This document shows, in pieces, positions 1 to 64,000 of a stretch of DNA of 64,000 nt. The notes under the pieces were generated by a model. That model was not told the DNA's origin, searched no databases, and saw nothing but the letters and a program-made list of their open reading frames with translations. Location: positions 1 through 64,000 of the forward strand of contig NZ_JACJKN010000010.1 of assembly GCF_016900775.1 (NCBI RefSeq), in the 5' to 3' direction. Position numbers and translations under genes: made by a program. The stretch is from Olsenella uli. Its GTDB lineage: Bacteria > Actinomycetota > Coriobacteriia > Coriobacteriales > Atopobiaceae. Positions within the stretch are counted from its first letter, which is position 1, and every line of letters starts with the position of its first letter.

Positions 1-156
1 GGTTTTCAAGGTTCGCCGCGCGGGTCCGGGGCGACCGCCCCGCCGATGCGCGGGGATTAACTATACGCACCCCGCGGCCCCGCGGGGGCCAGAATCGGGA
101 GGTCCACGATTCCTCCATAAATATAGGAGTTTAGCAGCGTTCTTTATCCGCTAATA

Positions 157-786
157 CTAGAGGGCATAGTTGGCAATTAGGGGAACCTCCGAGGGGGCGT
201 GAACCCAATAGCTCGCCTGTTCGACGCAAGATGCCGCCCCCCATCCAGCAAACACGAAGGGGACTCCCGCCGCGCGTGCCGCCTGGGAGTCATGGGCCGT
301 ATCTCCCACGTAAATTGCCTCCCCCGGCTTTGCCCCGGCACGCCTCAGGTACTCAAGCAGCGGGTCCGGCTCCGGCTTGTGTCGATCGCTGTCCTCGGCG
401 AGAACTATATTCTCGAAGTACCCGTCAATGCCAAGCGGGGTTATTACCGCCTCATACTCGTCATACCTGCGTGACGAGACGACTCCCATCTTCTTGCCGC
501 TCTTGCGCAGCTCCTCGAGCATCTCGCGCACCCCATAAAAAAGCTTGACCTCGTCGGCGTGCTCCCTTGCGAGCTCATCCCACCTCGCAAGGGCCTCCTT
601 ATCGAAAATCCCCAGCCGTGCGAAGGCCTCGTCACCCGGAATCCCCCGGGCAAAGGCGAGGTCCTTGAGGTCTTCCTCCTCACCCGTCCACTCAAAGAGA
701 AGGTCCTAGAGCGCGCGCTGCGAGATGTTGTCCGTATCTGCCAGCGTTCCGTCAACGTCAAAGATCACGTGCTTGAACCCTGCCAT
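157..786 (-). pseudogene. HAD-family phosphatase (phosphoglycolate phosphatase-like), broken by an in-frame amber codon
   Basis: The frame opens with ATG at 786 behind AAAGGGG and would give 209 residues. It starts MAGFKHVIFDVDGTLADTD, the HAD motif I with nucleophile and acid/base Asp in DVDGT. Codon 27 is TAG (706-708), where the flanking residues (ALxDLLFEWTG) suggest an original CAG glutamine. The remaining motifs are intact downstream: VVSSR (motif II), HKPEPDPL (motif III lysine) and GDTAHD (motif IV). The family dephosphorylates small phosphometabolites. Restart at an internal ATG near 531 would lack motif I. Either the gene is inactivated, the amber codon is read through, or the base is a sequencing error. 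Confidence 0.8.
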
Positions 787-863
787 ATCAGCCCCTTTCG
801 CCTGAGTTGCCTTGAGGCAAGTCTGCCGAGAGGAAGGCCTCTGCACCATATTCATTTGTGCCA

Positions 864-1781
864 CTAGGTATCGGATTCACGCCACCTGGCGCGATAGGCA
901 GACGGAGTGCTGCCCATGATTGTTCTGAACGTCTGCGAGAACTGGGCGGCAGATGAGAATCCACAGGACAGCGCAATCGACTCAATGGTTCTTGAAGTAT
1001 GGGCAAGCAGCCTGCACGACTGTCTCACCCGATACTCGCGAACGTACTGCGCGGGACCCATGCCAACGTAATCCCTAAACGAGCGAAAGCAGTCGCGCAC
1101 GCTTGTGCAACCCGCCAAGGCGATGTCGGCAACCTCGATGGTCTCGGCATAATGTTCGCGCACGAAATCGCGCATCTTCTCAAAACGAAGATCGCGATGA
1201 GTCGGATATGAGGCCGGGCCCTCGCCCATGAGCGGGCGGGCCTTCTCGAGGGCAAGCGCCCAGATCTCCGAGAGCAGTGACCGAAGGCGCAGCTCGTATG
1301 CGGCACCGTCCTCTGGGCGCAGGCCAAAAGACCCCCTAAAGAGGCTGAGGGCATGCGCGTCCTGCGGCGAATCCACACTCCAGGAGAGAACCTCAGCTCT
1401 ACGCGCCTCGACAAGAGGACGAATGCAGCGCTCGGTTATCCGACCACCCGCATCTTCAAGCAGTCTCGGCCTAAAGATGTGGCAGAGCTGAACCGTCCCG
1501 GAGCCCTCGTCTGTCGCGCGCGTCATGTGATAGACGCCCGCATTTACAAAGCCAGCCGACCCCGTCCCAAAGCTCGTGACGCCGCGGAGAGTCCGGTACT
1601 CCAGCGACCCGCTCTGGACATAGAAAATCTCGACCTCCTGGTGCCAGTGCCAAGGACAGCTGCGGTGCGGGTACCTGTCAAGCTCGGCGCGCTCGAGGAC
1701 ATATGGCCAAGCGTCGGTTATCTCCTCGATGCACTCCTCGTGCCCTCCCCCTCGAAGGGTGATGTGGTCGACGTTCTTCAC
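864..1781 (-). CDS. AraC-family transcriptional regulator with N-terminal cupin sensor
   Basis: The product is about 305 residues if it starts at the GTG at 1781 (VKNVDHITLRGGG). The frame extends upstream into the preceding gene, so the exact start is uncertain and no strong ribosome site is visible. The N-terminal part holds a cupin-like stretch (CPWHWHQEVEIFYVQSGSLE) typical of AraC effector domains. The last 100 residues form the double helix-turn-helix, with the second-helix signature SIALSCGFSSAAQFSQTFR and the ending GSTPSAYRARW. It begins only 10 bases after the stop of the phosphohexomutase gene, so co-transcription is likely. The target and effector cannot be read from the sequence. 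Confidence 0.85.
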   Translation of the reverse strand: MKNVDHITLRGGGHEECIEEITDAWPYVLERAELDRYPHRSCPWHWHQEVEIFYVQSGSLEYRTLRGVTSFGTGSAGFVNAGVYHMTRATDEGSGTVQLCHIFRPRLLEDAGGRITERCIRPLVEARRAEVLSWSVDSPQDAHALSLFRGSFGLRPEDGAAYELRLRSLLSEIWALALEKARPLMGEGPASYPTHRDLRFEKMRDFVREHYAETIEVADIALAGCTSVRDCFRSFRDYVGMGPAQYVREYRVRQSCRLLAHTSRTIESIALSCGFSSAAQFSQTFRTIMGSTPSAYRARWRESDT

Positions 1782-1791
1782 GGAGACGGCT

Positions 1792-3195
1792 TTATATGCC
1801 GCGCCGCACGACGTCGCACGCTGCGGAGAGCAGCTCGTCTCTGTCCTGCTTCGTCGGGGCCTCCGCATACACCCGCACCACGGAGCCCGTCCTCGACGGA
1901 CGGACGAGCACCCAGGAGTCATCGTCAAACTGGAGCCTCAGGCCGTCGGCATGAGCGACCTCGACGGGCCTTCTCCCCGCGAGCTCGCCGGGATTGAGGC
2001 CGGGAAGCACGTTCCTGAACGCCTGGGTCGACGCCGCGTCGAGCCTGAGGTCTCGCCGCGCGTAGCACATCGTCCCCACGGTCTGCTCGAGCTCCCCCGC
2101 CATCGTCGACACGGACTTGCCGGAGCGCGCCACCATCTCGACGGCAAGGAGAGCCACGAGCAGGCCGTCCCTCTCGCGCAGGTGCGCCGGCACGCAGACG
2201 CCCCCGTACTCCTCCACGCCCATGATGACGTCGCCCTCGAGCACCTCTCTATATATTCTGGAGAAGCCGACGGGGACCGACGTGACGTCGCATCCGAGGC
2301 GCGCGGCCTCGCGCGCGATGCAGGCCGAGCACGTCAGCGTCGTCACGACGCGCCCGTGAACCCCATGTCCCATCACGAGGTTTCCCAGGAGCATCGGCAC
2401 GAGCACGCGCGCGGGCAGGACCGCGCCGCGCTCGTCGATGATCGCGGCGCGGTCCGCGTCTCCGTCGAGCGCGATGCCCATGTCGGCCCCCTGCGCCACG
2501 ACGGCCTGCTCGCAGGCGTCGATCCACGGCTCAACCGGGTCTGGGTGGATGCCGCCGAAGTCCTCGCGCGGCTCGACGTGCATCTCGACGACATCACACC
2601 CGAGCCCTCTCAGCAGGCGGGCGAGGTGCGTGGTGCCCGAGCCATACATGGCATCGACGACCACGCGCGGCGCACGGCGCGCCACCGCCCCCCCGTCCAC
2701 GGTCGAGGCGAGGTCGCCGAGATACGGCCCGACGAGGTCGCACTCCTCGAAGGCCCCGCGGGCCAGCGTCGGGGTGAGCGAGATGGCCTGCTCGACCCTG
2801 TCGAGAAAGCCCCGCGACACCGGCCCCCCGTCGGAGCCCCGCACGAGAAGCCCCCCGTACTCGCACGAGAGCTCGCTCGCCGTGAGCATGACGGCCCCGC
2901 AGGCCAAATCGTCGCGCGAGCAGTTCCAGCCCACGGTCGGGGTGGGGCACGGCGCGTCGGACACGCGCACCGTCAGACCGTACGAGGAGAGGATTCCCGC
3001 CGCGAGCCGAGCGAGGTCGCGCGACTCGTGACGGGTGTCATATCCCACGTAGACGGCGGCCTCGGGCGTCGCGTCCGCCCAGACGAGCCCGAGCGCGTCC
3101 GCGACGCGCGCCACGCCCTCGGCGTCAAAGCCGTCCTCGTAGCGCCCCCTCCAGCCGTCGCTGCCAAAGCGGATGATGTCGCCTCGCCTATCCAA
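1792..3195 (-). CDS. Phosphoglucomutase/phosphomannomutase family protein
   Basis: This is an alpha-D-phosphohexomutase, a family that interconverts sugar 1- and 6-phosphates. I place the start at TTG 3195, which overlaps the galU stop and gives MDRRGDIIRFGSDGWRG, the usual family N-terminus; ATG-type starts further up would intrude about 60 bases into galU. Length from TTG is 467 residues. The metal loop DGDADR is at about 244-249, the sugar-binding loop reads GVEEYGG, and the phosphate loop is RPSRTGSVVRVYAEA. The active-site loop, normally TASHNP, reads TASELS at about 105-110: the phosphoserine is kept but the HNP part is gone. Adjacency to galU suggests glucose-1-phosphate supply for UDP-glucose, but substrate is not proven. 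Confidence 0.85.
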   Translation of the reverse strand: MDRRGDIIRFGSDGWRGRYEDGFDAEGVARVADALGLVWADATPEAAVYVGYDTRHESRDLARLAAGILSSYGLTVRVSDAPCPTPTVGWNCSRDDLACGAVMLTASELSCEYGGLLVRGSDGGPVSRGFLDRVEQAISLTPTLARGAFEECDLVGPYLGDLASTVDGGAVARRAPRVVVDAMYGSGTTHLARLLRGLGCDVVEMHVEPREDFGGIHPDPVEPWIDACEQAVVAQGADMGIALDGDADRAAIIDERGAVLPARVLVPMLLGNLVMGHGVHGRVVTTLTCSACIAREAARLGCDVTSVPVGFSRIYREVLEGDVIMGVEEYGGVCVPAHLRERDGLLVALLAVEMVARSGKSVSTMAGELEQTVGTMCYARRDLRLDAASTQAFRNVLPGLNPGELAGRRPVEVAHADGLRLQFDDDSWVLVRPSRTGSVVRVYAEAPTKQDRDELLSAACDVVRRGI

Positions 3196-4093
3196 GAATC
3201 GCCGCGCCCTTCTCGCCAAACTCCTCGCGGAACGCATCCGCGAACGCAGGGTCCTCAAGGGCCATCCGCGCGTTGGTGGCGGCCCAGGCGGCGGGGGTAC
3301 CGGTGTCGCAGCCCTCGGCCGGGTCGACGACGAGCGCGTACATCTCCTCCTCGGCGAGGAGGCGCTCCATGGCGTCGGTCAGCTGGATCTCGTTGCCGGC
3401 GCCGGGGCCCTGCGTCGCGAGCAGCTCCATGATGCGCGGGGAGAGCAGGTAGCGGCCGACGATGAAGAGGTGCGAGGGGGCATACTCGGGACGCGGCTTC
3501 TCGACGAGGCCCGTGACCTTCCAGATGGCGCCCTCCTGCTCGCCCTCGGCCTCAGTCCCGGGAAGGCAGCCCACGCACTGGCCGGCGATGATGCCATAGC
3601 GGCTCACCTGGTCGGCGGGCACCGGGGCCACGGCGATGACCGAGGCGCCGCCGTGCTCGCGCGAGACCTCCGCCATGCGGACACACATCTGGCGGTCGGG
3701 CACGAAGTAGTCGCCGAGAAGAACGAAGAAGGGGTCACGGTCGATCTCGTCGGCCGCCTGGAGGACGGCGTGCCCGAGGCCGCGGGCCTCGTCCTGGTAG
3801 ACGAACGAGACGGGAAGCGTCGACGCCTCGTGGACGCGCGCGGCCTCCGCCGTCTTGCCGCGCTTGCGCAGCATGGACTCGAAGGCGTGGTCGACGGAGA
3901 AGTAGGACTCGATCTGGGGCTTCTCGTGAGAGTTGACGATGACCACGCCGTCAACGCCCTCAGGCTCGAGAGCCTCCTCGACCACATACTGGATGACGGG
4001 CTTGTCGAGGACGGGGAGAAGCTCCTTGGGGGTGCACTTGGTCGCGGGGAGGAAGCGCGTTCCGAGGCCGGCGGCAGGAATGATTGCCTTCAT
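3188..4093 (-). CDS. galU: UTP--glucose-1-phosphate uridylyltransferase
   Basis: The 301-residue product makes UDP-glucose from UTP and glucose 1-phosphate for cell-surface glycans. The N-terminal nucleotide-binding signature GLGTRFLPATK is at 9-19, followed by PKELLPVLDKPVIQYVVEEA, both hallmarks of the bacterial GalU family. VEKP and the EIQLTDAM segment follow at expected places. The ATG at 4093 has a GAAGGG ribosome site at good spacing; the upstream in-frame extension has no such site. The stop overlaps the start of a phosphohexomutase, so the pair is probably translated together. Confidence 0.95.
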   Translation of the reverse strand: MKAIIPAAGLGTRFLPATKCTPKELLPVLDKPVIQYVVEEALEPEGVDGVVIVNSHEKPQIESYFSVDHAFESMLRKRGKTAEAARVHEASTLPVSFVYQDEARGLGHAVLQAADEIDRDPFFVLLGDYFVPDRQMCVRMAEVSREHGGASVIAVAPVPADQVSRYGIIAGQCVGCLPGTEAEGEQEGAIWKVTGLVEKPRPEYAPSHLFIVGRYLLSPRIMELLATQGPGAGNEIQLTDAMERLLAEEEMYALVVDPAEGCDTGTPAAWAATNARMALEDPAFADAFREEFGEKGAAILG

Positions 4094-4199
4094 GGGTGTC
4101 CCTTCGGTAGGTTCGTGACCGCGCCGCCCGACGCTGTCCGGCGGCACAAGAAACATACCCCATCCCGCCGCCGACCGAACGTCCTTCTCTGCAAGCGGA

Positions 4200-4233
4200 C
4201 GAAGAAGCGCGCCCTCCGCGGGGATGGGCGCGC
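4200..4233 (-). terminator. Probable terminator after the metalloregulator gene
   Basis: GCGCGCCC (4207-4214) pairs with GGGCGCGC (4226-4233), giving an 8-bp GC stem. On the minus strand it is followed by TTCTTC, a weak U-tract. It lies between the regulator stop (4275) and the galU start. Confidence 0.45.
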
Positions 4234-4274
4234 AACCAACACAGCGAGTTCACAAGTTTGGAGAAGCCGTGCGG

Positions 4275-4700
4275 CTAGCTTGGCACCTCGATGCCCTGCC
4301 GCTCGAGGTAGGCGATGAGCCGCCCCATGGTGTCCTCGGACAGGACGTGCTCCATGAGGCACGCCTCCTCGTCGGCGACCTGAGAATCGACCCCAAGGTC
4401 GGACTCGAGAAACGTCCTGAGCGCGCGATGCGCGCGCCAGACCACGGCCGCGTACCTGCGGCCCTCCTCGGTCAGCGTCACGCGCCCATAGCGGCTCTGC
4501 GCGACCATGCCCGTCTCCTTGAGCGTGGAGAGCGCCTTGTTGACGCTCGCCTTGGAGACTCCCAGCCGCTCGGCGACGTCCACGGAGCGGACGGAGCCGT
4601 CCGCCGAGCCTCCCTCGGTGGAAAGGCGATAAATCGCCTCGAGGTAGTCCTCCCCCGCGCGGGTGAGCGCGTGGTCGCCCTGAACGCCGGTGTTGATCAT
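4275..4700 (-). CDS. DtxR/MntR-family metal-dependent transcriptional regulator
   Basis: The 141-residue protein is a two-domain metalloregulator without the SH3-like third domain of DtxR. The winged helix-turn-helix covers about residues 35-60 (VAERLGVSKASVNKALSTLK). Metal ligands can be aligned: Asp18 and Glu21 in EDYLEAIY match MntR Asp8/Glu11, where DtxR has Met10, while the motif CLMEH matches DtxR Cys102-Glu105-His106 rather than MntR Glu99-Glu102-His103. The helix with RAHRALRTFL supplies the conserved His. The protein should bind Mn or Fe(II) and repress uptake genes. ATG 4700 follows GGGAG. It sits 35 bases after murA on the same strand. Confidence 0.9.
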   Translation of the reverse strand: MINTGVQGDHALTRAGEDYLEAIYRLSTEGGSADGSVRSVDVAERLGVSKASVNKALSTLKETGMVAQSRYGRVTLTEEGRRYAAVVWRAHRALRTFLESDLGVDSQVADEEACLMEHVLSEDTMGRLIAYLERQGIEVPS

Positions 4701-4735
4701 GTCGGTCTCCCGATTCTCTCTGCGCCCGGGACGCC

Positions 4736-6016
4736 CTACAGGTCGCCGTCCTCGCACTCGATGCTCGCACGCCTCACGCGCGCGCCGAGCGAGGCCAGCT
4801 TCTCGACGAATCCCTCGTACCCACGGTCGATGTGGTGGATGTCCGAGACGGTGGTGATGCCGTCCGCCACGAGGCCCGCCATGACGAGCGCCGCGCCCCC
4901 TCGCAGGTCGGGGGACTTCACCTGGGCGCCGGAGAAGCCGTCGACGCCGTGGACAATCGCATGGTGTCCCTCGATCGTGATGTTGGCGCCCATGCGTGAG
5001 AGCTCGCTCGCGAGCATGAAGCGGTTCTCGAAGACGTTCTCGGTGATGATGCAGCTGCCCTTGGCGAGGGCGAGCAGGCACATGGTCTGGGCCTGCATGT
5101 CCGTGGGAAAGCCGGGGAAGGGGAGCGTCTGGATGTCGGTCGGGACGAGCGGGCGGTCGCGCCAGGCAGTGCAGACGCGATCGCCGCACTCGATCGTCAC
5201 GCCCATCTGCTCGTACTTCCTGAGGACGAGGCCGAGGTGCTTGGGCTCGAAGCCGCGCACCGTCACGGGCTCGCCGGTGAGCGCGCCGATGGCAAGGAAC
5301 GTCCCCGCCTCGATGCGGTCCCCCACGACCTTGTGCGTGACCGGGTGGAGCTCGGAGACGCCCTCTATCTCGATGACGGGCGAGCCGGCACCCTTGATCT
5401 TGGCGCCCATCTCGTTCAGGAGATTTGCCAGGTCGACGATCTCCGGCTCGCGGGCGGCGTTGTCGATCGTGGTGACGCCCTCGGCGAAGACCGAGGCCAT
5501 CATGAGGTTCTCGGTGGCGCCGACGCTCGCAAAGGAGAGGGTGACGGTCTCGCCCTTGAGGCCGTGCGGGGCGCTCGCGTGGATGTTGCCGTGATCGACC
5601 TTGAACTCGACGCCGAGCGCCTCGAGGCCGAGGATGTGCATGTCAATCTTGCGCGCGCCGATGTTGCAGCCGCCCGGCATGGCCACGACCGCCTTGCCAA
5701 AGCGCGAGAGAAGCGGGCCCAGAACGGCCGTCGAGGCGCGCATCTGGGCGACGAGGTGATAGGGCGTCTCCCACGAGTCGACGCTCGACGTGTCGATCCT
5801 GAGCTCGTGCTCGTTCACGACCTCGATCTTGGCGCCGATGTTCTTGAGGACCTTCCCCATGACGTGGACGTCGGCGATGTTGGGGACGTTGGTGAGCGTG
5901 GTCACCCCGGGCGCCATGATGGTGGCGGCCATGAGCTTGAGGGCCGAGTTCTTGGCACCCTCAACGCGCACCTCGCCCGTGACGCGATGCCCGCCCTCGA
6001 TCTGAATGACGTCCAT
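4736..6016 (-). CDS. murA: UDP-N-acetylglucosamine 1-carboxyvinyltransferase
   Basis: MurA catalyses the first committed step of peptidoglycan synthesis, transferring enolpyruvate to UDP-GlcNAc. The 426-residue length is typical. It begins MDVIQIEGGHRVTGEVRVEG with the conserved EGAKNSAL motif, and the catalytic Cys that fosfomycin alkylates is present in PGGCNIGARKID. A GGAGG ribosome site precedes ATG 6016. The gene follows atpC by 12 bases, so it probably shares the ATP synthase transcript, a link between energy and wall genes seen in other actinobacteria. Confidence 0.97.
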   Translation of the reverse strand: MDVIQIEGGHRVTGEVRVEGAKNSALKLMAATIMAPGVTTLTNVPNIADVHVMGKVLKNIGAKIEVVNEHELRIDTSSVDSWETPYHLVAQMRASTAVLGPLLSRFGKAVVAMPGGCNIGARKIDMHILGLEALGVEFKVDHGNIHASAPHGLKGETVTLSFASVGATENLMMASVFAEGVTTIDNAAREPEIVDLANLLNEMGAKIKGAGSPVIEIEGVSELHPVTHKVVGDRIEAGTFLAIGALTGEPVTVRGFEPKHLGLVLRKYEQMGVTIECGDRVCTAWRDRPLVPTDIQTLPFPGFPTDMQAQTMCLLALAKGSCIITENVFENRFMLASELSRMGANITIEGHHAIVHGVDGFSGAQVKSPDLRGGAALVMAGLVADGITTVSDIHHIDRGYEGFVEKLASLGARVRRASIECEDGDL

Positions 6017-6028
6017 GTGGCCTCCGTG

Positions 6029-6463
6029 CTAGCGCGGGCCCGCGGCCGGGCCCTTCGTGACTTGCTTGAGCAAAAGGTTACACCACCGGACCTTGCTCTC
6101 GTAGTAGGCGCGTCGATGGTCGCCGTCCTCAACCTGATCGAGATGCTCGATGGCGCGTTCGCGCGTCTCGCGGACCTTGTCCGGGTCGATGTCGTCAACG
6201 CGGCGCGCGTGGTCGGCGAGGATGATGACGCCGTCGTCGTCAATCTCGGCATAGCCGCCGGAGACGACGACGTCATACTCGTGGCCGCCGTCGCTCTGGA
6301 GGGCGGTGATGCGAACGACGCCGTCCCCGAGCGCGACGATCTCGGCCGCGTGGCCCGGCCAGACGCCGAGCTCCCCGGCATACGTGACGAGGATGAGGTG
6401 GTCGACGGGCCCGTCGAACATGAGCCCGTCAGGCCGCACGAACTGGCAGTTGAGCTCAGCCAT
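6029..6463 (-). CDS. atpC: ATP synthase F1 epsilon subunit
   Basis: The 144-residue subunit is the rotating central-stalk component that couples gamma to the c-ring. The beta-sandwich part includes the family segment GELGVWPGHA (canonical G-x-L-G-x-L-P-x-H). The C-terminal helical hairpin (RETRERAIEHLDQVEDGDHRRAYYESKVRW) follows. It lies 9 bases after atpD at the end of the operon, the usual place. Confidence 0.95.
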   Translation of the reverse strand: MAELNCQFVRPDGLMFDGPVDHLILVTYAGELGVWPGHAAEIVALGDGVVRITALQSDGGHEYDVVVSGGYAEIDDDGVIILADHARRVDDIDPDKVRETRERAIEHLDQVEDGDHRRAYYESKVRWCNLLLKQVTKGPAAGPR

Positions 6464-6472
6464 CTCGCTCCC

Positions 6473-8865
<2,393 letters not shown>

Positions 8866-8871
8866 CGGGCA

Positions 8872-10521
8872 TTACTCCTGACCGAGCGAGGGCGCGCCGG
8901 CGTGGTCGACCGTCGGCTCGGCGTTCTTCTCGACGTCCTCGCGCACCTTGTTGGGGTGCTCCTTGAGAAACTCCGCCTTGAAGTGGGCGATGTGCGTGCG
9001 CAGGCGGTGCTGCTGGTCCTCGCCGATCTTGCCCTCGAGCAGCGAGTCGCGCAGGCGCGGGTGGCGCTCAGCCATGTAGCGGGCGAGCCCGTCGCGGAAC
9101 AGGTTCACGTTGCCGAGGTCGATGTCGTCGAGGAAGTCTTCCTTGGCGGCAAAGATGGCGATGATCTGGTCGCGCACGTCAAGCGCCGAGTAGCGCTGCT
9201 GCTTGAGCAGCTCCATCATGTGGGCTCCGTGGTTGAGCTGGTACTGCGTCGTGGCGTCGAGGTCGGAGCCAAACTGCGAGAAGGCCTGCTTCTCGCGGTA
9301 GGCCGCCAGGTCCAGACGCAGCGTGCCCACGACCTGCTTCATGGCCTTGACCTGCGCGTCGCCACCGACGCGCGACACCGAGATGCCCACGTCGACCGCA
9401 GGGCGCTGGCCCTGGAAGAAGAGGTTGGACTGCAGGTAGATCTGGCCGTCCGTGATGGAGATCACGTTCGTGGGGATGTAGGCGGAGACGTCGCCCTCCT
9501 GCGTCTCGATGATCGGGAGCGCCGTGAGCGAGCCGCCGCCGTTGGCGTCGGAGAGCTTGCAGGCGCGCTCGAGCAGGCGCGAGTGCAGGTAGAAGATGTC
9601 GCCGGGGTAGGCCTCGCGTCCGGGCGGACGGTGCAGCGTCAGCGACATCTGACGGTAGGCCACCGCCTGCTTGGAGAGGTCGTCGTAGACCACGAGGACG
9701 TGTCCGCCGGGGTGCTCGGCGTCCGCGGGGTTGCCGTGCTCGTCGTTGTACATGAAGTACTCGCCGATGGCGGCGCCCGCCATGGGGGCGATGTACTGCA
9801 TCGGGGCGGAGTCGGCGGCCGTGGCAGCCACGATGACCGTCTTGTCGAGGACGCCGCGCTGCGAGAGGGACTCGCGGATCGTGGCGACCGTGGACGCCTT
9901 CTGGCCGATGGCCACGTAGATGCAGATCATGTCGGTGGTGCGCTGGTTGACGATGGCGTCGATGGCGATGGCCGTCTTGCCCGTCTTGCGGTCGCCGATG
10001 ATGAGCTCGCGCTGGCCGCGGCCGATGGGCACCATCGCGTCGACGGCGAGAAGCCCGGTCTGGACGGGCTCGCACACGGGCTGGCGCTCCATGATGCCAG
10101 GGGCCTTGAACTCGATAGGACGACGATGCGTGGTGCTGATGGGGCCGAGGCCGTCGATGGGCTGGCCGAGGGGATTGACCACGCGGCCGAGCATGGCGTG
10201 CCCGACCGGGATGTCCATGACGCGGCCGGTGGTGCGGCACTCGTCACCCTCCTTGATGTCCTCGACGTCGCCGAAGAGGACCGCGCCGACCTCGTCGCGG
10301 TCGAGGTTCTGGGCGAGGCCGTAGACGTCACGCCCGGTGAGAGAACTCGTGAACTGGAGAAGCTCTCCGGCCATGGCGCTCTTGAGGCCCGACACGTGAG
10401 CGATGCCGTCGCCGACCTCCGTCACGACGGAGGCCTCCTGCTGGTCGACCGTGGCGTTGATGGCCGCGAGCTCCTTGCGGAGCGTGTCCATGATCTTCTG
10501 CGAGCTGATGGTGTCCGTCAC
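8872..10521 (-). CDS. atpA: ATP synthase F1 alpha subunit
   Basis: The 549-residue non-catalytic nucleotide-binding subunit has P-loop GDRKTGKT and the conserved arginine-finger region [10 protein letters not shown]. Its length is normal for the family with a somewhat long, charged C-terminal tail (about the last 25 residues). It overlaps the atpH stop by 4 bases. Confidence 0.98.
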
Positions 10522-10991
10522 TTCTCCTCACCTCCAATGAACGAAGAGGAAAGCGTCTTTCTGATGTTTGCGAGCTGGGCGCGGACCGAGGCGTCGTAGC
10601 GCTTGCCGCGCACCTCGAGCATGATGCCGCCGATGATGCCGGGGTCCACGCGCTCGACGAGGTAGACGGGGGCGTCAAGGTCACGCTCGGCCTTGCTGAG
10701 CACCTTGGCGCGCAGCGCCTCGTCCATGGGGACGGCCGTGGTGACGGTCACGGAGACCGTGCGGTCCTCGGTGTCGAGCAGCTCCTTGTACTGCTTGGCC
10801 ACCTCCGCCACGAGGTCGAGGTCGTTCTCGCGCTGCATGGCGGCGAGGGTCTCGAGGACCTCGGGAGAGAACTTCCGGGCGTGCTGCCACTGGACGAGGT
10901 CGGCGTTGGCGCGCCCCTCGGAGCGGGCCGCCTCTATGAGCGCCCGGGTGTAGGCCTCGACTCTCTCGACGTCGGAGCGCTTAGTTGCCAT
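10518..10991 (-). CDS. atpH: ATP synthase F1 delta subunit
   Basis: I choose ATG 10991 ([20 protein letters not shown]), giving 157 residues, slightly short for delta (about 175-180). The C-terminal signature [21 protein letters not shown] is clear. The start lies within the last codons of atpF, an 11-base overlap, consistent with coupled translation. Delta connects the F1 head with the peripheral stalk b subunits. Confidence 0.92.
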
Positions 10992-11589
10992 TTGGGGTGC
11001 CCACTTCCGCAAGGTACTTCTCGGCCAGGCGGCGCTGCTGCTCCTCGGAGAGGTCGTTGCCGATGATCTTGCTCGCAATCTCCACGGAGAGGTCCACGAC
11101 GGAGCCCGAGAGCTCGATCATGGCCTTGTGGCGCTCGGAGTTCACGGCACCGTGCGCCTTGGCGATGATGTCGACGGCCTCCTTCTGCGCCTTGGCCAGG
11201 ATGCGCGAGCGCTCCTCCTCGGCCTCGCGCTTGGCCTTGGCCACGATGGCCTCGGCCTCGCGGTGGGCCTCGACGATCTTCTCGTCATAGGCGCGCGCCT
11301 GCTCGGCGGCCTCGACCTTGGAGCGCTCGGCGGCGTCGAGGTCGGACTGGATCTTCTCCTGCCGCTTCTCCATCATCTGGAGGACCTGCGGCCACACGAG
11401 CTTGGCGAGAACGGCCCAGATGATGAGGAAGGCGATGAGGGCCGGGATGAACTCCGCGGGCTTGGGGATGAGGATGTCGGCCCCCACCGCGGACTCCTCC
11501 GCGAGCGCGATGGCCGGGGTTGCCGAGAGCGCGAGCGCCCCCGAGACGGCCAGCGCGCGCACGGCGGCCTTGTTAGGTGTGTTCTTCAT
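10981..11589 (-). CDS. atpF: ATP synthase Fo b subunit with signal-peptide-like N-terminus
   Basis: The 202-residue peripheral-stalk subunit starts at ATG 11589 behind GGAGG. Residues 1-30 look like a cleavable signal peptide (MKNTPNKAAVRALAVSGALA, then an Ala-x-Ala region at ALA-EES). A true transmembrane helix (FIPALIAFLIIWAVLAKLVW) follows at about 45-65, then a long charged coiled coil rich in Glu, Ala, Lys and Arg. Having both a signal-like segment and an anchor is unusual for standard b subunits. Confidence 0.93.
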   Translation of the reverse strand: MKNTPNKAAVRALAVSGALALSATPAIALAEESAVGADILIPKPAEFIPALIAFLIIWAVLAKLVWPQVLQMMEKRQEKIQSDLDAAERSKVEAAEQARAYDEKIVEAHREAEAIVAKAKREAEEERSRILAKAQKEAVDIIAKAHGAVNSERHKAMIELSGSVVDLSVEIASKIIGNDLSEEQQRRLAEKYLAEVGTPNGN

Positions 11590-11620
11590 GCGTGCCTCCA
11601 ACTCGCTCGTCCGACAGCCC

Positions 11621-11824
11621 CTACTTGACGATGAGGCTGACGACGAAGCCGATGAGGGCGAGCGCCTCGACGAACGCCGAGCCCAGGATGAAGACCGTGA
11701 AGAGACGGCCCTGGACCTCGGGCTGGCGAGCCATGCCCTGAGCGACACCGCTGGCGGCAAGGCCGATGCCGATGCCCGCGCCGATAACGCCGAGACCATA
11801 ACCAACGACACCGAGAGCTCCCAC
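11621..11824 (-). CDS. atpE: ATP synthase Fo c subunit
   Basis: The best start is GTG 11824, six bases after AAAGGAGG, giving 67 residues: two hydrophobic helices joined by the polar loop ARQPEVQG. The essential carboxylate is Glu in AFVEALALIGF. In Na+-translocating rings the helix-1 position after GIG is Gln and the residue after Glu is Ser/Thr. Here they are Ile (GIGIGLAA) and Ala, so I infer proton coupling. Confidence 0.95.
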   Translation of the reverse strand: MGALGVVGYGLGVIGAGIGIGLAASGVAQGMARQPEVQGRLFTVFILGSAFVEALALIGFVVSLIVK

Positions 11825-11926
11825 TGTTCCTCCTTTGACATCCGCCCCGCGCTCCTGTCGCGCACGTTGGGGCGAGTTCAAACCAAACGTACTATGCACT
11901 GCGGGCGTGCCCGCGAGTTGCCGCTG

Positions 11927-12742
11927 CTACTCCTCGTCCGACTCCGCGATCTGGATGTAGACCGCAGAGAGCAGGGCGAAGACATATGCCTGGATGGCGG
12001 CGACCATAATCTCCACCACGTAGATGACGAGCAGGATGCCGACCCACAGCACGGACGCGCCGGCCTGGATCGCCGTGGCCACGGAGAAGGCCTGGATCAT
12101 CGGCTCGAAGAAGAGGGAGGCCAAAATCGCAAAGGTGCCCATGACGACGTGGCCCGCGAAGAGGTTGCAGAAGAGTCGGACGGCGAGCGTGATGAGGCGA
12201 AGGATCGTGGAGAAGACCTCGATGAGCCACACCAGCGCGTTGAGCGGGAAGGCGACCCCGGCCGGGGCGAGGCTCTTGGCATAGCCGAGCGCGCCGTGCT
12301 TCTTCACGCCGCAGACGATGAAGTAGACGAAGGAGCACACGGCGAGCGCCGCCGTGGTGGAGATGGTGCCCGTGCCGGGCTTGCAGCCCGGGATGATGCC
12401 CACGATGTTGTTGGCGAGCACCACGAGGAAGATGGACGCGATGAACGGGAAGTGGCGCTTCCAGGACTCGCCGAGCAGCCCCTTGCACATGTCGTCGCGG
12501 ACGAACTCCACGAGGTACTCCATGCCGTTCACGAAGACTCCCTTGGGGACGAGCCCCTTGGACTGGCGCTTCTTGAAGGCAAAGAGCAGGATAAGCATCA
12601 AGACGATAGCCACGGCGAACCAGAACGAGTACTGCGTGAATCCGGCGACATCAAGATTGCCGAAGATCGCCTGAGACTTAAAGCTCGAGACGAGCTCGTT
12701 GACCTCATCTCCCAGGCTGTCCAGAGGATTGCCCACGCTCAT
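11927..12742 (-). CDS. atpB: ATP synthase Fo a subunit
   Basis: The 271-residue integral membrane subunit forms the proton half-channels beside the c-ring. The essential Arg is in LAVRLFCNLFAGHV, and the N-terminal part has the usual loop and hydrophobic helices. Start ATG 12742 follows GAAGGGAAGG. It overlaps the end of the preceding small membrane protein by 38 bases. Confidence 0.96.
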   Translation of the reverse strand: MSVGNPLDSLGDEVNELVSSFKSQAIFGNLDVAGFTQYSFWFAVAIVLMLILLFAFKKRQSKGLVPKGVFVNGMEYLVEFVRDDMCKGLLGESWKRHFPFIASIFLVVLANNIVGIIPGCKPGTGTISTTAALAVCSFVYFIVCGVKKHGALGYAKSLAPAGVAFPLNALVWLIEVFSTILRLITLAVRLFCNLFAGHVVMGTFAILASLFFEPMIQAFSVATAIQAGASVLWVGILLVIYVVEIMVAAIQAYVFALLSAVYIQIAESDEE

Positions 12743-13046
12743 CCTTCCCTTCTCTCTGGGGACGGCCGTTGGCCGCCCTCCAGGCGCGGATTGCCTCGAT
12801 TGCCCAGAAGAGCAGAAACGAGCCGACCAGCGCACAACCGAACTCCAAGAAGCCCCCGTTCGTGGCAGCATACACCACGAGCAGGACAACAGTGAGCGTG
12901 AGAAACGACACGCCCACGGCCGCGATGCCGGCGGCCAGCGAGACCGCGCGACTTCCCCTCAGAGCCCGCTCGAACAGAACGGCCGGAGCGACGCAGCCCA
13001 GAAGGCCGAAGAGCGCGCCGGCGGCGATGGCAACCTGAGGCTCCAA
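12705..13046 (-). CDS. Small membrane protein preceding atpB (AtpI-like position)
   Basis: The 113-residue product has three or four hydrophobic segments (about residues 5-25, 35-62, 66-88) and a basic hydrophilic tail. The start is TTG 13046 (MEPQVAIAAGALFGLLGCVA) with GGGAGG upstream. Its place as first gene of the ATP synthase operon, overlapping atpB, matches the position of atpI, a non-essential assembly factor in many bacteria. I see no sequence motif that proves this. Confidence 0.7.
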   Translation of the reverse strand: MEPQVAIAAGALFGLLGCVAPAVLFERALRGSRAVSLAAGIAAVGVSFLTLTVVLLVVYAATNGGFLEFGCALVGSFLLFWAIEAIRAWRAANGRPQREGKDERGQSSGQPGR

Positions 13047-13086
13047 GCTCCACCGCCTCCCGTCCGAGCGAATTCAGGACATTCGA

Positions 13087-13114
13087 AGTCTAGCGCGCCC
13101 GCAAAATTGGTCAA
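13087..13114 (-). promoter_or_regulatory. Promoter of the ATP synthase operon
   Basis: On the minus strand TTGACC (13109-13114) and TAGACT (13087-13092) are separated by 16 bases, a good housekeeping-sigma promoter. It lies about 40 bases upstream of the first start codon of the operon. Confidence 0.65.
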
Positions 13115-13243
13115 GCAGGCTGCCGGCCGCCGCCCCCGATTCGACACAATCGTGAAGGGCGCTTCTCGACGTTGCCGAAATGCGAGTTCTGGCAGTCGCG
13201 GAATCCCGGCACCTGGGAAGATGTCATCACCCGTTGCAGAAAG

Positions 13244-13279
13244 CGGGCTTATGGCAGCCCCATTGCTGCCATAAGCCCG
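13244..13279. repeat. Perfect 15-bp hairpin between upp and the ATP synthase operon
   Basis: CGGGCTTATGGCAGC (13244-13258) pairs perfectly with its complement at 13265-13279 around a 6-base loop. No U-tract follows on either strand, so it is at best a weak terminator of upp. The rest of the 317-bp gap (13047-13363) holds the ATP operon promoter and one copy of the 12-mer GGCGAGAAGAAC at 13338. Confidence 0.6.
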
Positions 13280-13363
13280 AATCTCACAACGCGCATCCGC
13301 GGCCAGCTGCCACGACCGCGCCTTCCAGAACGCACGGGGCGAGAAGAACGTCGCGCCGACGAC

Positions 13364-14011
13364 CTACTTGGTGCCGTAGATGCGGTCGCCCGCGTCGCCG
13401 AGCCCCGGCAGGATGTAGGCGTGGTCGTTGAGCTGGCGGTCGAGTGCGCAGGTGTAGAGGCGCACATCCGGGTCGAAGTCCAGCGTGGCGCGCACGCCCT
13501 CGGGCGCGGAGACGAGCGTGAGGCAGCGGATGTCGCGCACGCCGGCCTCGCGGAGGAACTGGATGGCCGCCGTAAGCGAGCCGCCGGTGGCGAGCATGGG
13601 GTCGACGACCAGGCAGATGCGGTTCTCGATGTCAGGCGGGAACTTGCAGTAGTACTGATGCGGCACGTGCGTCTCGGGGTCGCGGTACATGCCCACGTGG
13701 CCCACGCGCGCGGAGGGGACGAGCTGGAGCAGGCCGTCCACCATGCCGAGGCCGGCGCGCAGGATCGGGATGATGGCGACCTTCTTGCCGGAGAGCCGGC
13801 GGCAGGTGGTGACCTCAAGCGGCGTCTCCACCTCGACGTCCTCGAGCGGGAAGTCGCGCATGGCCTCATAGCCCTCAAAGATCGCAAGCTCGTTCACGAG
13901 CTCGCGGAACTGCTTGGTGGGCGTGTCCTTGTCGCGCAGGATGGAGAGCTTGTGCTGCACGAGCGGGTGGTCGATGACGGTGAAGCGTGCCGGGTCGAAC
14001 TCCTCTGCCAT
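13364..14011 (-). CDS. upp: Uracil phosphoribosyltransferase
   Basis: The 215-residue enzyme salvages uracil to UMP using PRPP. The start ATG 14011 ([20 protein letters not shown]) follows AAAGGAG. The PRPP-binding motif is [16 protein letters not shown], and the uracil-binding C-terminal segment is [14 protein letters not shown], both diagnostic of bacterial UPRTs. It lies downstream of glyA on the same strand, with a pair of palindromes between. Confidence 0.97.
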
Positions 14012-14027
14012 TTCTGCTCCTTTCCGC

Positions 14028-14087
14028 AAATTGGGGACAGTCCCCAATTTACATAAAACATTTCTGCTAATTGGGGACTGTCCCCAA
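14028..14087. repeat. Pair of GGGGAC palindromes (REP-like)
   Basis: Copy 1 (14028-14050) is a perfect palindrome around a central A: AAATTGGGGAC then A then the complement. Copy 2 (14071-14087) is TTGGGGAC, T, GTCCCCAA, the same sequence in the opposite orientation. A short direct repeat CATTTCTGCT accompanies both copies (14008, 14059). The element sits in the upp leader and resembles REP sequences moved by IS200-type RAYT transposases; no such gene is in the window. Confidence 0.7.
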
Positions 14088-14095
14088 CTTGCAGA

Positions 14096-15352
14096 CTAGT
14101 CGAGCTCGGGGTAGAGCGGGTGCTCGGCGAGCAGCTCGCGCACCTCCATGCTGATGCGGTCCATGAGGGCATCGTCGCCGTGGCCCGCAACGACGTCGCC
14201 GATGAGCTCACCCACGCGCTCGCACTCCCGCTCGGTGAAGCCGCGGGTGGTGACGGCAGCCGACCCCACGCGGATGCCGCTCGCGACGAAGGGCGAGCGC
14301 TTCTCGCCGGGGATGGTGTTCTTGTTGACCGTGATGCCCACCGAGTCGAGCAGGCCCTCGGCATCCTTGCCCGTGACGTCGCCCGCCGGGGTGAGGTCGA
14401 CGAGCAGGAGGTGGTTGTCGGTCCCGCCGGAGACGAGCCGCAGCCCGCGCGACTCCATGCCGCGCCCGAGCGCCTTTGCGTTGGCGAGGATGGCGTCGGT
14501 GTAGGCGGCAAAGTCCGGGGAGAGCGCCTCGCCAAAGGCGACGGCCTTGCCGGCGATGACGTGCTCGAGCGGGCCGCCCTGGCTGCCGGGGAAGACCGCG
14601 GAGTTGAGCCTCTTGGCAAGGTCCGCATCGTTTGCCAGGATGAGGCCGCCGCGCGGTCCGCGCAGGGTCTTGTGCGTGGTGGAGGTGGTGACGTCCGCAA
14701 AGGGCACGGGGCTGGGGTGGCGGCCGGTGGCCACGAGGCCGGCGATGTGGGCCATGTCCACCATGAGGGAGGCGCCCACGGAATGGGCGATCTGGGCGAA
14801 GCGCTCGAAGTCGATGACGCGCGGGTAGGCCGAGGCACCGGCGATGATCACCTTGGGGCGGTGCTTCTCGGCGAGCGCCGCCACGGCGTCGTAGTCAATG
14901 CGCTCCGTCTGGGAGTCCACGCCGTAGGAGACGATGTTGTAGAGCTTGCCGGAGAAGTTGGCCGGCGAGCCGTGCGTGAGGTGGCCGCCGTTGTCGAGCG
15001 CCATGCCCATGACGGTGTCGCCGGGCGTGGCCAGCGCCGCGAGGGCGGCGTAGTTGGCCTGGGCGCCCGAGTGCGGCTGCACGTTGGCAAAGCCCGCGCC
15101 GAAGAGCTTGCAGGCACGGTCGCGCGCGAGGTTCTCCGCCTTGTCGACCGCCCAGCAGCCGCCATAGTAGCGCTTGCCGGGCAGGCCCTCGGCGTACTTG
15201 TTGGTGAGGGGCGACCCCACGGCCTCCATGACGGCCAGCGAAACGAAGTTCTCCGACGCGATGAGCTCGACGGAGGAGCGCTGGCGGCGCAGCTCGTCCT
15301 CGACCGTGGAGAAGACCTCGGGATCGGACGCTCTCAGGTGCTCGCAGAACAT
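14096..15352 (-). CDS. glyA: Serine hydroxymethyltransferase
   Basis: The 418-residue PLP enzyme converts serine and tetrahydrofolate to glycine and methylene-THF. Family landmarks: [24 protein letters not shown] near the N-terminus, the PLP-binding lysine in [15 protein letters not shown], and DLAHIAG-like [12 protein letters not shown] 15352 follows AGAGGAGG. It supplies one-carbon units for the folate pathway also represented by folP-folK at 23.5-25.0 kb. Confidence 0.98.
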
Positions 15353-15491
15353 GGGACCTCCTCTGGTTGGGAGCCGCCCCGAGCGCCATCACGCGTCCCG
15401 CGCGGCCCGGCTCGCCGATCCGCAGGGCACCCCTGCGGCGTGCGCTTGGTATAGCGTAGCACGACGACGCGAGGTCTCCGTGAGCGCCGTG

Positions 15492-16142
15492 TTACGCCCC
15501 GCGAACGGCGAGAAGGACCTCGTCGCACGTGAGGGCGCCCTCCCTCAGCACGCGCGGCTCGGGGCGCGTGGCGTCCACGATCGTCGACGCAACGCCAACC
15601 GGCGCCTCGCCGCCGTCGAGCGTGAGGTCCGCGGCCGCGACGATCTGGGGCTCGACGGAGCCGCCGCTCGTGGCCGAGGGCGCGCCATGCGTGTTGGCGC
15701 TCGTCTGCGCGAGCGGCACGCCCAGGGCGCGGGCGACGGCGCGGTCGAGCGCGGACCCCGGGACGCGCAGGGCGATCGTGGGGCCGCCCTCGGCAGGCTG
15801 CGCGTACTCCGCCGGCACCTCGCCGGAGGCGCGCACGACGATCGTGAGCGCGCCCGGCCAGTAGCGCTCGGCGAGCCGCACGGCCCAGGACGGGACATCG
15901 CGGCCGTAGCGCATGAGGTCGGACGCCTCGGCGATGAACCACGGCAGCGTCTGGGCGCGGTCGCGGCGCTTGATGTCGAAGATGCGCCCGTGGGCGGGGT
16001 TTTCCGGCGTCGCGGCGCAGCAGATGCCGTAGACCGAGTCCGTGGGGAGCACGGCGACGCCGCCCTCCCGCAGGACGGCCGCGACGCGCTCGACGACCTC
16101 GCCGTCCGGGTTCTTCTGGTCGACCGTGATGACGCTTCCCAT
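15492..16142 (-). CDS. tsaC: L-threonylcarbamoyladenylate synthase (Sua5/YciO/TsaC)
   Basis: The 216-residue protein matches the YrdC-like domain that makes threonylcarbamoyl-AMP for tRNA t6A modification. Key parts are VAVLPTDSVYGICCAA at about 29-44, the KRRDRAQTLPWFI segment (family K-R-x-x) and TSANTHGAPSATS. It lacks the C-terminal Sua5 domain. It starts 2 bases after prmC, and prmC-sua5 adjacency is widespread, which supports the assignment. Confidence 0.92.
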   Translation of the reverse strand: MGSVITVDQKNPDGEVVERVAAVLREGGVAVLPTDSVYGICCAATPENPAHGRIFDIKRRDRAQTLPWFIAEASDLMRYGRDVPSWAVRLAERYWPGALTIVVRASGEVPAEYAQPAEGGPTIALRVPGSALDRAVARALGVPLAQTSANTHGAPSATSGGSVEPQIVAAADLTLDGGEAPVGVASTIVDATRPEPRVLREGALTCDEVLLAVRGA

Positions 16143-16144
16143 CT

Positions 16145-17089
16145 CTATTCCTCTCGTATGGCCACAAGCACGCGCGGGCGGCGCGTGAGGTCCTCGCGCA
16201 CCTCGACCGCAGACCAGCCTCCCTGGGCGCGGGCGAGCTCGGCGGCATCGTCCAGGGAGCCCTCGAATAGCTCGACCGCCAGCATGCCGCCAGGCGCGAG
16301 CGCACGCGGGGCGAGCTCGAGCAGGCGGCGGAAGACGTCGAGCCCGTCATCGCCGCCGTCGAGGGCGAGCTCCGGCTCATAGTCCGCCACCTCGGCGGGG
16401 ACCTCCTCGCGCAGCACGGCGGTGGGTATGTAGGGCGGATTGGACACAAGCACCGAGAAGGACCCCATGAGCTCGGGGTCAACGCCCTCCGCGAGGTCCG
16501 TCCGGACGATGTCCACCGCGTCCTCGAGACCAAGGGCCTCGCGGTTGCGGGAGGCGAGCTCGACCGCGCGCTCGGAGAGGTCCGTCGCCGTGACGTGCGT
16601 CCCCGGGCGCTCCGAGGCGATCGAGAGCGCGATGCAGCCCGTGCCCGTGCCGACCTCGAGCACGCGGACGGGGTCGGCCGCCGGCTCGTCCTTCTCGCCT
16701 TCTGCGTCCTTCTCGCCTTCCGCACCCTGGCGCGCGCGGGCGGCGTCCACGCCCTCGAGGGCCGCGTCCACGAGGACCTCGGTCTCGGGGCGCGGGATGA
16801 GCACGCCGCGCTCGCAGCGCAGCACGATGTGGCGGAAGGGCATCTCCCCGGTGACGTACTGCAGGGGCTCCCCGGCCGCGCGCCGCTCGATGGCCGTGTG
16901 CATGGCGGCGAGCTCGTCGGCCTGCAGCGGCTTGTCAAAGTTGACGTAAAGCTCCACGCGCGAGAGGCCGGTGACATTGGCGAGCAGCCATTCCGCCGAG
17001 AGGCGAGGGTGCTCGTCACCCTTGCGCTCGAGGTATCCGCTCGTCCAGTCGAGTATGCGCTTGATGGTCCAGGGCTCGCCGTGTGGCAT
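16145..17089 (-). CDS. prmC: Peptide chain release factor N5-glutamine methyltransferase
   Basis: PrmC methylates the GGQ glutamine of release factors using SAM; prfA lies two genes upstream. The 314-residue protein has the small helical N-domain, PRPETEVLVDAAL, the SAM motif VLEVGTGTGCIALSIA and the catalytic SNPPYIP. Between PETE and the SAM motif is an insertion QGAEGEKDAEGEKDEPAAD, low-complexity and absent from typical PrmC. Its DNA contains two copies of the genomic 12-mer GGCGAGAAGGAC (16688, 16706). Confidence 0.95.
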   Translation of the reverse strand: MPHGEPWTIKRILDWTSGYLERKGDEHPRLSAEWLLANVTGLSRVELYVNFDKPLQADELAAMHTAIERRAAGEPLQYVTGEMPFRHIVLRCERGVLIPRPETEVLVDAALEGVDAARARQGAEGEKDAEGEKDEPAADPVRVLEVGTGTGCIALSIASERPGTHVTATDLSERAVELASRNREALGLEDAVDIVRTDLAEGVDPELMGSFSVLVSNPPYIPTAVLREEVPAEVADYEPELALDGGDDGLDVFRRLLELAPRALAPGGMLAVELFEGSLDDAAELARAQGGWSAVEVREDLTRRPRVLVAIREE

Positions 17090-17181
17090 CGTGCTCCCTT
17101 CGCTTGCGTGGCGTCACTGCATCATAGCGCGGGATGGGACGGGGCGCGGGGCGGGGACCCGCCGGGACGGCCTCCAGAAGC

Positions 17182-17285
17182 GTCGCGAAGGCCCCGCACA
17201 GCCCGAGAGCGGGACCTTCGCGACATTGCGTCGGCACAATCCGTCGCCAAAGCCCCGCATAGGCGCTCCGCGGGGGATTGGCGAC
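17182..17285. repeat. Two related 43-nt hairpins with compensatory stem changes
   Basis: Unit 1 (17182-17224) and unit 2 (17243-17285) are each 43 nt. Unit 1 opens GTCGCGAAGGCCCCGC and closes with a matching arm ending CCTTCGCGAC. Unit 2 opens GTCGCCAAAGCCCCGC and closes GGGGGATTGGCGAC. The CGAA/TTCG pair in one is CCAA/TTGG in the other, so pairing is conserved while sequence differs. They lie downstream of glxK and upstream of prmC. Confidence 0.75.
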
Positions 17286-17301
17286 GATCAGAGAACACAC
17301 A

Positions 17302-18441
17302 TTAAATCGAAAGGCCCGCCCCCAGGGAGATGAGCCCGAGCGCCCGGCGAATCGCCAGCCGATAGAGCGGCTCCGCACGCTCGAGCGAGTACGCGAGCCC
17401 GAGGCCCGGGTCCGTCACCGTGGGAACGATCGCCCTTACCCCGGGCAGGTCAGGGGTGTCCGGGTCCAAGCCGCCCACCACGGCAACGCAGGGAACGCCC
17501 GCGCGCTCGCATGCCGCCCCCACCCCACTCACGACCTTGCCGCACGCGCTCTGGGCGTCCGCGTGCCCCTCGCCGGTGACGCAGAGGTCGGCGTCCTCCA
17601 GAAGCTCGTCGAACCCAACGAGCGCGAGCACCCGCTCGATGCCAGAGACCAGCTTCGCGCCGAGGAGCGCGACGGACATGGCCCCCACCCCTCCGGCAGC
17701 GCCCGCGCCCGGCAGCGCCTCGACGTCCTTCCCGAGCTGGTCGCGCAGGAGCCCGGCAAACCGCCTCATGCCGGAGTCGAGCCGCTCGACATCCGCCGGG
17801 CCGAGCCCCTTCTGCGGGCCAAACACCGCCGTGGCGCCCTGCGGTCCGGTCAGGGGGTTCGTCACGTCGCACATCGCGTAAAACGTCGTCTCCGCAAGCC
17901 GCGGGTCAAGCCCCGCGAGGTCGATACGGGAGACGCGCCCGAGATTGGCCCCCGTCCCCGGAAGCTCCGCCCCGTCCGCGGCGAGGAACCGCGCGCCGAG
18001 CGCGCGCATCATGCCCATGCCGCAGTCGTTGGTGGCGCTACCGCCCAGGGCAAGGGTGACGCTTCTGCTCCCCTGGTCAAGCGCGTCCCTGATGAGCTGG
18101 CCCGTGCCAAAGCTCGACGTTCGGGCGGCGTCGCGCTCGCACGGCGCGAGCAGCGGCAGCCCCGAGGCCGCCGCGACCTCGACGAGCGCCTCGCCGGAGT
18201 CGAGAAGGCCATAGCGCGCCTCGACGGGCCGCCCAAGGGGATCGCGCGCCATCACCGCCCGAAGCGCTCCCCCGCAGGCAGCGACGAGCGCCTCGGCCGT
18301 CCCCTCTCCGCCGTCGGCCACCGGAACCCCCAGCACCTCGGCGCCGGGGATGGCCCGCGGCGCCTCCTCAGAGATGATCTGCGCGATTCTGGCCGACGAG
18401 AGCGTCCCCTTGAACGAGTCGGATGCCACGACGATGCGCAT
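17302..18441 (-). CDS. glxK: Glycerate kinase
   Basis: The 379-residue product belongs to the GarK/GlxK type-I glycerate kinase family, which phosphorylates D-glycerate. It begins MRIVVASDSFKGTLSS, the family N-terminal signature, and contains LALGGSATNDCGMGMMRALG, VADGGEGTA and the VTGEGHADAQS motif. ATG 18441 follows GGGAGG. It sits between prfA and prmC, splitting a gene pair that is usually adjacent. Confidence 0.93.
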   Translation of the reverse strand: MRIVVASDSFKGTLSSARIAQIISEEAPRAIPGAEVLGVPVADGGEGTAEALVAACGGALRAVMARDPLGRPVEARYGLLDSGEALVEVAAASGLPLLAPCERDAARTSSFGTGQLIRDALDQGSRSVTLALGGSATNDCGMGMMRALGARFLAADGAELPGTGANLGRVSRIDLAGLDPRLAETTFYAMCDVTNPLTGPQGATAVFGPQKGLGPADVERLDSGMRRFAGLLRDQLGKDVEALPGAGAAGGVGAMSVALLGAKLVSGIERVLALVGFDELLEDADLCVTGEGHADAQSACGKVVSGVGAACERAGVPCVAVVGGLDPDTPDLPGVRAIVPTVTDPGLGLAYSLERAEPLYRLAIRRALGLISLGAGLSI

Positions 18442-18465
18442 TGTCTGTCCTCCCGGCCTCTCTTC

Positions 18466-18697
18466 GCGCAAACGAGGCCTTGGTGCGAAAGACGGCAGGC
18501 TCGGCGCGCAATCGGTGGCTTGGTGCGAAGCATTTTTGCTCGCAGAAGTGCCCTACAGGCAGTATACGGCCGAGCGCATATGGCAAAACGCCTGATGGTC
18601 GCCATCCGCCCGTTCGGCCGCGCCGGAAAACGCTTCGCACCAAGCCGCCGATTGCGCAGGAGCGCCGCCGAGCTTCGCACCAACGAGCTGACTGCGC
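18466..18697. repeat. Symmetrical 2+2 array of a 26-nt unit (40-nt period)
   Basis: Two forward units (18466-18491, 18506-18531) are followed by two inverted units (18632-18657, 18672-18697). Each carries GCGCA at one end and TTGGTGCGAAG at the other. The inner pair differs by one base, which would be a G-U pair in RNA. Starts are exactly 40 nt apart on both sides, with a 100-nt centre. This fills the 330-bp gap between glxK and prfA; I see no gene in it. Confidence 0.75.
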
Positions 18698-18771
18698 ACA
18701 CGTCGAGAAAAAACGACCGCCCCGTCGCACGCACGCGACGGGGCGGCAGCACGGCCAATGCCGGGGCGGCG

Positions 18772-19836
18772 TCACACCGCCTGGGCGAGCTTCTCCGCGC
18801 GCTCGGCGGCGGCGAGCGCCTCGATGACGCCCGACAGCGCATCGCCGAGCAGGACGCCGTTATACGTGCTGTTGAAGCCGATGCGGTGGTCGGTCACGCG
18901 GTCCTGCGGCTGGTTATAGGTGCGAATCTTCTCCGAGCGGTTGCCGTGGCCAATCTGGGAGAGGCGCGCGGCGCCCTGCTCGGCCTGCTGCTTCTCCAGC
19001 TCCATCTCATAGAGGCGGGCGCGCAGCATCTGCATGCAGACCTCGCGGTTCTGGATCTGGGAGCGCTGGTCCTGCGACTGCACCACGGTGTTGGTGGGCA
19101 GGTGCGTGATGCGCACCGCCGAGTAGGTGGTGTTGACGCACTGGCCGCCGGGGCCGGAGGCGCAGTAGGTGTCGATGCGCAGGTCGGACTGGTCGATCTG
19201 GATGTCGATCTCGTCGGCCTCGGGAAGCACCGCGACGGTGGCCGTGGAGGTCTGGATGCGGCCCTGGCTCTCGGTCTTGGGCACGCGCTGGACGCGGTGC
19301 ACGCCGGACTCGTACTTGAGCACGGAGTAGACGCGGTCACCCGTGACCTTGAACTCGATGGTCTTGAATCCGCCGGCCTCGCTCGGGCTGGACGAGAGGA
19401 TCTGGATCTTCCAGCCGCGGCTCTCGCAGAAGCGCTGGTACATCTTGAAGAGGTCGCCGGCGAAGATGGCGGCCTCGTCGCCGCCCACGCCGCCGCGAAT
19501 CTCCACGATGGTGTCCTTCTCGTCGTTGGGGTCGGCCGGGATGAGCAGGAATTTGATCTCATCCTCGAGCTCGGGGAGCTTGGCCTCGTTGGCGGCGATG
19601 TCCTCCTGCAGCATGGCCTTCTCTTCGGCATCGGCCTCGTGGAGCATCTCCTTGGCTGCCTCGATGTCATCGAGCGCGCCCAGGTACTCGCGGGCGCGCG
19701 CCACGAGCTCGGCCTGGCTCGCGTGCTCCTTGGCAAGGCGCGCGTACTCCTTGGGGTCGGAAACCACGGCCGGGTCCATGAGCTTCTGCTCGAGCTCCTC
19801 GTAGGCCTGAATGATCTTGGTGAGCTTGTCTCGCAT
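18772..19836 (-). CDS. prfA: Peptide chain release factor 1
   Basis: RF1 terminates translation at UAA and UAG. The 354-residue protein has the GGQ loop in CASGPGGQCVNTTYSAVR and the stop-codon recognition tripeptide PxT as PKT in RVPKTESQGR, which marks it as RF1 rather than RF2. A minus-strand TATGAT at 19958-19963 is a plausible -10 box. ATG 19836 follows AGGAGAAG. PrmC, its modifying enzyme, is nearby. Confidence 0.97.
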   Translation of the reverse strand: MRDKLTKIIQAYEELEQKLMDPAVVSDPKEYARLAKEHASQAELVARAREYLGALDDIEAAKEMLHEADAEEKAMLQEDIAANEAKLPELEDEIKFLLIPADPNDEKDTIVEIRGGVGGDEAAIFAGDLFKMYQRFCESRGWKIQILSSSPSEAGGFKTIEFKVTGDRVYSVLKYESGVHRVQRVPKTESQGRIQTSTATVAVLPEADEIDIQIDQSDLRIDTYCASGPGGQCVNTTYSAVRITHLPTNTVVQSQDQRSQIQNREVCMQMLRARLYEMELEKQQAEQGAARLSQIGHGNRSEKIRTYNQPQDRVTDHRIGFNSTYNGVLLGDALSGVIEALAAAERAEKLAQAV

Positions 19837-20017
19837 ATCTTCTCCTCGTGGGGGGTCATACGGGCATGCGTGGATGGGGTCTCCCCCTCAGAGCCGCTAG
19901 AGCATGTCGAATCTCGCGTACACAGGCCCCTCCCCCGCACGTGTCTTGAACCGTCTTATCATACCCCGAGCCGCCGGTATGAGACACTAGAGCCCAGGGC
20001 AACCAAAGGAGAAACGC

Positions 20018-21469
20018 ATGTCGGCAGCCAACGAGAGCGAGAAGGACGGGCGCGAGGACCGCACGCCCGCCGCGGACGAGGCGCGAACCTCCTCGGGGCC
20101 GGCCGACGCGACGGGCAGCCCCGAGGAGGCGGAGGACCCCGAGGCCACGGTCGCAGGACGTACCGCGACGCTGGGAGAGCCCGCGGACGGGGGCACGCAG
20201 CGCCGGCCCCCCGTGGTGAGCGCCCCCTCGGGCCCCGCCGGGGAGGAGCGCGCGCCGGAGTTGCACGACGTGGCGGGCGCGGCCGGGCGCTACCTGCGCG
20301 CGCGGGCCGCGGCCGTCGCCGCCGCCATCCGCGCGCACCGCGTCGTCACGGCAGCGGTGGCGGCCGCCATCGTCCTTCTCGCCGCGGGGGCCGCCCTCGC
20401 GCTGCGCGCCCCGGGAACGCCCCCTGAGGAGCTCGTCGCCGAGGACGCCCGCTCCCGCCTCTCCGCGCCCGCCTACGCCCCGGGGGCGTTTGGCAACGAT
20501 GACGTCCTTGTTGCGCGCGACGTCGAGGTCCGCTCGATCAGCCCGGCCGGAGACGGAACGGCGCGGGCCGAGGTGCTTGTTGTCTACGAGGGCTCAAGCG
20601 CCGTGCGCGCCGAGAAGTCAGCGACCCTGGGCTACGCGTTCCGGGACGGGGCGTGGCGCGCCGTCGGCGACCCCGAGGACGTCCGCGTGTCCTGGGAGGC
20701 AATCAACGGCATCAGCCAGGAGCGGCTCGCCGCGAACATCGGGTCGGTGCTCGAGCGCGCGGACCAGCAGCTCGGCGACCAGGGCGACGGGGCGAGCCTG
20801 GAGGAGCTCTACGCCGACGCCGAGCTGACCGTCGAGCGCGAGGAGTTCGACCCCAATGAGGGGACGGACGTGCTCGACCTCGTGTGCGTGCGGGCGGGGC
20901 TCTTCGAGTCGTACGAATGCCGCATGACCGTGACGTTTGCCTTCCGCTCGGCCACGGGCCAGTGGGAGATCGAGGACGTGCAGGTATCCGAGGACGGCAG
21001 GACGCGCAGCCTGGAGCCACTTGTGGGGACGTGGTCGGGCACCTTCTCGCGCCAGGAGACGGAGGGCACCAAGTGCCTTGCGGCGCGCGGGGCGGGACTT
21101 GCCATTGCCGTCGAGCAGGCGCGGACGGAAGGCGGCGTCTCGCAGCTCAGCGGCACCGTCTCGGGCGTGGCGCACTACCACGCGCACCCCGGCCAGGACG
21201 CCCAGGGCTGTGACGGCGACGTCATGTTCCAGGACGTCCCGTTCACGGCAACCCTCGTGGACGACGCGGACGGCTCGCTCGTCTTTGAGGCCACGCTGCC
21301 CGAGGACGTCGACGGCGTGGTCTCGCTCACGCTGCGCCTGGGAAGCGCCGAGGACCCAACGTCCGCGACGGCCGAGGTCATGACGACCTACGCCCACACC
21401 GGCTCGTTCCTGTTCTTCCCCTATGACGAGACGCTCTCGTACACGGACGTGTTCTCCCTGCGCAAGTGA
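20018..21469 (+). CDS. Membrane-anchored protein of unknown function
   Basis: The 483-residue protein begins with a strongly charged, Glu/Asp/Ala/Pro-rich cytoplasmic stretch (about 1-100) and has one transmembrane helix (VVTAAVAAAIVLLAAGAALAL, about 108-128). A roughly 350-residue exported part follows. That part contains repeated beta-type segments (VLVVYEGSSAVRAEKSATLGY; MTVTFAFRSATGQWEIEDVQ) and only a few Cys. ATG 20018 follows AAAGGAG. It is transcribed alone, divergent from prfA and convergent with rpmE. I do not recognise the family. Confidence 0.8.
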   Translation: MSAANESEKDGREDRTPAADEARTSSGPADATGSPEEAEDPEATVAGRTATLGEPADGGTQRRPPVVSAPSGPAGEERAPELHDVAGAAGRYLRARAAAVAAAIRAHRVVTAAVAAAIVLLAAGAALALRAPGTPPEELVAEDARSRLSAPAYAPGAFGNDDVLVARDVEVRSISPAGDGTARAEVLVVYEGSSAVRAEKSATLGYAFRDGAWRAVGDPEDVRVSWEAINGISQERLAANIGSVLERADQQLGDQGDGASLEELYADAELTVEREEFDPNEGTDVLDLVCVRAGLFESYECRMTVTFAFRSATGQWEIEDVQVSEDGRTRSLEPLVGTWSGTFSRQETEGTKCLAARGAGLAIAVEQARTEGGVSQLSGTVSGVAHYHAHPGQDAQGCDGDVMFQDVPFTATLVDDADGSLVFEATLPEDVDGVVSLTLRLGSAEDPTSATAEVMTTYAHTGSFLFFPYDETLSYTDVFSLRK

Positions 21470-21548
21470 GTCTCGCACGCGCCCCGGGCAACCGCGCGGC
21501 GAGAAGGGCGCCGGCGCACGCGACAAATTGCCCGGGGCGCAGGCCACG

Positions 21549-21587
21549 CAAAAAGGGCGCCCCGCGGAGCGTTTCCGCGGGGCGCCC
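21549..21587 (-). terminator. Rho-independent terminator of rpmE
   Basis: A perfect 13-bp stem (21555-21567 with 21575-21587, GGGCGCCCCGCGG and complement) is followed on the minus strand by TTTTT. It stands about 20 bases after the rpmE stop and could also halt the converging plus-strand gene. Confidence 0.9.
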
Positions 21588-21608
21588 TCTCATGCCATGC
21601 GCCTGGCG

Positions 21609-22031
21609 TTACTCGGCCTCGGTGGCCTCGGGCTCGGCAGCAGCCTCCTCGGCGGGGGCGGCGGCAGCGGCCTTGGCGGCCTCGGCCTCGGCCTTCTTGG
21701 CGTACTCGGCGGCACGCTTGGCCTTCTCGGCGGCCTTGGCCTCCTTGGCGGCCTTCTTGGCGGCGGCCTCCTCGGCGGCCTTGGCGGCCTTGGCGGCCTT
21801 GGCCTCCTGGGCCTTCTTCAGCTGCGCGGCAGCGGCACCACCGAACTTGTCGGCGAAGCGCTGGACGCGGCCACCGGTGTCGACGAGCTTCTGGGTGCCG
21901 GTGTAGAACGGGTGGCACTTGTCGCAGAGGTCGACGACGATCTCCTTCTTGGTGGAGCGGGTCGTCCAGGTGTTGCCGCAGGTGCAGCGGACCGTGCACT
22001 CCACGTAGTCGGGGTGGATACCTTGCTTCAT
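21609..22031 (-). CDS. rpmE: Ribosomal protein L31 with long Ala/Lys/Glu tail
   Basis: Residues 1-70 are a standard zinc-binding L31 ([20 protein letters not shown], then [12 protein letters not shown]), with the C-x-C and C-x-x-C zinc ligands. Residues 71-140 are an added helical tail rich in AAK, AEE and KAA that doubles the usual length of about 70. The tail looks like a charged single helix or coiled coil. ATG 22031 follows GAGGAG. The gene has its own leader hairpins and terminator. Confidence 0.95.
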
Positions 22032-22051
22032 GGCAGGACTCCTCTTCTTCG

Positions 22052-22100
22052 GCCCTGGTTTCCGACCAGGGCGGGGGTTCGTCTTGGTTCCGACCAAGAC
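22052..22100 (-). ncRNA. Twin-hairpin leader of rpmE (candidate L31 autoregulatory leader)
   Basis: In the rpmE 5' untranslated region two hairpins share a loop. The upstream one (22081-22100) is GTCTTGG-TCGGAA-CCAAGAC; the downstream one (22052-22072) is GCCCTGG-TCGGAAA-CCAGGGC. Stems differ but the GGTCGGAA(A)CC core is identical. A minus-strand TATAGT at 22115-22120 may be the -10 box. Lineage-specific L31 leaders are known; from memory one is described for Coriobacteria, but I cannot check the match. Confidence 0.7.
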
Positions 22101-22212
22101 ACAATAGCCGTATGACTATATCAGAAACCCCCTGGCGCATATGTGGAGATTTCCGCGTAAGATGAGGCGAGAAGAACGCGCCGCCGGGGGCGGCAGGCCA
22201 CGGGAGGCACGC

Positions 22213-22986
22213 ATGTTCCTTGCCATCGATGTTGGAAACACGCAGACCACGCTGGGGCTCTTCCAGAAGGACGGCTCGCTCGCCCGGGGCTGGCGCATGT
22301 CCACGGACGCGAGCGACACGGCCGACATGCTGCACGCGCGCCTCCTCTCGTTCTTCGCGAAGGACGGCCTCGCGCTCGCCGACGCGAGCGCGGCGGGCGT
22401 GGCCTCGGTGGTCCCCGCGCTCGAGCGCGCGTGGAAGCGCTGCCTCACGGCGCACCTCGGCAGGGAGCCGCTCGTCGTGCGCGCGAGCGAGGGCTACGGG
22501 ATGGAGGTCGCCATGCCCGACCCGAGGCAGGTCGGGGCCGACCGCATCGCCAACGCCATCGCGGCGAGGGGCACCTACGGCGCGCCGGTCATCGTGGTGG
22601 ACTTTGGGACGGCCACGAACATCGACGTCGTGGACCAGCAGGGGCGCTATCGCGGCGGCGCCATCTCGCCGGGCCTCATGCTCTCCGCAAACGCCCTCTT
22701 CTCGCGCGCGGCGCGGCTCGCGAGCGTGCCCATCGAGGCGCCGGCCCGCGCGCTCGGGGACTCCACCGAGTCCGCCCTGCAGTCGGGCCTGGTCATCGGC
22801 GCGGCGGCACAGGCCGAGGGGCTCGTGGCGCGCATCCGCGCCGAGCTGGGCGCGCCGGACGCCACCGTCGTGGGTACGGGCGGCCTCGCGCGTACGGTGG
22901 CGCAGGCGACGGACCTCTTCGACGCCGTCGACCCCGACCTCACCCTGCGCGGCATCCGCGAGATCTGGCTCCGGGAGCGCGCGTAG
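22213..22986 (+). CDS. coaX: Type III pantothenate kinase
   Basis: CoaX phosphorylates pantothenate, the first step of coenzyme A synthesis. The 257-residue protein starts MFLAIDVGNTQTTLGLF, the ASKHA phosphate-1 motif with catalytic Asp6. It contains QVGADRIANAIAARG, the VDFGTATNIDVVD motif and GAISPGLMLSANAL. ATG 22213 follows GGGAGG. It is divergent from rpmE. In many genomes coaX sits next to birA, and a biotin-ligase-like gene lies just downstream here in the opposite orientation. Confidence 0.96.
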   Translation: MFLAIDVGNTQTTLGLFQKDGSLARGWRMSTDASDTADMLHARLLSFFAKDGLALADASAAGVASVVPALERAWKRCLTAHLGREPLVVRASEGYGMEVAMPDPRQVGADRIANAIAARGTYGAPVIVVDFGTATNIDVVDQQGRYRGGAISPGLMLSANALFSRAARLASVPIEAPARALGDSTESALQSGLVIGAAAQAEGLVARIRAELGAPDATVVGTGGLARTVAQATDLFDAVDPDLTLRGIREIWLRERA

Positions 22987-23007
22987 CTGACAGAGGCGGC
23001 GGGCCCG

Positions 23008-23526
23008 TCAGCAAAGAGGGCGCAGTTCCGCCTGCTCGGGGGCGAGCTCGAGCTCCCGCCCGTCCGCGAGGCGCACCGTGGCCCGACCCCAGACGTCCAC
23101 GGCCACGAGCGTGCCCTCGGCGACGACGCGTCCCGCGCGCAGGACCTCCGCGGCCTCGCCCATGCCAAACAGGGCATCGAAGTAGTCGGAGAGCACGGGC
23201 GCGAGCGGCCCCGCCGCGGCGCGGCCGGCGGCGACAGACGAGCCCCATGCGGCAACGGCCTCGCGGGCGGCGCGCTCGACGAGGGCGGCATCGAGGTCCT
23301 TCTCGCCCTGCGAGACGACGTCGCAGGACACGTAGACGCCCTCGTCATCGTATCCGGCCCGGGCACGGACGGAGGCGAGCGAGGCGCCGTCTGGGCCTAC
23401 CACCTCATGCGGCCACGCCACGCGCGCCCCGAGCGCGGCCGCCACGCCGAGCGCCGCCACGAACGGCACGCCGACCACGTGCCCCATCGGCACCGCCGGG
23501 CGCAGCGTGAGCGAGACTACTCCCAT
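23008..23526 (-). CDS. Half-length biotin/lipoate ligase-like protein
   Basis: The 172-residue product aligns with the middle and C-terminal part of the BirA fold: VSLTLRPAVPMGHVVGVPFV, then RVAWPHEVV (canonical K-W-P-N-D-V), and a C-terminal SH3-like piece GTLVAVDVWGRATVRLADG. The upstream half with the GRGRxGR biotinyl-AMP loop is missing, and WPHEV replaces WPNDV, so normal ligase activity is doubtful. ATG 23526 overlaps the folP-folK stop by 10 bases, so translation is coupled and the N-terminus is not simply truncated by annotation. It may be a degenerate ligase or a specialised cofactor-binding protein. Confidence 0.65.
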   Translation of the reverse strand: MGVVSLTLRPAVPMGHVVGVPFVAALGVAAALGARVAWPHEVVGPDGASLASVRARAGYDDEGVYVSCDVVSQGEKDLDAALVERAAREAVAAWGSSVAAGRAAAGPLAPVLSDYFDALFGMGEAAEVLRAGRVVAEGTLVAVDVWGRATVRLADGRELELAPEQAELRPLC

Positions 23527-24971
23527 GCGACCTCCCCAAGATCGGCGGTCACCAGGCCCACGCGCTGGTCGCGCGGGAGCACCTCCACGCCGCCGTGCGC
23601 CAGGAAGCGCGCCGGGTCATGCATGAGGTCCTCCATGGGCACGATGACGTAGTCGCGCTCGCCGAGGCGGGGGTGCGGCAGGGTGAGGCGGGCGCCCGCG
23701 TGACGCTCCCCCTCGACCCACATGAGGTCGCAGTCGATGGTGCGCGGCCCCGTCCCGGGCTTCTTGGGGTCGCGGGTGGCCGCGTCGGAGCGGATGCGCC
23801 CGAGCTCGTTTTCCACCTCGAGCAGCTTGTCCATCAGGACGAGCGGATGAAGCTCCGTGCGAATCTCCGCCACGGCGTTGGCCACGGGGGTGGCGATGCC
23901 ATAGGCGGGCTCGGTCTCATAGGCGTGGCTCACGTTGACCACGCAGGTGAGGGGTATCTCGTCGATGAGCTGCGTGGCGCGTGCGAGGTTGGCCACGCGG
24001 TTCCCCACGTTGGAGCCGAGGCTCACAAAGCCCTGCCGCGCGTCCTTGTGGGAGACGGCCCAGTAGGCGTTCACCGCCTGGGAGATTCCGGCGACGTCAT
24101 GAACGCGCAGGATGCGGGCGCCGTTCCCGATTGCGGAGATGCAGATGCCCGCCGTGGCAAAGTCGCGCGCCGCGGCGTCCGTCACCCCGGAGACCGCCCC
24201 GACGAAGCGCTTGCGCGAGACCGCGGTGACCACGGGGTAGCCCATCGAGGCCACGGAGCGCGTGGCCCGCTGGATGACCACGTCCTCGTCTGCCATCTTG
24301 TCAAAGCCGGGGCCCGGGTCCACGCAGATCCGCTCGCGCGCGACGCCGGCGCGCATGAGCGTGCGCGCCTGGTCGCCCAGAAAGCCCATGACCTTGCGCA
24401 TGATGGGCGCCTCCTCGGGCAGCGTGAAGCGCCGCTGGGAGGTCGCGGGGCGCTGGGCGGCCGAGCCGGCGGGGCGCGACTCGTCCAGGAGCACCTGGCG
24501 GCGCGGCGGGCGGGCTGCCAGCGAGTCCTTGCTCCAGTGCATCACGATGCAGCCGCAGCCCGTGTCCGCGGCGACCTGCACCATCTCCGGGTCGGTGAAG
24601 CCCGTCACGTCGTTCACGATGGCGGCGCCCAGGCGCACGCACATCCGGGCCACGTCGGCGTGGCGCGTGTCCACGGAGACGACGGCCCCCTCGGCGACGA
24701 GCGCGCGCACCACCGGGACGATCCGCTCGGCCTCCTCCTTCGAGGGGACGGGGGTGTGCCCGGGCCGTGTGGACTCGCCGCCCACGTCGATGATGTCGGC
24801 CCCCTCGTCGAGCATCTCGAGGCCGCGCGCGATGGCGGCCTTGGCGTCGAGGTTCTCGCCGCCGTCCGAAAAGGAGTCCGGGGTGACGTTGAGGACGCCC
24901 ATGATGCGCGGGCGCGCGAGGGAGATCTCGTGCGCGCCGCAGCGCCAGGTGGTGTAGTTCTCTCGAAGCAT
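23517..24971 (-). CDS. folP: Bifunctional dihydropteroate synthase / HPPK (folP-folK fusion)
   Basis: The 484-residue protein joins two consecutive folate enzymes. Residues 1-300 are DHPS: IMGVLNVTPDSFSDGG, ADIIDVGGESTRPG, VSVDTRHADVA, IVNDVTGF and AVSRKRFVGA. A loop with extra Arg/Pro residues (about 165-185) is inserted. Residues 325-484 are HPPK: FVSLGSNVGNR, ELHPLVLMDKLLEVENELGRIR and GPRTIDCDLMW. In most fused genes HPPK precedes DHPS; here DHPS is first. ATG 24971 follows GAGGAGG. folB and folE are not in the window. Confidence 0.93.
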   Translation of the reverse strand: MLRENYTTWRCGAHEISLARPRIMGVLNVTPDSFSDGGENLDAKAAIARGLEMLDEGADIIDVGGESTRPGHTPVPSKEEAERIVPVVRALVAEGAVVSVDTRHADVARMCVRLGAAIVNDVTGFTDPEMVQVAADTGCGCIVMHWSKDSLAARPPRRQVLLDESRPAGSAAQRPATSQRRFTLPEEAPIMRKVMGFLGDQARTLMRAGVARERICVDPGPGFDKMADEDVVIQRATRSVASMGYPVVTAVSRKRFVGAVSGVTDAAARDFATAGICISAIGNGARILRVHDVAGISQAVNAYWAVSHKDARQGFVSLGSNVGNRVANLARATQLIDEIPLTCVVNVSHAYETEPAYGIATPVANAVAEIRTELHPLVLMDKLLEVENELGRIRSDAATRDPKKPGTGPRTIDCDLMWVEGERHAGARLTLPHPRLGERDYVIVPMEDLMHDPARFLAHGGVEVLPRDQRVGLVTADLGEVAWE

Positions 24972-25095
24972 GGGCATCCTCCTCGGTTCGGGCGTACTCG
25001 ACCATTGTAACCGCCCCGGACAAGGGGCCGCCGCGCCGCCGGCGTCAGGTTTGTCGGGCGCGGGGGCGCCGGGCGGGGCCGACGCCGGCCGGGCG

Positions 25096-25833
25096 CTAGA
25101 AGTCGAAGGCGGCGGCGATGTCGCAGGCGCAGACGAGGTCGGCGGCGTCATCCTGCGGGGTGCGGTCGCGGTTGACGATCACGAGGTCGTCCCCTCGGAA
25201 GTAGTTGACGAGCCCCGCCGCGGGGTACACCACGAGCGACGTCCCGCCAATGACGAGCAGGTCCGCCTCGGAGATGGCGCGCACGCTGGCGAGAAGAACG
25301 CGCTCGTCGAGCTGCTCGCCGTAGAGCACGACGTCGGGCTTCACGAGGCCCCCGCACTTCTCGCAGTGCGGCACGCCGCTCGTGGCCATGACCCACTCCG
25401 CTGAGTAGGTCTCTCCGCAGCGCGTGCAGACGTTGCGGTGCGTGGACCCGTGGAGCTCGTGGACGACGCGCGAGCCCGCCGCCTGGTGGAGGCCGTCGAT
25501 GTTCTGCGTCACCACCGCCGCGAGGTGCCCCGCGCGCTCAAGCTCGGCGAGCTTCTCGTGCGCGCGGTTGGGGCGCGCGGAAAGGCAGATCATGCGCTCC
25601 CGGTAGAAGTCGTAGAACTCCTCGGTGTGTGAGACAAAGAAGCCGTGGCTGAGCATCTCCTCGGGCGGATAGGCAAAGTGCTGGTGGTAGAGGCCGTCCG
25701 CGCTGCGGAAGTCGGGGATGCCGCTTGCCGTGGAGACGCCCGCGCCCCCGAAGAACACGGCGCGGCGGGCGCGGGAGAAGCGCTCCGAGAGCTCCGCGGC
25801 GGCCTGGGATGGGTCGGTGATCGTCTGCGCCAT
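25096..25833 (-). CDS. cobB: NAD-dependent protein deacylase (sirtuin)
   Basis: The 245-residue Sir2 protein removes acyl groups from lysines using NAD+. Motifs in order: GGAGVSTASGIPDFRSADGLY (NAD site), VTQNIDGLHQAAGS (catalytic), the active His in VHELHGSTH, the zinc pairs CTRCG and CEKCG, and GGTSLVVYPA. ATG 25833 follows GGGGAG. It is a monocistronic-looking gene between folP-folK and a divergent lipase-like gene. Confidence 0.95.
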   Translation of the reverse strand: MAQTITDPSQAAAELSERFSRARRAVFFGGAGVSTASGIPDFRSADGLYHQHFAYPPEEMLSHGFFVSHTEEFYDFYRERMICLSARPNRAHEKLAELERAGHLAAVVTQNIDGLHQAAGSRVVHELHGSTHRNVCTRCGETYSAEWVMATSGVPHCEKCGGLVKPDVVLYGEQLDERVLLASVRAISEADLLVIGGTSLVVYPAAGLVNYFRGDDLVIVNRDRTPQDDAADLVCACDIAAAFDF

Positions 25834-25999
25834 GGTCTTCTCCCCTCGACGTCTCTCACGCCATGGTAGCGCGAAAAGAGGCACCCCGCGCGCTCCCTAG
25901 CGTCATGGAGAAACCGTCGACGGGGAATCCCCGGCCGGGGTTTGGGGCATATATGAGGGTATTGCACGCCGGAGCGGCGAATTGCGCGAAGGAGGCATC

Positions 26000-26953
26000 G
26001 TGGACACGCTCACCAACAACGTCTTTGACTGCGCCCTCGTGTTCGAGGGCGGAGGGTACCGGGGCAGCTTCTCGGCCGGCATCGCCAACGTCCTGTTGGA
26101 GCAGGGGATTCACTTTGACTACGTCTGCGGCCTCTCGGCTGGGGCGAGCAATACGGTCAACTATGTCTCGCGCGACCGCACGCGCGTGAGGAAGTCGTTC
26201 ATCGTGGACGGCGCAGCCAAGTCCGCCGTGGGCCTGCGCTCGGTCCTGCGCGGCAAGGGGTACTTCGATGCCGACGCGCTCTACGAGGGGGCCCTCACCT
26301 CGGGCGCGCTGCCCTTTGACTGGAAGACATTCTCCGCAAACCCCGCGCGCGTGCGCATCCAGGCCTTCGAGCGCGACACCGGCCGCACCGTCCGCTTTGG
26401 CCGCGAGGACATGACGGACCCCGTGCGCATGGTGAACATCGTGCGGGCGAGCTCCACCCTTCCGGGCGCGATGCAGCCCCTGCCCATCGACGACGTGGTC
26501 TACTACGACGGCGGCCTGGGAACGGGGGCGGGCATCCCGCTCTGCATGGCGGAGGAGGACGGCTTTGAGCGCTTCTTCTTCGTGGCAACGCGGCCGCGCG
26601 GCTACCGCAAGCAGCCGCCGACGGACCGCGAGGCACGGCTCTATGCCCGCGTTGCCAAGGATTATCCCTACCTGCGCAAGGCCCTCCTCTCGCGCTGGGA
26701 GCGCTACAACGTTGCCATCGAGCATGTCGAGCGCCTCGCCGCCGAGGGGCGCGCATACGTGGTCTATCCCGACGAGATGAGCGTCGAGAGCGGGACGGTG
26801 AGCACGCGCAGGCTCACGGCCTCCTACGAGGCCGCCCACGCGCAGGGGCTGCGCGACCTGCCGCTCTGGCGCACGTTCCTGTTTGGCGCGCCCGACGCCG
26901 GCCCGCGCCCCGAGGACCCCGACGCGGGAACCGGCTACATCACGCTGGGCTAG
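26000..26953 (+). CDS. Patatin-like phospholipase (RssA-type)
   Basis: The 317-residue protein has the patatin oxyanion motif EGGGYRGSFSAG, the nucleophile elbow GLSAG with the catalytic Ser, and the dyad Asp in YYDGGLG, so it should be an active acyl hydrolase on lipids. I choose GTG 26000 because GGAGG lies 4-5 bases upstream; an earlier TTG at 25982 has no such site. There is no signal peptide, so it is cytoplasmic or membrane-peripheral. Confidence 0.9.
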   Translation: MDTLTNNVFDCALVFEGGGYRGSFSAGIANVLLEQGIHFDYVCGLSAGASNTVNYVSRDRTRVRKSFIVDGAAKSAVGLRSVLRGKGYFDADALYEGALTSGALPFDWKTFSANPARVRIQAFERDTGRTVRFGREDMTDPVRMVNIVRASSTLPGAMQPLPIDDVVYYDGGLGTGAGIPLCMAEEDGFERFFFVATRPRGYRKQPPTDREARLYARVAKDYPYLRKALLSRWERYNVAIEHVERLAAEGRAYVVYPDEMSVESGTVSTRRLTASYEAAHAQGLRDLPLWRTFLFGAPDAGPRPEDPDAGTGYITLG

Positions 26954-26955
26954 CG

Positions 26956-26989
26956 GACCTGACACCTTTGTCATCACCTTTGTCAGGTC
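26956..26989. repeat. GACCTGACA inverted repeat between convergent genes
   Basis: GACCTGACA (26956-26964) pairs with TGTCAGGTC (26981-26989), with ACCTTTGTCATCACCTT between. It spans the stop of the AP endonuclease gene and follows the lipase stop. It may act as a two-way terminator but has no U-tract and looks more like a REP-type palindrome. Confidence 0.5.
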
Positions 26990-27761
26990 AGAGCTCGATG
27001 GTGAGCTCCACCGGGCAGTGGTCGCTCCCGTAGACCTCTGAGAGAATGGACGCGCCGGTCACGCGGTCGGCGATGTCATTGGACACGAGGAAGTAGTCGA
27101 TGCGCCAGCCCGCGTTGTTCTTGCGCGCGTTGAAGCGATAGCTCCACCAGCTGTACGCACCGGTGACGTCCGGGTGGCGGGCGCGGAAGGTGTCGGTGAA
27201 GCCGGCGTCGAGCAGGCGCGTGAAGCTCTCCCGCTCCTCGTCGGAAAAGCCCGCGTTGCCGCGGTTGGGGCCGGGGTTCTTGAGGTCGATCTCGTTGTGG
27301 GCCACGTTGAAGTCGCCGCAGGTCACAACCGGCTTCTTGGCGGCAAGGCCGCAGAGGAAGTCGCGATAGGCCGCGTCCCAGGCGAGACGCGTGTCAATCC
27401 GGGCGAGCTCGTTCTGGGCATTGGGCGTGTAGACGTCCACAAACCAGTAGCCCGGGAACTCGAGCGCGCAGACGCGGCCCTCGTTATCCGCCTCGGGCGC
27501 GCCGATGTGGTTGATGACCCGCAGCGGTTCCTCGCGGGAGAAGACGGCGGTTCCGGAGTAGCCCTTGCGCTCGGCGTAGCTCCAGGTCTGGTGGTAGCCG
27601 GGCAGGTCGAGCTCGATCTGCCCCTCCTGGAGCTTGGTCTCCTGGACGGCAAAGACGTCGGCCCCCGTGGACTCGACCACGTCCACGAAGCTCGGGTCCT
27701 TCTTCATGACGGCGCGCAGGCCGTTGACGTTCCAGGAGACGAGGCGCAGCTCGCGAGACAT
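26988..27761 (-). CDS. xth: Exodeoxyribonuclease III / AP endonuclease
   Basis: The 257-residue ExoIII-family enzyme incises DNA at abasic sites in base-excision repair. Landmarks: LVSWNVNGLRA, the metal-binding Glu in VFAVQETKLQ, GDFNVAHNEIDL, WRIDYFLVS and the catalytic end GSDHCPVELTI. Its length is standard. The stop lies within the palindrome at 26956-26989. Confidence 0.95.
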   Translation of the reverse strand: MSRELRLVSWNVNGLRAVMKKDPSFVDVVESTGADVFAVQETKLQEGQIELDLPGYHQTWSYAERKGYSGTAVFSREEPLRVINHIGAPEADNEGRVCALEFPGYWFVDVYTPNAQNELARIDTRLAWDAAYRDFLCGLAAKKPVVTCGDFNVAHNEIDLKNPGPNRGNAGFSDEERESFTRLLDAGFTDTFRARHPDVTGAYSWWSYRFNARKNNAGWRIDYFLVSNDIADRVTGASILSEVYGSDHCPVELTIEL

Positions 27762-27811
27762 GGCATTCCTTTCTGCGCGGCGGCGATTGTGGTGCCGCAG
27801 TTTCGTTTCTA

Positions 27812-27920
27812 GGTGTTTTTTGAACGATACCCGAAGTAGCAGACAAAAGTCCGTCGCAAACGTGCTGGTAGAAAAATGACACTAACTTAGTGATACTTAC
27901 CGAGACGGCGAAAAAACACC
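27812..27920. promoter_or_regulatory. AT-rich upstream region of xth with inverted repeat
   Basis: GGTGTTTTTT (27812-27821) is complementary to AAAAAACACC (27911-27920). Between them a second palindrome CACTAA-C-TTAGTG lies at 27880-27892. The region is clearly more AT-rich than its surroundings and sits between xth and the PHP gene. It may hold a regulator-binding site, but I cannot name one. Confidence 0.4.
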
Positions 27921-27947
27921 AAGAACCGGCATGCGGGCCATCCTGGA

Positions 27948-28775
27948 CTAGAAGCTCGGCGTCTTGAGGCCCGCGGCCTCCATGGCGGCGAGAAACGCCT
28001 CCGCCGAGCGCGTGGCTATCAACTCCTGTGGGAAGTGAATCCGCTCGAGCATCTCGAGCGCGTTGGGCGCATGACCAATCGACGGGCAGATGTGCGCGTC
28101 CGTGTTGACCACGACCTGACAGCCGAGCTCTGCGCACTTCTCGGCAATCTTGCTGCAGCTCGTCCAGGTCCGGCCGTCGCGGCGGCTGATCTCGAGGCTG
28201 TGCTCGTTGATCTCTATGAGCTTGTGCCGGCGCGCCGCCTCGCCCACCACCTCCTCGACGTCAAACGGGACGCCGGCGCGGCCCGTGTGGCCGAGCACGA
28301 GGACCTTGGGCTGGTCAAGGGCCCCAAGGTACATCTGGGTGGTCTGCGCGAGCAAGGCCCGCGCGGCGAAGTCCTTGTAGTGGACGCTCGCGATCACGTA
28401 GTCGCAGCCGGCGACGACGCGCTCGTAGAGCGTGGCGGGGCCGTCCAGCGGGCGGCCGGTTATGTCCTCGGCGACCTCGACGTCCTGGCCGAAGAGGCGC
28501 CCGTCGAGCGTGCGTATGTCGGCCTCCGCGCCGTGCAGGAGTCGGACCCCGTCCCAGACGCGCGGCCAGACCCTCATGTTGATGAAGTGCTGGTAGTCGC
28601 GAAGGCTGCCGTGCGTGAGGTCGGTGTTGGGAAAGAGCATGTCGCTGAAGTGGTCCGTGATGCCCAGAAGCTCGAGGCCCGCGTCGCGGGCGGCGAGCAC
28701 GTCCTCGCGCACCGTTGAGTAGGCATGGCGCGAGTAGAGCGTGTGGGTGTGGACGTCGCAGCGATTCTGTAGCAC
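27948..28775 (-). CDS. PHP-domain phosphoesterase (YcdX-like)
   Basis: The 275-residue protein has the four PHP metal-binding motifs: DVHTHTLYSRHAYST, LLGITDHFSD, GAEADIR and VNTDAHICPSIG, plus an internal IASVHYKDF. The family hydrolyses phosphoesters with three metal ions; the YcdX branch has no firmly known substrate and is distinct from histidinol phosphatase. A long hairpin separates it from the aminotransferase gene upstream. Confidence 0.88.
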   Translation of the reverse strand: MLQNRCDVHTHTLYSRHAYSTVREDVLAARDAGLELLGITDHFSDMLFPNTDLTHGSLRDYQHFINMRVWPRVWDGVRLLHGAEADIRTLDGRLFGQDVEVAEDITGRPLDGPATLYERVVAGCDYVIASVHYKDFAARALLAQTTQMYLGALDQPKVLVLGHTGRAGVPFDVEEVVGEAARRHKLIEINEHSLEISRRDGRTWTSCSKIAEKCAELGCQVVVNTDAHICPSIGHAPNALEMLERIHFPQELIATRSAEAFLAAMEAAGLKTPSF

Positions 28776-28786
28776 GAAACCTCCCT

Positions 28787-28882
28787 GTGCCAGGGGGACG
28801 GAGGAGCCGCCACCGCTCCGTCCCCGCTTCCCAGAACGTGCCGGGGGACGGAGCGGTGGCGGCTCCTCCGTCCCCTTGGCAC
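28787..28882. repeat. Long near-perfect inverted repeat (about 38-nt arms)
   Basis: The left arm (28787-28824) begins GTGCCAGGGGGACGGAGGAG and the right arm (28845-28882) is its complement with one or two mismatches at the outer end. The loop is about 20 bases. It fills the space between the aminotransferase and PHP genes, both minus-strand, so its RNA form would be a very stable stem. The GGGGACGG core resembles the GGGGAC palindromes at 14.0 and 37.8 kb. Confidence 0.8.
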
Positions 28883-28886
28883 GCGG

Positions 28887-30071
28887 CTAGCGATAGCTCT
28901 CGGCCAGCTTCTTCCAGGCGGGCAGGGAGTTCACGATGGTCTCGTGGGAGACGCAGTAGCCCACGCGCACCCAGCCGGGACAGCCGAACGAGTCGGACGG
29001 CACGGGCAGCAGCTCGAGCGCCTTGGCGCGCTCGAAGAAGGCGTTGGCGTCCGGCTCGAGCGCCTTGACCCACAGGTAGAACGCGCCCTCGGGCTCGATG
29101 AACTCGTAGCCCAGCGCAGAGAGCCCCTCGGTGAGCGCGCGGCGGTTCTCGGCGTAGGCCGCAACGTCGCTCGGGCAGTCCACGCAGTCCATGAGCACGC
29201 GCTGGAAGAGCGCCGGCGCGCAGACAAAGCCCAGCTTGCGGCCGGCGCCAGCAACGGCGAGCACCAGCTCGTCGTGCTCGGGGTTGGTGGGCGGCACGAG
29301 CACCCAGCCGATGCGCTCTCCCGGCAGCGACAGGCTCTTGGAGTAGGAGTAGCACACGATCGTGCGGTCGTAGACGGACGGCACCCACGGCACCTCGGCC
29401 CCGTAGGTAATCTCGCGATAGGGCTCGTCCGCCACGAGGTAGATGGTGGTGCCGAGGCGCTCCTCCGCCTCGTGCAGCGCGCCCGCAAGCGCCTCGAGGT
29501 TGGCGCGGGAGTAGACCGATCCCACCGGGTTGTTGGGCGAGTTGATGACCACGGCCTTGGTGCGCGGCGTGACGGTGTCCGCGACGGCGTCCACGTCCAC
29601 CTGGAACGTGGCGGCATCGGCAAGCACCTCGACGCACGTGGCGCCCGCCGTCTCGATCCAGACGCGGTACTCGGGGAAGTACGGCGCAATCACGATGACC
29701 TCGTCGCCCGCATTCACAACGGCATGGAACGAGATGGAGAGCGACGCGGCGGCACCGCAGGTGAGATAGAGGTCCCCGGCGCAAGCCGCGCCCTCGCCGA
29801 AGCGGCGGCGGAGGCTCGCGGCAACGGCCTCGCGCGCCGCGGGCAGGCCGCTGGCGGGCGTATAGCCATGAAGCTGGGTGGCCGGCAGCGTGAGGCTCTT
29901 CTCGATGGAGGCGCGCACGGCATCCGGCGCCGGGATCGAGGGGTTGCCGAGGGAGAAGTCAAAGACGTTCTCGGCCCCGATCTGGGCCTTTCGCTCCCCC
30001 GCATAGGCGGAGATCTCTCGAATGGAGGACTTCTGCGCGCCGTAGGCGACGCTCTTCTCGTTAAGTGACAT
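28887..30071 (-). CDS. Class I/II pyridoxal-phosphate aminotransferase
   Basis: The 394-residue fold-type I aminotransferase has the substrate-loop NPSIPAP, the PLP ring region INSPNNPVGSVYS, ADEPYREI, and the Schiff-base lysine in YSYSKSLSLPGERIGW. The ending PDSFGCPGWVRVGYC-like contains the conserved carboxylate-binding Arg. ATG 30071 follows GAGAGGAGAG. Similar proteins are annotated as aspartate or aromatic aminotransferases; the amino acid used cannot be fixed from sequence. Confidence 0.92.
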   Translation of the reverse strand: MSLNEKSVAYGAQKSSIREISAYAGERKAQIGAENVFDFSLGNPSIPAPDAVRASIEKSLTLPATQLHGYTPASGLPAAREAVAASLRRRFGEGAACAGDLYLTCGAAASLSISFHAVVNAGDEVIVIAPYFPEYRVWIETAGATCVEVLADAATFQVDVDAVADTVTPRTKAVVINSPNNPVGSVYSRANLEALAGALHEAEERLGTTIYLVADEPYREITYGAEVPWVPSVYDRTIVCYSYSKSLSLPGERIGWVLVPPTNPEHDELVLAVAGAGRKLGFVCAPALFQRVLMDCVDCPSDVAAYAENRRALTEGLSALGYEFIEPEGAFYLWVKALEPDANAFFERAKALELLPVPSDSFGCPGWVRVGYCVSHETIVNSLPAWKKLAESYR

Positions 30072-30166
30072 GCTGCTCTCCTCTCGCGGCACCGCCGCTC
30101 GCACGTTGCTGCGGCCCATTGTACTCGCGCGAGGGACCCTCTGGGACGCTCCGCCCCCAGCCATTA

Positions 30167-30475
30167 TCAGGTTTTATCCCGCTCCGGGGAGCCGGCGAGC
30201 ACCGCCCACCCCACGAGCGTGACCTCGTACTTGTTGGCGTCAAAGCTCCCGTCCGCGCGCTTGCAGCGCCAGCTTCGGATGAGGCCCATCCGCTCGAGCT
30301 TTTGGCAGGAGCGCCTGACCGTCTGCGCGGACTTGTTGATGCAGTCCACGAACGCGCGGTTGGGGATGGAGGCGGTCACGTTGGGCCCGCCGACATGCTC
30401 GCCCACCACGTCGAGGAGCGCTCGGTCGGTCTCGTTGATCTGAACACGGACGCTCTGCGGCGCTTGCCTGGCCAA
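30167..30475 (-). CDS. Small winged-helix DNA-binding protein
   Basis: I place the start at TTG 30475, eight bases after GGGGAGG, giving 102 residues. The central region NRAFVDCINKSAQTVRRSCQ followed by KLERMGLIRSW is a winged helix-turn-helix (helix, recognition helix, then a wing with RADGSFDANKYEVTL). It is reminiscent of plasmid RepL-like or MarR-like proteins, without a clear match. It lies downstream of a palindromic AT-rich region that could be its own operator. The frame stays open upstream to 30664, so a longer product is possible. Confidence 0.65.
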   Translation of the reverse strand: MARQAPQSVRVQINETDRALLDVVGEHVGGPNVTASIPNRAFVDCINKSAQTVRRSCQKLERMGLIRSWRCKRADGSFDANKYEVTLVGWAVLAGSPERDKT

Positions 30476-30669
30476 CCGTGATACCTCCCCTGCGCTACGC
30501 TCCGGCGGGACCCCCTTCGGAAGCATTCCCGCATCCACCTGCAGAACGTAACATCCCGGCGCGCGCCAAACCCTTGCGTTACCCGCATCTAGCTGCTCGT
30601 TATTTGAACGTACCCCACCTCTTACGCCCCGCCGCCCATTCTCTGACGAGCAGGGCTTTGGCAAGGTCC

Positions 30670-30722
30670 GCAGTTTTTGATAGGAACTCCTCTCACTTTT
30701 TTGTGAGAGACAGAAAAACTGC
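30670..30722. promoter_or_regulatory. Nested palindromes upstream of the winged-helix gene
   Basis: Outer arms GCAGTTTTT (30670-30678) and AAAAACTGC (30714-30722) enclose an inner perfect hairpin CTCTCAC-TTTTTT-GTGAGAG (30690-30709). The 307-bp space 30476-30782 otherwise holds only the ftsH terminator. The AT-rich dyad looks like an operator or a second terminator. Confidence 0.5.
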
Positions 30723-30757
30723 CGGTCATGCGTTCAGAAGAACTCCATAACCGGCAG
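30713..30757 (-). terminator. Terminator of ftsH
   Basis: On the minus strand CTGCCGGTTAT (30757-30747) pairs with ATGACCGGCAG (30729-30719), followed by TTTTTC. It begins 26 bases after the ftsH stop. Confidence 0.75.
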
Positions 30758-30782
30758 CACCGTTCACTATGCTCTGAGAGGG

Positions 30783-32747
30783 CTACGCCTCGGGCGCCTC
30801 CTTCTCGCCGGCGTCCTTCTCGCCGGCACCCTTCTCGCGTGAGGCGTACTCGTCCCAGTGATCCTCGAGCAGGGCGTCCACGGCCTCCCCCTCGACGGTC
30901 TCGCGCTCCAGGAGCACGCGCGCCATCGTGTCCATCTGGCCGCGGCGATCCCCGAGCACCGCGCGCGCCCGCTCGTGGCCCTCGCGCATGATGCGCTCGA
31001 CCTCGTCGTCGATGCGCTTGGCCGTCTCGGCGGAGTAGTCCTGGTGGTTGGCGTAGTCGCGCCCGAGGAAGACCTCGTGCTGCGCCTCGCCAAAGACCTG
31101 CGCGCCCAGCTCGTCGCTCATGCCGTAGCGCGTGACCATCGTGCGCGCGAGCTTGGTGGCGCGCTCGAGGTCGTTGCTCGCGCCCGTGGTGATGTCGTCG
31201 CAGAAGAGCTCCTCGGCCGTCCGCCCAGCAAGGAGGACGGCGATCTGGTCGAGCATGCCGTCGCGCGTCTCGAGGAAGTGGTCCTCCTCGGGGACCTGCA
31301 TGGTGTAGCCGAGCGCCTGGCCGCGGCTCACGATGCTGATCTTGTGGATGGGGTCGGAGTTCTCGAGCACGTGGCCCACGAGGGCGTGGCCCGACTCGTG
31401 ATAGGCGATCACGCGCCGCTCGCGCTCGGTGATCACGCGGCTCTTGCGCTCCGGGCCGGCCATCACGCGCTCCATGGCCTCCTCGACCTCGCCCGGGCCG
31501 ATCGTGTCCTTGTGGCGGCGCGCGGCGAGCAGGGCCGACTCGTTCATGAGGTTGGCGAGGTCGGCGCCCGTGAAGCCCGGCGTGATCTTGGAGAGCCGCT
31601 CGAAGTCCACGTCCTTGGCGAAGGGCTTGCCCTCGGCGTGGACGCGCAGGATCTGCTCGCGGCCGCGCACGTCGGGGCGGTCCACGGTCACGCGCCGGTC
31701 AAAGCGGCCGGGGCGCAGGAGGGCCGGGTCGAGGATGTCCGGGCGGTTGGTCGCGGCGATGAGGATGACCGAGGACTTCTCCTCGAAGCCGTCCATCTCC
31801 ACGAGCAGCTGGTTCAGGGTCTGCTCGCGCTCGTCGTGCCCGCCGCCGAGGCCGGCGCCGCGCTGGCGGCCCACCGCGTCGATCTCGTCGATGAAGACGA
31901 TGCAGGGGGCGGCCTCCTTGGCCTGCTTGAAGAGGTCGCGCACGCGCGAGGCGCCCACGCCCACGAACATCTCCACGAAGTCGGAGCCCGAGATCGAGAA
32001 GAACGGCACGCCCGCCTCGCCGGCCACGGCCTTGGCGAGCAGCGTCTTGCCCGTGCCCGGAGGGCCCACGAGCAAGACGCCGCGCGGGATGCGGGCGCCC
32101 ATGCTGTGGTAGCGCTCGGGGTCGGAGAGGAAGTCGCGGACCTCCTGAAGCTCCTCCACCGCCTCGTCGATGCCCGCGACGTCGGAGAACTTGACCTTGG
32201 GCCGCTCGCTCTCGGCCGTCTTGGCCTTGGTCTTGGCAAACGACATCGTCTTGTCCTGCTGCCCGGACATCCGGTTCATGTAGAACACGAAGACGCCCAC
32301 CAGAAGGAGCGTGGGCACCACGGAGAGCAGGATCGTCTCGAGCATCGCCGAGTCCGAGGTGTCGATCTTGTAGGTGACGTCCGGATGGTCGGCCATGAGC
32401 TCGGCGAGCGAGTCCGTGCCCACGTAGACGCTCGTGTAACGCACGAGGGCGTCCTCGTTTTCCGCCTCCGCGTCCTTCTCGTCATGCCAGTAGGTGCCGG
32501 AGACGCTGCCGTCCGAGGTCTTGTAGGTGGCATCGTGCACGCGGCCGTCCTTGACCGCGGTCACGAACTCGTTGGTGGCGAGGGTGTCGGGCGCCTGGCT
32601 GCCCGGGGCGAGGGCCCCGCCCATCGAGAAGACCAGGTAGAGCACGATGGCCGCGACGATGGCCGTCGAGATGACGATGGAGCGGCGACGCTCGGGGCCG
32701 GGCAGCCCCGGCGGGGTCGGACGGTCGGGCTTGTTCTGCTGGGACAC
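30783..32747 (-). CDS. ftsH: ATP-dependent zinc metalloprotease FtsH
   Basis: The 654-residue membrane protease degrades misfolded membrane and regulatory proteins. Two transmembrane helices (about 24-45 and 137-157) flank an extracytoplasmic domain. The AAA module has Walker A GPPGTGKT, Walker [12 protein letters not shown] and the SRH region [20 protein letters not shown]. The protease has the zinc motif HESGH. The C-terminus carries a tail [16 protein letters not shown] whose DNA includes the 12-mer GGCGAGAAGGAC at 30813. hpt and tilS lie upstream in the order common in Gram-positives. Confidence 0.98.
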
Positions 32748-32804
32748 AGTTCTCCTTACGGTGTGCGACGGGCTTCTCGCCCCGCCGGCCGGGGGCCGGA
32801 CGTC

Positions 32805-33356
32805 TTACTTCTGGTAGACCTCGGGCTTGAGGATGCCGATGTAGGGCAGGTTGCGGTAGCGCTCCGCGAAGTCGAGGCCGTAGCCCACGATGAACTCGTC
32901 GGGCACGTGGGCGCCCACGTAGCGCGGCGTGACGGCGGGGCGGTTGCCCGGCACGTCCTTCACGAGGAACGCCGCGACCTCGATCGAGGCGGGGTTGCGG
33001 TTGGAGAGCATGCGCATGAGGTAGGAGAGCGTAAGGCCGGAGTCGAGGATGTCCTCGACGATAAGGACGTCACGCCCCTCGATCTTGGTGTCGAGGTCCT
33101 TCACGATCCGCACGACGCCCGAGCTCTTGGCGCCCTCGCCGTAGCTCGAGACCGCCATGAAGTCGATGGCCATCGGGCAGTCGATGGCGCGCATGAGGTC
33201 GGCCATGAAGACCACGGCACCCCGCAGAACGGCCACGACCAGCGGGTTCTTCTCGGCGTAGTCGCGTGAGATCTCCGCGCCCATGCGGCTCACGACGTCC
33301 TGGATGTCCTTCTCGCTGAGCAGAATCCCCTGAACGTCGGGATGCAGCGACTCCAT
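32805..33356 (-). CDS. hpt: Hypoxanthine phosphoribosyltransferase
   Basis: The 183-residue enzyme converts hypoxanthine or guanine plus PRPP to IMP or GMP. The PRPP motif is VLIVEDILDSGLTLSYL (canonical VEDIxDTGxTL), and VAVLRGAVVFMADL and VGYGLDFAERYRNLPYIG are typical. ATG 33356 follows AAGGGGAG. The tilS-hpt-ftsH order is conserved across Gram-positive bacteria. Confidence 0.97.
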   Translation of the reverse strand: MESLHPDVQGILLSEKDIQDVVSRMGAEISRDYAEKNPLVVAVLRGAVVFMADLMRAIDCPMAIDFMAVSSYGEGAKSSGVVRIVKDLDTKIEGRDVLIVEDILDSGLTLSYLMRMLSNRNPASIEVAAFLVKDVPGNRPAVTPRYVGAHVPDEFIVGYGLDFAERYRNLPYIGILKPEVYQK

Positions 33357-33427
33357 GGCACTCCCCTTTCCGGGCGTCACCCGACGCCCCACGGCGGCTC
33401 GACTGTTCCAGAATAGCGCACGACCTG

Positions 33428-34936
33428 CTACTCGCCCACGATGAGCGTCAACTCCAGCAGCCATCGCGTCTGCGGGCCGCACCGCATGCGCTCGTCCGCG
33501 CGCACGCCCGCCACCCACGCGACCGAGCCCGTGGGGGAGGTGTGCACGACGGGCAGGAGCGCGCGCTCCGCGAGGGGGACGCGGGCCTCGCCAAGCAGGT
33601 CGGAGAGCTTCTTGGACTGCCCGTGCATGCCCAGGGGGCAGAGCACCTCGCCCGCGTGCGGGACGTCCACCCAGAGGCGCCCGCCGCGCGCCGGGTCCAC
33701 CCCGACCGCCATGGCATCGAGCAGCACCGAGGCGCCCTCCCACTCGAGCGCGTGGGCCCGGGCGCGCGCCGCCGCGTCCGCGCCCTCGGGGGCGCGCAGC
33801 ACGCGCGCCGTGAGCGCGCGGCCGTCCGGGAGCTCCAGCCGACCGGGCACCTCGAGCCAGGCGGCGACGGGCGCGGGCGGCGCAATGCGCGCCCGAATGG
33901 CGAGAAGCCCGTGCTCGACGCGGGCGTCCGCGCCCATCGGGACGGTGAGCGAGCCCTCCCCCACCGCGACGCGCTCCAGCACCGAGGCAACGTGCCGCGC
34001 CTCGAGGCGGGCCTCCGGGCAGACGGAGAGGATCGCCTGGCGGACCACCCGGCGCGCGATGGCAACCTCGGTCGCCGCGAGGCGCGCCGCGTCGAGCACG
34101 ATAAGGCCCTCCGCCTCGCGCCGCGTGAGCTCGCGCAGGACGCGCGAGGAGACCGAGGTGAGGTAGGCGTCCTCCTCCGAGAGGATGTCGCAGGTCGTGG
34201 CCAGGCTCGCGACCACGCGCGGGTTGCGCTCCCGCGCGATGGGCAGCAGCTCGTGGCGCACGAAGGCGCGCAGGTAGTGCGTGTCCTCGTTGGTGCTGTC
34301 CTCGCGCCAGACGATCCCGCGCATGCGCAGGAGGTCGCAGAGCTCCGCGTGCGTGCGGTCCAGCAGCGGCCGCACGATGCGGTTGCGACGGCGCGGGATG
34401 GACGAGAGGCCCGCCGCACCCGTGCCGCGGATGGCGTTCATGAAGAAGGTCTCCGCGCGGTCGTCCGCCGTGTGCGCCGTCACGATGCGCGCGGCCGAGC
34501 GCGGCGTGCCAAAGCGGGAGGAGAGCTCGTTCGCGAGGCGGCTCGCCTCCGCGTAGCGTGCCTCGCGGCCGGCGTTCTCCACGTTTCCGCCCGGCACGGA
34601 CCCGGCGAGCGCCGCCACGTCCACGCGCCGGATCGTGCACGGGATGCCGAAGCGCGCGGCGAGGTCACAGACGAACTCCTCGTCCTCGTCCGCGTCCAGG
34701 CCGCGCAGGCCGTGGTTGACATGGAGCACGTGCAGCCGCTCGCGGGCGATGCGGGCGGTCCCGCGGCCGTCCTCTATGTCGAGCGCGGAGGTCGCCGCGA
34801 GCACGAGCAGGGCCGTCGAGTCCGCCCCGCCCGAGACCATGAGCACCACGGGGGCGGCGCGCTCCTCGTCCGGCCGGCCGCTCGGCCGGGCAAAGCGGTT
34901 GCGGCCCATGGCATATCGGCGAGAAACACTTGGCAT
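33428..34936 (-). CDS. tilS: tRNA(Ile)-lysidine synthetase
   Basis: TilS converts C34 of the CAU-anticodon tRNA-Ile to lysidine. The 502-residue protein has the ATP pyrophosphatase loop VSGGADSTALL, HVNHGLRG, the substrate segment HTADDRAETFFMNAIRGTG, and the TilS C-terminal SKKLSDLLGEARVP. Start ATG 34936 follows GGGAGG; an earlier in-frame start would reach past the divergent gene's control region. Confidence 0.95.
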   Translation of the reverse strand: MPSVSRRYAMGRNRFARPSGRPDEERAAPVVLMVSGGADSTALLVLAATSALDIEDGRGTARIARERLHVLHVNHGLRGLDADEDEEFVCDLAARFGIPCTIRRVDVAALAGSVPGGNVENAGREARYAEASRLANELSSRFGTPRSAARIVTAHTADDRAETFFMNAIRGTGAAGLSSIPRRRNRIVRPLLDRTHAELCDLLRMRGIVWREDSTNEDTHYLRAFVRHELLPIARERNPRVVASLATTCDILSEEDAYLTSVSSRVLRELTRREAEGLIVLDAARLAATEVAIARRVVRQAILSVCPEARLEARHVASVLERVAVGEGSLTVPMGADARVEHGLLAIRARIAPPAPVAAWLEVPGRLELPDGRALTARVLRAPEGADAAARARAHALEWEGASVLLDAMAVGVDPARGGRLWVDVPHAGEVLCPLGMHGQSKKLSDLLGEARVPLAERALLPVVHTSPTGSVAWVAGVRADERMRCGPQTRWLLELTLIVGE

Positions 34937-35019
34937 GCGCTGCCTCCCAACGGCTACCCTAGTACGTGCGGCCCGGGCGGCGCCGCACGGGAAGAGTGTA
35001 CGACAGCGAGAGGACACCG

Positions 35020-35826
35020 ATGACCCCCGAGATTCACCTGCACGTCCTGGCCAGCGGCTCCAAGGGAAACGCCGCCGTCATCGAGGGGCCGGAGGGGTCG
35101 GTCCTCGTGGACTGCGGCATCTCGCGCAGGGCGCTTCTCGCCCGCGCCGCCGAGCTCGGGCTGGACATGGCGGGCATCCGCGCCGTCCTTCTCACCCACG
35201 AGCACTCCGACCACGTGGGCGGGCTCACCGTCTTCTGCAACCACTTCGAGGGCGAGCTCGTGACCACCGCGGGCACGGCGGCGGCGCGCCCGTATCTCTC
35301 GGCGCTGCCTTTCACCATCGTGGGGCACAGCGACGCCTTCGAGCTGGCTGGCATGCGCGTGCAGGCCTTCCCCACCTCGCACGACGTCGCGGACCCGATG
35401 GGGTTCCGGTTCTCGACCGGCGACGACGCGCTTGGGTTCTGCACCGACACCGGCGAGCTGGGCCCCGAGGCGCGCGAGGCGCTCGCGGGCGTGCGCATCC
35501 TCGCCCTCGAGTCCAACCACGACGAGCGCATGCTCGCCACGGGGCCCTACCCCGGCTACCTCAAGGCGCGCGTGGCCGGGCGGACGGGGCACCTCTCCAA
35601 CGCCCAGGCGGCCGAGGCCCTGGGCTCGCTCGTAGGCGAGGACACCGAGACCGTGGTGGCCATGCACCTCTCGCAGGAGAACAACCGGCCGAGCGTCTGC
35701 GTGCGCGCGCTCGCGGGGGCGCTTGGCGCAAAGGCCGCAAACGACGCCTTCACCGAGGCGCGCACGCCTGACGGGCGGCTCACCATCTGCTGCGCCGCGC
35801 AGGACTGGCCGCTCACGGTCTGGTAG
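35020..35826 (+). CDS. Metallo-beta-lactamase-fold hydrolase (YycJ/WalJ-like)
   Basis: The 268-residue protein has the metal motif THEHSDHVGG, SGSKGNAAVIEG near the N-terminus and downstream metal-binding SHDVADPMGF and SNHDERML. SGSxGN plus this layout is typical of the YycJ group, proposed 5'-to-3' exonucleases linked to wall regulation. ATG 35020 follows GAGAGG. It is divergent from tilS. Confidence 0.88.
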   Translation: MTPEIHLHVLASGSKGNAAVIEGPEGSVLVDCGISRRALLARAAELGLDMAGIRAVLLTHEHSDHVGGLTVFCNHFEGELVTTAGTAAARPYLSALPFTIVGHSDAFELAGMRVQAFPTSHDVADPMGFRFSTGDDALGFCTDTGELGPEAREALAGVRILALESNHDERMLATGPYPGYLKARVAGRTGHLSNAQAAEALGSLVGEDTETVVAMHLSQENNRPSVCVRALAGALGAKAANDAFTEARTPDGRLTICCAAQDWPLTVW

Positions 35827-36127
35827 AGGCAGGCGCCCCTGCCGCACGGCGCCACGCGTGCGAGCCCGCTCCCAGACCGCACTCGTGGACCGCGCTCGCG
35901 AGTGCGGTCAGTCTGCGGCGTCGCGGCGGGCACTTCTTGACGCATCGGCCCCATCGGGCCGCACCGGCGTCCTTTTTACGCCCAGTGCGGCCGCACTCCC
36001 GGAACACACTCGCGTGTATGCCCCTCCCGGATGGGGGTCGGGCGAGAAGGACCCGCATGACGAGGGGGGCGACCCCCCCCCTGCCGGGAATCGCCCCCCT
36101 GACGGACGCAAGATGCGCGACGCGCGC
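35827..36127. other. Gene-free region with several hairpins
   Basis: After the YycJ-like gene comes a perfect 11-bp stem (GACCGCACTCG, 35875-35885, with 35899-35909), a small stem GGCGT-CCTTTTT-ACGCC, the palindrome GTGCGGCCGCAC, and G/C runs of eight to nine bases near 36065-36105. One copy of the 12-mer GGCGAGAAGGAC is at 36041. The converging yycJ-like and nagB transcripts probably end here. Confidence 0.55.
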
Positions 36128-36862
36128 CTACGCCTCCGGGCACTTGGCGAGCGCGGCCTCGTCGGCCACGACCACCACGTTGGGGTGCAGCTGCAGGATG
36201 GAGGCCTGGCAAGCCGGCGTGATCGGGCCGTAGATCATGTCGTGAACGGCCTGGGCCTTGGCGTCGCCGTTGGCCACGACGAGGATCATCTTGGCGGCCA
36301 TGATGGTGCCGATGCCCATGGAGAACGCCTGGCGCGGCACGTCGTCGATGCTGTCGAAGAGGCGGCTGTTGGCCTGGATGGTGGACTCGGTGAGGTCCAC
36401 GCAGTGGGTGCCCTTCACGAAGGCGTCGCCGGGCTCGTTGAAGCCGATGTGGCCGTTGTTGCCGATGCCCAGGAGCTGCAGGTCCTGGCTGCCGGCAGCG
36501 GCGACGGCCTCGTCGTAGGCGGCGCAGGCGGCCTCGTAGTCCTCGGCCAGGCCGTCGGGCACGTGGGTGTTGGCCTTGTCGATGTTCACGTGGTCGAAGA
36601 GGTTCACGTTCATGAAGTAGCGATAGCTCTGGTCGTGCTCGCCGGGCAGGCCGCGATACTCGTCGAGGTTGTAGGTCTTGACCCCGGAGAAGTCGAGCTC
36701 GCCGGCCTCATAGGCGGCCACGAGGTTCTGGTAGGTGCCAATGGGGGTGGAGCCGGTGGCAAGGCCGAGCACGCAGTCGGGCTTGAGGGTGATGGTCGAC
36801 GCGATGACGGCGGCCGCCTTGCGGCTCATGTCCTCGTAGTCCTTGGCGCGAACGATTCTCAT
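36128..36862 (-). CDS. nagB: Glucosamine-6-phosphate deaminase
   Basis: NagB converts glucosamine 6-phosphate to fructose 6-phosphate and ammonia. The 244-residue protein starts MRIVRAKDYEDMS and has LGLATGSTPIGTYQNLV, the catalytic Asp in TYNLDEYRGL, and GIGNNGHIGFNEPG. ATG 36862 follows GGAAGGG. No nagA is adjacent; the gene stands alone between a hairpin-rich region and rdgB. Confidence 0.96.
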   Translation of the reverse strand: MRIVRAKDYEDMSRKAAAVIASTITLKPDCVLGLATGSTPIGTYQNLVAAYEAGELDFSGVKTYNLDEYRGLPGEHDQSYRYFMNVNLFDHVNIDKANTHVPDGLAEDYEAACAAYDEAVAAAGSQDLQLLGIGNNGHIGFNEPGDAFVKGTHCVDLTESTIQANSRLFDSIDDVPRQAFSMGIGTIMAAKMILVVANGDAKAQAVHDMIYGPITPACQASILQLHPNVVVVADEAALAKCPEA

Positions 36863-37122
36863 AATGCATCCCTTCCATAGATCGGCAAGCTCCTCGCCCG
36901 CCGTGCGGCCCCATCGGCCGCGGCCAATGTGACTGCGACCACCAGGGCGAGGCCGCCAAAAGCTATGAGAAGGACCCGTCGCGTCGAGGCCCCTGCCCGT
37001 CCACGACGACCCGGGACTCCCCATCCCGGACGATTATCGATTGTGCCTCATTGCCAACATGTTTCGCCACCCATTTGGACGAGCGGCGCAAAAACGCCGC
37101 AGGCGGGGCCGCCCGCCGGCAC

Positions 37123-37746
37123 CTACAGCTTGGCGGCGAGGTCCTCCAGGGCGTGGAAGCGATGCGAGATGAGGTTCTTCTCGCCCAGCGTGAGCTCGGC
37201 CATCGTGCGGCCCGGGGTCTCGTCGGGCAGGAAGAGCGGGTCGTAGCCAAAGCCATGCTCGCCACGGGGCTCCCGGCCCACCACACCCTCGCAGTCGCCG
37301 TCCCCGCGCAGGACCTCGTCCCCGCGCACGAGCACCACCGAGGAGTGGAAGCGGGCCGAGCGGGCCTCGTCGGGCACCTCCGCCATCTGCGCCATGAGCT
37401 TCTCGTTGTTGGCGGCGTCGTTGCCGTGCTCGCCGGCCCAGCGCGCCGAGAAGATGCCGGGGGCGCCGTCCAGGGCGTCCACGCAGAGGCCGGAGTCGTC
37501 GGCCACCGCCATGGGCAGGCCCGTCTCGGCCTGCGCCGCGCACGCCTTGATGAGGGCGTTGTCAAAGAACGTCTCCCCGTCCTCCACCGGATCGGGGAAG
37601 TCCCCCAGCTCGCCAAGCGCCACAAAGCGCACGCCGGGCATCACGGGCGCAAGAATGGTCTCTATCTCCACGACCTTGTGCGCGTTGCCGGTTGCCACGA
37701 CCACGGTGCGCGCGGGGTCGAGCTCGGCGATGTTGGTCTCAGCCAT
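37123..37746 (-). CDS. rdgB: Non-canonical purine NTP pyrophosphatase (RdgB/HAM1)
   Basis: The 207-residue housecleaning enzyme hydrolyses dITP, ITP and XTP. Family signatures: VVVATGNAHKVVEIETIL, MAVADDSGLCVDALDGAPGIFSARWAG, GFGYDPLFLPDE and SHRFHALEDL (canonical SHRxxA). It follows rph, as in many actinobacteria and other bacteria where rph-rdgB are paired. Confidence 0.96.
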   Translation of the reverse strand: MAETNIAELDPARTVVVATGNAHKVVEIETILAPVMPGVRFVALGELGDFPDPVEDGETFFDNALIKACAAQAETGLPMAVADDSGLCVDALDGAPGIFSARWAGEHGNDAANNEKLMAQMAEVPDEARSARFHSSVVLVRGDEVLRGDGDCEGVVGREPRGEHGFGYDPLFLPDETPGRTMAELTLGEKNLISHRFHALEDLAAKL

Positions 37747-37767
37747 GTCGTTCCTCCTTGAAAACTT

Positions 37768-37796
37768 GCCTAAAAGGGGACAGACCCCTTTTAGGC
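37768..37796. repeat. Perfect 12-bp hairpin between rph and rdgB
   Basis: GCCTAAAAGGGG pairs with CCCCTTTTAGGC around the loop ACAGA. It contains the TAA stop of rph (37791-37793). The GGGGACAGxCCCC core is shared with the palindromes at 14.0 kb, so it belongs to the same REP-like class. It may attenuate rdgB. Confidence 0.75.
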
Positions 37797-38522
37797 ACGA
37801 TAGCCGGTCACCTGGGCCTGAAGGTCCACCAGGCGGGCGATGCCGGCCTGGCCGAGGTCAAGCAGGGCGTCCAGCTGCGCGCGGTCGAAGCAGGCGCGCT
37901 CGCCGGTACCCTGGACCTCCACGATGTCCCCGGCGCCCGTGCCCACGAGGTTGAGGTCGACCTCGGCATGGGAGTCCTCGGGATAGTCCAGGTCAAGCAG
38001 GGCGATGCCGCCCACCACGCCCGCAGAAACGGCGGCCACGCGCCCCGTGAGCGGCAGGCGCGGGAGCTTTCCGGCCTCGACGAGCCCGAGCAGCGCCTGG
38101 TGGAGCGCCACCCACGCGCCGGTGATCGACGCGGTGCGGGTGCCGCCGTCCGCCTGGATGACGTCGCAGTCCAGCGTAATCGTAATCTCGCCCAAGCGGT
38201 CGAGGCGCGTGACGGCGCGCAGGCTCCGCCCGATGAGGCGCTCGATCTCCATCGAGCGGCCCTTGCGGCCGCGATACTCGCGCGGCGTGCGCCGGTTGGT
38301 CGAGGCTGGCAGCATCGCGTACTCGGCGGTGACCCAGCCGGCATGCGACCCCTTGCGCCAGTTGGGCACGCCCTCCTCGACGGTCGCCGAGCAGAGCACG
38401 CGCGTGTCGCCAAACTCCACGAGGCACGACCCGTCGGCGTTCTTCATGACGCCGGGCGTGAGCGTGACCGGGCGCATCTCCGAGGCCGTGCGGCCATATG
38501 AGCGAGCGGACTCTTCCGTCAT
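37791..38522 (-). CDS. rph: Ribonuclease PH
   Basis: RNase PH trims tRNA 3' ends phosphorolytically. The 243-residue protein contains [35 protein letters not shown], the arginine-rich [21 protein letters not shown] and [15 protein letters not shown] with the catalytic Asp residues. ATG 38522 follows GAGGGGAG. It precedes rdgB. Confidence 0.97.
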
Positions 38523-38537
38523 GGCATCTCCCCTCAA

Positions 38538-38617
38538 AATTAATCCGCCCTGTAGGCGGCTGGCGCTTCAGCGACCTGCGCTTTTTCTTCCGGACCCCTC
38601 CACAGGGCGGATTAATT
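38538..38617. repeat. 16-bp perfect inverted repeat flanking a 48-nt loop
   Basis: AATTAATCCGCCCTGT (38538-38553) has its exact complement at 38602-38617. The loop contains a T-rich tract (CTTTTTCTTC). It lies between tRNA-Val and rph on the minus strand, just upstream of the rph ribosome site. Confidence 0.7.
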
Positions 38618-38642
38618 CTAGCAGCTGCCGCGAGCCGCCATG

Positions 38643-38676
38643 AAAAGGCCCCCGTCGCGCGCGGCAGGCGGGGGCC
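38643..38676 (-). terminator. Terminator after tRNA-Val
   Basis: GGCCCCCG (38647-38654) pairs with CGGGGGCC (38669-38676); on the minus strand TTTT follows. It lies 10 bases beyond the tRNA 3' end. Confidence 0.7.
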
Positions 38677-38686
38677 GGAGGATGGC

Positions 38687-38762
38687 TGGTGGGCGATGAC
38701 GGGTTCGAACCGCCGACCTTGTGCGTGTAAGGCACCTGCGCTAGCCGCTGCGCCAATCGCCC
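38687..38762 (-). tRNA. tRNA-Val (anticodon TAC)
   Basis: The minus strand folds as a 76-nt tRNA. Acceptor GGGCGAT pairs with ATCGCCC, the anticodon loop CTTACAC gives TAC, and the T arm is GGCGG-TTCGAAC-CCGTC. The 3' CCA is encoded. The outer anticodon-stem pair is a mismatch, otherwise the fold is regular. Confidence 0.95.
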
Positions 38763-38821
38763 GGGCACCTGAAGTCTAGCATACGGCGCAGCGTCGCCGA
38801 GACGCGGCTATACTTAGCCCT

Positions 38822-40348
38822 ATGAAGACTACGACGCTCAGAGACATCGCGCGGGCCGTCGAGGCGGCCGGGACGCTCGCCGTGCCCGCGCCCGAGGGGG
38901 CGGGCACCGTCGCCGTGACGGGTGCCTCCTGCGACTCGCGCTCCGTCCGGCCCGGCGACCTCTTCGTCTGCAAGGGGGCGGCCTTCACGCCGGCGTTTCT
39001 CGAGTCGGCGCTCGCCGCGGGCGCCACGGCGTATCTCTGCGACGCCGCCCGCGCGGACGAGCTTGCCGCGCACGCACCCGGCGTCCCTGCCCTTGTGGCC
39101 TCCGACCTGCGCCGCGCCATGGCGATTGCCTCCGCCGAGGCCTTTGGCCACCCGGACCGCGACCTTCCCACCGTGGGCATCACGGGCACCAAGGGCAAGA
39201 CCACGACGGCCTACATGCTCCGCTCCATCGTGGACGCGGCACACGGCGAGAGGCGCTGCGGCATGATCGGCACCGTGGAGACCTTCGACGGCCGCGCGGA
39301 CGAGCCCTCGAGAAACACCACGCCCGAGGCACCGGATCTCTGGCGCCATCTTGCCAACGCGCGCGACGCGGCGCTTGCCGCCCTGGTGATGGAAGTCTCG
39401 AGCCAGGCGCTCAAGTACGACCGCACCTACGGCGTGGACCTCGACGTGGCCTGCTTCCTCAACATCGGGCTTGACCACATCTCGCCCGTCGAGCACGTCG
39501 ACTTCGAGGACTACTTCACCTCCAAGCTCAAGATTTTCTCGCAGTGCAGGACCGCGGTCGTGAACTTGGACTCGGACCACGCCGACCGCGTTCTTGAAGC
39601 GGCCGCGCGAGCGCCGCACACGCTCACGTTTGGGATCGGTCGCCCCGAGGCGGACACCTGGGCGGACGGCATCGCGCACTCGGAGGAGGGCGTTGCCTTC
39701 ACGCTGCACCTCGATGGCTGGGAGCGGCGTGTGCAACTCCCCTTCCCGGGGGACTTCAGCGTCTCCAACGCGCTTGCCGCCGCGCTTGCCGCGCACCTGC
39801 TGGGCGTGGGGCCCAACGACATCGTCCGCGGCCTCGCGCGCACGCGCGTGCCCGGCCGAATGGAGTTCTATCGCAGCGCTGACCGCCAGCTCACCGCCAT
39901 CGTCGACTACGCGCACAACAAGCTCGCGTTTGAGTCTCTGCTCTCCGCCGTCGCAGGCACCTTCGCAGGCGCCCGCGTGATCGCCGTCTTTGGCGCGGTG
40001 GGCGGCAAGGCACGGGAGCGCCGCCACGAGCTCCCCGAGGTCGCGGCCCGCTATGCGGACTACGTGGTGCTCACCGCGGACGACCCCTGGACGGAGGACC
40101 CGCTCGACATCTGTCGCGAGATGGAGCGCGCGCTCCCGGAGGGCTATCCCCATGAGGTCGTGATCGACCGCGAGGCCGCGGCCGCGCGCGCCTTCGAGCT
40201 CGCGGAGGGCGAGAAGAGCGTCGTTTTGCTCCTCGCCAAGGGGCACGAGGCCTACCAGCTCACGCGCGAGGGCTTTGTCCCCTGCGTCTCCGACTGCGAG
40301 CTTGCGCGCCGGGGCGTGGCCGCCCACGACGCGCGCCACCCGGCGTAG
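38822..40348 (+). CDS. murE: UDP-MurNAc-tripeptide ligase (MurE family)
   Basis: The 508-residue Mur ligase adds the third amino acid of the peptidoglycan stem. Mur motifs: ITGTKGKTTTAYML (ATP loop), TTPEAPDLWRHL, VMEVSSQALKYDR and the C-domain VDYAHNKLAFESLL. The diaminopimelate-selecting motif DNPR is replaced by DDPW in TADDPWTEDPLDI, so I infer an amino acid other than meso-DAP, such as Lys or Orn. It is transcribed away from tRNA-Val. Confidence 0.93.
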   Translation: MKTTTLRDIARAVEAAGTLAVPAPEGAGTVAVTGASCDSRSVRPGDLFVCKGAAFTPAFLESALAAGATAYLCDAARADELAAHAPGVPALVASDLRRAMAIASAEAFGHPDRDLPTVGITGTKGKTTTAYMLRSIVDAAHGERRCGMIGTVETFDGRADEPSRNTTPEAPDLWRHLANARDAALAALVMEVSSQALKYDRTYGVDLDVACFLNIGLDHISPVEHVDFEDYFTSKLKIFSQCRTAVVNLDSDHADRVLEAAARAPHTLTFGIGRPEADTWADGIAHSEEGVAFTLHLDGWERRVQLPFPGDFSVSNALAAALAAHLLGVGPNDIVRGLARTRVPGRMEFYRSADRQLTAIVDYAHNKLAFESLLSAVAGTFAGARVIAVFGAVGGKARERRHELPEVAARYADYVVLTADDPWTEDPLDICREMERALPEGYPHEVVIDREAAAARAFELAEGEKSVVLLLAKGHEAYQLTREGFVPCVSDCELARRGVAAHDARHPA

Positions 40349-40395
40349 CGCCAGCGGGCCGGCACCGACGCGCCGGGTGGTGGCCGCCGATACGC

Positions 40396-40495
40396 CGAGT
40401 GACACCTTTCGGACGGACGAGGGCCTCAAAAGCCGGCCATCCGTCCAAAAGCTGTCACTCGCGGGGCGTCATTCGCGAAGTGTCGCTCGCGGACG
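40396..40495. repeat. GAGTGAC inverted repeat (copy 1) plus a 14-nt triplicate
   Basis: The dyad 40396-40461 opens CGAGTGACACC, has inner arms GGACGGA and TCCGTCC, and closes GTCACTCG. Its right end runs into three tandem 14-nt repeats: GTCACTCGCGGGGC, GTCATTCGCGAAGT and GTCGCTCGCGGACG (40454-40495). It lies between the convergent murE and HAD genes. Copies 2 and 3 are at 59016 and 61471. Confidence 0.7.
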
Positions 40496-40528
40496 GCCCC
40501 GCGGAGCCACCCACAGCTCGCTGCGCGC

Positions 40529-41368
40529 CTAGATGAGCCCGAAGTGCTCGAGCGCCGCGGGCACGCCCTCCTCGGCCGCGGTGAGCGTCACGTAGTCGGC
40601 CACCGCACGCACGTTGGGCAGCGCGTTTCCCATGGCCACAAAGGTCTCGACGGCGCTCCTCATGGGCAGGTCGTTCTCCGAGTCGCCAAAGGCGAAGGTG
40701 TTCTCGCGCCCGTGCCCCAGGTACGCGAGGGCCGCCTCGATGCCCGTTCCCTTGTCGACGCCCAGGAGCGAGAACTCGAGCACGCCGCCCTGGAGGTCGC
40801 AGATCGTGTAGTGCGCATCGAGAAAGTCGCGCAGCGGCTCCAGATCCTCGACGGCGACGTTGGCGGTGCAGAACTTGCTGTAGCGGCGCTCCGCGGCAAG
40901 CGCGGCCACGTCCTCCACGGTGCGCGCAAGACGCGAGCCCGGCAGGCGCGCGGGACGTCCGGAGGGGTTGAGCTCCACATTGTCCTCGTCGCCCTCAAAG
41001 GTGACGTCAACGCCCGCGCCCACAAAGCGGCGCGCCGTCTCGAGGAGCAGGTCGCGTCCGATGAACTCGGCGCGCACCACCTCATCGCCCACGCACACAA
41101 ACGCCCCGGCCCCGGCCACAAAGCCGTCGGGATTGAGGTCGCGAATCGCCTGCGGAATGAACGGCAGGTGGCGGCCGGTGCAGATGAAGGTGAGGTTGCC
41201 AGCCGCGCGCATGCGGGAAAACGCCTCGTAGACCGCCTCGCTCGGACGAATCTGGAGAGCCTCGGAGGCCGTGTCCTCCTTCGCCCGCTTCCGCAGCTTC
41301 TCAAAGTCGTGCCACACCAGCGTGCCGTCAACGTCAAAAAACGCGACGGCGCCGTTCTTCTCGCCCAT
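40529..41368 (-). CDS. Cof-type HAD-IIB phosphatase
   Basis: The 279-residue protein has the HAD nucleophile motif FFDVDGTLVW, ICTGRHLPFIP (motif II), an inserted C2 cap and the final GDSENDLPMRSAVETFVAMGNA. This is the Cof/YidA group, which dephosphorylates sugar phosphates or PLP. ATG 41368 follows AGGAGG. Substrate unknown. Confidence 0.9.
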   Translation of the reverse strand: MGEKNGAVAFFDVDGTLVWHDFEKLRKRAKEDTASEALQIRPSEAVYEAFSRMRAAGNLTFICTGRHLPFIPQAIRDLNPDGFVAGAGAFVCVGDEVVRAEFIGRDLLLETARRFVGAGVDVTFEGDEDNVELNPSGRPARLPGSRLARTVEDVAALAAERRYSKFCTANVAVEDLEPLRDFLDAHYTICDLQGGVLEFSLLGVDKGTGIEAALAYLGHGRENTFAFGDSENDLPMRSAVETFVAMGNALPNVRAVADYVTLTAAEEGVPAALEHFGLI

Positions 41369-41463
41369 CAATCCTCCTCGCGCACTGTTTCCGATGGGGC
41401 ATTGTACCTGACAAAGGTAAGCGTCATGAAAGGCGCGGGGACACCGAGCGGCGGGCGGCGTGG

Positions 41464-41727
41464 GTTAGTGGAGCGCGGTCGTTGCGATACTACGGCCCCT
41501 ACCTGCTTAGAGAACGGCGGTCGTTGCGGGCCTGATCTAAAGAACTGTTAGAAATCCGGGGCCATTGCGCCCGGACGGCCCCGCAGGCGAGAAGAACGTG
41601 GCGCCGGCAGCCCGCGGGCGATGCAACGAACCCCATTCTCTAACGCACGCGCCCCGTCGTCCCGCAACGACCGCCATTCTCTAGGCGGGCGCGCGGGATG
41701 ACCGTGCAACGGCCCCGATTCCCTAAG
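41464..41727. repeat. Symmetrical 3+3 array of a 23-nt unit (41-42-nt period), array 1
   Basis: Forward units start at 41464, 41506 and 41547; inverted units occupy 41622-41644, 41663-41685 and 41705-41727. Each is 23 nt: STTAG, about five variable bases, then a GC-rich core (mostly GGGG or GCGG) ending YRTTGCR. Spacers are 19, 18, centre 52, 18 and 19 nt, and are not alike. The centre holds the 12-mer GGCGAGAAGAAC (41586). In the following 130 bp GC-rich repeats include GGGCGGAAGCGG twice. No gene is seen from 41369 to 41927. Confidence 0.85.
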
Positions 41728-41869
41728 CGGATGGGAGGTGGCAGCAGAAACGGTGGGCGCGGGCGGAAGCGGCACGCGGCGGGCAGCGGGCGCGCGGCGG
41801 GCGCGGACGGGCACCGGAAGCGGCGCGCGGGCGGAAGCGGGCGCGCGGCGGGCCGTCCTTCTCGCCAGC

Positions 41870-41912
41870 AAAAAGGGGGGCCGAGCCCGAAGGCCCGACC
41901 CCCACAAAGGCG
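41870..41912 (-). terminator. Terminator of the iron alcohol dehydrogenase gene
   Basis: On the minus strand a GC stem (GGGGGTCGGGCC, short TTC loop, GGGCTCGGCCCCC) is followed by TTTTT. It starts about 15 bases after the stop. Confidence 0.85.
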
Positions 41913-41927
41913 ATGGGAACGCGCGGC

Positions 41928-43142
41928 TTAGAAGTCCACGTCGACGTCGTTGTAGACGCACTCGAGGAGCTTCTCCATCTCCTCCTGGGACGGCTGGCGC
42001 GGGTTGGAGCCGGTGCAGGCGTCGAGGATGGCGTTGGCGGCCACGTCGGCCTTCTTGGACTCGAACTCGGCGTAGTCGATGATGGACTCGTCGGCCTTCA
42101 CGCCGCCCTTGCCGTAGTTCTTGATGCCCTGCGGGATGTCCAGCTTGTCGTTGAGGTCGCGGATCTCCTGCACGAGGGCGGCAACAAGCTCGTCCTCGGT
42201 CTCGCCGGCGAGGTGCAGGACCTCCTTGGCGATGTAGGCATAGCGGCTCTTGGCGCGCTCGTCCTTGGCGTTGAACTGGATGACCTTGCCGAGGTACATG
42301 GCGTTGGCGCAGCCGTGGATGATGTGGTCGCCGGTGAAGGCGGCGCCGGTCTTGTGCGCCATGGAGTGCACGATGCCGAGCAGGCCCGAGGAGAAGGCGA
42401 TGCCGGCGATGCACTGGGCCTCGTGCATGTGCTGACGGGCCTCGTGATCGCCCTGGTAGGACTTGGGCAGCCACTCGACGATCTCACGGATGGCGTGGAG
42501 AGCGTTGGCGTCGGTGAACATGGAGCCCGCGGTGGAGACATAGGCCTCGATGGCGTGGGTCAGCGCGTCCATGCCGGTGTGGGCGCAGAGCTTCTGCGGC
42601 ATGGTGTAGGTGAGCTCGGGGTCGACGATGGCCACGTCAGGCGTGATGTTGAAGTCGGCGAGCGGGTACTTGATGCCCTTCTCGTAGTCGGTGATGACGG
42701 AGAAGGCCGTGACCTCGGTCGCGGTGCCGGAGGTGGAGGCGATGGCGCAGAACTTGGCCTTGGTGCGGAGCTCGGGGAAGCTGAAGGGCACGATGGCCTG
42801 CTCGAAGGTCTCCTCGGGGTACTCGTAGAAGAGCCACATGGCCTTGGCCGCGTCGATGGGCGAGCCGCCGCCGATGCCGATGATCCAGTCGGGCTGGAAC
42901 TTCTGCATGGCCTCGGCGCCGCGCTTCACGGTGTCGACGGACGGGTCGGACTCGACGCCCTCGAAGATCTCAACCTCGAAGCCGGCCTCCTTGAGGTCAG
43001 CCTCCACGTCCTGCAGGAAGCCGCCGCGACGCATGGAGCCGCCGCCGGTGACGATCATGGCGCGGGAGCCCTTGAGGTTCTTGACCTCGTGGCGAGCGCC
43101 CTCACCAAAGTACAGGTCGCGCGGGTTGGTGAAACGTCCCAT
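41928..43142 (-). CDS. Iron-containing alcohol dehydrogenase
   Basis: The 404-residue type III dehydrogenase reduces aldehydes with NAD(P)H, probably in fermentation. Motifs: GIGGGSPIDAAKAMW (NAD site), STSGTATEVTAFSVITD, MDALTHAIEAYVS with the family His, and GIVHSMAHKTGAAF plus HGCANA for Fe-binding His residues. ATG 43142 follows GGAGGAG. A minus-strand TATACT at 43268-43273 may be its -10 box. It resembles 1,3-propanediol or butanol dehydrogenases; substrate undetermined. Confidence 0.94.
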   Translation of the reverse strand: MGRFTNPRDLYFGEGARHEVKNLKGSRAMIVTGGGSMRRGGFLQDVEADLKEAGFEVEIFEGVESDPSVDTVKRGAEAMQKFQPDWIIGIGGGSPIDAAKAMWLFYEYPEETFEQAIVPFSFPELRTKAKFCAIASTSGTATEVTAFSVITDYEKGIKYPLADFNITPDVAIVDPELTYTMPQKLCAHTGMDALTHAIEAYVSTAGSMFTDANALHAIREIVEWLPKSYQGDHEARQHMHEAQCIAGIAFSSGLLGIVHSMAHKTGAAFTGDHIIHGCANAMYLGKVIQFNAKDERAKSRYAYIAKEVLHLAGETEDELVAALVQEIRDLNDKLDIPQGIKNYGKGGVKADESIIDYAEFESKKADVAANAILDACTGSNPRQPSQEEMEKLLECVYNDVDVDF

Positions 43143-43399
43143 AACACTCCTCCAATTCCTATGCCGCCGCCACCGCGACGGATTCGAGCGGGGGACCATC
43201 TCCCCCGTTTTCGCCGAACGAGAAGTACCACCCGGGCCGTCAAGGGGTCGGCGACTCGGCCGGATTTAGTATAGCGAAATGGTCCGGCAACATTGCGCTG
43301 TTTCCCGCGCAAAACGGGTTCCCGGGCGCCCCCCGGCGCCATCGCAGCCGCGCGGCGCGCGCCCTTCTCGGCTACCATAGGAAGACGAGAGGGGGCACC

Positions 43400-44440
43400 A
43401 TGGCGCACGACCCACGGCGAGAGGACTACCAGCGGCTGAGCCTGCGTTTTGCGGAGGAGCTCGACAAGGGCGACCCCGCGCTTGCCGCGCGCGCCTTCGC
43501 CTCGTTTGGGCGGCGCTTCGCGCAGGACCGCGACAGCCTCCCCCAGACGGACGCCGACCGCGCCTTCCACCTTGTGGTGATGGCGAGCGACGTGGTGGAC
43601 CAGCGGCTCCCCTTTGCCTCCGACGAGCAGGCGCCCGGCCTCATCAAGCGCGGCAAGGAGCTCCTCGAGGAGGCCCTGCGGCTCGACCCGGCGTGCCATG
43701 ACGCGGTGCGCATGCTCTCGTCCTCGCGCACCAGCTCGCTCGACGAGCGCTACCGCTTCCTCAGCGACCGGGCCGACGAGGTCCGCGCCTCCTGCGAGCA
43801 GGCGCGCGACCGGGCGCTGGCCGAGCAGCGCGGCGAGCGGGCGGCCCTGGCGGCGGACATCGCGATGCGGCCCTACTGGCGCTGGCTCGCCTCGCTTGCG
43901 GAGGAGGCGCTCATCTGCGGCCGCAACCGCGTTGCGGCCGAGGCCTCCGAGCGGCTCCTCGCGTCCGACCCGCGCGACACCTCAGACGTCCGCTTCACGC
44001 TCGCCTACGCCCTCGCCAAGCTCGAGGACCTGCAGGGCTGGCTGGCGCTGACAAAGCGCTACCCCGCGCTCGCCTCGGGCCGGCCGGCCGACGACGCCTG
44101 GACCCTGCTCGCCGGCGCCTCGCTCGCGTTTCACAACGGCAACCCCATGGTCGCGCGCACGGGGATCGAGAAGCTGCTGCGGAAGTACCCGGGCGGCGCC
44201 ATGGCGCTCATCCGCCAGGCCGAGCTCCCCGACGGCGAGTTTGCCCGGCTGCACGTGGCCCCCTATAGCGAGGACGAGCTCATCCTCGCCGTCAGCGAGG
44301 GGATCGTGCTGCTGCAGGAGGGGACGGACCGCTCCGGGAGGGGCACCTTCGGCGCCTGGGTGGCCCGCGAGGCCGCGCGCATCGACCCCAAGGCGGCCCG
44401 CGAGGCGATAGCGGCGGGAGAGGGGGCGCAGCAGTCGTGA
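43400..44440 (+). CDS. Helical-repeat (TPR-like) protein, first of a paralogous pair
   Basis: The 346-residue protein is nearly all helical and soluble, with TPR-like repeats (GKELLEEALRLDPACHDAVR; AAEASERLLASDPRDTSDVR; FTLAYALAKLEDLQGWLAL). It shares with the next gene the C-terminal pattern KYPGGAMALIRQAELPDGEF / LCPGGAYALLRPTYVEPYL. ATG 43400 follows GAGAGGGGG. No catalytic motif is seen. I do not recognise the family. Confidence 0.8.
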   Translation: MAHDPRREDYQRLSLRFAEELDKGDPALAARAFASFGRRFAQDRDSLPQTDADRAFHLVVMASDVVDQRLPFASDEQAPGLIKRGKELLEEALRLDPACHDAVRMLSSSRTSSLDERYRFLSDRADEVRASCEQARDRALAEQRGERAALAADIAMRPYWRWLASLAEEALICGRNRVAAEASERLLASDPRDTSDVRFTLAYALAKLEDLQGWLALTKRYPALASGRPADDAWTLLAGASLAFHNGNPMVARTGIEKLLRKYPGGAMALIRQAELPDGEFARLHVAPYSEDELILAVSEGIVLLQEGTDRSGRGTFGAWVAREAARIDPKAAREAIAAGEGAQQS

Positions 44441-45396
44441 ACGCATGGGACGAGCTCGTGGAGCGCTGCGCGCAGCGTCGCCTGAAGAAGCTGGGGCCGC
44501 TTTCCGACGAGGCCTATGCCGAGCTGGTGCTCGCCGTGCGCGAGAACCCCGAGTCGTTCATCGAGCACACGCCCGAGCGCGCGATGCTCGTGATCGCGCG
44601 GGCGCTCGACGCCTATCGCGCGAGCTGCAGAAACGACGACCTGCTCGACGACGCGGCCTTCGAGGCGGAGCGCTCGCGCAGGCTCGCGAAGGCGCACGCG
44701 GAGTTCACCCTCGCGCGCGAGATAGACGAGAGCAGCCTCGACGCATGCCTGCTCGAGCTGCTCACGGAGGACCGCGAGCCCGACCTCCTGTTCCGGGGCC
44801 TCATCGAGCTCGAGCGCGACTTCTCCTCGGACGACGTGCCCGCGGGCGACGCCTGGGACGACGTCTTCTACCGGCCCCACCTGCGCCTGCGCGCGGCGCT
44901 GGCCAGGACCTGCCTCGACACGGCGCGCTACGGCATGGCCGGGCGCGCGGCCGCCTCCGTGATAGACGCCTCCCCGTCCGACCCGCTCGGCGCCCGCCAC
45001 ACCTACGCCCTCGCGCTCGCGCGGCTGGAGGACGAGCAGGGCTTTGACGAGCTCGACGCGCGCTTCTCCCGCCAGGGCGACCCCTGGTCCCACCTCGCGC
45101 GGGTGATCCTCCTCTACAAGCTCGACCGCATGAGCGCGGCACGGCGCGCCCTGCGCGGCTTTGACCAGCTCTGCCCCGGCGGGGCCTACGCGCTGCTGCG
45201 CCCCACCTACGTGGAGCCCTACCTCCCCGACCGGCCCGACGTCACGCCGGGCGGCTTCGAGGAGAGCGTCTTTGCCGTGCGCGAGGCGGAGCCCATCATC
45301 GCCGACGTGCCCGACTTCATCAACTGGTGCCAGGGCCATGACTGGCTCGTGGCATCCGCGCGGCGGTTTGCCGAGAAGAACGATCTGGACTGGTAG
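44437..45396 (+). CDS. Helical-repeat (TPR-like) protein, second of the pair
   Basis: The 319-residue product starts at GTG 44437, overlapping the previous TGA stop by 4 bases (GTGA), so the two are translationally coupled. It has the same architecture: a helical front, a TPR-like middle (AARSV-type AGRAAASVIDASPSDPLGAR), and the shared CPGGAYALLRP end. The last residues NWCQGHDWLVASARRFAEKN are specific. Function unknown; the pair probably act together. Confidence 0.8.
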   Translation: MNAWDELVERCAQRRLKKLGPLSDEAYAELVLAVRENPESFIEHTPERAMLVIARALDAYRASCRNDDLLDDAAFEAERSRRLAKAHAEFTLAREIDESSLDACLLELLTEDREPDLLFRGLIELERDFSSDDVPAGDAWDDVFYRPHLRLRAALARTCLDTARYGMAGRAAASVIDASPSDPLGARHTYALALARLEDEQGFDELDARFSRQGDPWSHLARVILLYKLDRMSAARRALRGFDQLCPGGAYALLRPTYVEPYLPDRPDVTPGGFEESVFAVREAEPIIADVPDFINWCQGHDWLVASARRFAEKNDLDW

Positions 45397-45451
45397 CTTG
45401 GGCGCGACGGCCTTCTCGCCGGGCAGCTGGGAACATCCCCCGCTGACAGAC

Positions 45452-45478
45452 GGCCCGGACCGCGCGGCGATCCGGGCC
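45452..45478 (-). terminator. Hairpin after tRNA-Glu
   Basis: GGCCCGGA (45452-45459) pairs with TCCGGGCC (45471-45478). It lies 9 bases downstream of the tRNA; the U-tract is poor. Confidence 0.5.
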
Positions 45479-45487
45479 TCAGGCTCG

Positions 45488-45563
45488 TGGTGCCCCCAAC
45501 GGGAGTCGAACCCGTGTCGTCGCCTTGAAAGGGCGATGTCCTAGGCCACTAGACGATGGGGAC
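45488..45563 (-). tRNA. tRNA-Glu (anticodon TTC)
   Basis: A 76-nt tRNA on the minus strand: acceptor GTCCCCA with TGGGGGC, anticodon loop CTTTCAA reading TTC, T arm with GGTTCGACTCC, and encoded CCA. Confidence 0.97.
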
Positions 45564-45592
45564 GCACGGGAGAGTATACCAGACGGGGTGCC

Positions 45593-45897
45593 GTTAGGAT
45601 TTCGGGGTCATTGTGGCGCTGGCAGCACGTGGGGGTTAGTATCCTGGGGTCGTTGCAGGTGGCGGCGCAAGGCGCGTTAGGGATTCGGGGCTGTTGCGGG
45701 CGCGGGGCGCCCGGCGGCGGCCCGTCGGGGCCCGCTGCGCGCGGACGGGCGCGGAGAGCGCGGCCCGCAGGTTCTTCTCGCCACCGTGGGCGCGCAATGG
45801 CACGGATTTCTTAACCCCATATGCGCAAGGCGCCGCAACAAGCCCAAATCGCTAACGCGCGGACGCCGCGGGCGCGCAATGACCCCAAAAGCCTAAG
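45593..45897. repeat. Symmetrical 3+3 array of the same 23-nt unit, array 2
   Basis: Forward units start at 45593, 45635 and 45676; inverted units are 45793-45815, 45834-45856 and 45875-45897. Starts are 42, 41, then 41 and 41 nt apart, as in array 1. Units read GTTAG or CTTAG (one inverted copy has GTTAA), then mostly GGGG, then TTGYR. The 94-nt centre contains the 12-mer as GTTCTTCTCGCC (45771). The array fills the space between tRNA-Glu and the tRNA-Leu terminator. Confidence 0.85.
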
Positions 45898-45918
45898 CGC
45901 ATCCGAAACCATCCGACA

Positions 45919-45949
45919 GCAAAATGCCCGGGACGGCACTTCCCGGGCA
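45919..45949 (-). terminator. Terminator of tRNA-Leu
   Basis: TGCCCGGGA and TCCCGGGCA arms (45925-45949) form a stem; the minus strand continues with TTTT. It is 10 bases from the tRNA 3' end. Confidence 0.8.
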
Positions 45950-45958
45950 AGAAATCGC

Positions 45959-46043
45959 TGGTAGGGGCGGTGGGACTCGAACCCACAATCCTCGCGGCGA
46001 GAGATTTTAAGTCTCCTGCGTATGCCAATTCCGCCACGCCCCC
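45959..46043 (-). tRNA. tRNA-Leu (anticodon TAA)
   Basis: An 85-nt class II tRNA with acceptor GGGGGCG and CGCCCCT, anticodon loop CTTAAAA reading TAA, a long variable arm (CTCGCCGCGAG) and encoded CCA. Confidence 0.96.
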
Positions 46044-46063
46044 GCGTGCGCGCTCATACCATC

Positions 46064-47092
46064 CTAGCGCAGCGGGCGCTCCGGGAGGGCATGCATCTCG
46101 GGGCGCCAGCCCACCGGCGAGGCCGTCCCGTCGAGCGAGGCCGCGGCCGTCAGGGCCAGGCCAAAGAGCAGGTCGGACTCGCTCGCCTGAAGCGCCGAGA
46201 AGGACGTCTGGCGCATGAGCTCGGAGATGGCAACGGCGCCGCCCAGGATCACGGGCGCGCGCTTGGCCTGCAGGCCCGGCAGCTCGGCGCGCTGCTCGAC
46301 GGTAAGGCCGGCAAGGCGGGCCTCGAGCGCCTCGACCTTCTCGCGCGTGAGGCTGGCAAGGTGGACGCGCGCGGAGTCATAGGGCTCCAGCTCGGCATCC
46401 ATGGCCACGAGGCTCGTGACCGTGCCACCGCAGACGACGAGCGCCTCCGGGGCGCCCGCGACGGCGCGCTCGGAGCCGGCTGCCCAGAGCCCGCCCTCCT
46501 CGACGGCCGGGACAAACCCCTCGGCGACGAAGGCGTGGGCGGCAGCCAGGTCGCCCGCGGTCGGCAGCGGGGCAGCCTGGAGGTACTTCTCGGTCACCCG
46601 GCGGCAGCCCACGTCGACCGAGCGCACGTAGGTGAGGTCGAACGCCCCGTCCTCCCCCAGCGACCCGAGGGCAAGCTCGGTGGAGCCGCCGCCGTTGTCG
46701 GCCACGAGGATGCGCCGGCCCCGGAAGTCCTGGGCCACGCCGAGAAACGTCAGCGAGCCCTCAATCCGGCCGGGGATGACGAGCGGCGAGAGGCCCAGGG
46801 ACTCGAGCGCAGACGTCATGTCGCGCGAGTTCTCCGCGTCGCGGGCCGCGCTCGTGAGGGTGCAGCACGCCGCGGGGGCTCCGGCCTCGACGGCCAGGGC
46901 CACGTAGCCGCGCACGCAGGAGAAGACGCGCTCGATGGCGTCCGGCCGGAGCCGTCCCGTGGCGTCGACCCCCTCGCCGAGGTTGCAGATCTCCGAGTGC
47001 TTGATGAGGCGGGTCACGCGCCCGCCCTCGACGTCCGCCACGGCGAGGCGGGCGGTCACGGTCCCGATGTCGATGCAGGCCACGCGCGTCAT
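46064..47092 (-). CDS. Ppx/GppA-family phosphatase
   Basis: The 342-residue ASKHA-fold protein should hydrolyse polyphosphate or pppGpp. Motifs: ACIDIGTVTARLAVADVEGG (phosphate-1 loop), VADNGGGSTELALG (phosphate-2 loop), and the acid CTLTSAARDAENS. ATG 47092 follows GGAGAG and lies 2 bases after the divIC-like stop. It lacks the C-terminal HD domain of long Ppx. The mazG-divIC-ppx order is common in actinobacteria, supporting the idea that the island split an older cluster. Confidence 0.92.
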   Translation of the reverse strand: MTRVACIDIGTVTARLAVADVEGGRVTRLIKHSEICNLGEGVDATGRLRPDAIERVFSCVRGYVALAVEAGAPAACCTLTSAARDAENSRDMTSALESLGLSPLVIPGRIEGSLTFLGVAQDFRGRRILVADNGGGSTELALGSLGEDGAFDLTYVRSVDVGCRRVTEKYLQAAPLPTAGDLAAAHAFVAEGFVPAVEEGGLWAAGSERAVAGAPEALVVCGGTVTSLVAMDAELEPYDSARVHLASLTREKVEALEARLAGLTVEQRAELPGLQAKRAPVILGGAVAISELMRQTSFSALQASESDLLFGLALTAAASLDGTASPVGWRPEMHALPERPLR

Positions 47093-47093
47093 G

Positions 47094-47675
47094 CTACTCT
47101 CCCTTGTACTGGAAGACGAGGTCGCCGATGACCACGTACCAGGGGAGCGCCTCGCCCTCGTTGGCGGGGGCGTCGTCGGACTCCTCCGGCGCGCCCTCGA
47201 GCACGACGCCGACCTCGCCCTCGTCCACAAATCCGCGACGGCGCGCCTCGTCCTCGATGCCCTCGCGGGTCTGGAGGCGGCTGATGTCTCCCTGATACTC
47301 CTCGATGCTGGCGTTGAGCCCGTCAAGCGTCTCCTGCTTCACGCCCTGGTCACGCCACGCGCGATAGAGGCCCTGCGCCGGCGGGTAGACCGAGACGAGG
47401 ACGAAGAGCACGACGGCGGCGATGACGATCGGCGCGCGAAGGCGCGAGAGCAGGCCGGATGCGTCGACCTCCCGCACGCCGCGCAGGAGAGACGGGTCCG
47501 ACGGACGCCTTCCCGCGTCGCCGCGCGCGGGCGCGCCCTTCTCCGCGCGCCGACCGGGGGCCCTCCTCGCCACGCCCTGGGCGCGCGAGACGCGCCGGCC
47601 GGGCGCGCCCGCGGATGCCGGGCGTGCCCCCATGCCGACTCTCAGGCTGGGTCTTGTGAGTACTCTCTCGCTCAT
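47094..47675 (-). CDS. DivIC/FtsB-like septum formation initiator
   Basis: The 193-residue bitopic protein has a basic, Ala/Arg/Pro-rich N-terminal part of about 80 residues, one transmembrane helix (APIVIAAVVLFVLVSVYPPA) and an extracytoplasmic coiled coil (TLDGLNASIEEYQGDISRLQ) followed by a short acidic tail. This layout fits the DivIC/FtsB family of divisome proteins. The N-terminal extension is longer than in FtsB. Ribosome site before ATG 47675 is weak. Confidence 0.85.
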   Translation of the reverse strand: MSERVLTRPSLRVGMGARPASAGAPGRRVSRAQGVARRAPGRRAEKGAPARGDAGRRPSDPSLLRGVREVDASGLLSRLRAPIVIAAVVLFVLVSVYPPAQGLYRAWRDQGVKQETLDGLNASIEEYQGDISRLQTREGIEDEARRRGFVDEGEVGVVLEGAPEESDDAPANEGEALPWYVVIGDLVFQYKGE

Positions 47676-47765
47676 GCCGCTGCTTCGTTTCTGGTTCGTG
47701 TTTGGCTGGGCTGTACGCTGTGTCTGCCTTAGTTATACCAGACGGGCGGCGGCACGGGGGCGCGC

Positions 47766-47859
47766 TCAGAGGTTCTCCTCCGCCTTCGCACGGCCCCAAA
47801 GCTCATTCAGGGCCGCAGCGTCAAGCTCGTCGAGAACAACGCCCAGCTCACGGGCCCTC
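47766..47859 (-). pseudogene. mazG: mazG 3' fragment
   Basis: The fragment encodes the last 30 residues of MazG (VVLDELDAAALNELWGRAKA then EENL and stop), cut at 47859 by the IS1634-like left end. It differs from the full gene at 58099 by one Asp-to-Gly change and one other base. It has no start codon and is a duplication of the gene's end. Confidence 0.9.
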
Positions 47860-49842
47860 CCGAGTTTTGCAGCCGTATCGGATAAATAGCGCGCCATCGG
47901 CCCTGCTAGAGGGCCTTTTTCTTTGTGTCGATCATATGACTATTATACTAGGTGCTTGTCGGTGCATGACATGATGGGACATATTGTTCCCGCAGGTCAG
48001 GGGCCGGATATGTACCTCAGGAAGTCAAAGAAGAAGAACGGGCGCGCGTACCTCACGATCGTGGAGGCCTACCGCGACGAGCGCGGCAAGAACATGTCCC
48101 GCACCGTCGAGAGCCTCGGCTACGTCGACGACCTGGAGCGCTCCGGGATCGCCGACCCGATCGGGCACTTCACCGAGGAGTGCGCGAGGCGCAACGAGGC
48201 CAGGCGCGCCGGGACCGAGCCGGTGATCGTGAAGATCGGCCCCCTGCAGAGGATCGACAAGCGCGACGGGGAGGCCCGCGTCGAGCTCGGGGCGGCCGTG
48301 GTGGACGCCTACCTCAACCGGGACCTGGGGCTGTGGTCGTTCTTCGAGCGCAGGAGGACGGCGAGGGGGGTCTCCTTCGACCCCTACCGCGTGCTCGAGC
48401 TGCTGGTGTGGGACCGCATAGCCCACCCGTCGTCCAAGAAGGGCGCCTGGGAGGACAGATCCGCCTTCCCGCGCAAGTGCCCCTTCTCGCTCGGCGACGT
48501 CTACCGCGCGCTCACCTACCTCGACGAGAGGCGCGGCGAGCTGGTCGCGCACGCGAACGCCTCGCTCGAGGCGGCGCGCGGCCCCCGGGACACCCGCGTG
48601 CTCTACCACGACGTCACCAACTTCTTCTTCGAGGTCGAGGGCGAGGACGGCTTCCGCATGCGCGGGGTCTCCAAGGAGCACCGGCCGAGCCCGATCGTGC
48701 AGATGGGGCTGTTCCTCGACGCCGACGGGATCCCGCTGGACTACGCGCTGTTCCCGGGGAACGCGCCCGACGTCGCGACGCTCGTGCCGGCGATGGAGGG
48801 GGCGGGCGTGCGGTTCGGGCCCGACAGCCCGGAGCGGGTCGTCGTGGTCGCCGACAAGGGCCTCAACGCCTCGGCGAACATCGCCCGCTGCATCCTGGAC
48901 GGCAGCGGCTACGTCTTCTCGCAGAGCGTGCGCAGGGCGGACGCCGGGCTCAGGTCCTGGGTGCTGGCCGACGAGGGCTACGCCTCGAACGAGGAGGGGA
49001 CGTACAAGGTGAAGTCCCGCATCGGCGAGAAGGCGGTCTACGTCACCGGCGAGGACGGCCGCAGGAAGAGGGTCATGGTGCCCGTCAAGCAGGTGGCGTT
49101 CTGGTCCAGGAGGTACGCGGAGAGGAGCCGCGCCGAGCGCGCCAAGGTGGTGGAGAAGAGCCTGCGCGCGATCGCGCGCGGCGACGCGGCGCGCGCCTAC
49201 GAGAGGTCGAGCTCGCGCTACGCGAGGCCGGTGCCCGTGGACCCCGAGACCGGCGAGGTCGGCGCCACCGCCTGGGTCCTCGACGAGGCCCGGATCGCCG
49301 AGGACGCCCGCTGCGACGGGTACTACTGCATCGTCACCTCCGAGCAGGACATGGCCGACGGGGAGGTCATCGACTGCTACCGGGGCCTGCGGAGGATCGA
49401 GGAGTCGTTCCGCGTGGTCAAGGGGGAGGTGGACGCGCGGCCGGTCTACGTGTCAACCGAGGCGCACATCCGCTCCCACTTCCTCGTGTGCTTCCTGGCG
49501 CTGCTCGTCATGCGCCTGATGCAGGCCGACGTCGGGCGGGCGACGGGGTCGAGGCCCTCGGCCGGCGCGGTGCAGGAGGCGCTCTCGGGCGTCGTTGGGC
49601 ACCGCCTCGACGGGAACCACTGGATCTTCGACTACCGCACCGACCTGACCGACGCGCTCGGCGAGGCGGCAGGCATCGACCTGACGCGCCGGGTCGCGTC
49701 CAAGGGCAGGGTGCGCGAGATCATGGCGTCCGTGAGGAAACCGAGGAGCTGAGGCGTACCACGTCGTGAAAAGTCATCGAGGAGAGGGCGGTTCTCCCAG
49801 CTAGACGGTGGAGAACCGCCCTTTTCAGCTGCAAAAGTCAGG
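47859..49842 (+). mobile_element. IS1634-family insertion sequence, complete
   Basis: Imperfect terminal inverted repeats: left CCCGAGTTTTGCAGCCG (47859 on) and right, read inward, CCTGACTTTTGCAGCTG (49842 back), 14 of 17 matching. A terminator (GGCCCT, AGGGCC, TTTTT; 47899-47920) lies inside the left end. At the right end a strong hairpin GGGCGGTTCTCC with its complement and TTTT (49787-49825) follows the transposase. No target-site duplication is visible, since the flanks are rearranged. Confidence 0.85.
48010..49752 (+). CDS. IS1634-family transposase
   Basis: The 580-residue protein starts MYLRKSKKKNGRAYLTIVEA, as IS1549/IS1634 transposases do. The frame is open from 47923, but I prefer ATG 48010 for this reason. 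DDE residues are readable: Asp in LYHDVTNFFFEVEG, Asp in VVVADKGLNASAN, and Glu in the YRGLRRIEESFRVVKGE signature. It appears intact. A 105-bp copy of the gene's end and the right terminus is at 57961-58065. Confidence 0.93.
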   Translation: MYLRKSKKKNGRAYLTIVEAYRDERGKNMSRTVESLGYVDDLERSGIADPIGHFTEECARRNEARRAGTEPVIVKIGPLQRIDKRDGEARVELGAAVVDAYLNRDLGLWSFFERRRTARGVSFDPYRVLELLVWDRIAHPSSKKGAWEDRSAFPRKCPFSLGDVYRALTYLDERRGELVAHANASLEAARGPRDTRVLYHDVTNFFFEVEGEDGFRMRGVSKEHRPSPIVQMGLFLDADGIPLDYALFPGNAPDVATLVPAMEGAGVRFGPDSPERVVVVADKGLNASANIARCILDGSGYVFSQSVRRADAGLRSWVLADEGYASNEEGTYKVKSRIGEKAVYVTGEDGRRKRVMVPVKQVAFWSRRYAERSRAERAKVVEKSLRAIARGDAARAYERSSSRYARPVPVDPETGEVGATAWVLDEARIAEDARCDGYYCIVTSEQDMADGEVIDCYRGLRRIEESFRVVKGEVDARPVYVSTEAHIRSHFLVCFLALLVMRLMQADVGRATGSRPSAGAVQEALSGVVGHRLDGNHWIFDYRTDLTDALGEAAGIDLTRRVASKGRVREIMASVRKPRS

Positions 49843-49924
49843 TTGTACTCCCACGGCGTTCGCGGCGTGCGGCACCATGTACCGCAGGGCGCCGGTGAGT
49901 TCGAGCGACCCGCGCCGCATAGCG

Positions 49925-49955
49925 CAGACGGGCCCGGGAGTCCCGGGCCCGTCTG
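49925..49955. terminator. Strong hairpin downstream of lacB
   Basis: CAGACGGGCCCGGG pairs with CCCGGGCCCGTCTG around a 3-base loop. It lies about 37 bases past the lacB stop; there is no U-tract. It may end the lacAB transcript. Confidence 0.55.
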
Positions 49956-49991
49956 ATGAGGAGGTGCTATGCCACAGGACGCAAGCCCGCA

Positions 49992-50519
49992 CTAGTCGTG
50001 ATAGCCGCCGCGATCCCACTTCTCGATGAACTCATCGAAGAAGTGCGGATCGGCCTGAGCCTCGGCGTCGGCCTTGTTGACGGCGTCGATCTTGACCACC
50101 AGGGCGTCACGCTCGGGCGTGGACTCGTACTCGGCCTCGAGGAAGGCGAGCATGATATCGGCCATGAGGAACTCACCGGTGATCTTGCCGCCGAAGCCGA
50201 CGACGTTGGCGTTGAGCTCGCGGCGGGCGTACAGGGCGCTCGTCATGTCACGGACCAGGGCGCAGCGGGCGCCGGGAACCTTGTTCACCGAGTTGGTGAT
50301 GCCGATGCCGGTGCCGCAGAGCACGACGCCCAGGTCGGCCTCGCCGGAGGCCACGGCCTCGCCCACGGCCTTGCCGTAGATGGGGTAGTGGGTGCGGGTG
50401 TGGCTGAACGTGCCGCAGTCCAGCACCTCGTAGCCGGCCTCCTCGAGGCGGTCGTGCAGGTAGGTCTTCTCGTCGGTGACGATGTGGTCGCAGCCGAGGG
50501 CGACGATCTTCTTGGTCAT
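49992..50519 (-). CDS. lacB: Galactose-6-phosphate isomerase subunit LacB
   Basis: The 175-residue subunit belongs to the RpiB/LacAB family. It matches LacB closely in [55 protein letters not shown] and [20 protein letters not shown]. With LacA it converts galactose 6-phosphate to tagatose 6-phosphate. ATG 50519 follows GGGGGA and starts 12 bases after the lacA stop. Confidence 0.95.
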
Positions 50520-50531
50520 TTCTTGTCCCCC

Positions 50532-50960
50532 TTAGGCCATCTTGTTGAGCATATCGACGCGGATCTGATGACGGCCGGCGGCGTAGTCGGCCTTCAGGAA
50601 CTCACGGGCGATCTTCTTGGCGACCTCGGGGCCGACGACGCCGGAGCCCATGCAGACCATGCGGGCGTTGTTGTGCTCGCGGGTCATGTAGGCGCTGCGC
50701 TCGTCGGAGATGTTGGCGGCAACCATGCCCTTCACGCGGGTGGCGGCGAGGTAGCTGCCCACGCCGTACTCGTCGAAGCAAAGACCCTGGGAACCCTCGT
50801 TCTCAAGCAGGTCCGCGGCGACCGCGCAGGCGGAGTCCACGAAGTCCGCGGCAGGGGTCTCGGACAGGTCCACGACCTCGTGGCCGTCCTCTATCAGCGT
50901 CTCCTTGACGAGTTCCTTGAGCGGCATGCCAGCCGCGTCAGAACCGATGACAACCCTCAT
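50532..50960 (-). CDS. lacA: Galactose-6-phosphate isomerase subunit LacA
   Basis: The 142-residue protein has exactly the length of Staphylococcus LacA and shares IGSDAAGMPLKELVKE, the SDERSAYMTREHNNARM region and the ending GRHQIRVDMLNKMA. ATG 50960 follows GGAGGAGG. It is the first gene of the minus-strand lacAB operon, divergent from lacF. Confidence 0.95.
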   Translation of the reverse strand: MRVVIGSDAAGMPLKELVKETLIEDGHEVVDLSETPAADFVDSACAVAADLLENEGSQGLCFDEYGVGSYLAATRVKGMVAANISDERSAYMTREHNNARMVCMGSGVVGPEVAKKIAREFLKADYAAGRHQIRVDMLNKMA

Positions 50961-51014
50961 GTTGCCCTCCTCCTTTTCCCATGACGCTCACGTTGCGGGT
51001 CATTGTGCCTATTC

Positions 51015-51043
51015 ACATTATTCAACATTATCAAACACTTCAA
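51015..51043 (-). promoter_or_regulatory. Promoter of lacAB
   Basis: On the minus strand TTGAAG (51038-51043) and TAATGT (51015-51020) are 17 bases apart, in an AT-rich stretch about 55 bases upstream of the lacA start. Confidence 0.6.
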
Positions 51044-51191
51044 TCATGCAAGAACTATTTCAAACTCACGTAATCTTCGAGGATATTCGTTCGAATCTTG
51101 CACTATCCACCGTTTACCGGCCTATTCATACCATCTATCCATCTCCATTCGTATAGCAAAGTGTTTACTTTTGTTGCTATGCTAGGCTGCG

Positions 51192-51250
51192 TTGTGCCCG
51201 GATGCTCTACGCATCTTTTATTATCCACCAAAATGAGCACGTGCTCATTT
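51192..51250 (+). promoter_or_regulatory. lacF promoter with overlapping palindromic operator
   Basis: TTGTGC (51192-51197) and TTTTAT (51216-51221) are 18 bases apart. Immediately downstream the perfect palindrome AAATGAGCACGTGCTCATTT (51231-51250) occupies the initial transcribed region, just before AGAAAGGAGG of lacF. It is the likely binding site of the LacI-family regulator encoded at 51715-52761. Confidence 0.75.
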
Positions 51251-51266
51251 AGAAAGGAGGAGCCTC

Positions 51267-51605
51267 GTGGCATCTAAAGAAGAAATCTCGATGATCGGTT
51301 TTGAAATCATCGCTTACGCGGGGGACGCCCAGACCGACCTGCTCACCGCATGCGAGAAGGCCAGCTCCGGTGACATCGCCGGGGCGCGCGAACTCCACGC
51401 CTCGGCGAAGCAGGCGCTCATCGACGCCCACGATGTCCAAACCCGGCTGCTTTCCCAAGAGGCGGGCGGCTGCGAAATGGACGTCACCTTCATCATGGTC
51501 CACGCCCAGGACACCCTCATGACCACCATGATGCTCGAGAAGCAGACCCGCTTCACCATAGACGCCTATGAGCGAATCGCCTCGCTCGAGGCGAAGCTCG
51601 CCTAG
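51267..51605 (+). CDS. lacF: PTS lactose/cellobiose-family IIA component
   Basis: The 112-residue all-helical protein passes phosphate to the IIB domain of the permease. The phosphorylated His is in MDVTFIMVHAQDTLMTTMML. GTG 51267 follows AAAGGAGG at good spacing. It lies divergent from lacAB and is separated from lacE by the regulator gene, unlike the usual contiguous lacFE. Confidence 0.95.
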   Translation: MASKEEISMIGFEIIAYAGDAQTDLLTACEKASSGDIAGARELHASAKQALIDAHDVQTRLLSQEAGGCEMDVTFIMVHAQDTLMTTMMLEKQTRFTIDAYERIASLEAKLA

Positions 51606-51649
51606 GCGGGCGCCAAGGTCCTATCGCCCCGGCACGGTCACACACGCTC

Positions 51650-51697
51650 ACCCTGGGCTCGCGGCGAATCAAAACACTCCGAGCATCGCCCCAGGGT
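51650..51697. terminator. Inverted repeat between convergent lacF and the regulator
   Basis: ACCCTGGG (51650-51657) is complementary to CCCAGGGT (51690-51697). It lies in the 109-bp space between the two converging stops and may terminate both. Confidence 0.45.
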
Positions 51698-51714
51698 ATG
51701 CGAATCCGAGCGCG

Positions 51715-52761
51715 CTACGGTCTCACCGCGACCGTGGCGCGCTCGACTATTGCACCCGGAAGACGCACCGCCTCGACGCGCTCCTCCCCCGACATCTGGG
51801 CGAAGAAGTGGTCGAACGTCCTCTTTCCCCGCTCGCGCAGGTCAAATCGAACCGTGGTCAACGTGTTGTGCGGCACCACGCCTTGCAGGGAGTCGTCCAC
51901 ACCCACGACGCTCACGTCCTCGGGCACCCGACGCCCATGGGCCCTCAGGGCGGTCATCGCCCCCATCGCCATCTGGTCGTTGCCGACGTACAGCGCTGTC
52001 ATGTCCTTGTCCTGCGCAAGCTTGACGCCAAGCTCATAACCGCTGTCCGCCGTCCAATCGCCGCGCAGGGGCTCGAGCCGCTCAAGCCCGGCAACGTCGA
52101 GGGCGTCGGCCCAGCCGCGCAGGCGGAAGTCGGCCGTGATCGAGCCCTCGGGTCCGGCGAGGTGCCTGATGTGCGTATGGCCGCGCTCCCGCAGATAGTC
52201 GACGACCATGCGCGAGCAGCCGTACTGATCGGAGTCTATCGTCGTGCAACGAGGATGCTCCTTCATCGAGATGATGATCGTGGGCAGGCCGGGCACGGGC
52301 TTGAACTCGTCGAAGTCCTCCACCGCGCGGTTGGTGTTGAAGATCATGCCGTCAACGGGAAGCTCCGCCAGGCGGCGCGCGACGTTGCGAAGGCGCACCG
52401 GCCCCCCCTCGTCGAACTCGACGAGCGTCACCGCGTAGCCGCAATCGCGCGCCGCGGAGACGATGCCGTCGAGAGTCGCCACGTTGCCGGCGCGGGTGAT
52501 GTCGAACATGCACAGGCCTATGCAGCCGTACTTCCCGCCGCGCAGGGACCTGCCGGCGAAGCTTGGGTAGAAGCCGAGCTCATCCATGGCGTCCTCGACG
52601 CGCTTGCGTGTCTCCTCGACGACGCACGCCTGATTGTTCACCACGCGCGAGACCGTCTGGCGCGAGACGCCCGCCAAGCGCGCGACGTCCGCCATCGACA
52701 CCGCGCGGGTTCCGCGCCGGCCCGCCGCCGCACCCGTCTCTCCTGCTACCGACCGCCCCAC
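51715..52761 (-). CDS. LacI-family transcriptional regulator of the lac locus
   Basis: The 348-residue repressor-type protein has the LacI helix-turn-helix at about 22-48 (MADVARLAGVSRQTVSRVVN) and the periplasmic-binding-fold core with IDSDQYGCSRMVVDYL, GNDQMAMGAMTAL and VSVVGVDDS. GTG 52761 follows GAGGGGG. Two palindromes with the GCACGTGC core, at 51231 and 52923, flank the regulated genes and fit the symmetrical operators this family uses. Galactose 6-phosphate or a related sugar is a likely effector, by inference. Confidence 0.9.
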   Translation of the reverse strand: MGRSVAGETGAAAGRRGTRAVSMADVARLAGVSRQTVSRVVNNQACVVEETRKRVEDAMDELGFYPSFAGRSLRGGKYGCIGLCMFDITRAGNVATLDGIVSAARDCGYAVTLVEFDEGGPVRLRNVARRLAELPVDGMIFNTNRAVEDFDEFKPVPGLPTIIISMKEHPRCTTIDSDQYGCSRMVVDYLRERGHTHIRHLAGPEGSITADFRLRGWADALDVAGLERLEPLRGDWTADSGYELGVKLAQDKDMTALYVGNDQMAMGAMTALRAHGRRVPEDVSVVGVDDSLQGVVPHNTLTTVRFDLRERGKRTFDHFFAQMSGEERVEAVRLPGAIVERATVAVRP

Positions 52762-52902
52762 TCGGGCACCCCCTCGACTTGTTCAAGATGCACTGGCCCA
52801 CTCTATCATCATCGCCGCCGAGCGGCCAACGCCGCTCACGGACGATTTCACGCCCTTCACAGGCCGCCTCACGGCGGCTCGGTCGATCTCGCATGCCGTA
52901 TG

Positions 52903-52940
52903 TTAACGTGCTCATTGTAGTTATGGGCACGTGCTCATTA
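52903..52940. promoter_or_regulatory. Operator pair upstream of lacE
   Basis: ATGGGCACGTGCTCATTA (52923-52940) matches the lacF operator in 15 of 16 core positions, and a half-site TTAACGTGCTCATT (52903-52916) lies just before it. They are in the divergent space between the regulator gene and lacE, about 115 bases before the lacE start. No clear -10/-35 pair stands out. Confidence 0.6.
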
Positions 52941-53053
52941 CGGGATCGCATCCGGGCAACAGGCCCGTCATGCAGCCGCCGCCCACCGCAGACACCTGTT
53001 TTCAGCTGGCTATTGACATCTGCGGAACAACCTGCCATGTGAACGGAGGATCC

Positions 53054-54928
53054 ATGGAAAAACTCATCGCGCTCATCGAGAAGGGAAAGCCCTTCTTCAA
53101 CGCCATCGCGCGCAACAAGTACCTCAAGGCGATTCGCGACGGCTTCATCTCCGTCATGCCCATCATCATCGTGTCGAGCGTCTTCCTGCTCGTCAGCGCC
53201 GTCCCCAACGTCTGGGGCTTCTACTGGCCCGCAGAGATCAACGACGTGCTCATGAAGGCCTACAACTACTCGATGGGCATCGTCGGCATCTGCGCAGCGG
53301 CCACCACGGCCAAGCACTTCTGCGATGCGCAAAACCGCGACCTGCCCAAGAACAACCAGATCAACTTCATCTCGGTCATGATCGCATCGCTCATCGGTTT
53401 TCTGCTGCTCTCCAGCGACGCCATCAGCTTCACGGATAACGGGGTCTCCATCTCCGGCCTCGCCAACGGCTACATGGGATCCAAGGGCCTGCTAACCGCC
53501 TTTATCTGCGCGTTCGCCACCGGCATCATCTACAAGTTCTTTATCAAGCGCAACATCACCATCAGGATGCCCGAACAGGTGCCGCCCAATATCTCCCAGA
53601 CCTTCAAGGACATCATCCCCTTTGGCGTCTGCCTGGTCTTCTTCTGGGGCTTTGACTTTGCATTCCGCAACATCTTTGGCTTCTGTTTCGCCCAAGGCGT
53701 TATCCAGGTGTTCCAGCCGCTCTTCTCCGCGGCAGACGGCTATGTTGGCCTCGCCATCATCTACGGCGCCATGTCTCTCTTCTGGTTTGTAGGCGTCCAC
53801 GGCCCCTCCATCATCGAGCCCGCAATCTCCGCCGCCCTCATCTCCAACCTCGAGCTCAACATGGCCATGTACCAGGCCGGCGAGCACGCAACCGCCGTCC
53901 TCACCAAACCGCTTCAGGATTTCGTCGTCGCCATGGGCGGCACTGGTGCCACGTTGGTGATCTGCTTCATGTTCGCCTTCCTCGCCAAGTCCAAAGAGAT
54001 GCGCGCCGTGGGCCGTGCCTCAGCCGTACCGGTTTGCTTTGGCGTCAACGAACCGTTCCTCTTCGGCGCGCCCATGGTCTTGAACCCCATCTTCTTCATC
54101 CCCTTCATCTTCGCGCCCATCGCCAATATCTGGATCACCAAGTTCTTCATCGACGTCTTGGGTATGAACGGCTTTATGTTCAGCCTTCCCTGGACCACCC
54201 CCGCACCCGTTGGCATCGCCATGGGCCTGGGACTTCAGCCCCTTGCGTTCCTGCTCATCCCCGCCCTGCTGATTGTCGATTTCCTCATCTATTTCCCCTT
54301 CTTCAAGGTATACGACCGCGAGAAGTGCGCTGAAGAAGCCGAGGCCGATCAGGCTGAGGTCGCCCAGCGCGCCGCCCAAAAGCAGGCTGCCATGAACGCC
54401 GCATTCCAGGGCAAGGCCGACACCGCAAGCGTCGCCACCGGTGCCGTCGCCAAGGCCGCTGCGAGCATGGCAGCAGAGAAAAAGCGTGCCGCCGGCCAGT
54501 CTATGGACGAAGAATCTGCGGGCAACACCACCCCCGCTGCATCTGATAACGCCGTTGCCAGCGCCTCGTCCAGCACCATCGCCGCTGCGAGCGACCCCTA
54601 TGCAGCGCTCAACGGTCGTCGCGTCCTTGTCCTGTGCCAGGGAGGCGGAACCTCCGGCCTGCTCGCCAACGCGCTGGCCAAAGCTGCCCGCGAGCACGGC
54701 ATCGACCTTGAGACCGCAGCGGACGCTTACGGCAGCCATCTGGACATCATGCCGGACTTTGACCTTGTTATCCTGGCGCCCCAGGCAGCGTCCTACTTCG
54801 ACGACCTCAAGGCCGACGGCGAGCGTATGGGCGTTGCCTGCTGCGTCACCCGCGGCAAGCAGTACATCGACCTCACCCGCGACGGCGAGGCATCGCTGGC
54901 ATTTGTAGCCCAGCAGTTGGGCCTCTAG
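53054..54928 (+). CDS. lacE: PTS lactose-type IICB permease
   Basis: The 624-residue protein transports and phosphorylates lactose or a related beta-galactoside. The IIC part (about 1-430) has multiple membrane helices and the substrate motif VCFGVNEPFLFGAPM with its Glu. An Ala/Glu-rich linker of about 90 residues follows. The IIB domain has the phospho-Cys in VLVLCQGGGTSGLLANAL. ATG 53054 follows GGAGGAT. Its lower GC and different codon choice relative to the flanks suggest transfer. Confidence 0.95.
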   Translation: MEKLIALIEKGKPFFNAIARNKYLKAIRDGFISVMPIIIVSSVFLLVSAVPNVWGFYWPAEINDVLMKAYNYSMGIVGICAAATTAKHFCDAQNRDLPKNNQINFISVMIASLIGFLLLSSDAISFTDNGVSISGLANGYMGSKGLLTAFICAFATGIIYKFFIKRNITIRMPEQVPPNISQTFKDIIPFGVCLVFFWGFDFAFRNIFGFCFAQGVIQVFQPLFSAADGYVGLAIIYGAMSLFWFVGVHGPSIIEPAISAALISNLELNMAMYQAGEHATAVLTKPLQDFVVAMGGTGATLVICFMFAFLAKSKEMRAVGRASAVPVCFGVNEPFLFGAPMVLNPIFFIPFIFAPIANIWITKFFIDVLGMNGFMFSLPWTTPAPVGIAMGLGLQPLAFLLIPALLIVDFLIYFPFFKVYDREKCAEEAEADQAEVAQRAAQKQAAMNAAFQGKADTASVATGAVAKAAASMAAEKKRAAGQSMDEESAGNTTPAASDNAVASASSSTIAAASDPYAALNGRRVLVLCQGGGTSGLLANALAKAAREHGIDLETAADAYGSHLDIMPDFDLVILAPQAASYFDDLKADGERMGVACCVTRGKQYIDLTRDGEASLAFVAQQLGL

Positions 54929-55066
54929 ATCCCTGCACGTGCGACGGCGCGCTCGAATAGAGCCCCCCATTTCCGCGGTCCGGGGGCAGCACGCTCTACC
55001 GTCTTCTCCCGGACCGCCCCTAACCCCTTCAGCCCTAACAGCCCTTCAAACAAGATTGGATTCGCC

Positions 55067-56500
55067 ATGAGCCACATGTCCCCCGCCGATACCTCCCAGC
55101 GCTTTCCCGACAGCTTTGTTTTTGGCGGCGCCACCGCCGCGTACCAAGTGGAGGGCGCCTGCCAAAGCCACGGCAAAGGCAAGGTCGCTTGGGACGACTA
55201 CCTCGCCGAGCAGGGGCGTTTCTCACCCGAGCCCGCCTGCGATTTCTACAACCGCTACGACTCCGACCTTGAGCTGTGCGAGCGCTTTGGCATGAACGGC
55301 ATCCGCGTGTCGATCGCCTGGAGCCGCATCTTCCCCGAGGGCGGCACCGGTCCGGTCAACGAAGAGGGCGTCCGGTTCTACCACGACCTCTTCGCCAGCT
55401 GCCGAGCCCACGGCGTCGAGCCCTACGTGACCCTCCATCACTTCGACTCCCCCGCCGCGCTCTATGCCGACGGCGACTTCCTCAACCCCGCCACCATCGA
55501 CGCCTTCGAAGCCTACGCGCGCTATTGCTTTGAGGAGTTCCCCGAGGTCGCGAACTGGTTCACCTTCAACGAGATAGCGGCGGCGACCATCAATCGCTAT
55601 GTCGAGGGCACCTGGCCCCTGGGAAAGAAGGTCTGCCTGCACGAGTGCCTCCAGGCCCAGCACAACATGATGCTCGCCCACGCGCGGGCGGTGCTCGCCT
55701 TCGAGGAGTGCGGCCATCCGGGCAAGATCGGCGTCATCCACGCACTCGAGTACAAGTATCCCTACGACCCCCGCAGCGCCGCGGATATCGAAGCCGCAGC
55801 CAACGACGACGTGCTGCAGAACCGCCTGCTGCTCGACGCCACCTTCCGCGGCGACTACGCGCCCGACACGCTCGCCCGCATCGAGGCGCTGTGCGCCGTG
55901 AGCGGCGGTACGTTCCGCGCCCCCGAGGGCGACCTCGCCATCATGCGGCGCGCCGCCCAGCTCAACGACTGCATGGGCATCAACTACTACCAGAGCCGCT
56001 TCCTCAAGGCCTATGACGGCGAAAACGACCTGCATCACAACGGCACGGGTGACAAGGGCACCGGCCGCTGGCGCGTTGCCGGCGTGGGCGAGCGCGCGCT
56101 GCGCCCCGGCATCCCCACCACGGATTGGGACTGGATCATCTACCCCAAGGGGCTCTTCGACCTCATGATGGACATCTCCCTGCGCTACCCCAACTACAAG
56201 GAACTCCTCGTCACCGAGAACGGCATGGGGCGCAAGGACGAGCTCGTGGACGGCGCGGTCGATGACTCCGAGCGCATCTCCTATGTCGAGGACCACCTGC
56301 GCTGGATCCTCAAGGCCGTTGAATGCGGCGTGAACGTCACCGGTTACTTCATGTGGAGCCTGCAAGACCAGTTCTCCTGGACCAACGGCTACAACAAGCG
56401 CTACGGGTTCTTCTACGTCGACTTCGAGACGCAGAAGCGCACGCCGAAGGCGAGCGCCTACTGGTTCAAGCGCATAGCCCAGACGGGACGACTGGCATAA
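55067..56500 (+). CDS. lacG: 6-phospho-beta-galactosidase (GH1)
   Basis: The 477-residue GH1 enzyme hydrolyses lactose 6-phosphate or similar after PTS uptake. The acid/base Glu is in NWFTFNEIAAATINRY and the nucleophile Glu in ELLVTENGMGRKDE. FGGATAAYQVEGA opens the barrel. The Ser/Lys/Tyr phosphate site seems present in the C-terminal loop (WTNGYNKRYGFFYVDF), favouring a phospho-glycosidase. The start ATG 55067 has a weak ribosome site. It lies 138 bases after lacE. Confidence 0.92.
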   Translation: MSHMSPADTSQRFPDSFVFGGATAAYQVEGACQSHGKGKVAWDDYLAEQGRFSPEPACDFYNRYDSDLELCERFGMNGIRVSIAWSRIFPEGGTGPVNEEGVRFYHDLFASCRAHGVEPYVTLHHFDSPAALYADGDFLNPATIDAFEAYARYCFEEFPEVANWFTFNEIAAATINRYVEGTWPLGKKVCLHECLQAQHNMMLAHARAVLAFEECGHPGKIGVIHALEYKYPYDPRSAADIEAAANDDVLQNRLLLDATFRGDYAPDTLARIEALCAVSGGTFRAPEGDLAIMRRAAQLNDCMGINYYQSRFLKAYDGENDLHHNGTGDKGTGRWRVAGVGERALRPGIPTTDWDWIIYPKGLFDLMMDISLRYPNYKELLVTENGMGRKDELVDGAVDDSERISYVEDHLRWILKAVECGVNVTGYFMWSLQDQFSWTNGYNKRYGFFYVDFETQKRTPKASAYWFKRIAQTGRLA

Positions 56501-56508
56501 AAAACGCG

Positions 56509-56533
56509 CCGCCGAGAATCACCCTCTCGGCGG
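56509..56533 (+). terminator. lacG terminator stem cut by IS256
   Basis: CCGCCGAGA (56509-56517) pairs with TCTCGGCGG (56525-56533). The T-tract expected after it is absent because the IS256-type left end begins 3 bases later. Confidence 0.6.
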
Positions 56534-56536
56534 GTA

Positions 56537-57956
56537 GTGTCGCGAAAAGTGGTGTAGTGGCCTCCACCCGGAATCTCTGATGAGCCGAACCTACGCCGCC
56601 AGCGCGCTCTCGTCAAGTCCCGACAGCGCCGCGATCCTCGCCCTCGCCCTTCTCAGCTGCTCGGCCGTCGGGTCCGGGGATGGCGCCGCCACGCGCTCCC
56701 ACAGCTCCTCGATCGCCGACGGGTCCATGCACCTGCGGCCGGACCAGTCCTCCGACGCCTCGCAGCAGACCGCGCCGACCAGCCGGACCGGCGCCTCCTC
56801 CGACGGGAAGCTCTGGACCGCCCTCGTGCGGCGCTTGATCTCGCGGTCACGGCGCTCCTGCACGTTGTTCGTCCTGATGCGGCGGCGGTGGGCCTCGGGG
56901 AAGTCGAGGTATGCGAGGGCGTCCTCCTCGGCCCCCTCCATGATCCCCCCGGCGTCAGGCGACAGGGACGAGACGACGTCGCAGGCCGCGCGGTAGAGCG
57001 CCCTCACCTTCCCGGGGTCGTCCTCGTCGAACACCGAGTGGAGGACGCGCCCGGCGGCGGCGCGCTTCGCGCGCGTGGGGCACGCGTCGATGACGTCGCG
57101 CTCGAGGTGCACCACGCACCTCTGCCACGCCGCGCCCGGGAAGAGCTCCCGCACGGCCCGGACGATGCCGCCGTGGGCGTCGGAGGTGACGCACTGGACC
57201 CCGGAGAGGCCCCGCTCGCGCAGGCCCCTCAGGAAGCCCTTCCAGCTGGCGTAGGACTCGGCGTCGACGCAGGCCAGGCCGACGACGCGCCTCAGGCCGT
57301 CCTCGCCCACGGCGATGGCGGCGGCCGCGGCGGCGGTGGCGCCGTGCCCGTTCCTGCGGCAGGGCACGTAGGTGGCGTCGACCCACAGGCACGGGAGGCG
57401 CATGCCCGGGAGCTGCCGCGACCTGAGCTCCGCCACCTCGGCGTCGAGCGCCGCGCAGATGCGCGAGACGGCGTCCTTGGAGAGCCGGTCGGCCCCCATG
57501 CGCTCGAGGACGCGCCCGACCCTCCTCGTGGACACGCCGAGCGCGCACGTCTCGGCGACGGCGCAGATCACGGCGCGGTCGACCCGGCCCCGCCTCTCGA
57601 CCAGGCCGTCCGGGAAGTAGGTGCCCCGGCGCAGCTTCGGCATCCTGAGCGTGATGATCCCGACCTGCGTCTCGAGCCGCCTCTCGCGGAGCCCGTTCCT
57701 CGTGGTCCCGGCCGCCTCGCACATCGCGTCTGCCCGGGCGGCCATCATCTCGTTGACTCCCGCCTCGAGCAGCGTCCGAGCAAGGCCCGTCAGTCCGTCG
57801 CCATCCTCGTCGAGCAGCTCCTTCATCGCGAAGGCGTCTTGCTGTACAGTTTCCATTGCGGTCTCCGTCCCCTCGAATCCTTCTCTTGGTCGAAAGAGAT
57901 TCTAGGTCGGAGGCCGCTCCTATATCGAATCTTCCTTACACCACAATTCGCGACGC
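56537..57956 (-). mobile_element. IS256-family insertion sequence
   Basis: Terminal inverted repeats: left GTGTCGCGAAAAGTGGTGTA (56537 on) and right, read inward, GCGTCGCGAATTGTGGTGTA (57956 back), 17 of 20 identical. The 1420-bp size fits the family. The left flank (CTCGGCGGGTA) and the right flank (GATCAAACC) show no target duplication, which suggests an adjacent deletion. Confidence 0.88.
56591..57856 (-). CDS. IS256-family transposase
   Basis: The 421-residue mutator-type transposase has the DDE residues in LPCLWVDATYVPCRRNG, QCVTSDAHGGIVRAV and the Glu after RTNNVQERRDREIKRRTRAV. The C-H motif QRCVVHLERDVI lies between. It looks intact. Confidence 0.94.
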   Translation of the reverse strand: METVQQDAFAMKELLDEDGDGLTGLARTLLEAGVNEMMAARADAMCEAAGTTRNGLRERRLETQVGIITLRMPKLRRGTYFPDGLVERRGRVDRAVICAVAETCALGVSTRRVGRVLERMGADRLSKDAVSRICAALDAEVAELRSRQLPGMRLPCLWVDATYVPCRRNGHGATAAAAAAIAVGEDGLRRVVGLACVDAESYASWKGFLRGLRERGLSGVQCVTSDAHGGIVRAVRELFPGAAWQRCVVHLERDVIDACPTRAKRAAAGRVLHSVFDEDDPGKVRALYRAACDVVSSLSPDAGGIMEGAEEDALAYLDFPEAHRRRIRTNNVQERRDREIKRRTRAVQSFPSEEAPVRLVGAVCCEASEDWSGRRCMDPSAIEELWERVAAPSPDPTAEQLRRARARIAALSGLDESALAA

Positions 57957-57960
57957 GATC

Positions 57961-58065
57961 AAACCGAGGAGCTGAGGCGTACCACGTCGTGAAAAGTCAT
58001 CGCGGAGAGGGCGGTTCTCCCAGCTAGACGGTGGAGAACCGCCCTTTTCAGCTGCAAAAGTCAGG
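57961..58065 (+). mobile_element. Truncated right end of a second IS1634-like copy
   Basis: The 105 bp match 49738-49842 almost perfectly: the last 5 transposase codons, the GGGCGGTTCTCC hairpin terminator and the right inverted repeat. The rest of this copy is missing, ending at a point 4 bases from the IS256 element. Confidence 0.9.
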
Positions 58066-58192
58066 TTATACCAGACGGGCGGCGGCACGGGGGCGCGCTC
58101 AGAGGTTCTCCTCCGCCTTCGCACGGTCCCAAAGCTCATTCAGGGCCGCAGCGTCAAGCTCGTCGAGAACAACGCCCAGCTCGCGGGCCCTC
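58066..58192. repeat. Right copy of the 127-bp mazG-end direct repeat
   Basis: It starts TTATACCAGACGGGCGGCGG and runs through the mazG stop into its coding sequence. The left copy is at 47733-47859, with 2 mismatches. Confidence 0.9.
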
Positions 58193-58950
58193 TCCTCCAT
58201 GCGGGCCCAGCGCGCCCTGAACTTGCGGTTGGAGGCCGCGAGCGCCTCCTCGGCGTCGATGCCCTCCCAGCGGGCCACGTTCACGAGCGCAAAGAGCAGG
58301 TCGCCAAACTCCGCGGCGCGCTCCGGGGAGCCCGGCGCCTCGCGCTCCATCTCCGCGCGCTCCTCGGCGACCTTCTCCCACACGCCCGCCTCGTCCGGCC
58401 ACTCAAAGCCCGCCTTGGCGGCGCGCTTGGAGATCTTCTGGCACTGCATGAGCGCGGGGAGGGAGCGCGGCACGCTGTCGAGCAGCCCCTGCGGCCGCTC
58501 GTCCTCGCCGGAGGCGGCGCGCTCCGCGGCCTTCACCTCGTCCCAGATGTCCTGGACCTCACCGCCGTCGCCGGCCGCCGCATGCTCGCCAAAGACGTGG
58601 GGATGGCGGCGCACGAGCTTCTCGTTCAGGCCGTGGATGACGTCATCGATCGTGAAGGCGCCGTCGTCCGCGGCTATCTGCGCGTGCAGGACCACCTGCT
58701 CCAGGACGTCGCCGAGCTCCTCCGCCAGGTGCGTGGCGTCATCCGCCTCGATGGCCTCCACAGCCTCGTAGGCCTCCTCGACCATGTTGCGCGTGATGGA
58801 GCGGTGCGTCTGCTCGCGGTCCCACGGGCAGCCGTCCGGCTGGCGCAGGCGCCACATCGTGCGGACCAGGCGATCGAACTCGGGGTGCGTGGCCGGCGCT
58901 CCCGGGCGAGCGGCGTTCTCGGCGTCCACGCGGTCGGCGATCTGGGACAT
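58099..58950 (-). CDS. mazG: Nucleoside triphosphate pyrophosphohydrolase
   Basis: The 283-residue protein has two MazG domains. The first holds PDGCPWDREQTHRSITRNMV and the metal motif EEAYEAVEAIEADDATHLAE with EELGDVLEQVVLHAQ; the second has AAEFGDLLFALVNVARW. It hydrolyses NTPs to NMPs, a housecleaning activity linked to rel-dependent stress. The 3' end is duplicated at 47.8 kb. Confidence 0.95.
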   Translation of the reverse strand: MSQIADRVDAENAARPGAPATHPEFDRLVRTMWRLRQPDGCPWDREQTHRSITRNMVEEAYEAVEAIEADDATHLAEELGDVLEQVVLHAQIAADDGAFTIDDVIHGLNEKLVRRHPHVFGEHAAAGDGGEVQDIWDEVKAAERAASGEDERPQGLLDSVPRSLPALMQCQKISKRAAKAGFEWPDEAGVWEKVAEERAEMEREAPGSPERAAEFGDLLFALVNVARWEGIDAEEALAASNRKFRARWARMEERARELGVVLDELDAAALNELWDRAKAEENL

Positions 58951-59015
58951 GACGGCTCCTTCTGCAGCAGGTTCTTCTCGCCTGCGATTCTACCGCGGGG
59001 CGCCCTGCCGCCGGG

Positions 59016-59080
59016 CGAGTGGCTCGTTTTGGACGGACGGCCGCCTCGTACGGGCCTCATCCGTCCAAAACGCGTCACTC
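59016..59080. repeat. GAGTGAC inverted repeat (copy 2)
   Basis: It opens CGAGTGGCTCGTTTTGGACG and closes TCCGTCCAAAACGCGTCACTC, with GGCC-type loops between. It lies between mazG and cobW. A copy of the 12-mer flanks each side: GTTCTTCTCGCC at 58971 and GGCGAGAAGAAC at 59106. Confidence 0.7.
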
Positions 59081-59120
59081 AGCCGGGCGGGACGCAACAG
59101 CGCGCGGCGAGAAGAACGCG

Positions 59121-60149
59121 CTACTCGTGATGATGGTGATGGTGATCGTGGTGCCCGCCGTGATGTTCGCCGTGATAGTCGCCGGCATCATCCAGCGCCG
59201 CCTCCGCGTGGCCCGCGGCCACGGCGTCCCGCACGAGCGGCAGCAGCGTCTCGCGCAGCCAGGGCCTGCGCACCTCCGGGCCGATGAACACCGCGAGCGC
59301 ACCGTCCTTCTCGCCCTCGGCGGGCGGCTCGGCGCCGGTGACGGACCACGCCCGGTCAACAACGTCGAAGCGCAGCCACTGGCCGCCGCAGGGCAGCAGG
59401 CCCTTGGCGCGCACGACCTCTCCGAAGACCCCTGCGACCAAGGCGTCCAGAAACCACAGCAGGTGGTTCTCGGTGGGCAGCGAGACCCCCGCCAGAGACA
59501 GGCTCTCAAACTCGTCCTCCGCCGGCGCCGCGTCCGGGCGCGCCGCAGCCCGATCCGGGTCGAGGTCGTGCTCCAGCAGCGCCGAGAAGAACTCGTCGGG
59601 CAGCTGCCCGTACGGCACGTCCACGATCCGCGCGGCCGGGTTCCTCTCGGCCACCCACGCCCGCGCGGCGGCGGCCTGGCCCGGCCCCGCATGCTGCACC
59701 TTGGAGAGCACCACCACGGGCGCCGTGGCAACCTGGTCGAGGTAGATGTCCGAGAAGCGCTCGCGCTGACGTTCCCAGGCGACCGCGTCCACGATCACGA
59801 GCGGCGCGAGCAGCGAGATGCGCTCGTAGCTCACCTGGTCGACGTTCTCCAGCACGCTGGAGAGGCGCGCGACGCCCGTGGGCTCCACGACCAGGTACTC
59901 GGGGTCCAGCGTGTTGGCTATGGTGAGCACAGATGCGGCGAAGTCCTGCTTGCCCGAGCAGCAGATGCAGTTCTCGGTGGACTCCCAGACGGAGAGCTCG
60001 TCGGTCTGGGAGAGGACCTGGGCGTCGATGTCCGCCTGGCCGTACTCATTCTCGTACACCACGAAGTCACGCCCGGTGCGACGGGCGAGCTCCTGGATGA
60101 ACGTCGTCTTTCCGGCCCCGAGGAAGCCGGACACCACCAGCACGCGCAT
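59121..60149 (-). CDS. CobW/COG0523 GTPase with histidine-rich tail
   Basis: The 342-residue metallochaperone-like GTPase has Walker A SGFLGAGKTT, the metal motif ENCICC (CxCC), and Walker-B-like LLAPLVIVDAVAW. The C-terminus ends in HGEHHGGHHDHHHHHHE, which should bind zinc or nickel. The start ATG 60149 is preferred over a TTG 15 bases upstream. A GEKD tract (AEGEKDGALAVF) again encodes the 12-mer (59304). It may deliver metal to a client enzyme; the neighbouring zinc alcohol dehydrogenase is one possibility. Confidence 0.88.
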   Translation of the reverse strand: MRVLVVSGFLGAGKTTFIQELARRTGRDFVVYENEYGQADIDAQVLSQTDELSVWESTENCICCSGKQDFAASVLTIANTLDPEYLVVEPTGVARLSSVLENVDQVSYERISLLAPLVIVDAVAWERQRERFSDIYLDQVATAPVVVLSKVQHAGPGQAAAARAWVAERNPAARIVDVPYGQLPDEFFSALLEHDLDPDRAAARPDAAPAEDEFESLSLAGVSLPTENHLLWFLDALVAGVFGEVVRAKGLLPCGGQWLRFDVVDRAWSVTGAEPPAEGEKDGALAVFIGPEVRRPWLRETLLPLVRDAVAAGHAEAALDDAGDYHGEHHGGHHDHHHHHHE

Positions 60150-60168
60150 GCGGCCCCCAGACAAACGG

Positions 60169-60200
60169 GCGGGCGGGGGCCGAGAAGGACCCCCGCCCGC
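60169..60200 (-). terminator. Hairpin between the alcohol dehydrogenase and cobW
   Basis: An 11-bp perfect stem: GCGGGCGGGGG (60169-60179) with its complement at 60190-60200. The loop contains CCGAGAAGGA, close to the 12-mer. The U-tract is weak. Confidence 0.5.
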
Positions 60201-60216
60201 GACTCACCATGTAACG

Positions 60217-61275
60217 CTAGTCGATGACGACGACCGGCTTGATAAGGTCGGCCGGCTTGTCGCGCATGAGGAAGAGCGCCTCCTCGAGGTGGTCCCAGCC
60301 GTGGAAGACGTGGGTGGAGAGCGGCGCCACGTCCAGACGGCCGGAGCTCACGAGCGCGCCGAGCTTCTCCATGCGCAGACGGCCGCCGGGCATGAGGCCG
60401 CCGCGGATGTCCTTGTGCCCCATGCCGACGCCCCACTCCACGCGCGGGATGGTAACGAAGTCGCCGCCGCCGAGGTAGTTGACGTTGCCGATCTTGCCGC
60501 CGGGCTTGAGGGCCTTGACGGCATCCTCGAAGGTCTGGCAGCCGCCGCCGGCCACGATCACGCGGTCGACGCCCTTGCCGTCGGTCAGCTCGAGGACCTG
60601 GTCGGCGATCGGGCCGTCCTTGTAGGAGATGAACTCGGTGGCGCCGTAGCCCTTGGCCGCCTCGACGCACTTCGGGCGCGTGCCCACAGCGATGATGCGG
60701 GAGGCGCCGCGCAGATTGGCGCCGGCGACGCTCATGAGGCCCACGGGGCCGATGCCGATGACGAGGACCTCGTCGCCAAACTGCACGTCGGCGAGCTCGA
60801 CGCCGTGGAAGCCGGTCGGGACCATGTCGGAGAGCATGCAGGCGTCGACGGGGTTGATGTTCTCGGGCAGGTGGGCGAGGTTGCCGTCAGCGTCGTTGAC
60901 GTGGAAGAACTCGCCGAAGACGCCGTCCTTGAAGTTGGAGAACTTCCAGCCCGCGAGCATGCCGCCGGAGTGCATGGAGTAGCCGGCCTGGGCCTCGAGG
61001 GAGTTCCAGTCGGGGGTGATGGCGGGGATGAGGACCTTGTCGCCGGGCTTGAAGTCGCGGACGAGCTCGCCGACCTCGTCGACGACGCCGCAGGCCTCGT
61101 GGCCCAGGATCATGTTGTGGCGCTCGCCGATGGCGCCCTCCCAGAGCGTGTGCACGTCGGACGTGCAGATGGCGACGGCCAGCGGACGGACGATCGCGTC
61201 CATCGGCCCGCACGCCGGGCGCTCCTTCTCGATCCAGCCGGACTCGCCGATCTTGAGCATTGCGTAACCCTTCAT
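60217..61275 (-). CDS. NADP-dependent secondary alcohol dehydrogenase
   Basis: The 352-residue zinc enzyme closely resembles the Clostridium beijerinckii isopropanol dehydrogenase: MKGYAMLKIGESGWIEKERP, the ligands in CTSDVHTLWEGAIGERHN and MILGHEACG, GMLAGWKFSNFKDGVFGE, and VLVIGIGPVGLMSVAGANLR. Arg in AVGTRPKC matches the NADP-phosphate-binding Arg200. It interconverts ketones (acetone, butanone) with secondary alcohols. ATG 61275 follows AAAGGGG. Confidence 0.95.
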   Translation of the reverse strand: MKGYAMLKIGESGWIEKERPACGPMDAIVRPLAVAICTSDVHTLWEGAIGERHNMILGHEACGVVDEVGELVRDFKPGDKVLIPAITPDWNSLEAQAGYSMHSGGMLAGWKFSNFKDGVFGEFFHVNDADGNLAHLPENINPVDACMLSDMVPTGFHGVELADVQFGDEVLVIGIGPVGLMSVAGANLRGASRIIAVGTRPKCVEAAKGYGATEFISYKDGPIADQVLELTDGKGVDRVIVAGGGCQTFEDAVKALKPGGKIGNVNYLGGGDFVTIPRVEWGVGMGHKDIRGGLMPGGRLRMEKLGALVSSGRLDVAPLSTHVFHGWDHLEEALFLMRDKPADLIKPVVVID

Positions 61276-61470
61276 GGGCGCACCCCTTTCGGTCGGTGGT
61301 TGCCTGCCCCCGCGGCACGGAGGCCCTATCGGGCCCGATACCCGCCCTCGCGCCCCGGCAAACCTCCGGAGCGGCAAGCGATATGCGCGGTGTCGTAAGC
61401 GGCAACTCACGCGGGTGAGAGCGGGTCCCCGGGCCCACGGGCGCGCCCGCATCCAGGCGCACCCGTGGCT

Positions 61471-61534
61471 GAGTGACGGGTTTTGACCGGATGAGGCCCG
61501 GAAATCGGCCCCGTCCGGTCAGAAGCTGTCACTC
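61471..61534. repeat. GAGTGAC inverted repeat (copy 3)
   Basis: It opens GAGTGACGGGTTTTGACCGG and closes TCCGGTCAGAAGCTGTCACTC. Inner arms are GACCGGA and TCCGGTC, where copies 1 and 2 have GGACGGA and TCCGTCC, so pairing is kept by paired changes. It lies in the 332-bp space between the alcohol dehydrogenase and mfd, which I find otherwise empty apart from a 12-mer copy at 61587. Confidence 0.75.
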
Positions 61535-61607
61535 GGCGCGGGCGTCCCTCGGCGCGGCCGTCGCGGTAAGCGGCAACAGCGCGCCGGGCGAGAAGAACCT
61601 CCCGCCG

Positions 61608-64000
61608 CTACTCCTCCGCCTCGTCGTCGCCACCGATCTCCTCCAGCACGCCGAGCGCGGCGGGCATGACCTCCTCCTCCGTGCGGTGGAAGGGGTAGGC
61701 CACCTTGTGCGTCTTAGGGTAGACGAGGGCGCCGCGCTCCTTGAGCCGCAGCGCCACGGGACGCGGCACCTCGATGCCCAGGTAGAGAAGCCGCCCGTTG
61801 GACAGCGCAACGGAGGAGCACCCCAGCCGCTGCGCGCGGATGCGCACGCGGGCGCGGTCGAAGAGGTTGCGCCCCGCCAGCGGCAGCGCGCCGAAGTCCT
61901 TCTCGCACTCCTCCTGCAGCGCGTCGATCTCCGCCAGGTCCACGGCCGCCGCCAGGCGGCGGTACACGAGCACGCGCTTGTCCACGTCGGGCAGGTACTC
62001 CTCGGCCAGGAAGAAGTCAGCCGGCAGGTTGATCGTGACCTCGGCCTGCTCCACGTCGCGTGTCTCGCCGCGCGCCTCGGCCACGGCCTCGCCGAGCATC
62101 TGCGTGAAGAGGTCAAAGCCCACGCTGGAGAGGTTGCCGTGCTGCTCGGCGCCCATGAGCGAGCCCGCGCCGCGGATCTCCAGGTCGCGCATCGCGATCT
62201 TCATGCCGCTGCCCAGGTCCTGGTACTCGTTGATCGCCGTGAGGCGGTCGGTGGCCTCGGGCGTAAGGGGCTGCTCCGCCGGGAACATGAAGTAGGCAAA
62301 GGCCTGCATGCGCCCGCGGCCCACGCGACCCTTGAGCTGGTAGAGCTGCGCCAGGCCCAGCCGCTGGGAGTCCTCGATGATGAGCGTGTTGGTGTGCGGG
62401 TTGTCGATGCCGCTCTCGATGATCGTGGTGGCCACCAGAACGTCGACCTCGTGCTCCTGGAACTGCAGCATCACGTCCTCGACCTCGCGGGCGCTCATCT
62501 TGCCGTGCGCCACGCCGATGCGGGCCTCCGGCGCCGCCTCGCGCACGCGCTCCACCGCGTCGTCGATCGTGTGGACGCGGTTGGACACGTAGTAGACCTG
62601 GCCGTGCCGCGCGAGCTCGTCGCGGATCGCCGCGCTCACCACGTCGGGGTCCCACTCCCCCACCGTCACCTTGACCGGCAGGCGGCCGGGCGGCGGCGTC
62701 ATGATGAGGCTCATGTCGCGCACCCCGCTCATGGCCATCTGCATGGTGCGCGGGATGGGCGTGGCCGAGAGCGTGAGCACGTCCACCTGCTCGCGCATGT
62801 TCTTGAGCTGCTCCTTGTGCTGCACGCCAAAGCGCTGTTCCTCGTCGATGATAACGAGCCCCAGGTCATAGGGGTTAACGTCGGCCGAGAGCAGCCGGTG
62901 CGTGCCGATGAGCACGTCCACCGAGCCGTCCGCAAAGCCCTCGAGCGCGTGGCGCTGCTGGGCGGGCGTCACAAAGCGCGAGAGCACGGCCACCTTGAGG
63001 TCAAAGGGCGCAAAGCGCGAGAAGAACGTCTCAAAGTGCTGCTGCGCCAGGATGGTGGTGGGGCAGAGCACCATGACCTGCTTGGCGTCCTGGCAGCACT
63101 TGAAGGCCGCGCGCAGGGCGACCTCGGTCTTGCCAAAGCCCACGTCGCCGCAGAGCAGCCGGTCCATCGGGCGGCGCGCCTCCATGTCCGCCTTGATGTC
63201 GGCGATGGCGGAGCGCTGGTCGGGCGTGAGCTCGTAGGCAAAGCTCGCCTCCATCTCCTCCTGGACGGGCGTGTCCTGCGAGAACGCGTAGCCGGGCACG
63301 GAGCTGCGGCGCGTGTAGAGGTCCACCAGGTCAAAGGCGAGCTTCTTGGCCGAGCGGCGCGCACGCCCCGTGGCGCGGGACCAGTCGGCCGTGTTGAGGC
63401 GCGTGAGGCGCGGGCTCGCGCCGTCCGGGCCCACGTAGCGCGTGATGCGGTCAACCTGCTCGAAGGGCACGAAGAGCTTGTCGCCGCCGGCGTACTCCAG
63501 CAGGAAGTAGTCGCGCTCGCGGCCGGCCACCTCCTGGCGCACGATCTCCGAGAAGAGCGCGATGCCGTGCGTGGCGTGGACGACGTAGTCCCCGGGCTTG
63601 AAGGGGAAGGTCACGCTCGTGGGGTCCACGCGGCGGGCGCGGCGGCGGTTCTTGGCCGTGCGCGCCGTGAGGTCGGAGACCGAGAAGACCGCGAGCCCCG
63701 CCGTGGGGATCACGATGCCCGCCGGCACCGGCGCGTCGATGAACGTGACGCGCCCGCGCTCGAGGGGCGGGACCTGCGGGTCGTTGTTCTCGGCGGAGGT
63801 TCCGAGCGACTCCACCACCGGGACGGACTCGTCGGTGAAGCGCAGCTCCAGGGCCTCGCGCGCCGCGCGGTCCGGCACGGCGAAGAGCACCGAGGCCCTA
63901 TCGTCCACGAGCTGGCGCACGCGTCCCATGAGCTTGGCGTCAGAGCCCGCGATCTGCGGCTGGCGCACGGCGAGCTCGGCCGTGGCCGCGCCCGTGCCCG
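61608..64000 (-). CDS. mfd: Transcription-repair coupling factor, 5' part outside the window
   Basis: The visible 797 residues are the C-terminal two thirds of Mfd, which displaces stalled RNA polymerase and recruits UvrA. The RNAP-interaction domain starts with KPGDYVVHATHGIALFSEI. The RecG-like translocase has GDVGFGKTEVALRA (Walker A), DEEQRFGVQHKEQLK and TATPIPRT-like LSATPIPRTMQMA, then the TRG/relay region ESGIDNPHTNTLI. The frame is open through the window edge without a stop. Confidence 0.97.
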   Translation of the reverse strand, partial: GTGAATAELAVRQPQIAGSDAKLMGRVRQLVDDRASVLFAVPDRAAREALELRFTDESVPVVESLGTSAENNDPQVPPLERGRVTFIDAPVPAGIVIPTAGLAVFSVSDLTARTAKNRRRARRVDPTSVTFPFKPGDYVVHATHGIALFSEIVRQEVAGRERDYFLLEYAGGDKLFVPFEQVDRITRYVGPDGASPRLTRLNTADWSRATGRARRSAKKLAFDLVDLYTRRSSVPGYAFSQDTPVQEEMEASFAYELTPDQRSAIADIKADMEARRPMDRLLCGDVGFGKTEVALRAAFKCCQDAKQVMVLCPTTILAQQHFETFFSRFAPFDLKVAVLSRFVTPAQQRHALEGFADGSVDVLIGTHRLLSADVNPYDLGLVIIDEEQRFGVQHKEQLKNMREQVDVLTLSATPIPRTMQMAMSGVRDMSLIMTPPPGRLPVKVTVGEWDPDVVSAAIRDELARHGQVYYVSNRVHTIDDAVERVREAAPEARIGVAHGKMSAREVEDVMLQFQEHEVDVLVATTIIESGIDNPHTNTLIIEDSQRLGLAQLYQLKGRVGRGRMQAFAYFMFPAEQPLTPEATDRLTAINEYQDLGSGMKIAMRDLEIRGAGSLMGAEQHGNLSSVGFDLFTQMLGEAVAEARGETRDVEQAEVTINLPADFFLAEEYLPDVDKRVLVYRRLAAAVDLAEIDALQEECEKDFGALPLAGRNLFDRARVRIRAQRLGCSSVALSNGRLLYLGIEVPRPVALRLKERGALVYPKTHKVAYPFHRTEEEVMPAALGVLEEIGGDDEAEE

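Follow-up and report, generated by a model that had tools for sequence, protein, structure and literature searches.

What is a symmetrical array of four short sites, two direct and two inverted, doing between genes of the Olsenella uli chromosome, and which protein, if any, acts on it? The array lies in the window analysed here, a stretch of 64,000 nucleotides (NCBI RefSeq assembly GCF_016900775.1, contig NZ_JACJKN010000010.1, positions 1 to 64,000 of the forward strand).

Layout of the array

The array at 18466-18697 comprises two direct and two inverted 25-nt sites, with both spacings equal to 40 nt (Table 1), and perfect matches to TTGGTGCGAA are found in the 64-kb window only at these four sites. 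The sequence-only reading had described 26-nt units in a 2+2 plan with a 40-nt period on both sides, which was borne out when the coordinates were re-read; its 100-nt centre (the gap between the inner units, taken as 26 nt) and its single-base difference between the inner 26-nt units also held. A de novo detector of 2+2 arrays scored the element at 117, against 88 for the best of 30 block-shuffled 3-kb pieces, and gave no score of at least 95 on 400 kb of shuffled sister-genome DNA. The hairpin outside the array is inferred to be the prfA terminator.

Elsewhere in the window, an L31-Coriobacteria ribosomal protein leader matched at gathering score (22039-22072), and strong hairpins surround GGGGAC/GTCCCC at 14023-14095 and 28787-28882. 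Perhaps RAYT-type REPs, they are similar in style to one hairpin in L069 near a Y1_Tnp gene.

Table 1. Coordinates of the array, its parts and neighbouring features, and locations of family-B arrays (positions in the window unless a contig stretch is named)
Feature	Position	Strand	Remark
Outer left site (unit 1), 25 nt	18466..18490	+	
Inner left site (unit 2), 25 nt	18506..18530	+	40 nt from unit 1
T-tract just inside unit 2	18533..18537	+
Asymmetric core, ATCAGGCGTTTTGC on minus strand	18583..18596	-	weak core-profile match, score 8.1
T-tract just inside unit 3	18627..18630	-	T's on minus strand
Inner right site (unit 3), inverted, 25 nt	18633..18657	-
Outer right site (unit 4), inverted, 25 nt	18673..18697	-	40 nt from unit 3
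Perfect 12-bp hairpin, then T-rich DNA on minus strand	18717..18746	-	outside array
Family-B array, 3+3 units of 23 nt	41464..41727		plan as in the window array, other unit
Family-B array, 3+3 units	45593..45897		between tRNA-Glu and tRNA-Leu
Family-B arrays outside the window	L254-L264, L268

Dispersed copies in the genome

With the element as query, the genome from which the window comes (2.48 Mb, 66 contigs) gave 56 matches, which resolve into 22 arrays including that of the window; a 23rd (L123) carries a sister-type unit. The unit is therefore not absent elsewhere, as the sequence-only reading's own refutation would have required, but recurs in 22 further arrays of this genome. All four units are present in 21 of the 22 (L016 is without the outer right unit), and 39 of 43 measurable spacings are 40 nt, the other four being 41 nt. 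The units have the consensus TGCGCAATCAGSCCCTTGGTGCGAAG, whose middle is poorly conserved, and a conserved TTT, at the offset of the T-tract inside unit 2 (Table 1), follows the inner units but not the outer ones.

The arrays are intergenic, and the neighbours scanned are mixed housekeeping genes. Every gene orientation is seen around them, with 11 of 97 scorable arrays lying between convergent genes. Since orientations are mixed, a plain operator role does not fit, and an ordinary operator was rejected on this ground. GC skew in sampled pieces of the sister genome G035, considered for replication-strand bias, was too noisy for a call.

Helical phasing and a shared core

The inner gaps of the 22 own arrays measure 81, 91-92, 99, 101-103 and 113 nt. 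Their vector strength is 0.887 at 10.4-10.5 bp, which 0 of 20,000 random sets matched at any period from 8 to 14. Such phasing is what proteins on set faces of the DNA would require, and not what a folded strand requires.

The gaps also enclose a common element. The 8-mer CAACTGGG is enriched, occurring in 18 of 113 array interiors and in at most 6 in 20 shuffled sets, and the asymmetric 14-bp core grown from it, A.CWGSS.WWWYG, is found in 100 of the 113; its distances from the inner units fall into clusters about 10 bp apart. The core profile was hand-seeded from the 8-mer result and applied with a cut-off of >6; 98 of the 100 scoring interiors are distinct. The counts are not independent, since many of the 113 arrays are orthologous, and the set includes one array of another family (L157:7819). 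The core is kept regardless of arm sequence, scoring >6 in 23 of 25 arrays beside the DUF559 gene described below.

Could the folded strand itself be at work, as an RNA hairpin or a DNA cruciform? The single-strand folding energy of the window element lies below that of shuffles on both strands (z -7.50 and -7.05), a gain in stability expected from any palindrome. In the variable middle of the unit, similarity is somewhat higher for pairs 1-4 (0.719) and 2-3 (0.749) than for the remaining ones (0.657-0.673; 0 of 5000 permutations), as strand pairing would predict. We nonetheless regard a working fold as very improbable: gaps and core distances keep to a period of about 10.5 bp, neither spacers nor interior show constraint, many arrays have 1-4 or 2-3 pairs that do not match, and an Rfam search of the window element gave no family at gathering score. 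Sub-threshold matches to MIR1437 were put down to the long hairpin of the element. The G-U compatibility of the inner units, from which the sequence-only reading had hinted at RNA structure, is not favoured, as the gaps track the DNA helical repeat.

Arms flanking a core at set spacing are likewise the arrangement of lambda attP, the substrate of heterobivalent integrases, in which the arms are brought together by bending (PMC4880445). The arrays do place a core between arm sites with set phasing. We give least credence, however, to a lambda-type attachment site with a tyrosine recombinase on arms and core. No linked or covarying tyrosine recombinase was found for the arrays, which exist in about 20 chromosomal copies with a DUF559 gene instead; the three Phage_integrase matches in the own genome, two of them strong and Xer-like, include none near an array (by eye); and viral contigs held no array in three scans (1, 2 and 0 stretches returned). 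A tyrosine recombinase partner and a phage origin were dropped on these grounds.

Arrays in relatives and other array families

With an own-genome array as query, no match was obtained in 29 other genomes. A unit-free detector at the prfA loci, however, showed 11 of 29 relatives to have arrays that keep the plan but use different units (30 loci including our own, 12 of them with an array; G040 was not included), and a unit-free scan of 400 kb of the sister G035 found four arrays of the window array's family. A pattern scan of named genomes returned 78 stretches, 72 of them from Atopobiaceae, and the unit-free detector found arrays in 66 of the 78. Across pattern-found arrays, 133 of 136 spacings equal 40, with two of the three exceptions in one other-family array, so that the 40-nt period, which the sequence-only reading had offered as a check, is kept in relatives though the unit sequence differs. 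What persists of the unit is the skeleton TGCAAAA N6 YTCGTG, while the 3' tail is lineage-specific; the window species has CCTTGG in the right half where G035 and G012 have GGATAG, and C vs T near the left end. In other genera, samples of G142 and G100 (80 kb from each) and of G104 (5.7 kb) showed no array. A contig binned as a Coprenecus MAG (L184:21-67) begins with units that hardly differ from those of the Olsenella pullicola array L210, and is probably misbinned.

The 23-nt-unit arrays to which the sequence-only reading alluded are real (Table 1). This family B, with unit GTTAG..GTCGTTGCG (also given as GTTAGAGAATCGCGGTCGTTGCG), accounts for 14 own-genome arrays, which have one to three units on each side and a period of 41 nt (36 of 43 spacings; four are 42). 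Its gaps (31, 41, 52, 52, 62, 63, 73, 73, 83, 94, 94, 95, 104 and 115) have a vector strength of 0.972 at 10.5 bp, with none of 20,000 random sets as good. Its tandem pattern occurs, among 395 genomes of the order, only in the own genome and G035. Four of the 14 arrays adjoin transposase genes of different kinds, and one IS3-type element (L255:1209-3000) has a family-B array on one side and more B units on the other. An IS origin of family B was dropped; the transposase genes are read as insertions beside the arrays, as if family-B arrays draw insertions.

In relatives, the plan was also seen with yet other units (CGTCCGGGAATC.., TGACGAAATCGGGCTCGTCTCAGC, TTAGGGATCGCC..) at L359:1034, L157:7819, L376:19689, L387:385 and L389:1587, and a 3+2 array in G012 (L141:2008) has an extra direct unit at the 40-nt period. 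The proposal of a general architecture with several sequence families is thus supported by other-unit arrays of the same plan, both in the own genome and in relatives.

A DUF559 gene beside one array

One array locus, common to most species, lies between corC and a ~340-aa gene whose product has a DUF559 domain at its C-terminal end. Of 31 genus genomes, 26 have a strong ortholog, and every genome also has several weaker relatives. An array stands at the 3' side of the ortholog in 25 of the 26 genomes above threshold and in the 26th (G005) just below it, making 26/26. No array was found beside the four best weak relatives, and in 1.12 Mb from five genomes an array lay within 2.5 kb of 3/3 orthologs vs 0/7 paralogs. 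Of the five gene-less genomes, four yielded a corC locus (G036 did not). At these four, the gene-and-array region, which spans ~1.5 kb in the window species, gives way to 129-353 nt that contain neither an array nor a convincing gene match. Samples of the gene-less G001 (180 kb), G008 (200 kb), G036 (153 kb) and G011 (49 kb) held other-family arrays only, and none with the TGCAAAA N6 YTCGTG skeleton. G033 has two same-plan arrays with weak cores in 200 kb and no clear DUF559 ortholog, its best relative being a weak match with an internal stop.

Pfam DUF559 (cut-off 20.6 bits) matched the proteins of the own genome (25.2), G035 (22.1) and G012 (25.4), and did not match the two orthologs scanned from further away. 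Six aligned orthologs keep the D, E and H residues expected of the nuclease motif. The gene is under purifying selection (dN/dS 0.08-0.22, five pairs), and between the own genome and G012/G035 the protein is 68.7% identical, vs 68.9% for glycerate kinase; on this one comparison of sequences it does not appear uniquely fast-evolving. A structure model was too poor for a structural search (mean pLDDT 43.5), and no solved structural relative was found by sequence. The DUF559 domain has recently been placed in the PD-(D/E)XK superfamily with Vsr-like endonucleases (PMC12907096). Caulobacter VsrA, of the same domain family as the linked gene, is tied there to a cytosine methyltransferase (PMC12907096), whereas the gene here is tied to dispersed multi-site arrays. 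We found no account of such arrays or of a DUF559-repeat link in the literature, subscription papers being outside the scope of the search.

Constraint on sites and rewriting in place

G012 and G035, whose genes are about 93% identical, share eight orthologous arrays. Identity in these is 90.6% within sites (696/768), compared with 70.7% in spacers (181/256), 69.8% in interiors (559/801) and 71.4% in flanks (685/960). Inner gap and array length are equal in all eight once the register is corrected by one base in three of them. Most dispersed arrays are single-locus and old, and are shared by vertical descent. Within 400 kb of G035, all four of its arrays occupy loci that have an array in the window genome, and four own array loci, prfA included, are without one in the same stretch; empty array sites resemble losses at least once in the G012/G035 comparison.

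Such selection on sites and spacing at each locus, together with the helical phasing, the intergenic position and the vertical inheritance, would also suit an architectural or regulatory platform (looping, nucleoid organisation or a transcription roadblock) to which the DUF559 or another protein binds with the core left uncut. We hold this to be possible but doubtful, since neither the gene orientations nor the mixed housekeeping neighbours favour it, and the six aligned orthologs retain the D, E and H positions of the nuclease motif.

At 12 loci shared by the own genome and G012/G035, interiors are clearly homologous at five (above all 12 shuffles), marginally so at three and not at four, one of which pairs arrays of different unit number. 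All own sites at these loci belong to another family than the G012/G035 sites. Homologous interiors with sites of another family imply that the sites were rewritten where they stood. On such a reading, 20 of 22 arrays of the window species would be converted, with graded intermediates (GGATA, GGATG, CGATG, CCTTG); among 91 own-genome units, 68 have CCTTG, 2 CGATG, 4 GGATG and 4 GGATA. A 2-kb stretch that is 99% identical between the window species and G035 (L029:1-2048 vs L087:8321-10368) ends ~30 nt before the array, the rest being 88% identical; it is read as a recent transfer with its end at the array.

Alternatively, the arrays might be mobile, as a REPIN- or MITE-like family of non-autonomous elements that the DUF559 protein or an unknown enzyme copies. 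In IR/DR transposon ends (Tn7, Mu, IS21, Sleeping Beauty), direct binding sites are repeated within the inverted ends, and direct sites inside inverted ends are seen here too; unlike those ends, the arrays show no transposase or target duplication and have a conserved core inside. Dispersed intergenic copies with species-specific sequence and a single gene beside one copy also recall REPIN/RAYT, described in Pseudomonas fluorescens SBW25 and others. The likeness includes inverted repeats, a poorly conserved spacer and a nuclease-type gene adjoining copies (PMC3116915). A species-specific dispersed repeat with a single-copy cognate gene is indeed present. However, a REPIN consists of two inverted REPs pairing into a hairpin, served by a Y1 (HUH) protein whose gene lies beside the repeat, whereas 21 of 22 arrays have 2+2 sites, phased on double-stranded DNA around a core, and the linked gene is DUF559. 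A RAYT partner was dropped, as the five Y1_Tnp loci of this genome were without units of the window type (A) or of family B, save one chance two-mismatch match. We judge mobility distinctly unlikely for further reasons. No target-site duplications were found at the 22 own arrays (flanks compared by eye), and no shared interior among them, matches covering the arms and not the interiors, core excepted, so that both MITE/IS hallmarks are lacking. Nor was an autonomous copy seen. Interiors change as flanking DNA does whereas the sites are conserved, several species have arrays at orthologous loci, and empty sites are, at least once, apparent losses.

Covariation of gene and sites

Across 22 species, site distance correlates with DUF559 distance given prfA (partial Mantel r=0.35, 0/9999 permutations), compared with r=-0.10 for site vs prfA given DUF559. 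Four of the 26 gene-bearing genomes were left out, G040 for want of a prfA locus and G034, G002 and G005 because the unit register was unclear, and tails were hand-typed from gene-linked arrays. At the level of sequence, this demonstrates that DUF559 predicts the site independently of the species marker prfA. Gene and adjacent array are linked, so part of the covariation could be joint transfer.

Natural swaps point the same way. In the sisters G032 and G004, both flanks are 95-97% identical, while neither the array nor the gene's 3' part can be aligned, and the sites have switched tail; the swapped block of G032 matches G031, with tail GCAACA common to both. G017 and G006 repeat the pattern. 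As the G032/G004 swap took the 3' gene part with the array and the N-terminal part stayed, arm reading would be C-terminal.

Arrays not linked to the gene mostly follow it. Of 90 dispersed arrays in nine species, 86 have the same tail as the gene-side array. The counts for the own genome, G012 and part of G035 are biased upward, since the search there used similarity to the unit of the species itself; for the other species the pattern puts no condition on the tail, and the scan of 400 kb of G035 used no unit. In Thermophilibacter gallinarum (taken as G032), none of eight dispersed arrays matches the tail at the DUF559 locus and all eight keep the old tail, and in G017 the prfA array differs from the gene-linked one. 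A recent swap would explain both mismatches, as would a second protein.

These T. gallinarum arrays, and those of G033 without a clear ortholog, would suit a reading in which an unidentified factor binds the arms and the DUF559 gene is a linked passenger of one array. We think this unlikely in view of the adjacency in 26/26 genomes, the joint absence in 4/4, the covariation beyond the species marker and the tail shared by unlinked arrays.

Proposed mechanism

Layout, phasing, core, site constraint, gene-array association and protein-site covariation are established here by comparison of sequences; arm binding by the protein, its action at the core, any catalysis and the reason for which the cell retains the system are inferences. 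With that proviso, we favour, at moderate confidence, the reading that arrays and DUF559 gene form one dispersed chromosomal system in which the putative protein binds the arms and acts at the core. The window element would be one binding array, its four 25-bp sites on set helix faces around the asymmetric core, and its most likely partner the DUF559 protein (Vsr-like, PD-(D/E)XK nuclease fold), encoded once, beside corC. On binding the four arms, this protein may close the intervening DNA into one nucleoprotein complex, which could bridge, nick or cleave (or insulate) at the core. It would be heterobivalent, a fast-evolving part reading the arms and another part the constant core. Arm specificity would evolve fast, moving as a gene-plus-array cassette, with dispersed arrays later rewritten in place to match the new cassette. 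Weighing against this reading are the G033 arrays without a clear ortholog, the mismatched tails of T. gallinarum and G017, the linkage of gene and neighbouring array, the unremarkable rate of the protein, the two distant orthologs without a Pfam match, the poor structure model and the slight excess of likeness in unit pairs 1-4 and 2-3.

More tentatively, and at somewhat less than even confidence, we suggest that a nuclease-fold DUF559 protein with ~20 phased arrays sharing one core represents a new class of chromosomal DNA-transaction system, in which cassette replacement is followed by site-by-site rewriting, T. gallinarum standing early in this process and the window species late.

Thus, the arrays and their co-varying gene point to a putative chromosomal DNA-protein system that has not been described. 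If this is true, gut Olsenella/Thermophilibacter carry an undescribed nucleoprotein system with a readable code of partner gene, four arms and core. They would also offer a natural series, from species yet to switch through those in transition to those that have switched, on how a DNA-binding specificity changes jointly with its dozens of sites; the swaps between G032 and G004 and between G017 and G006 suggest which part of the protein sets arm specificity.
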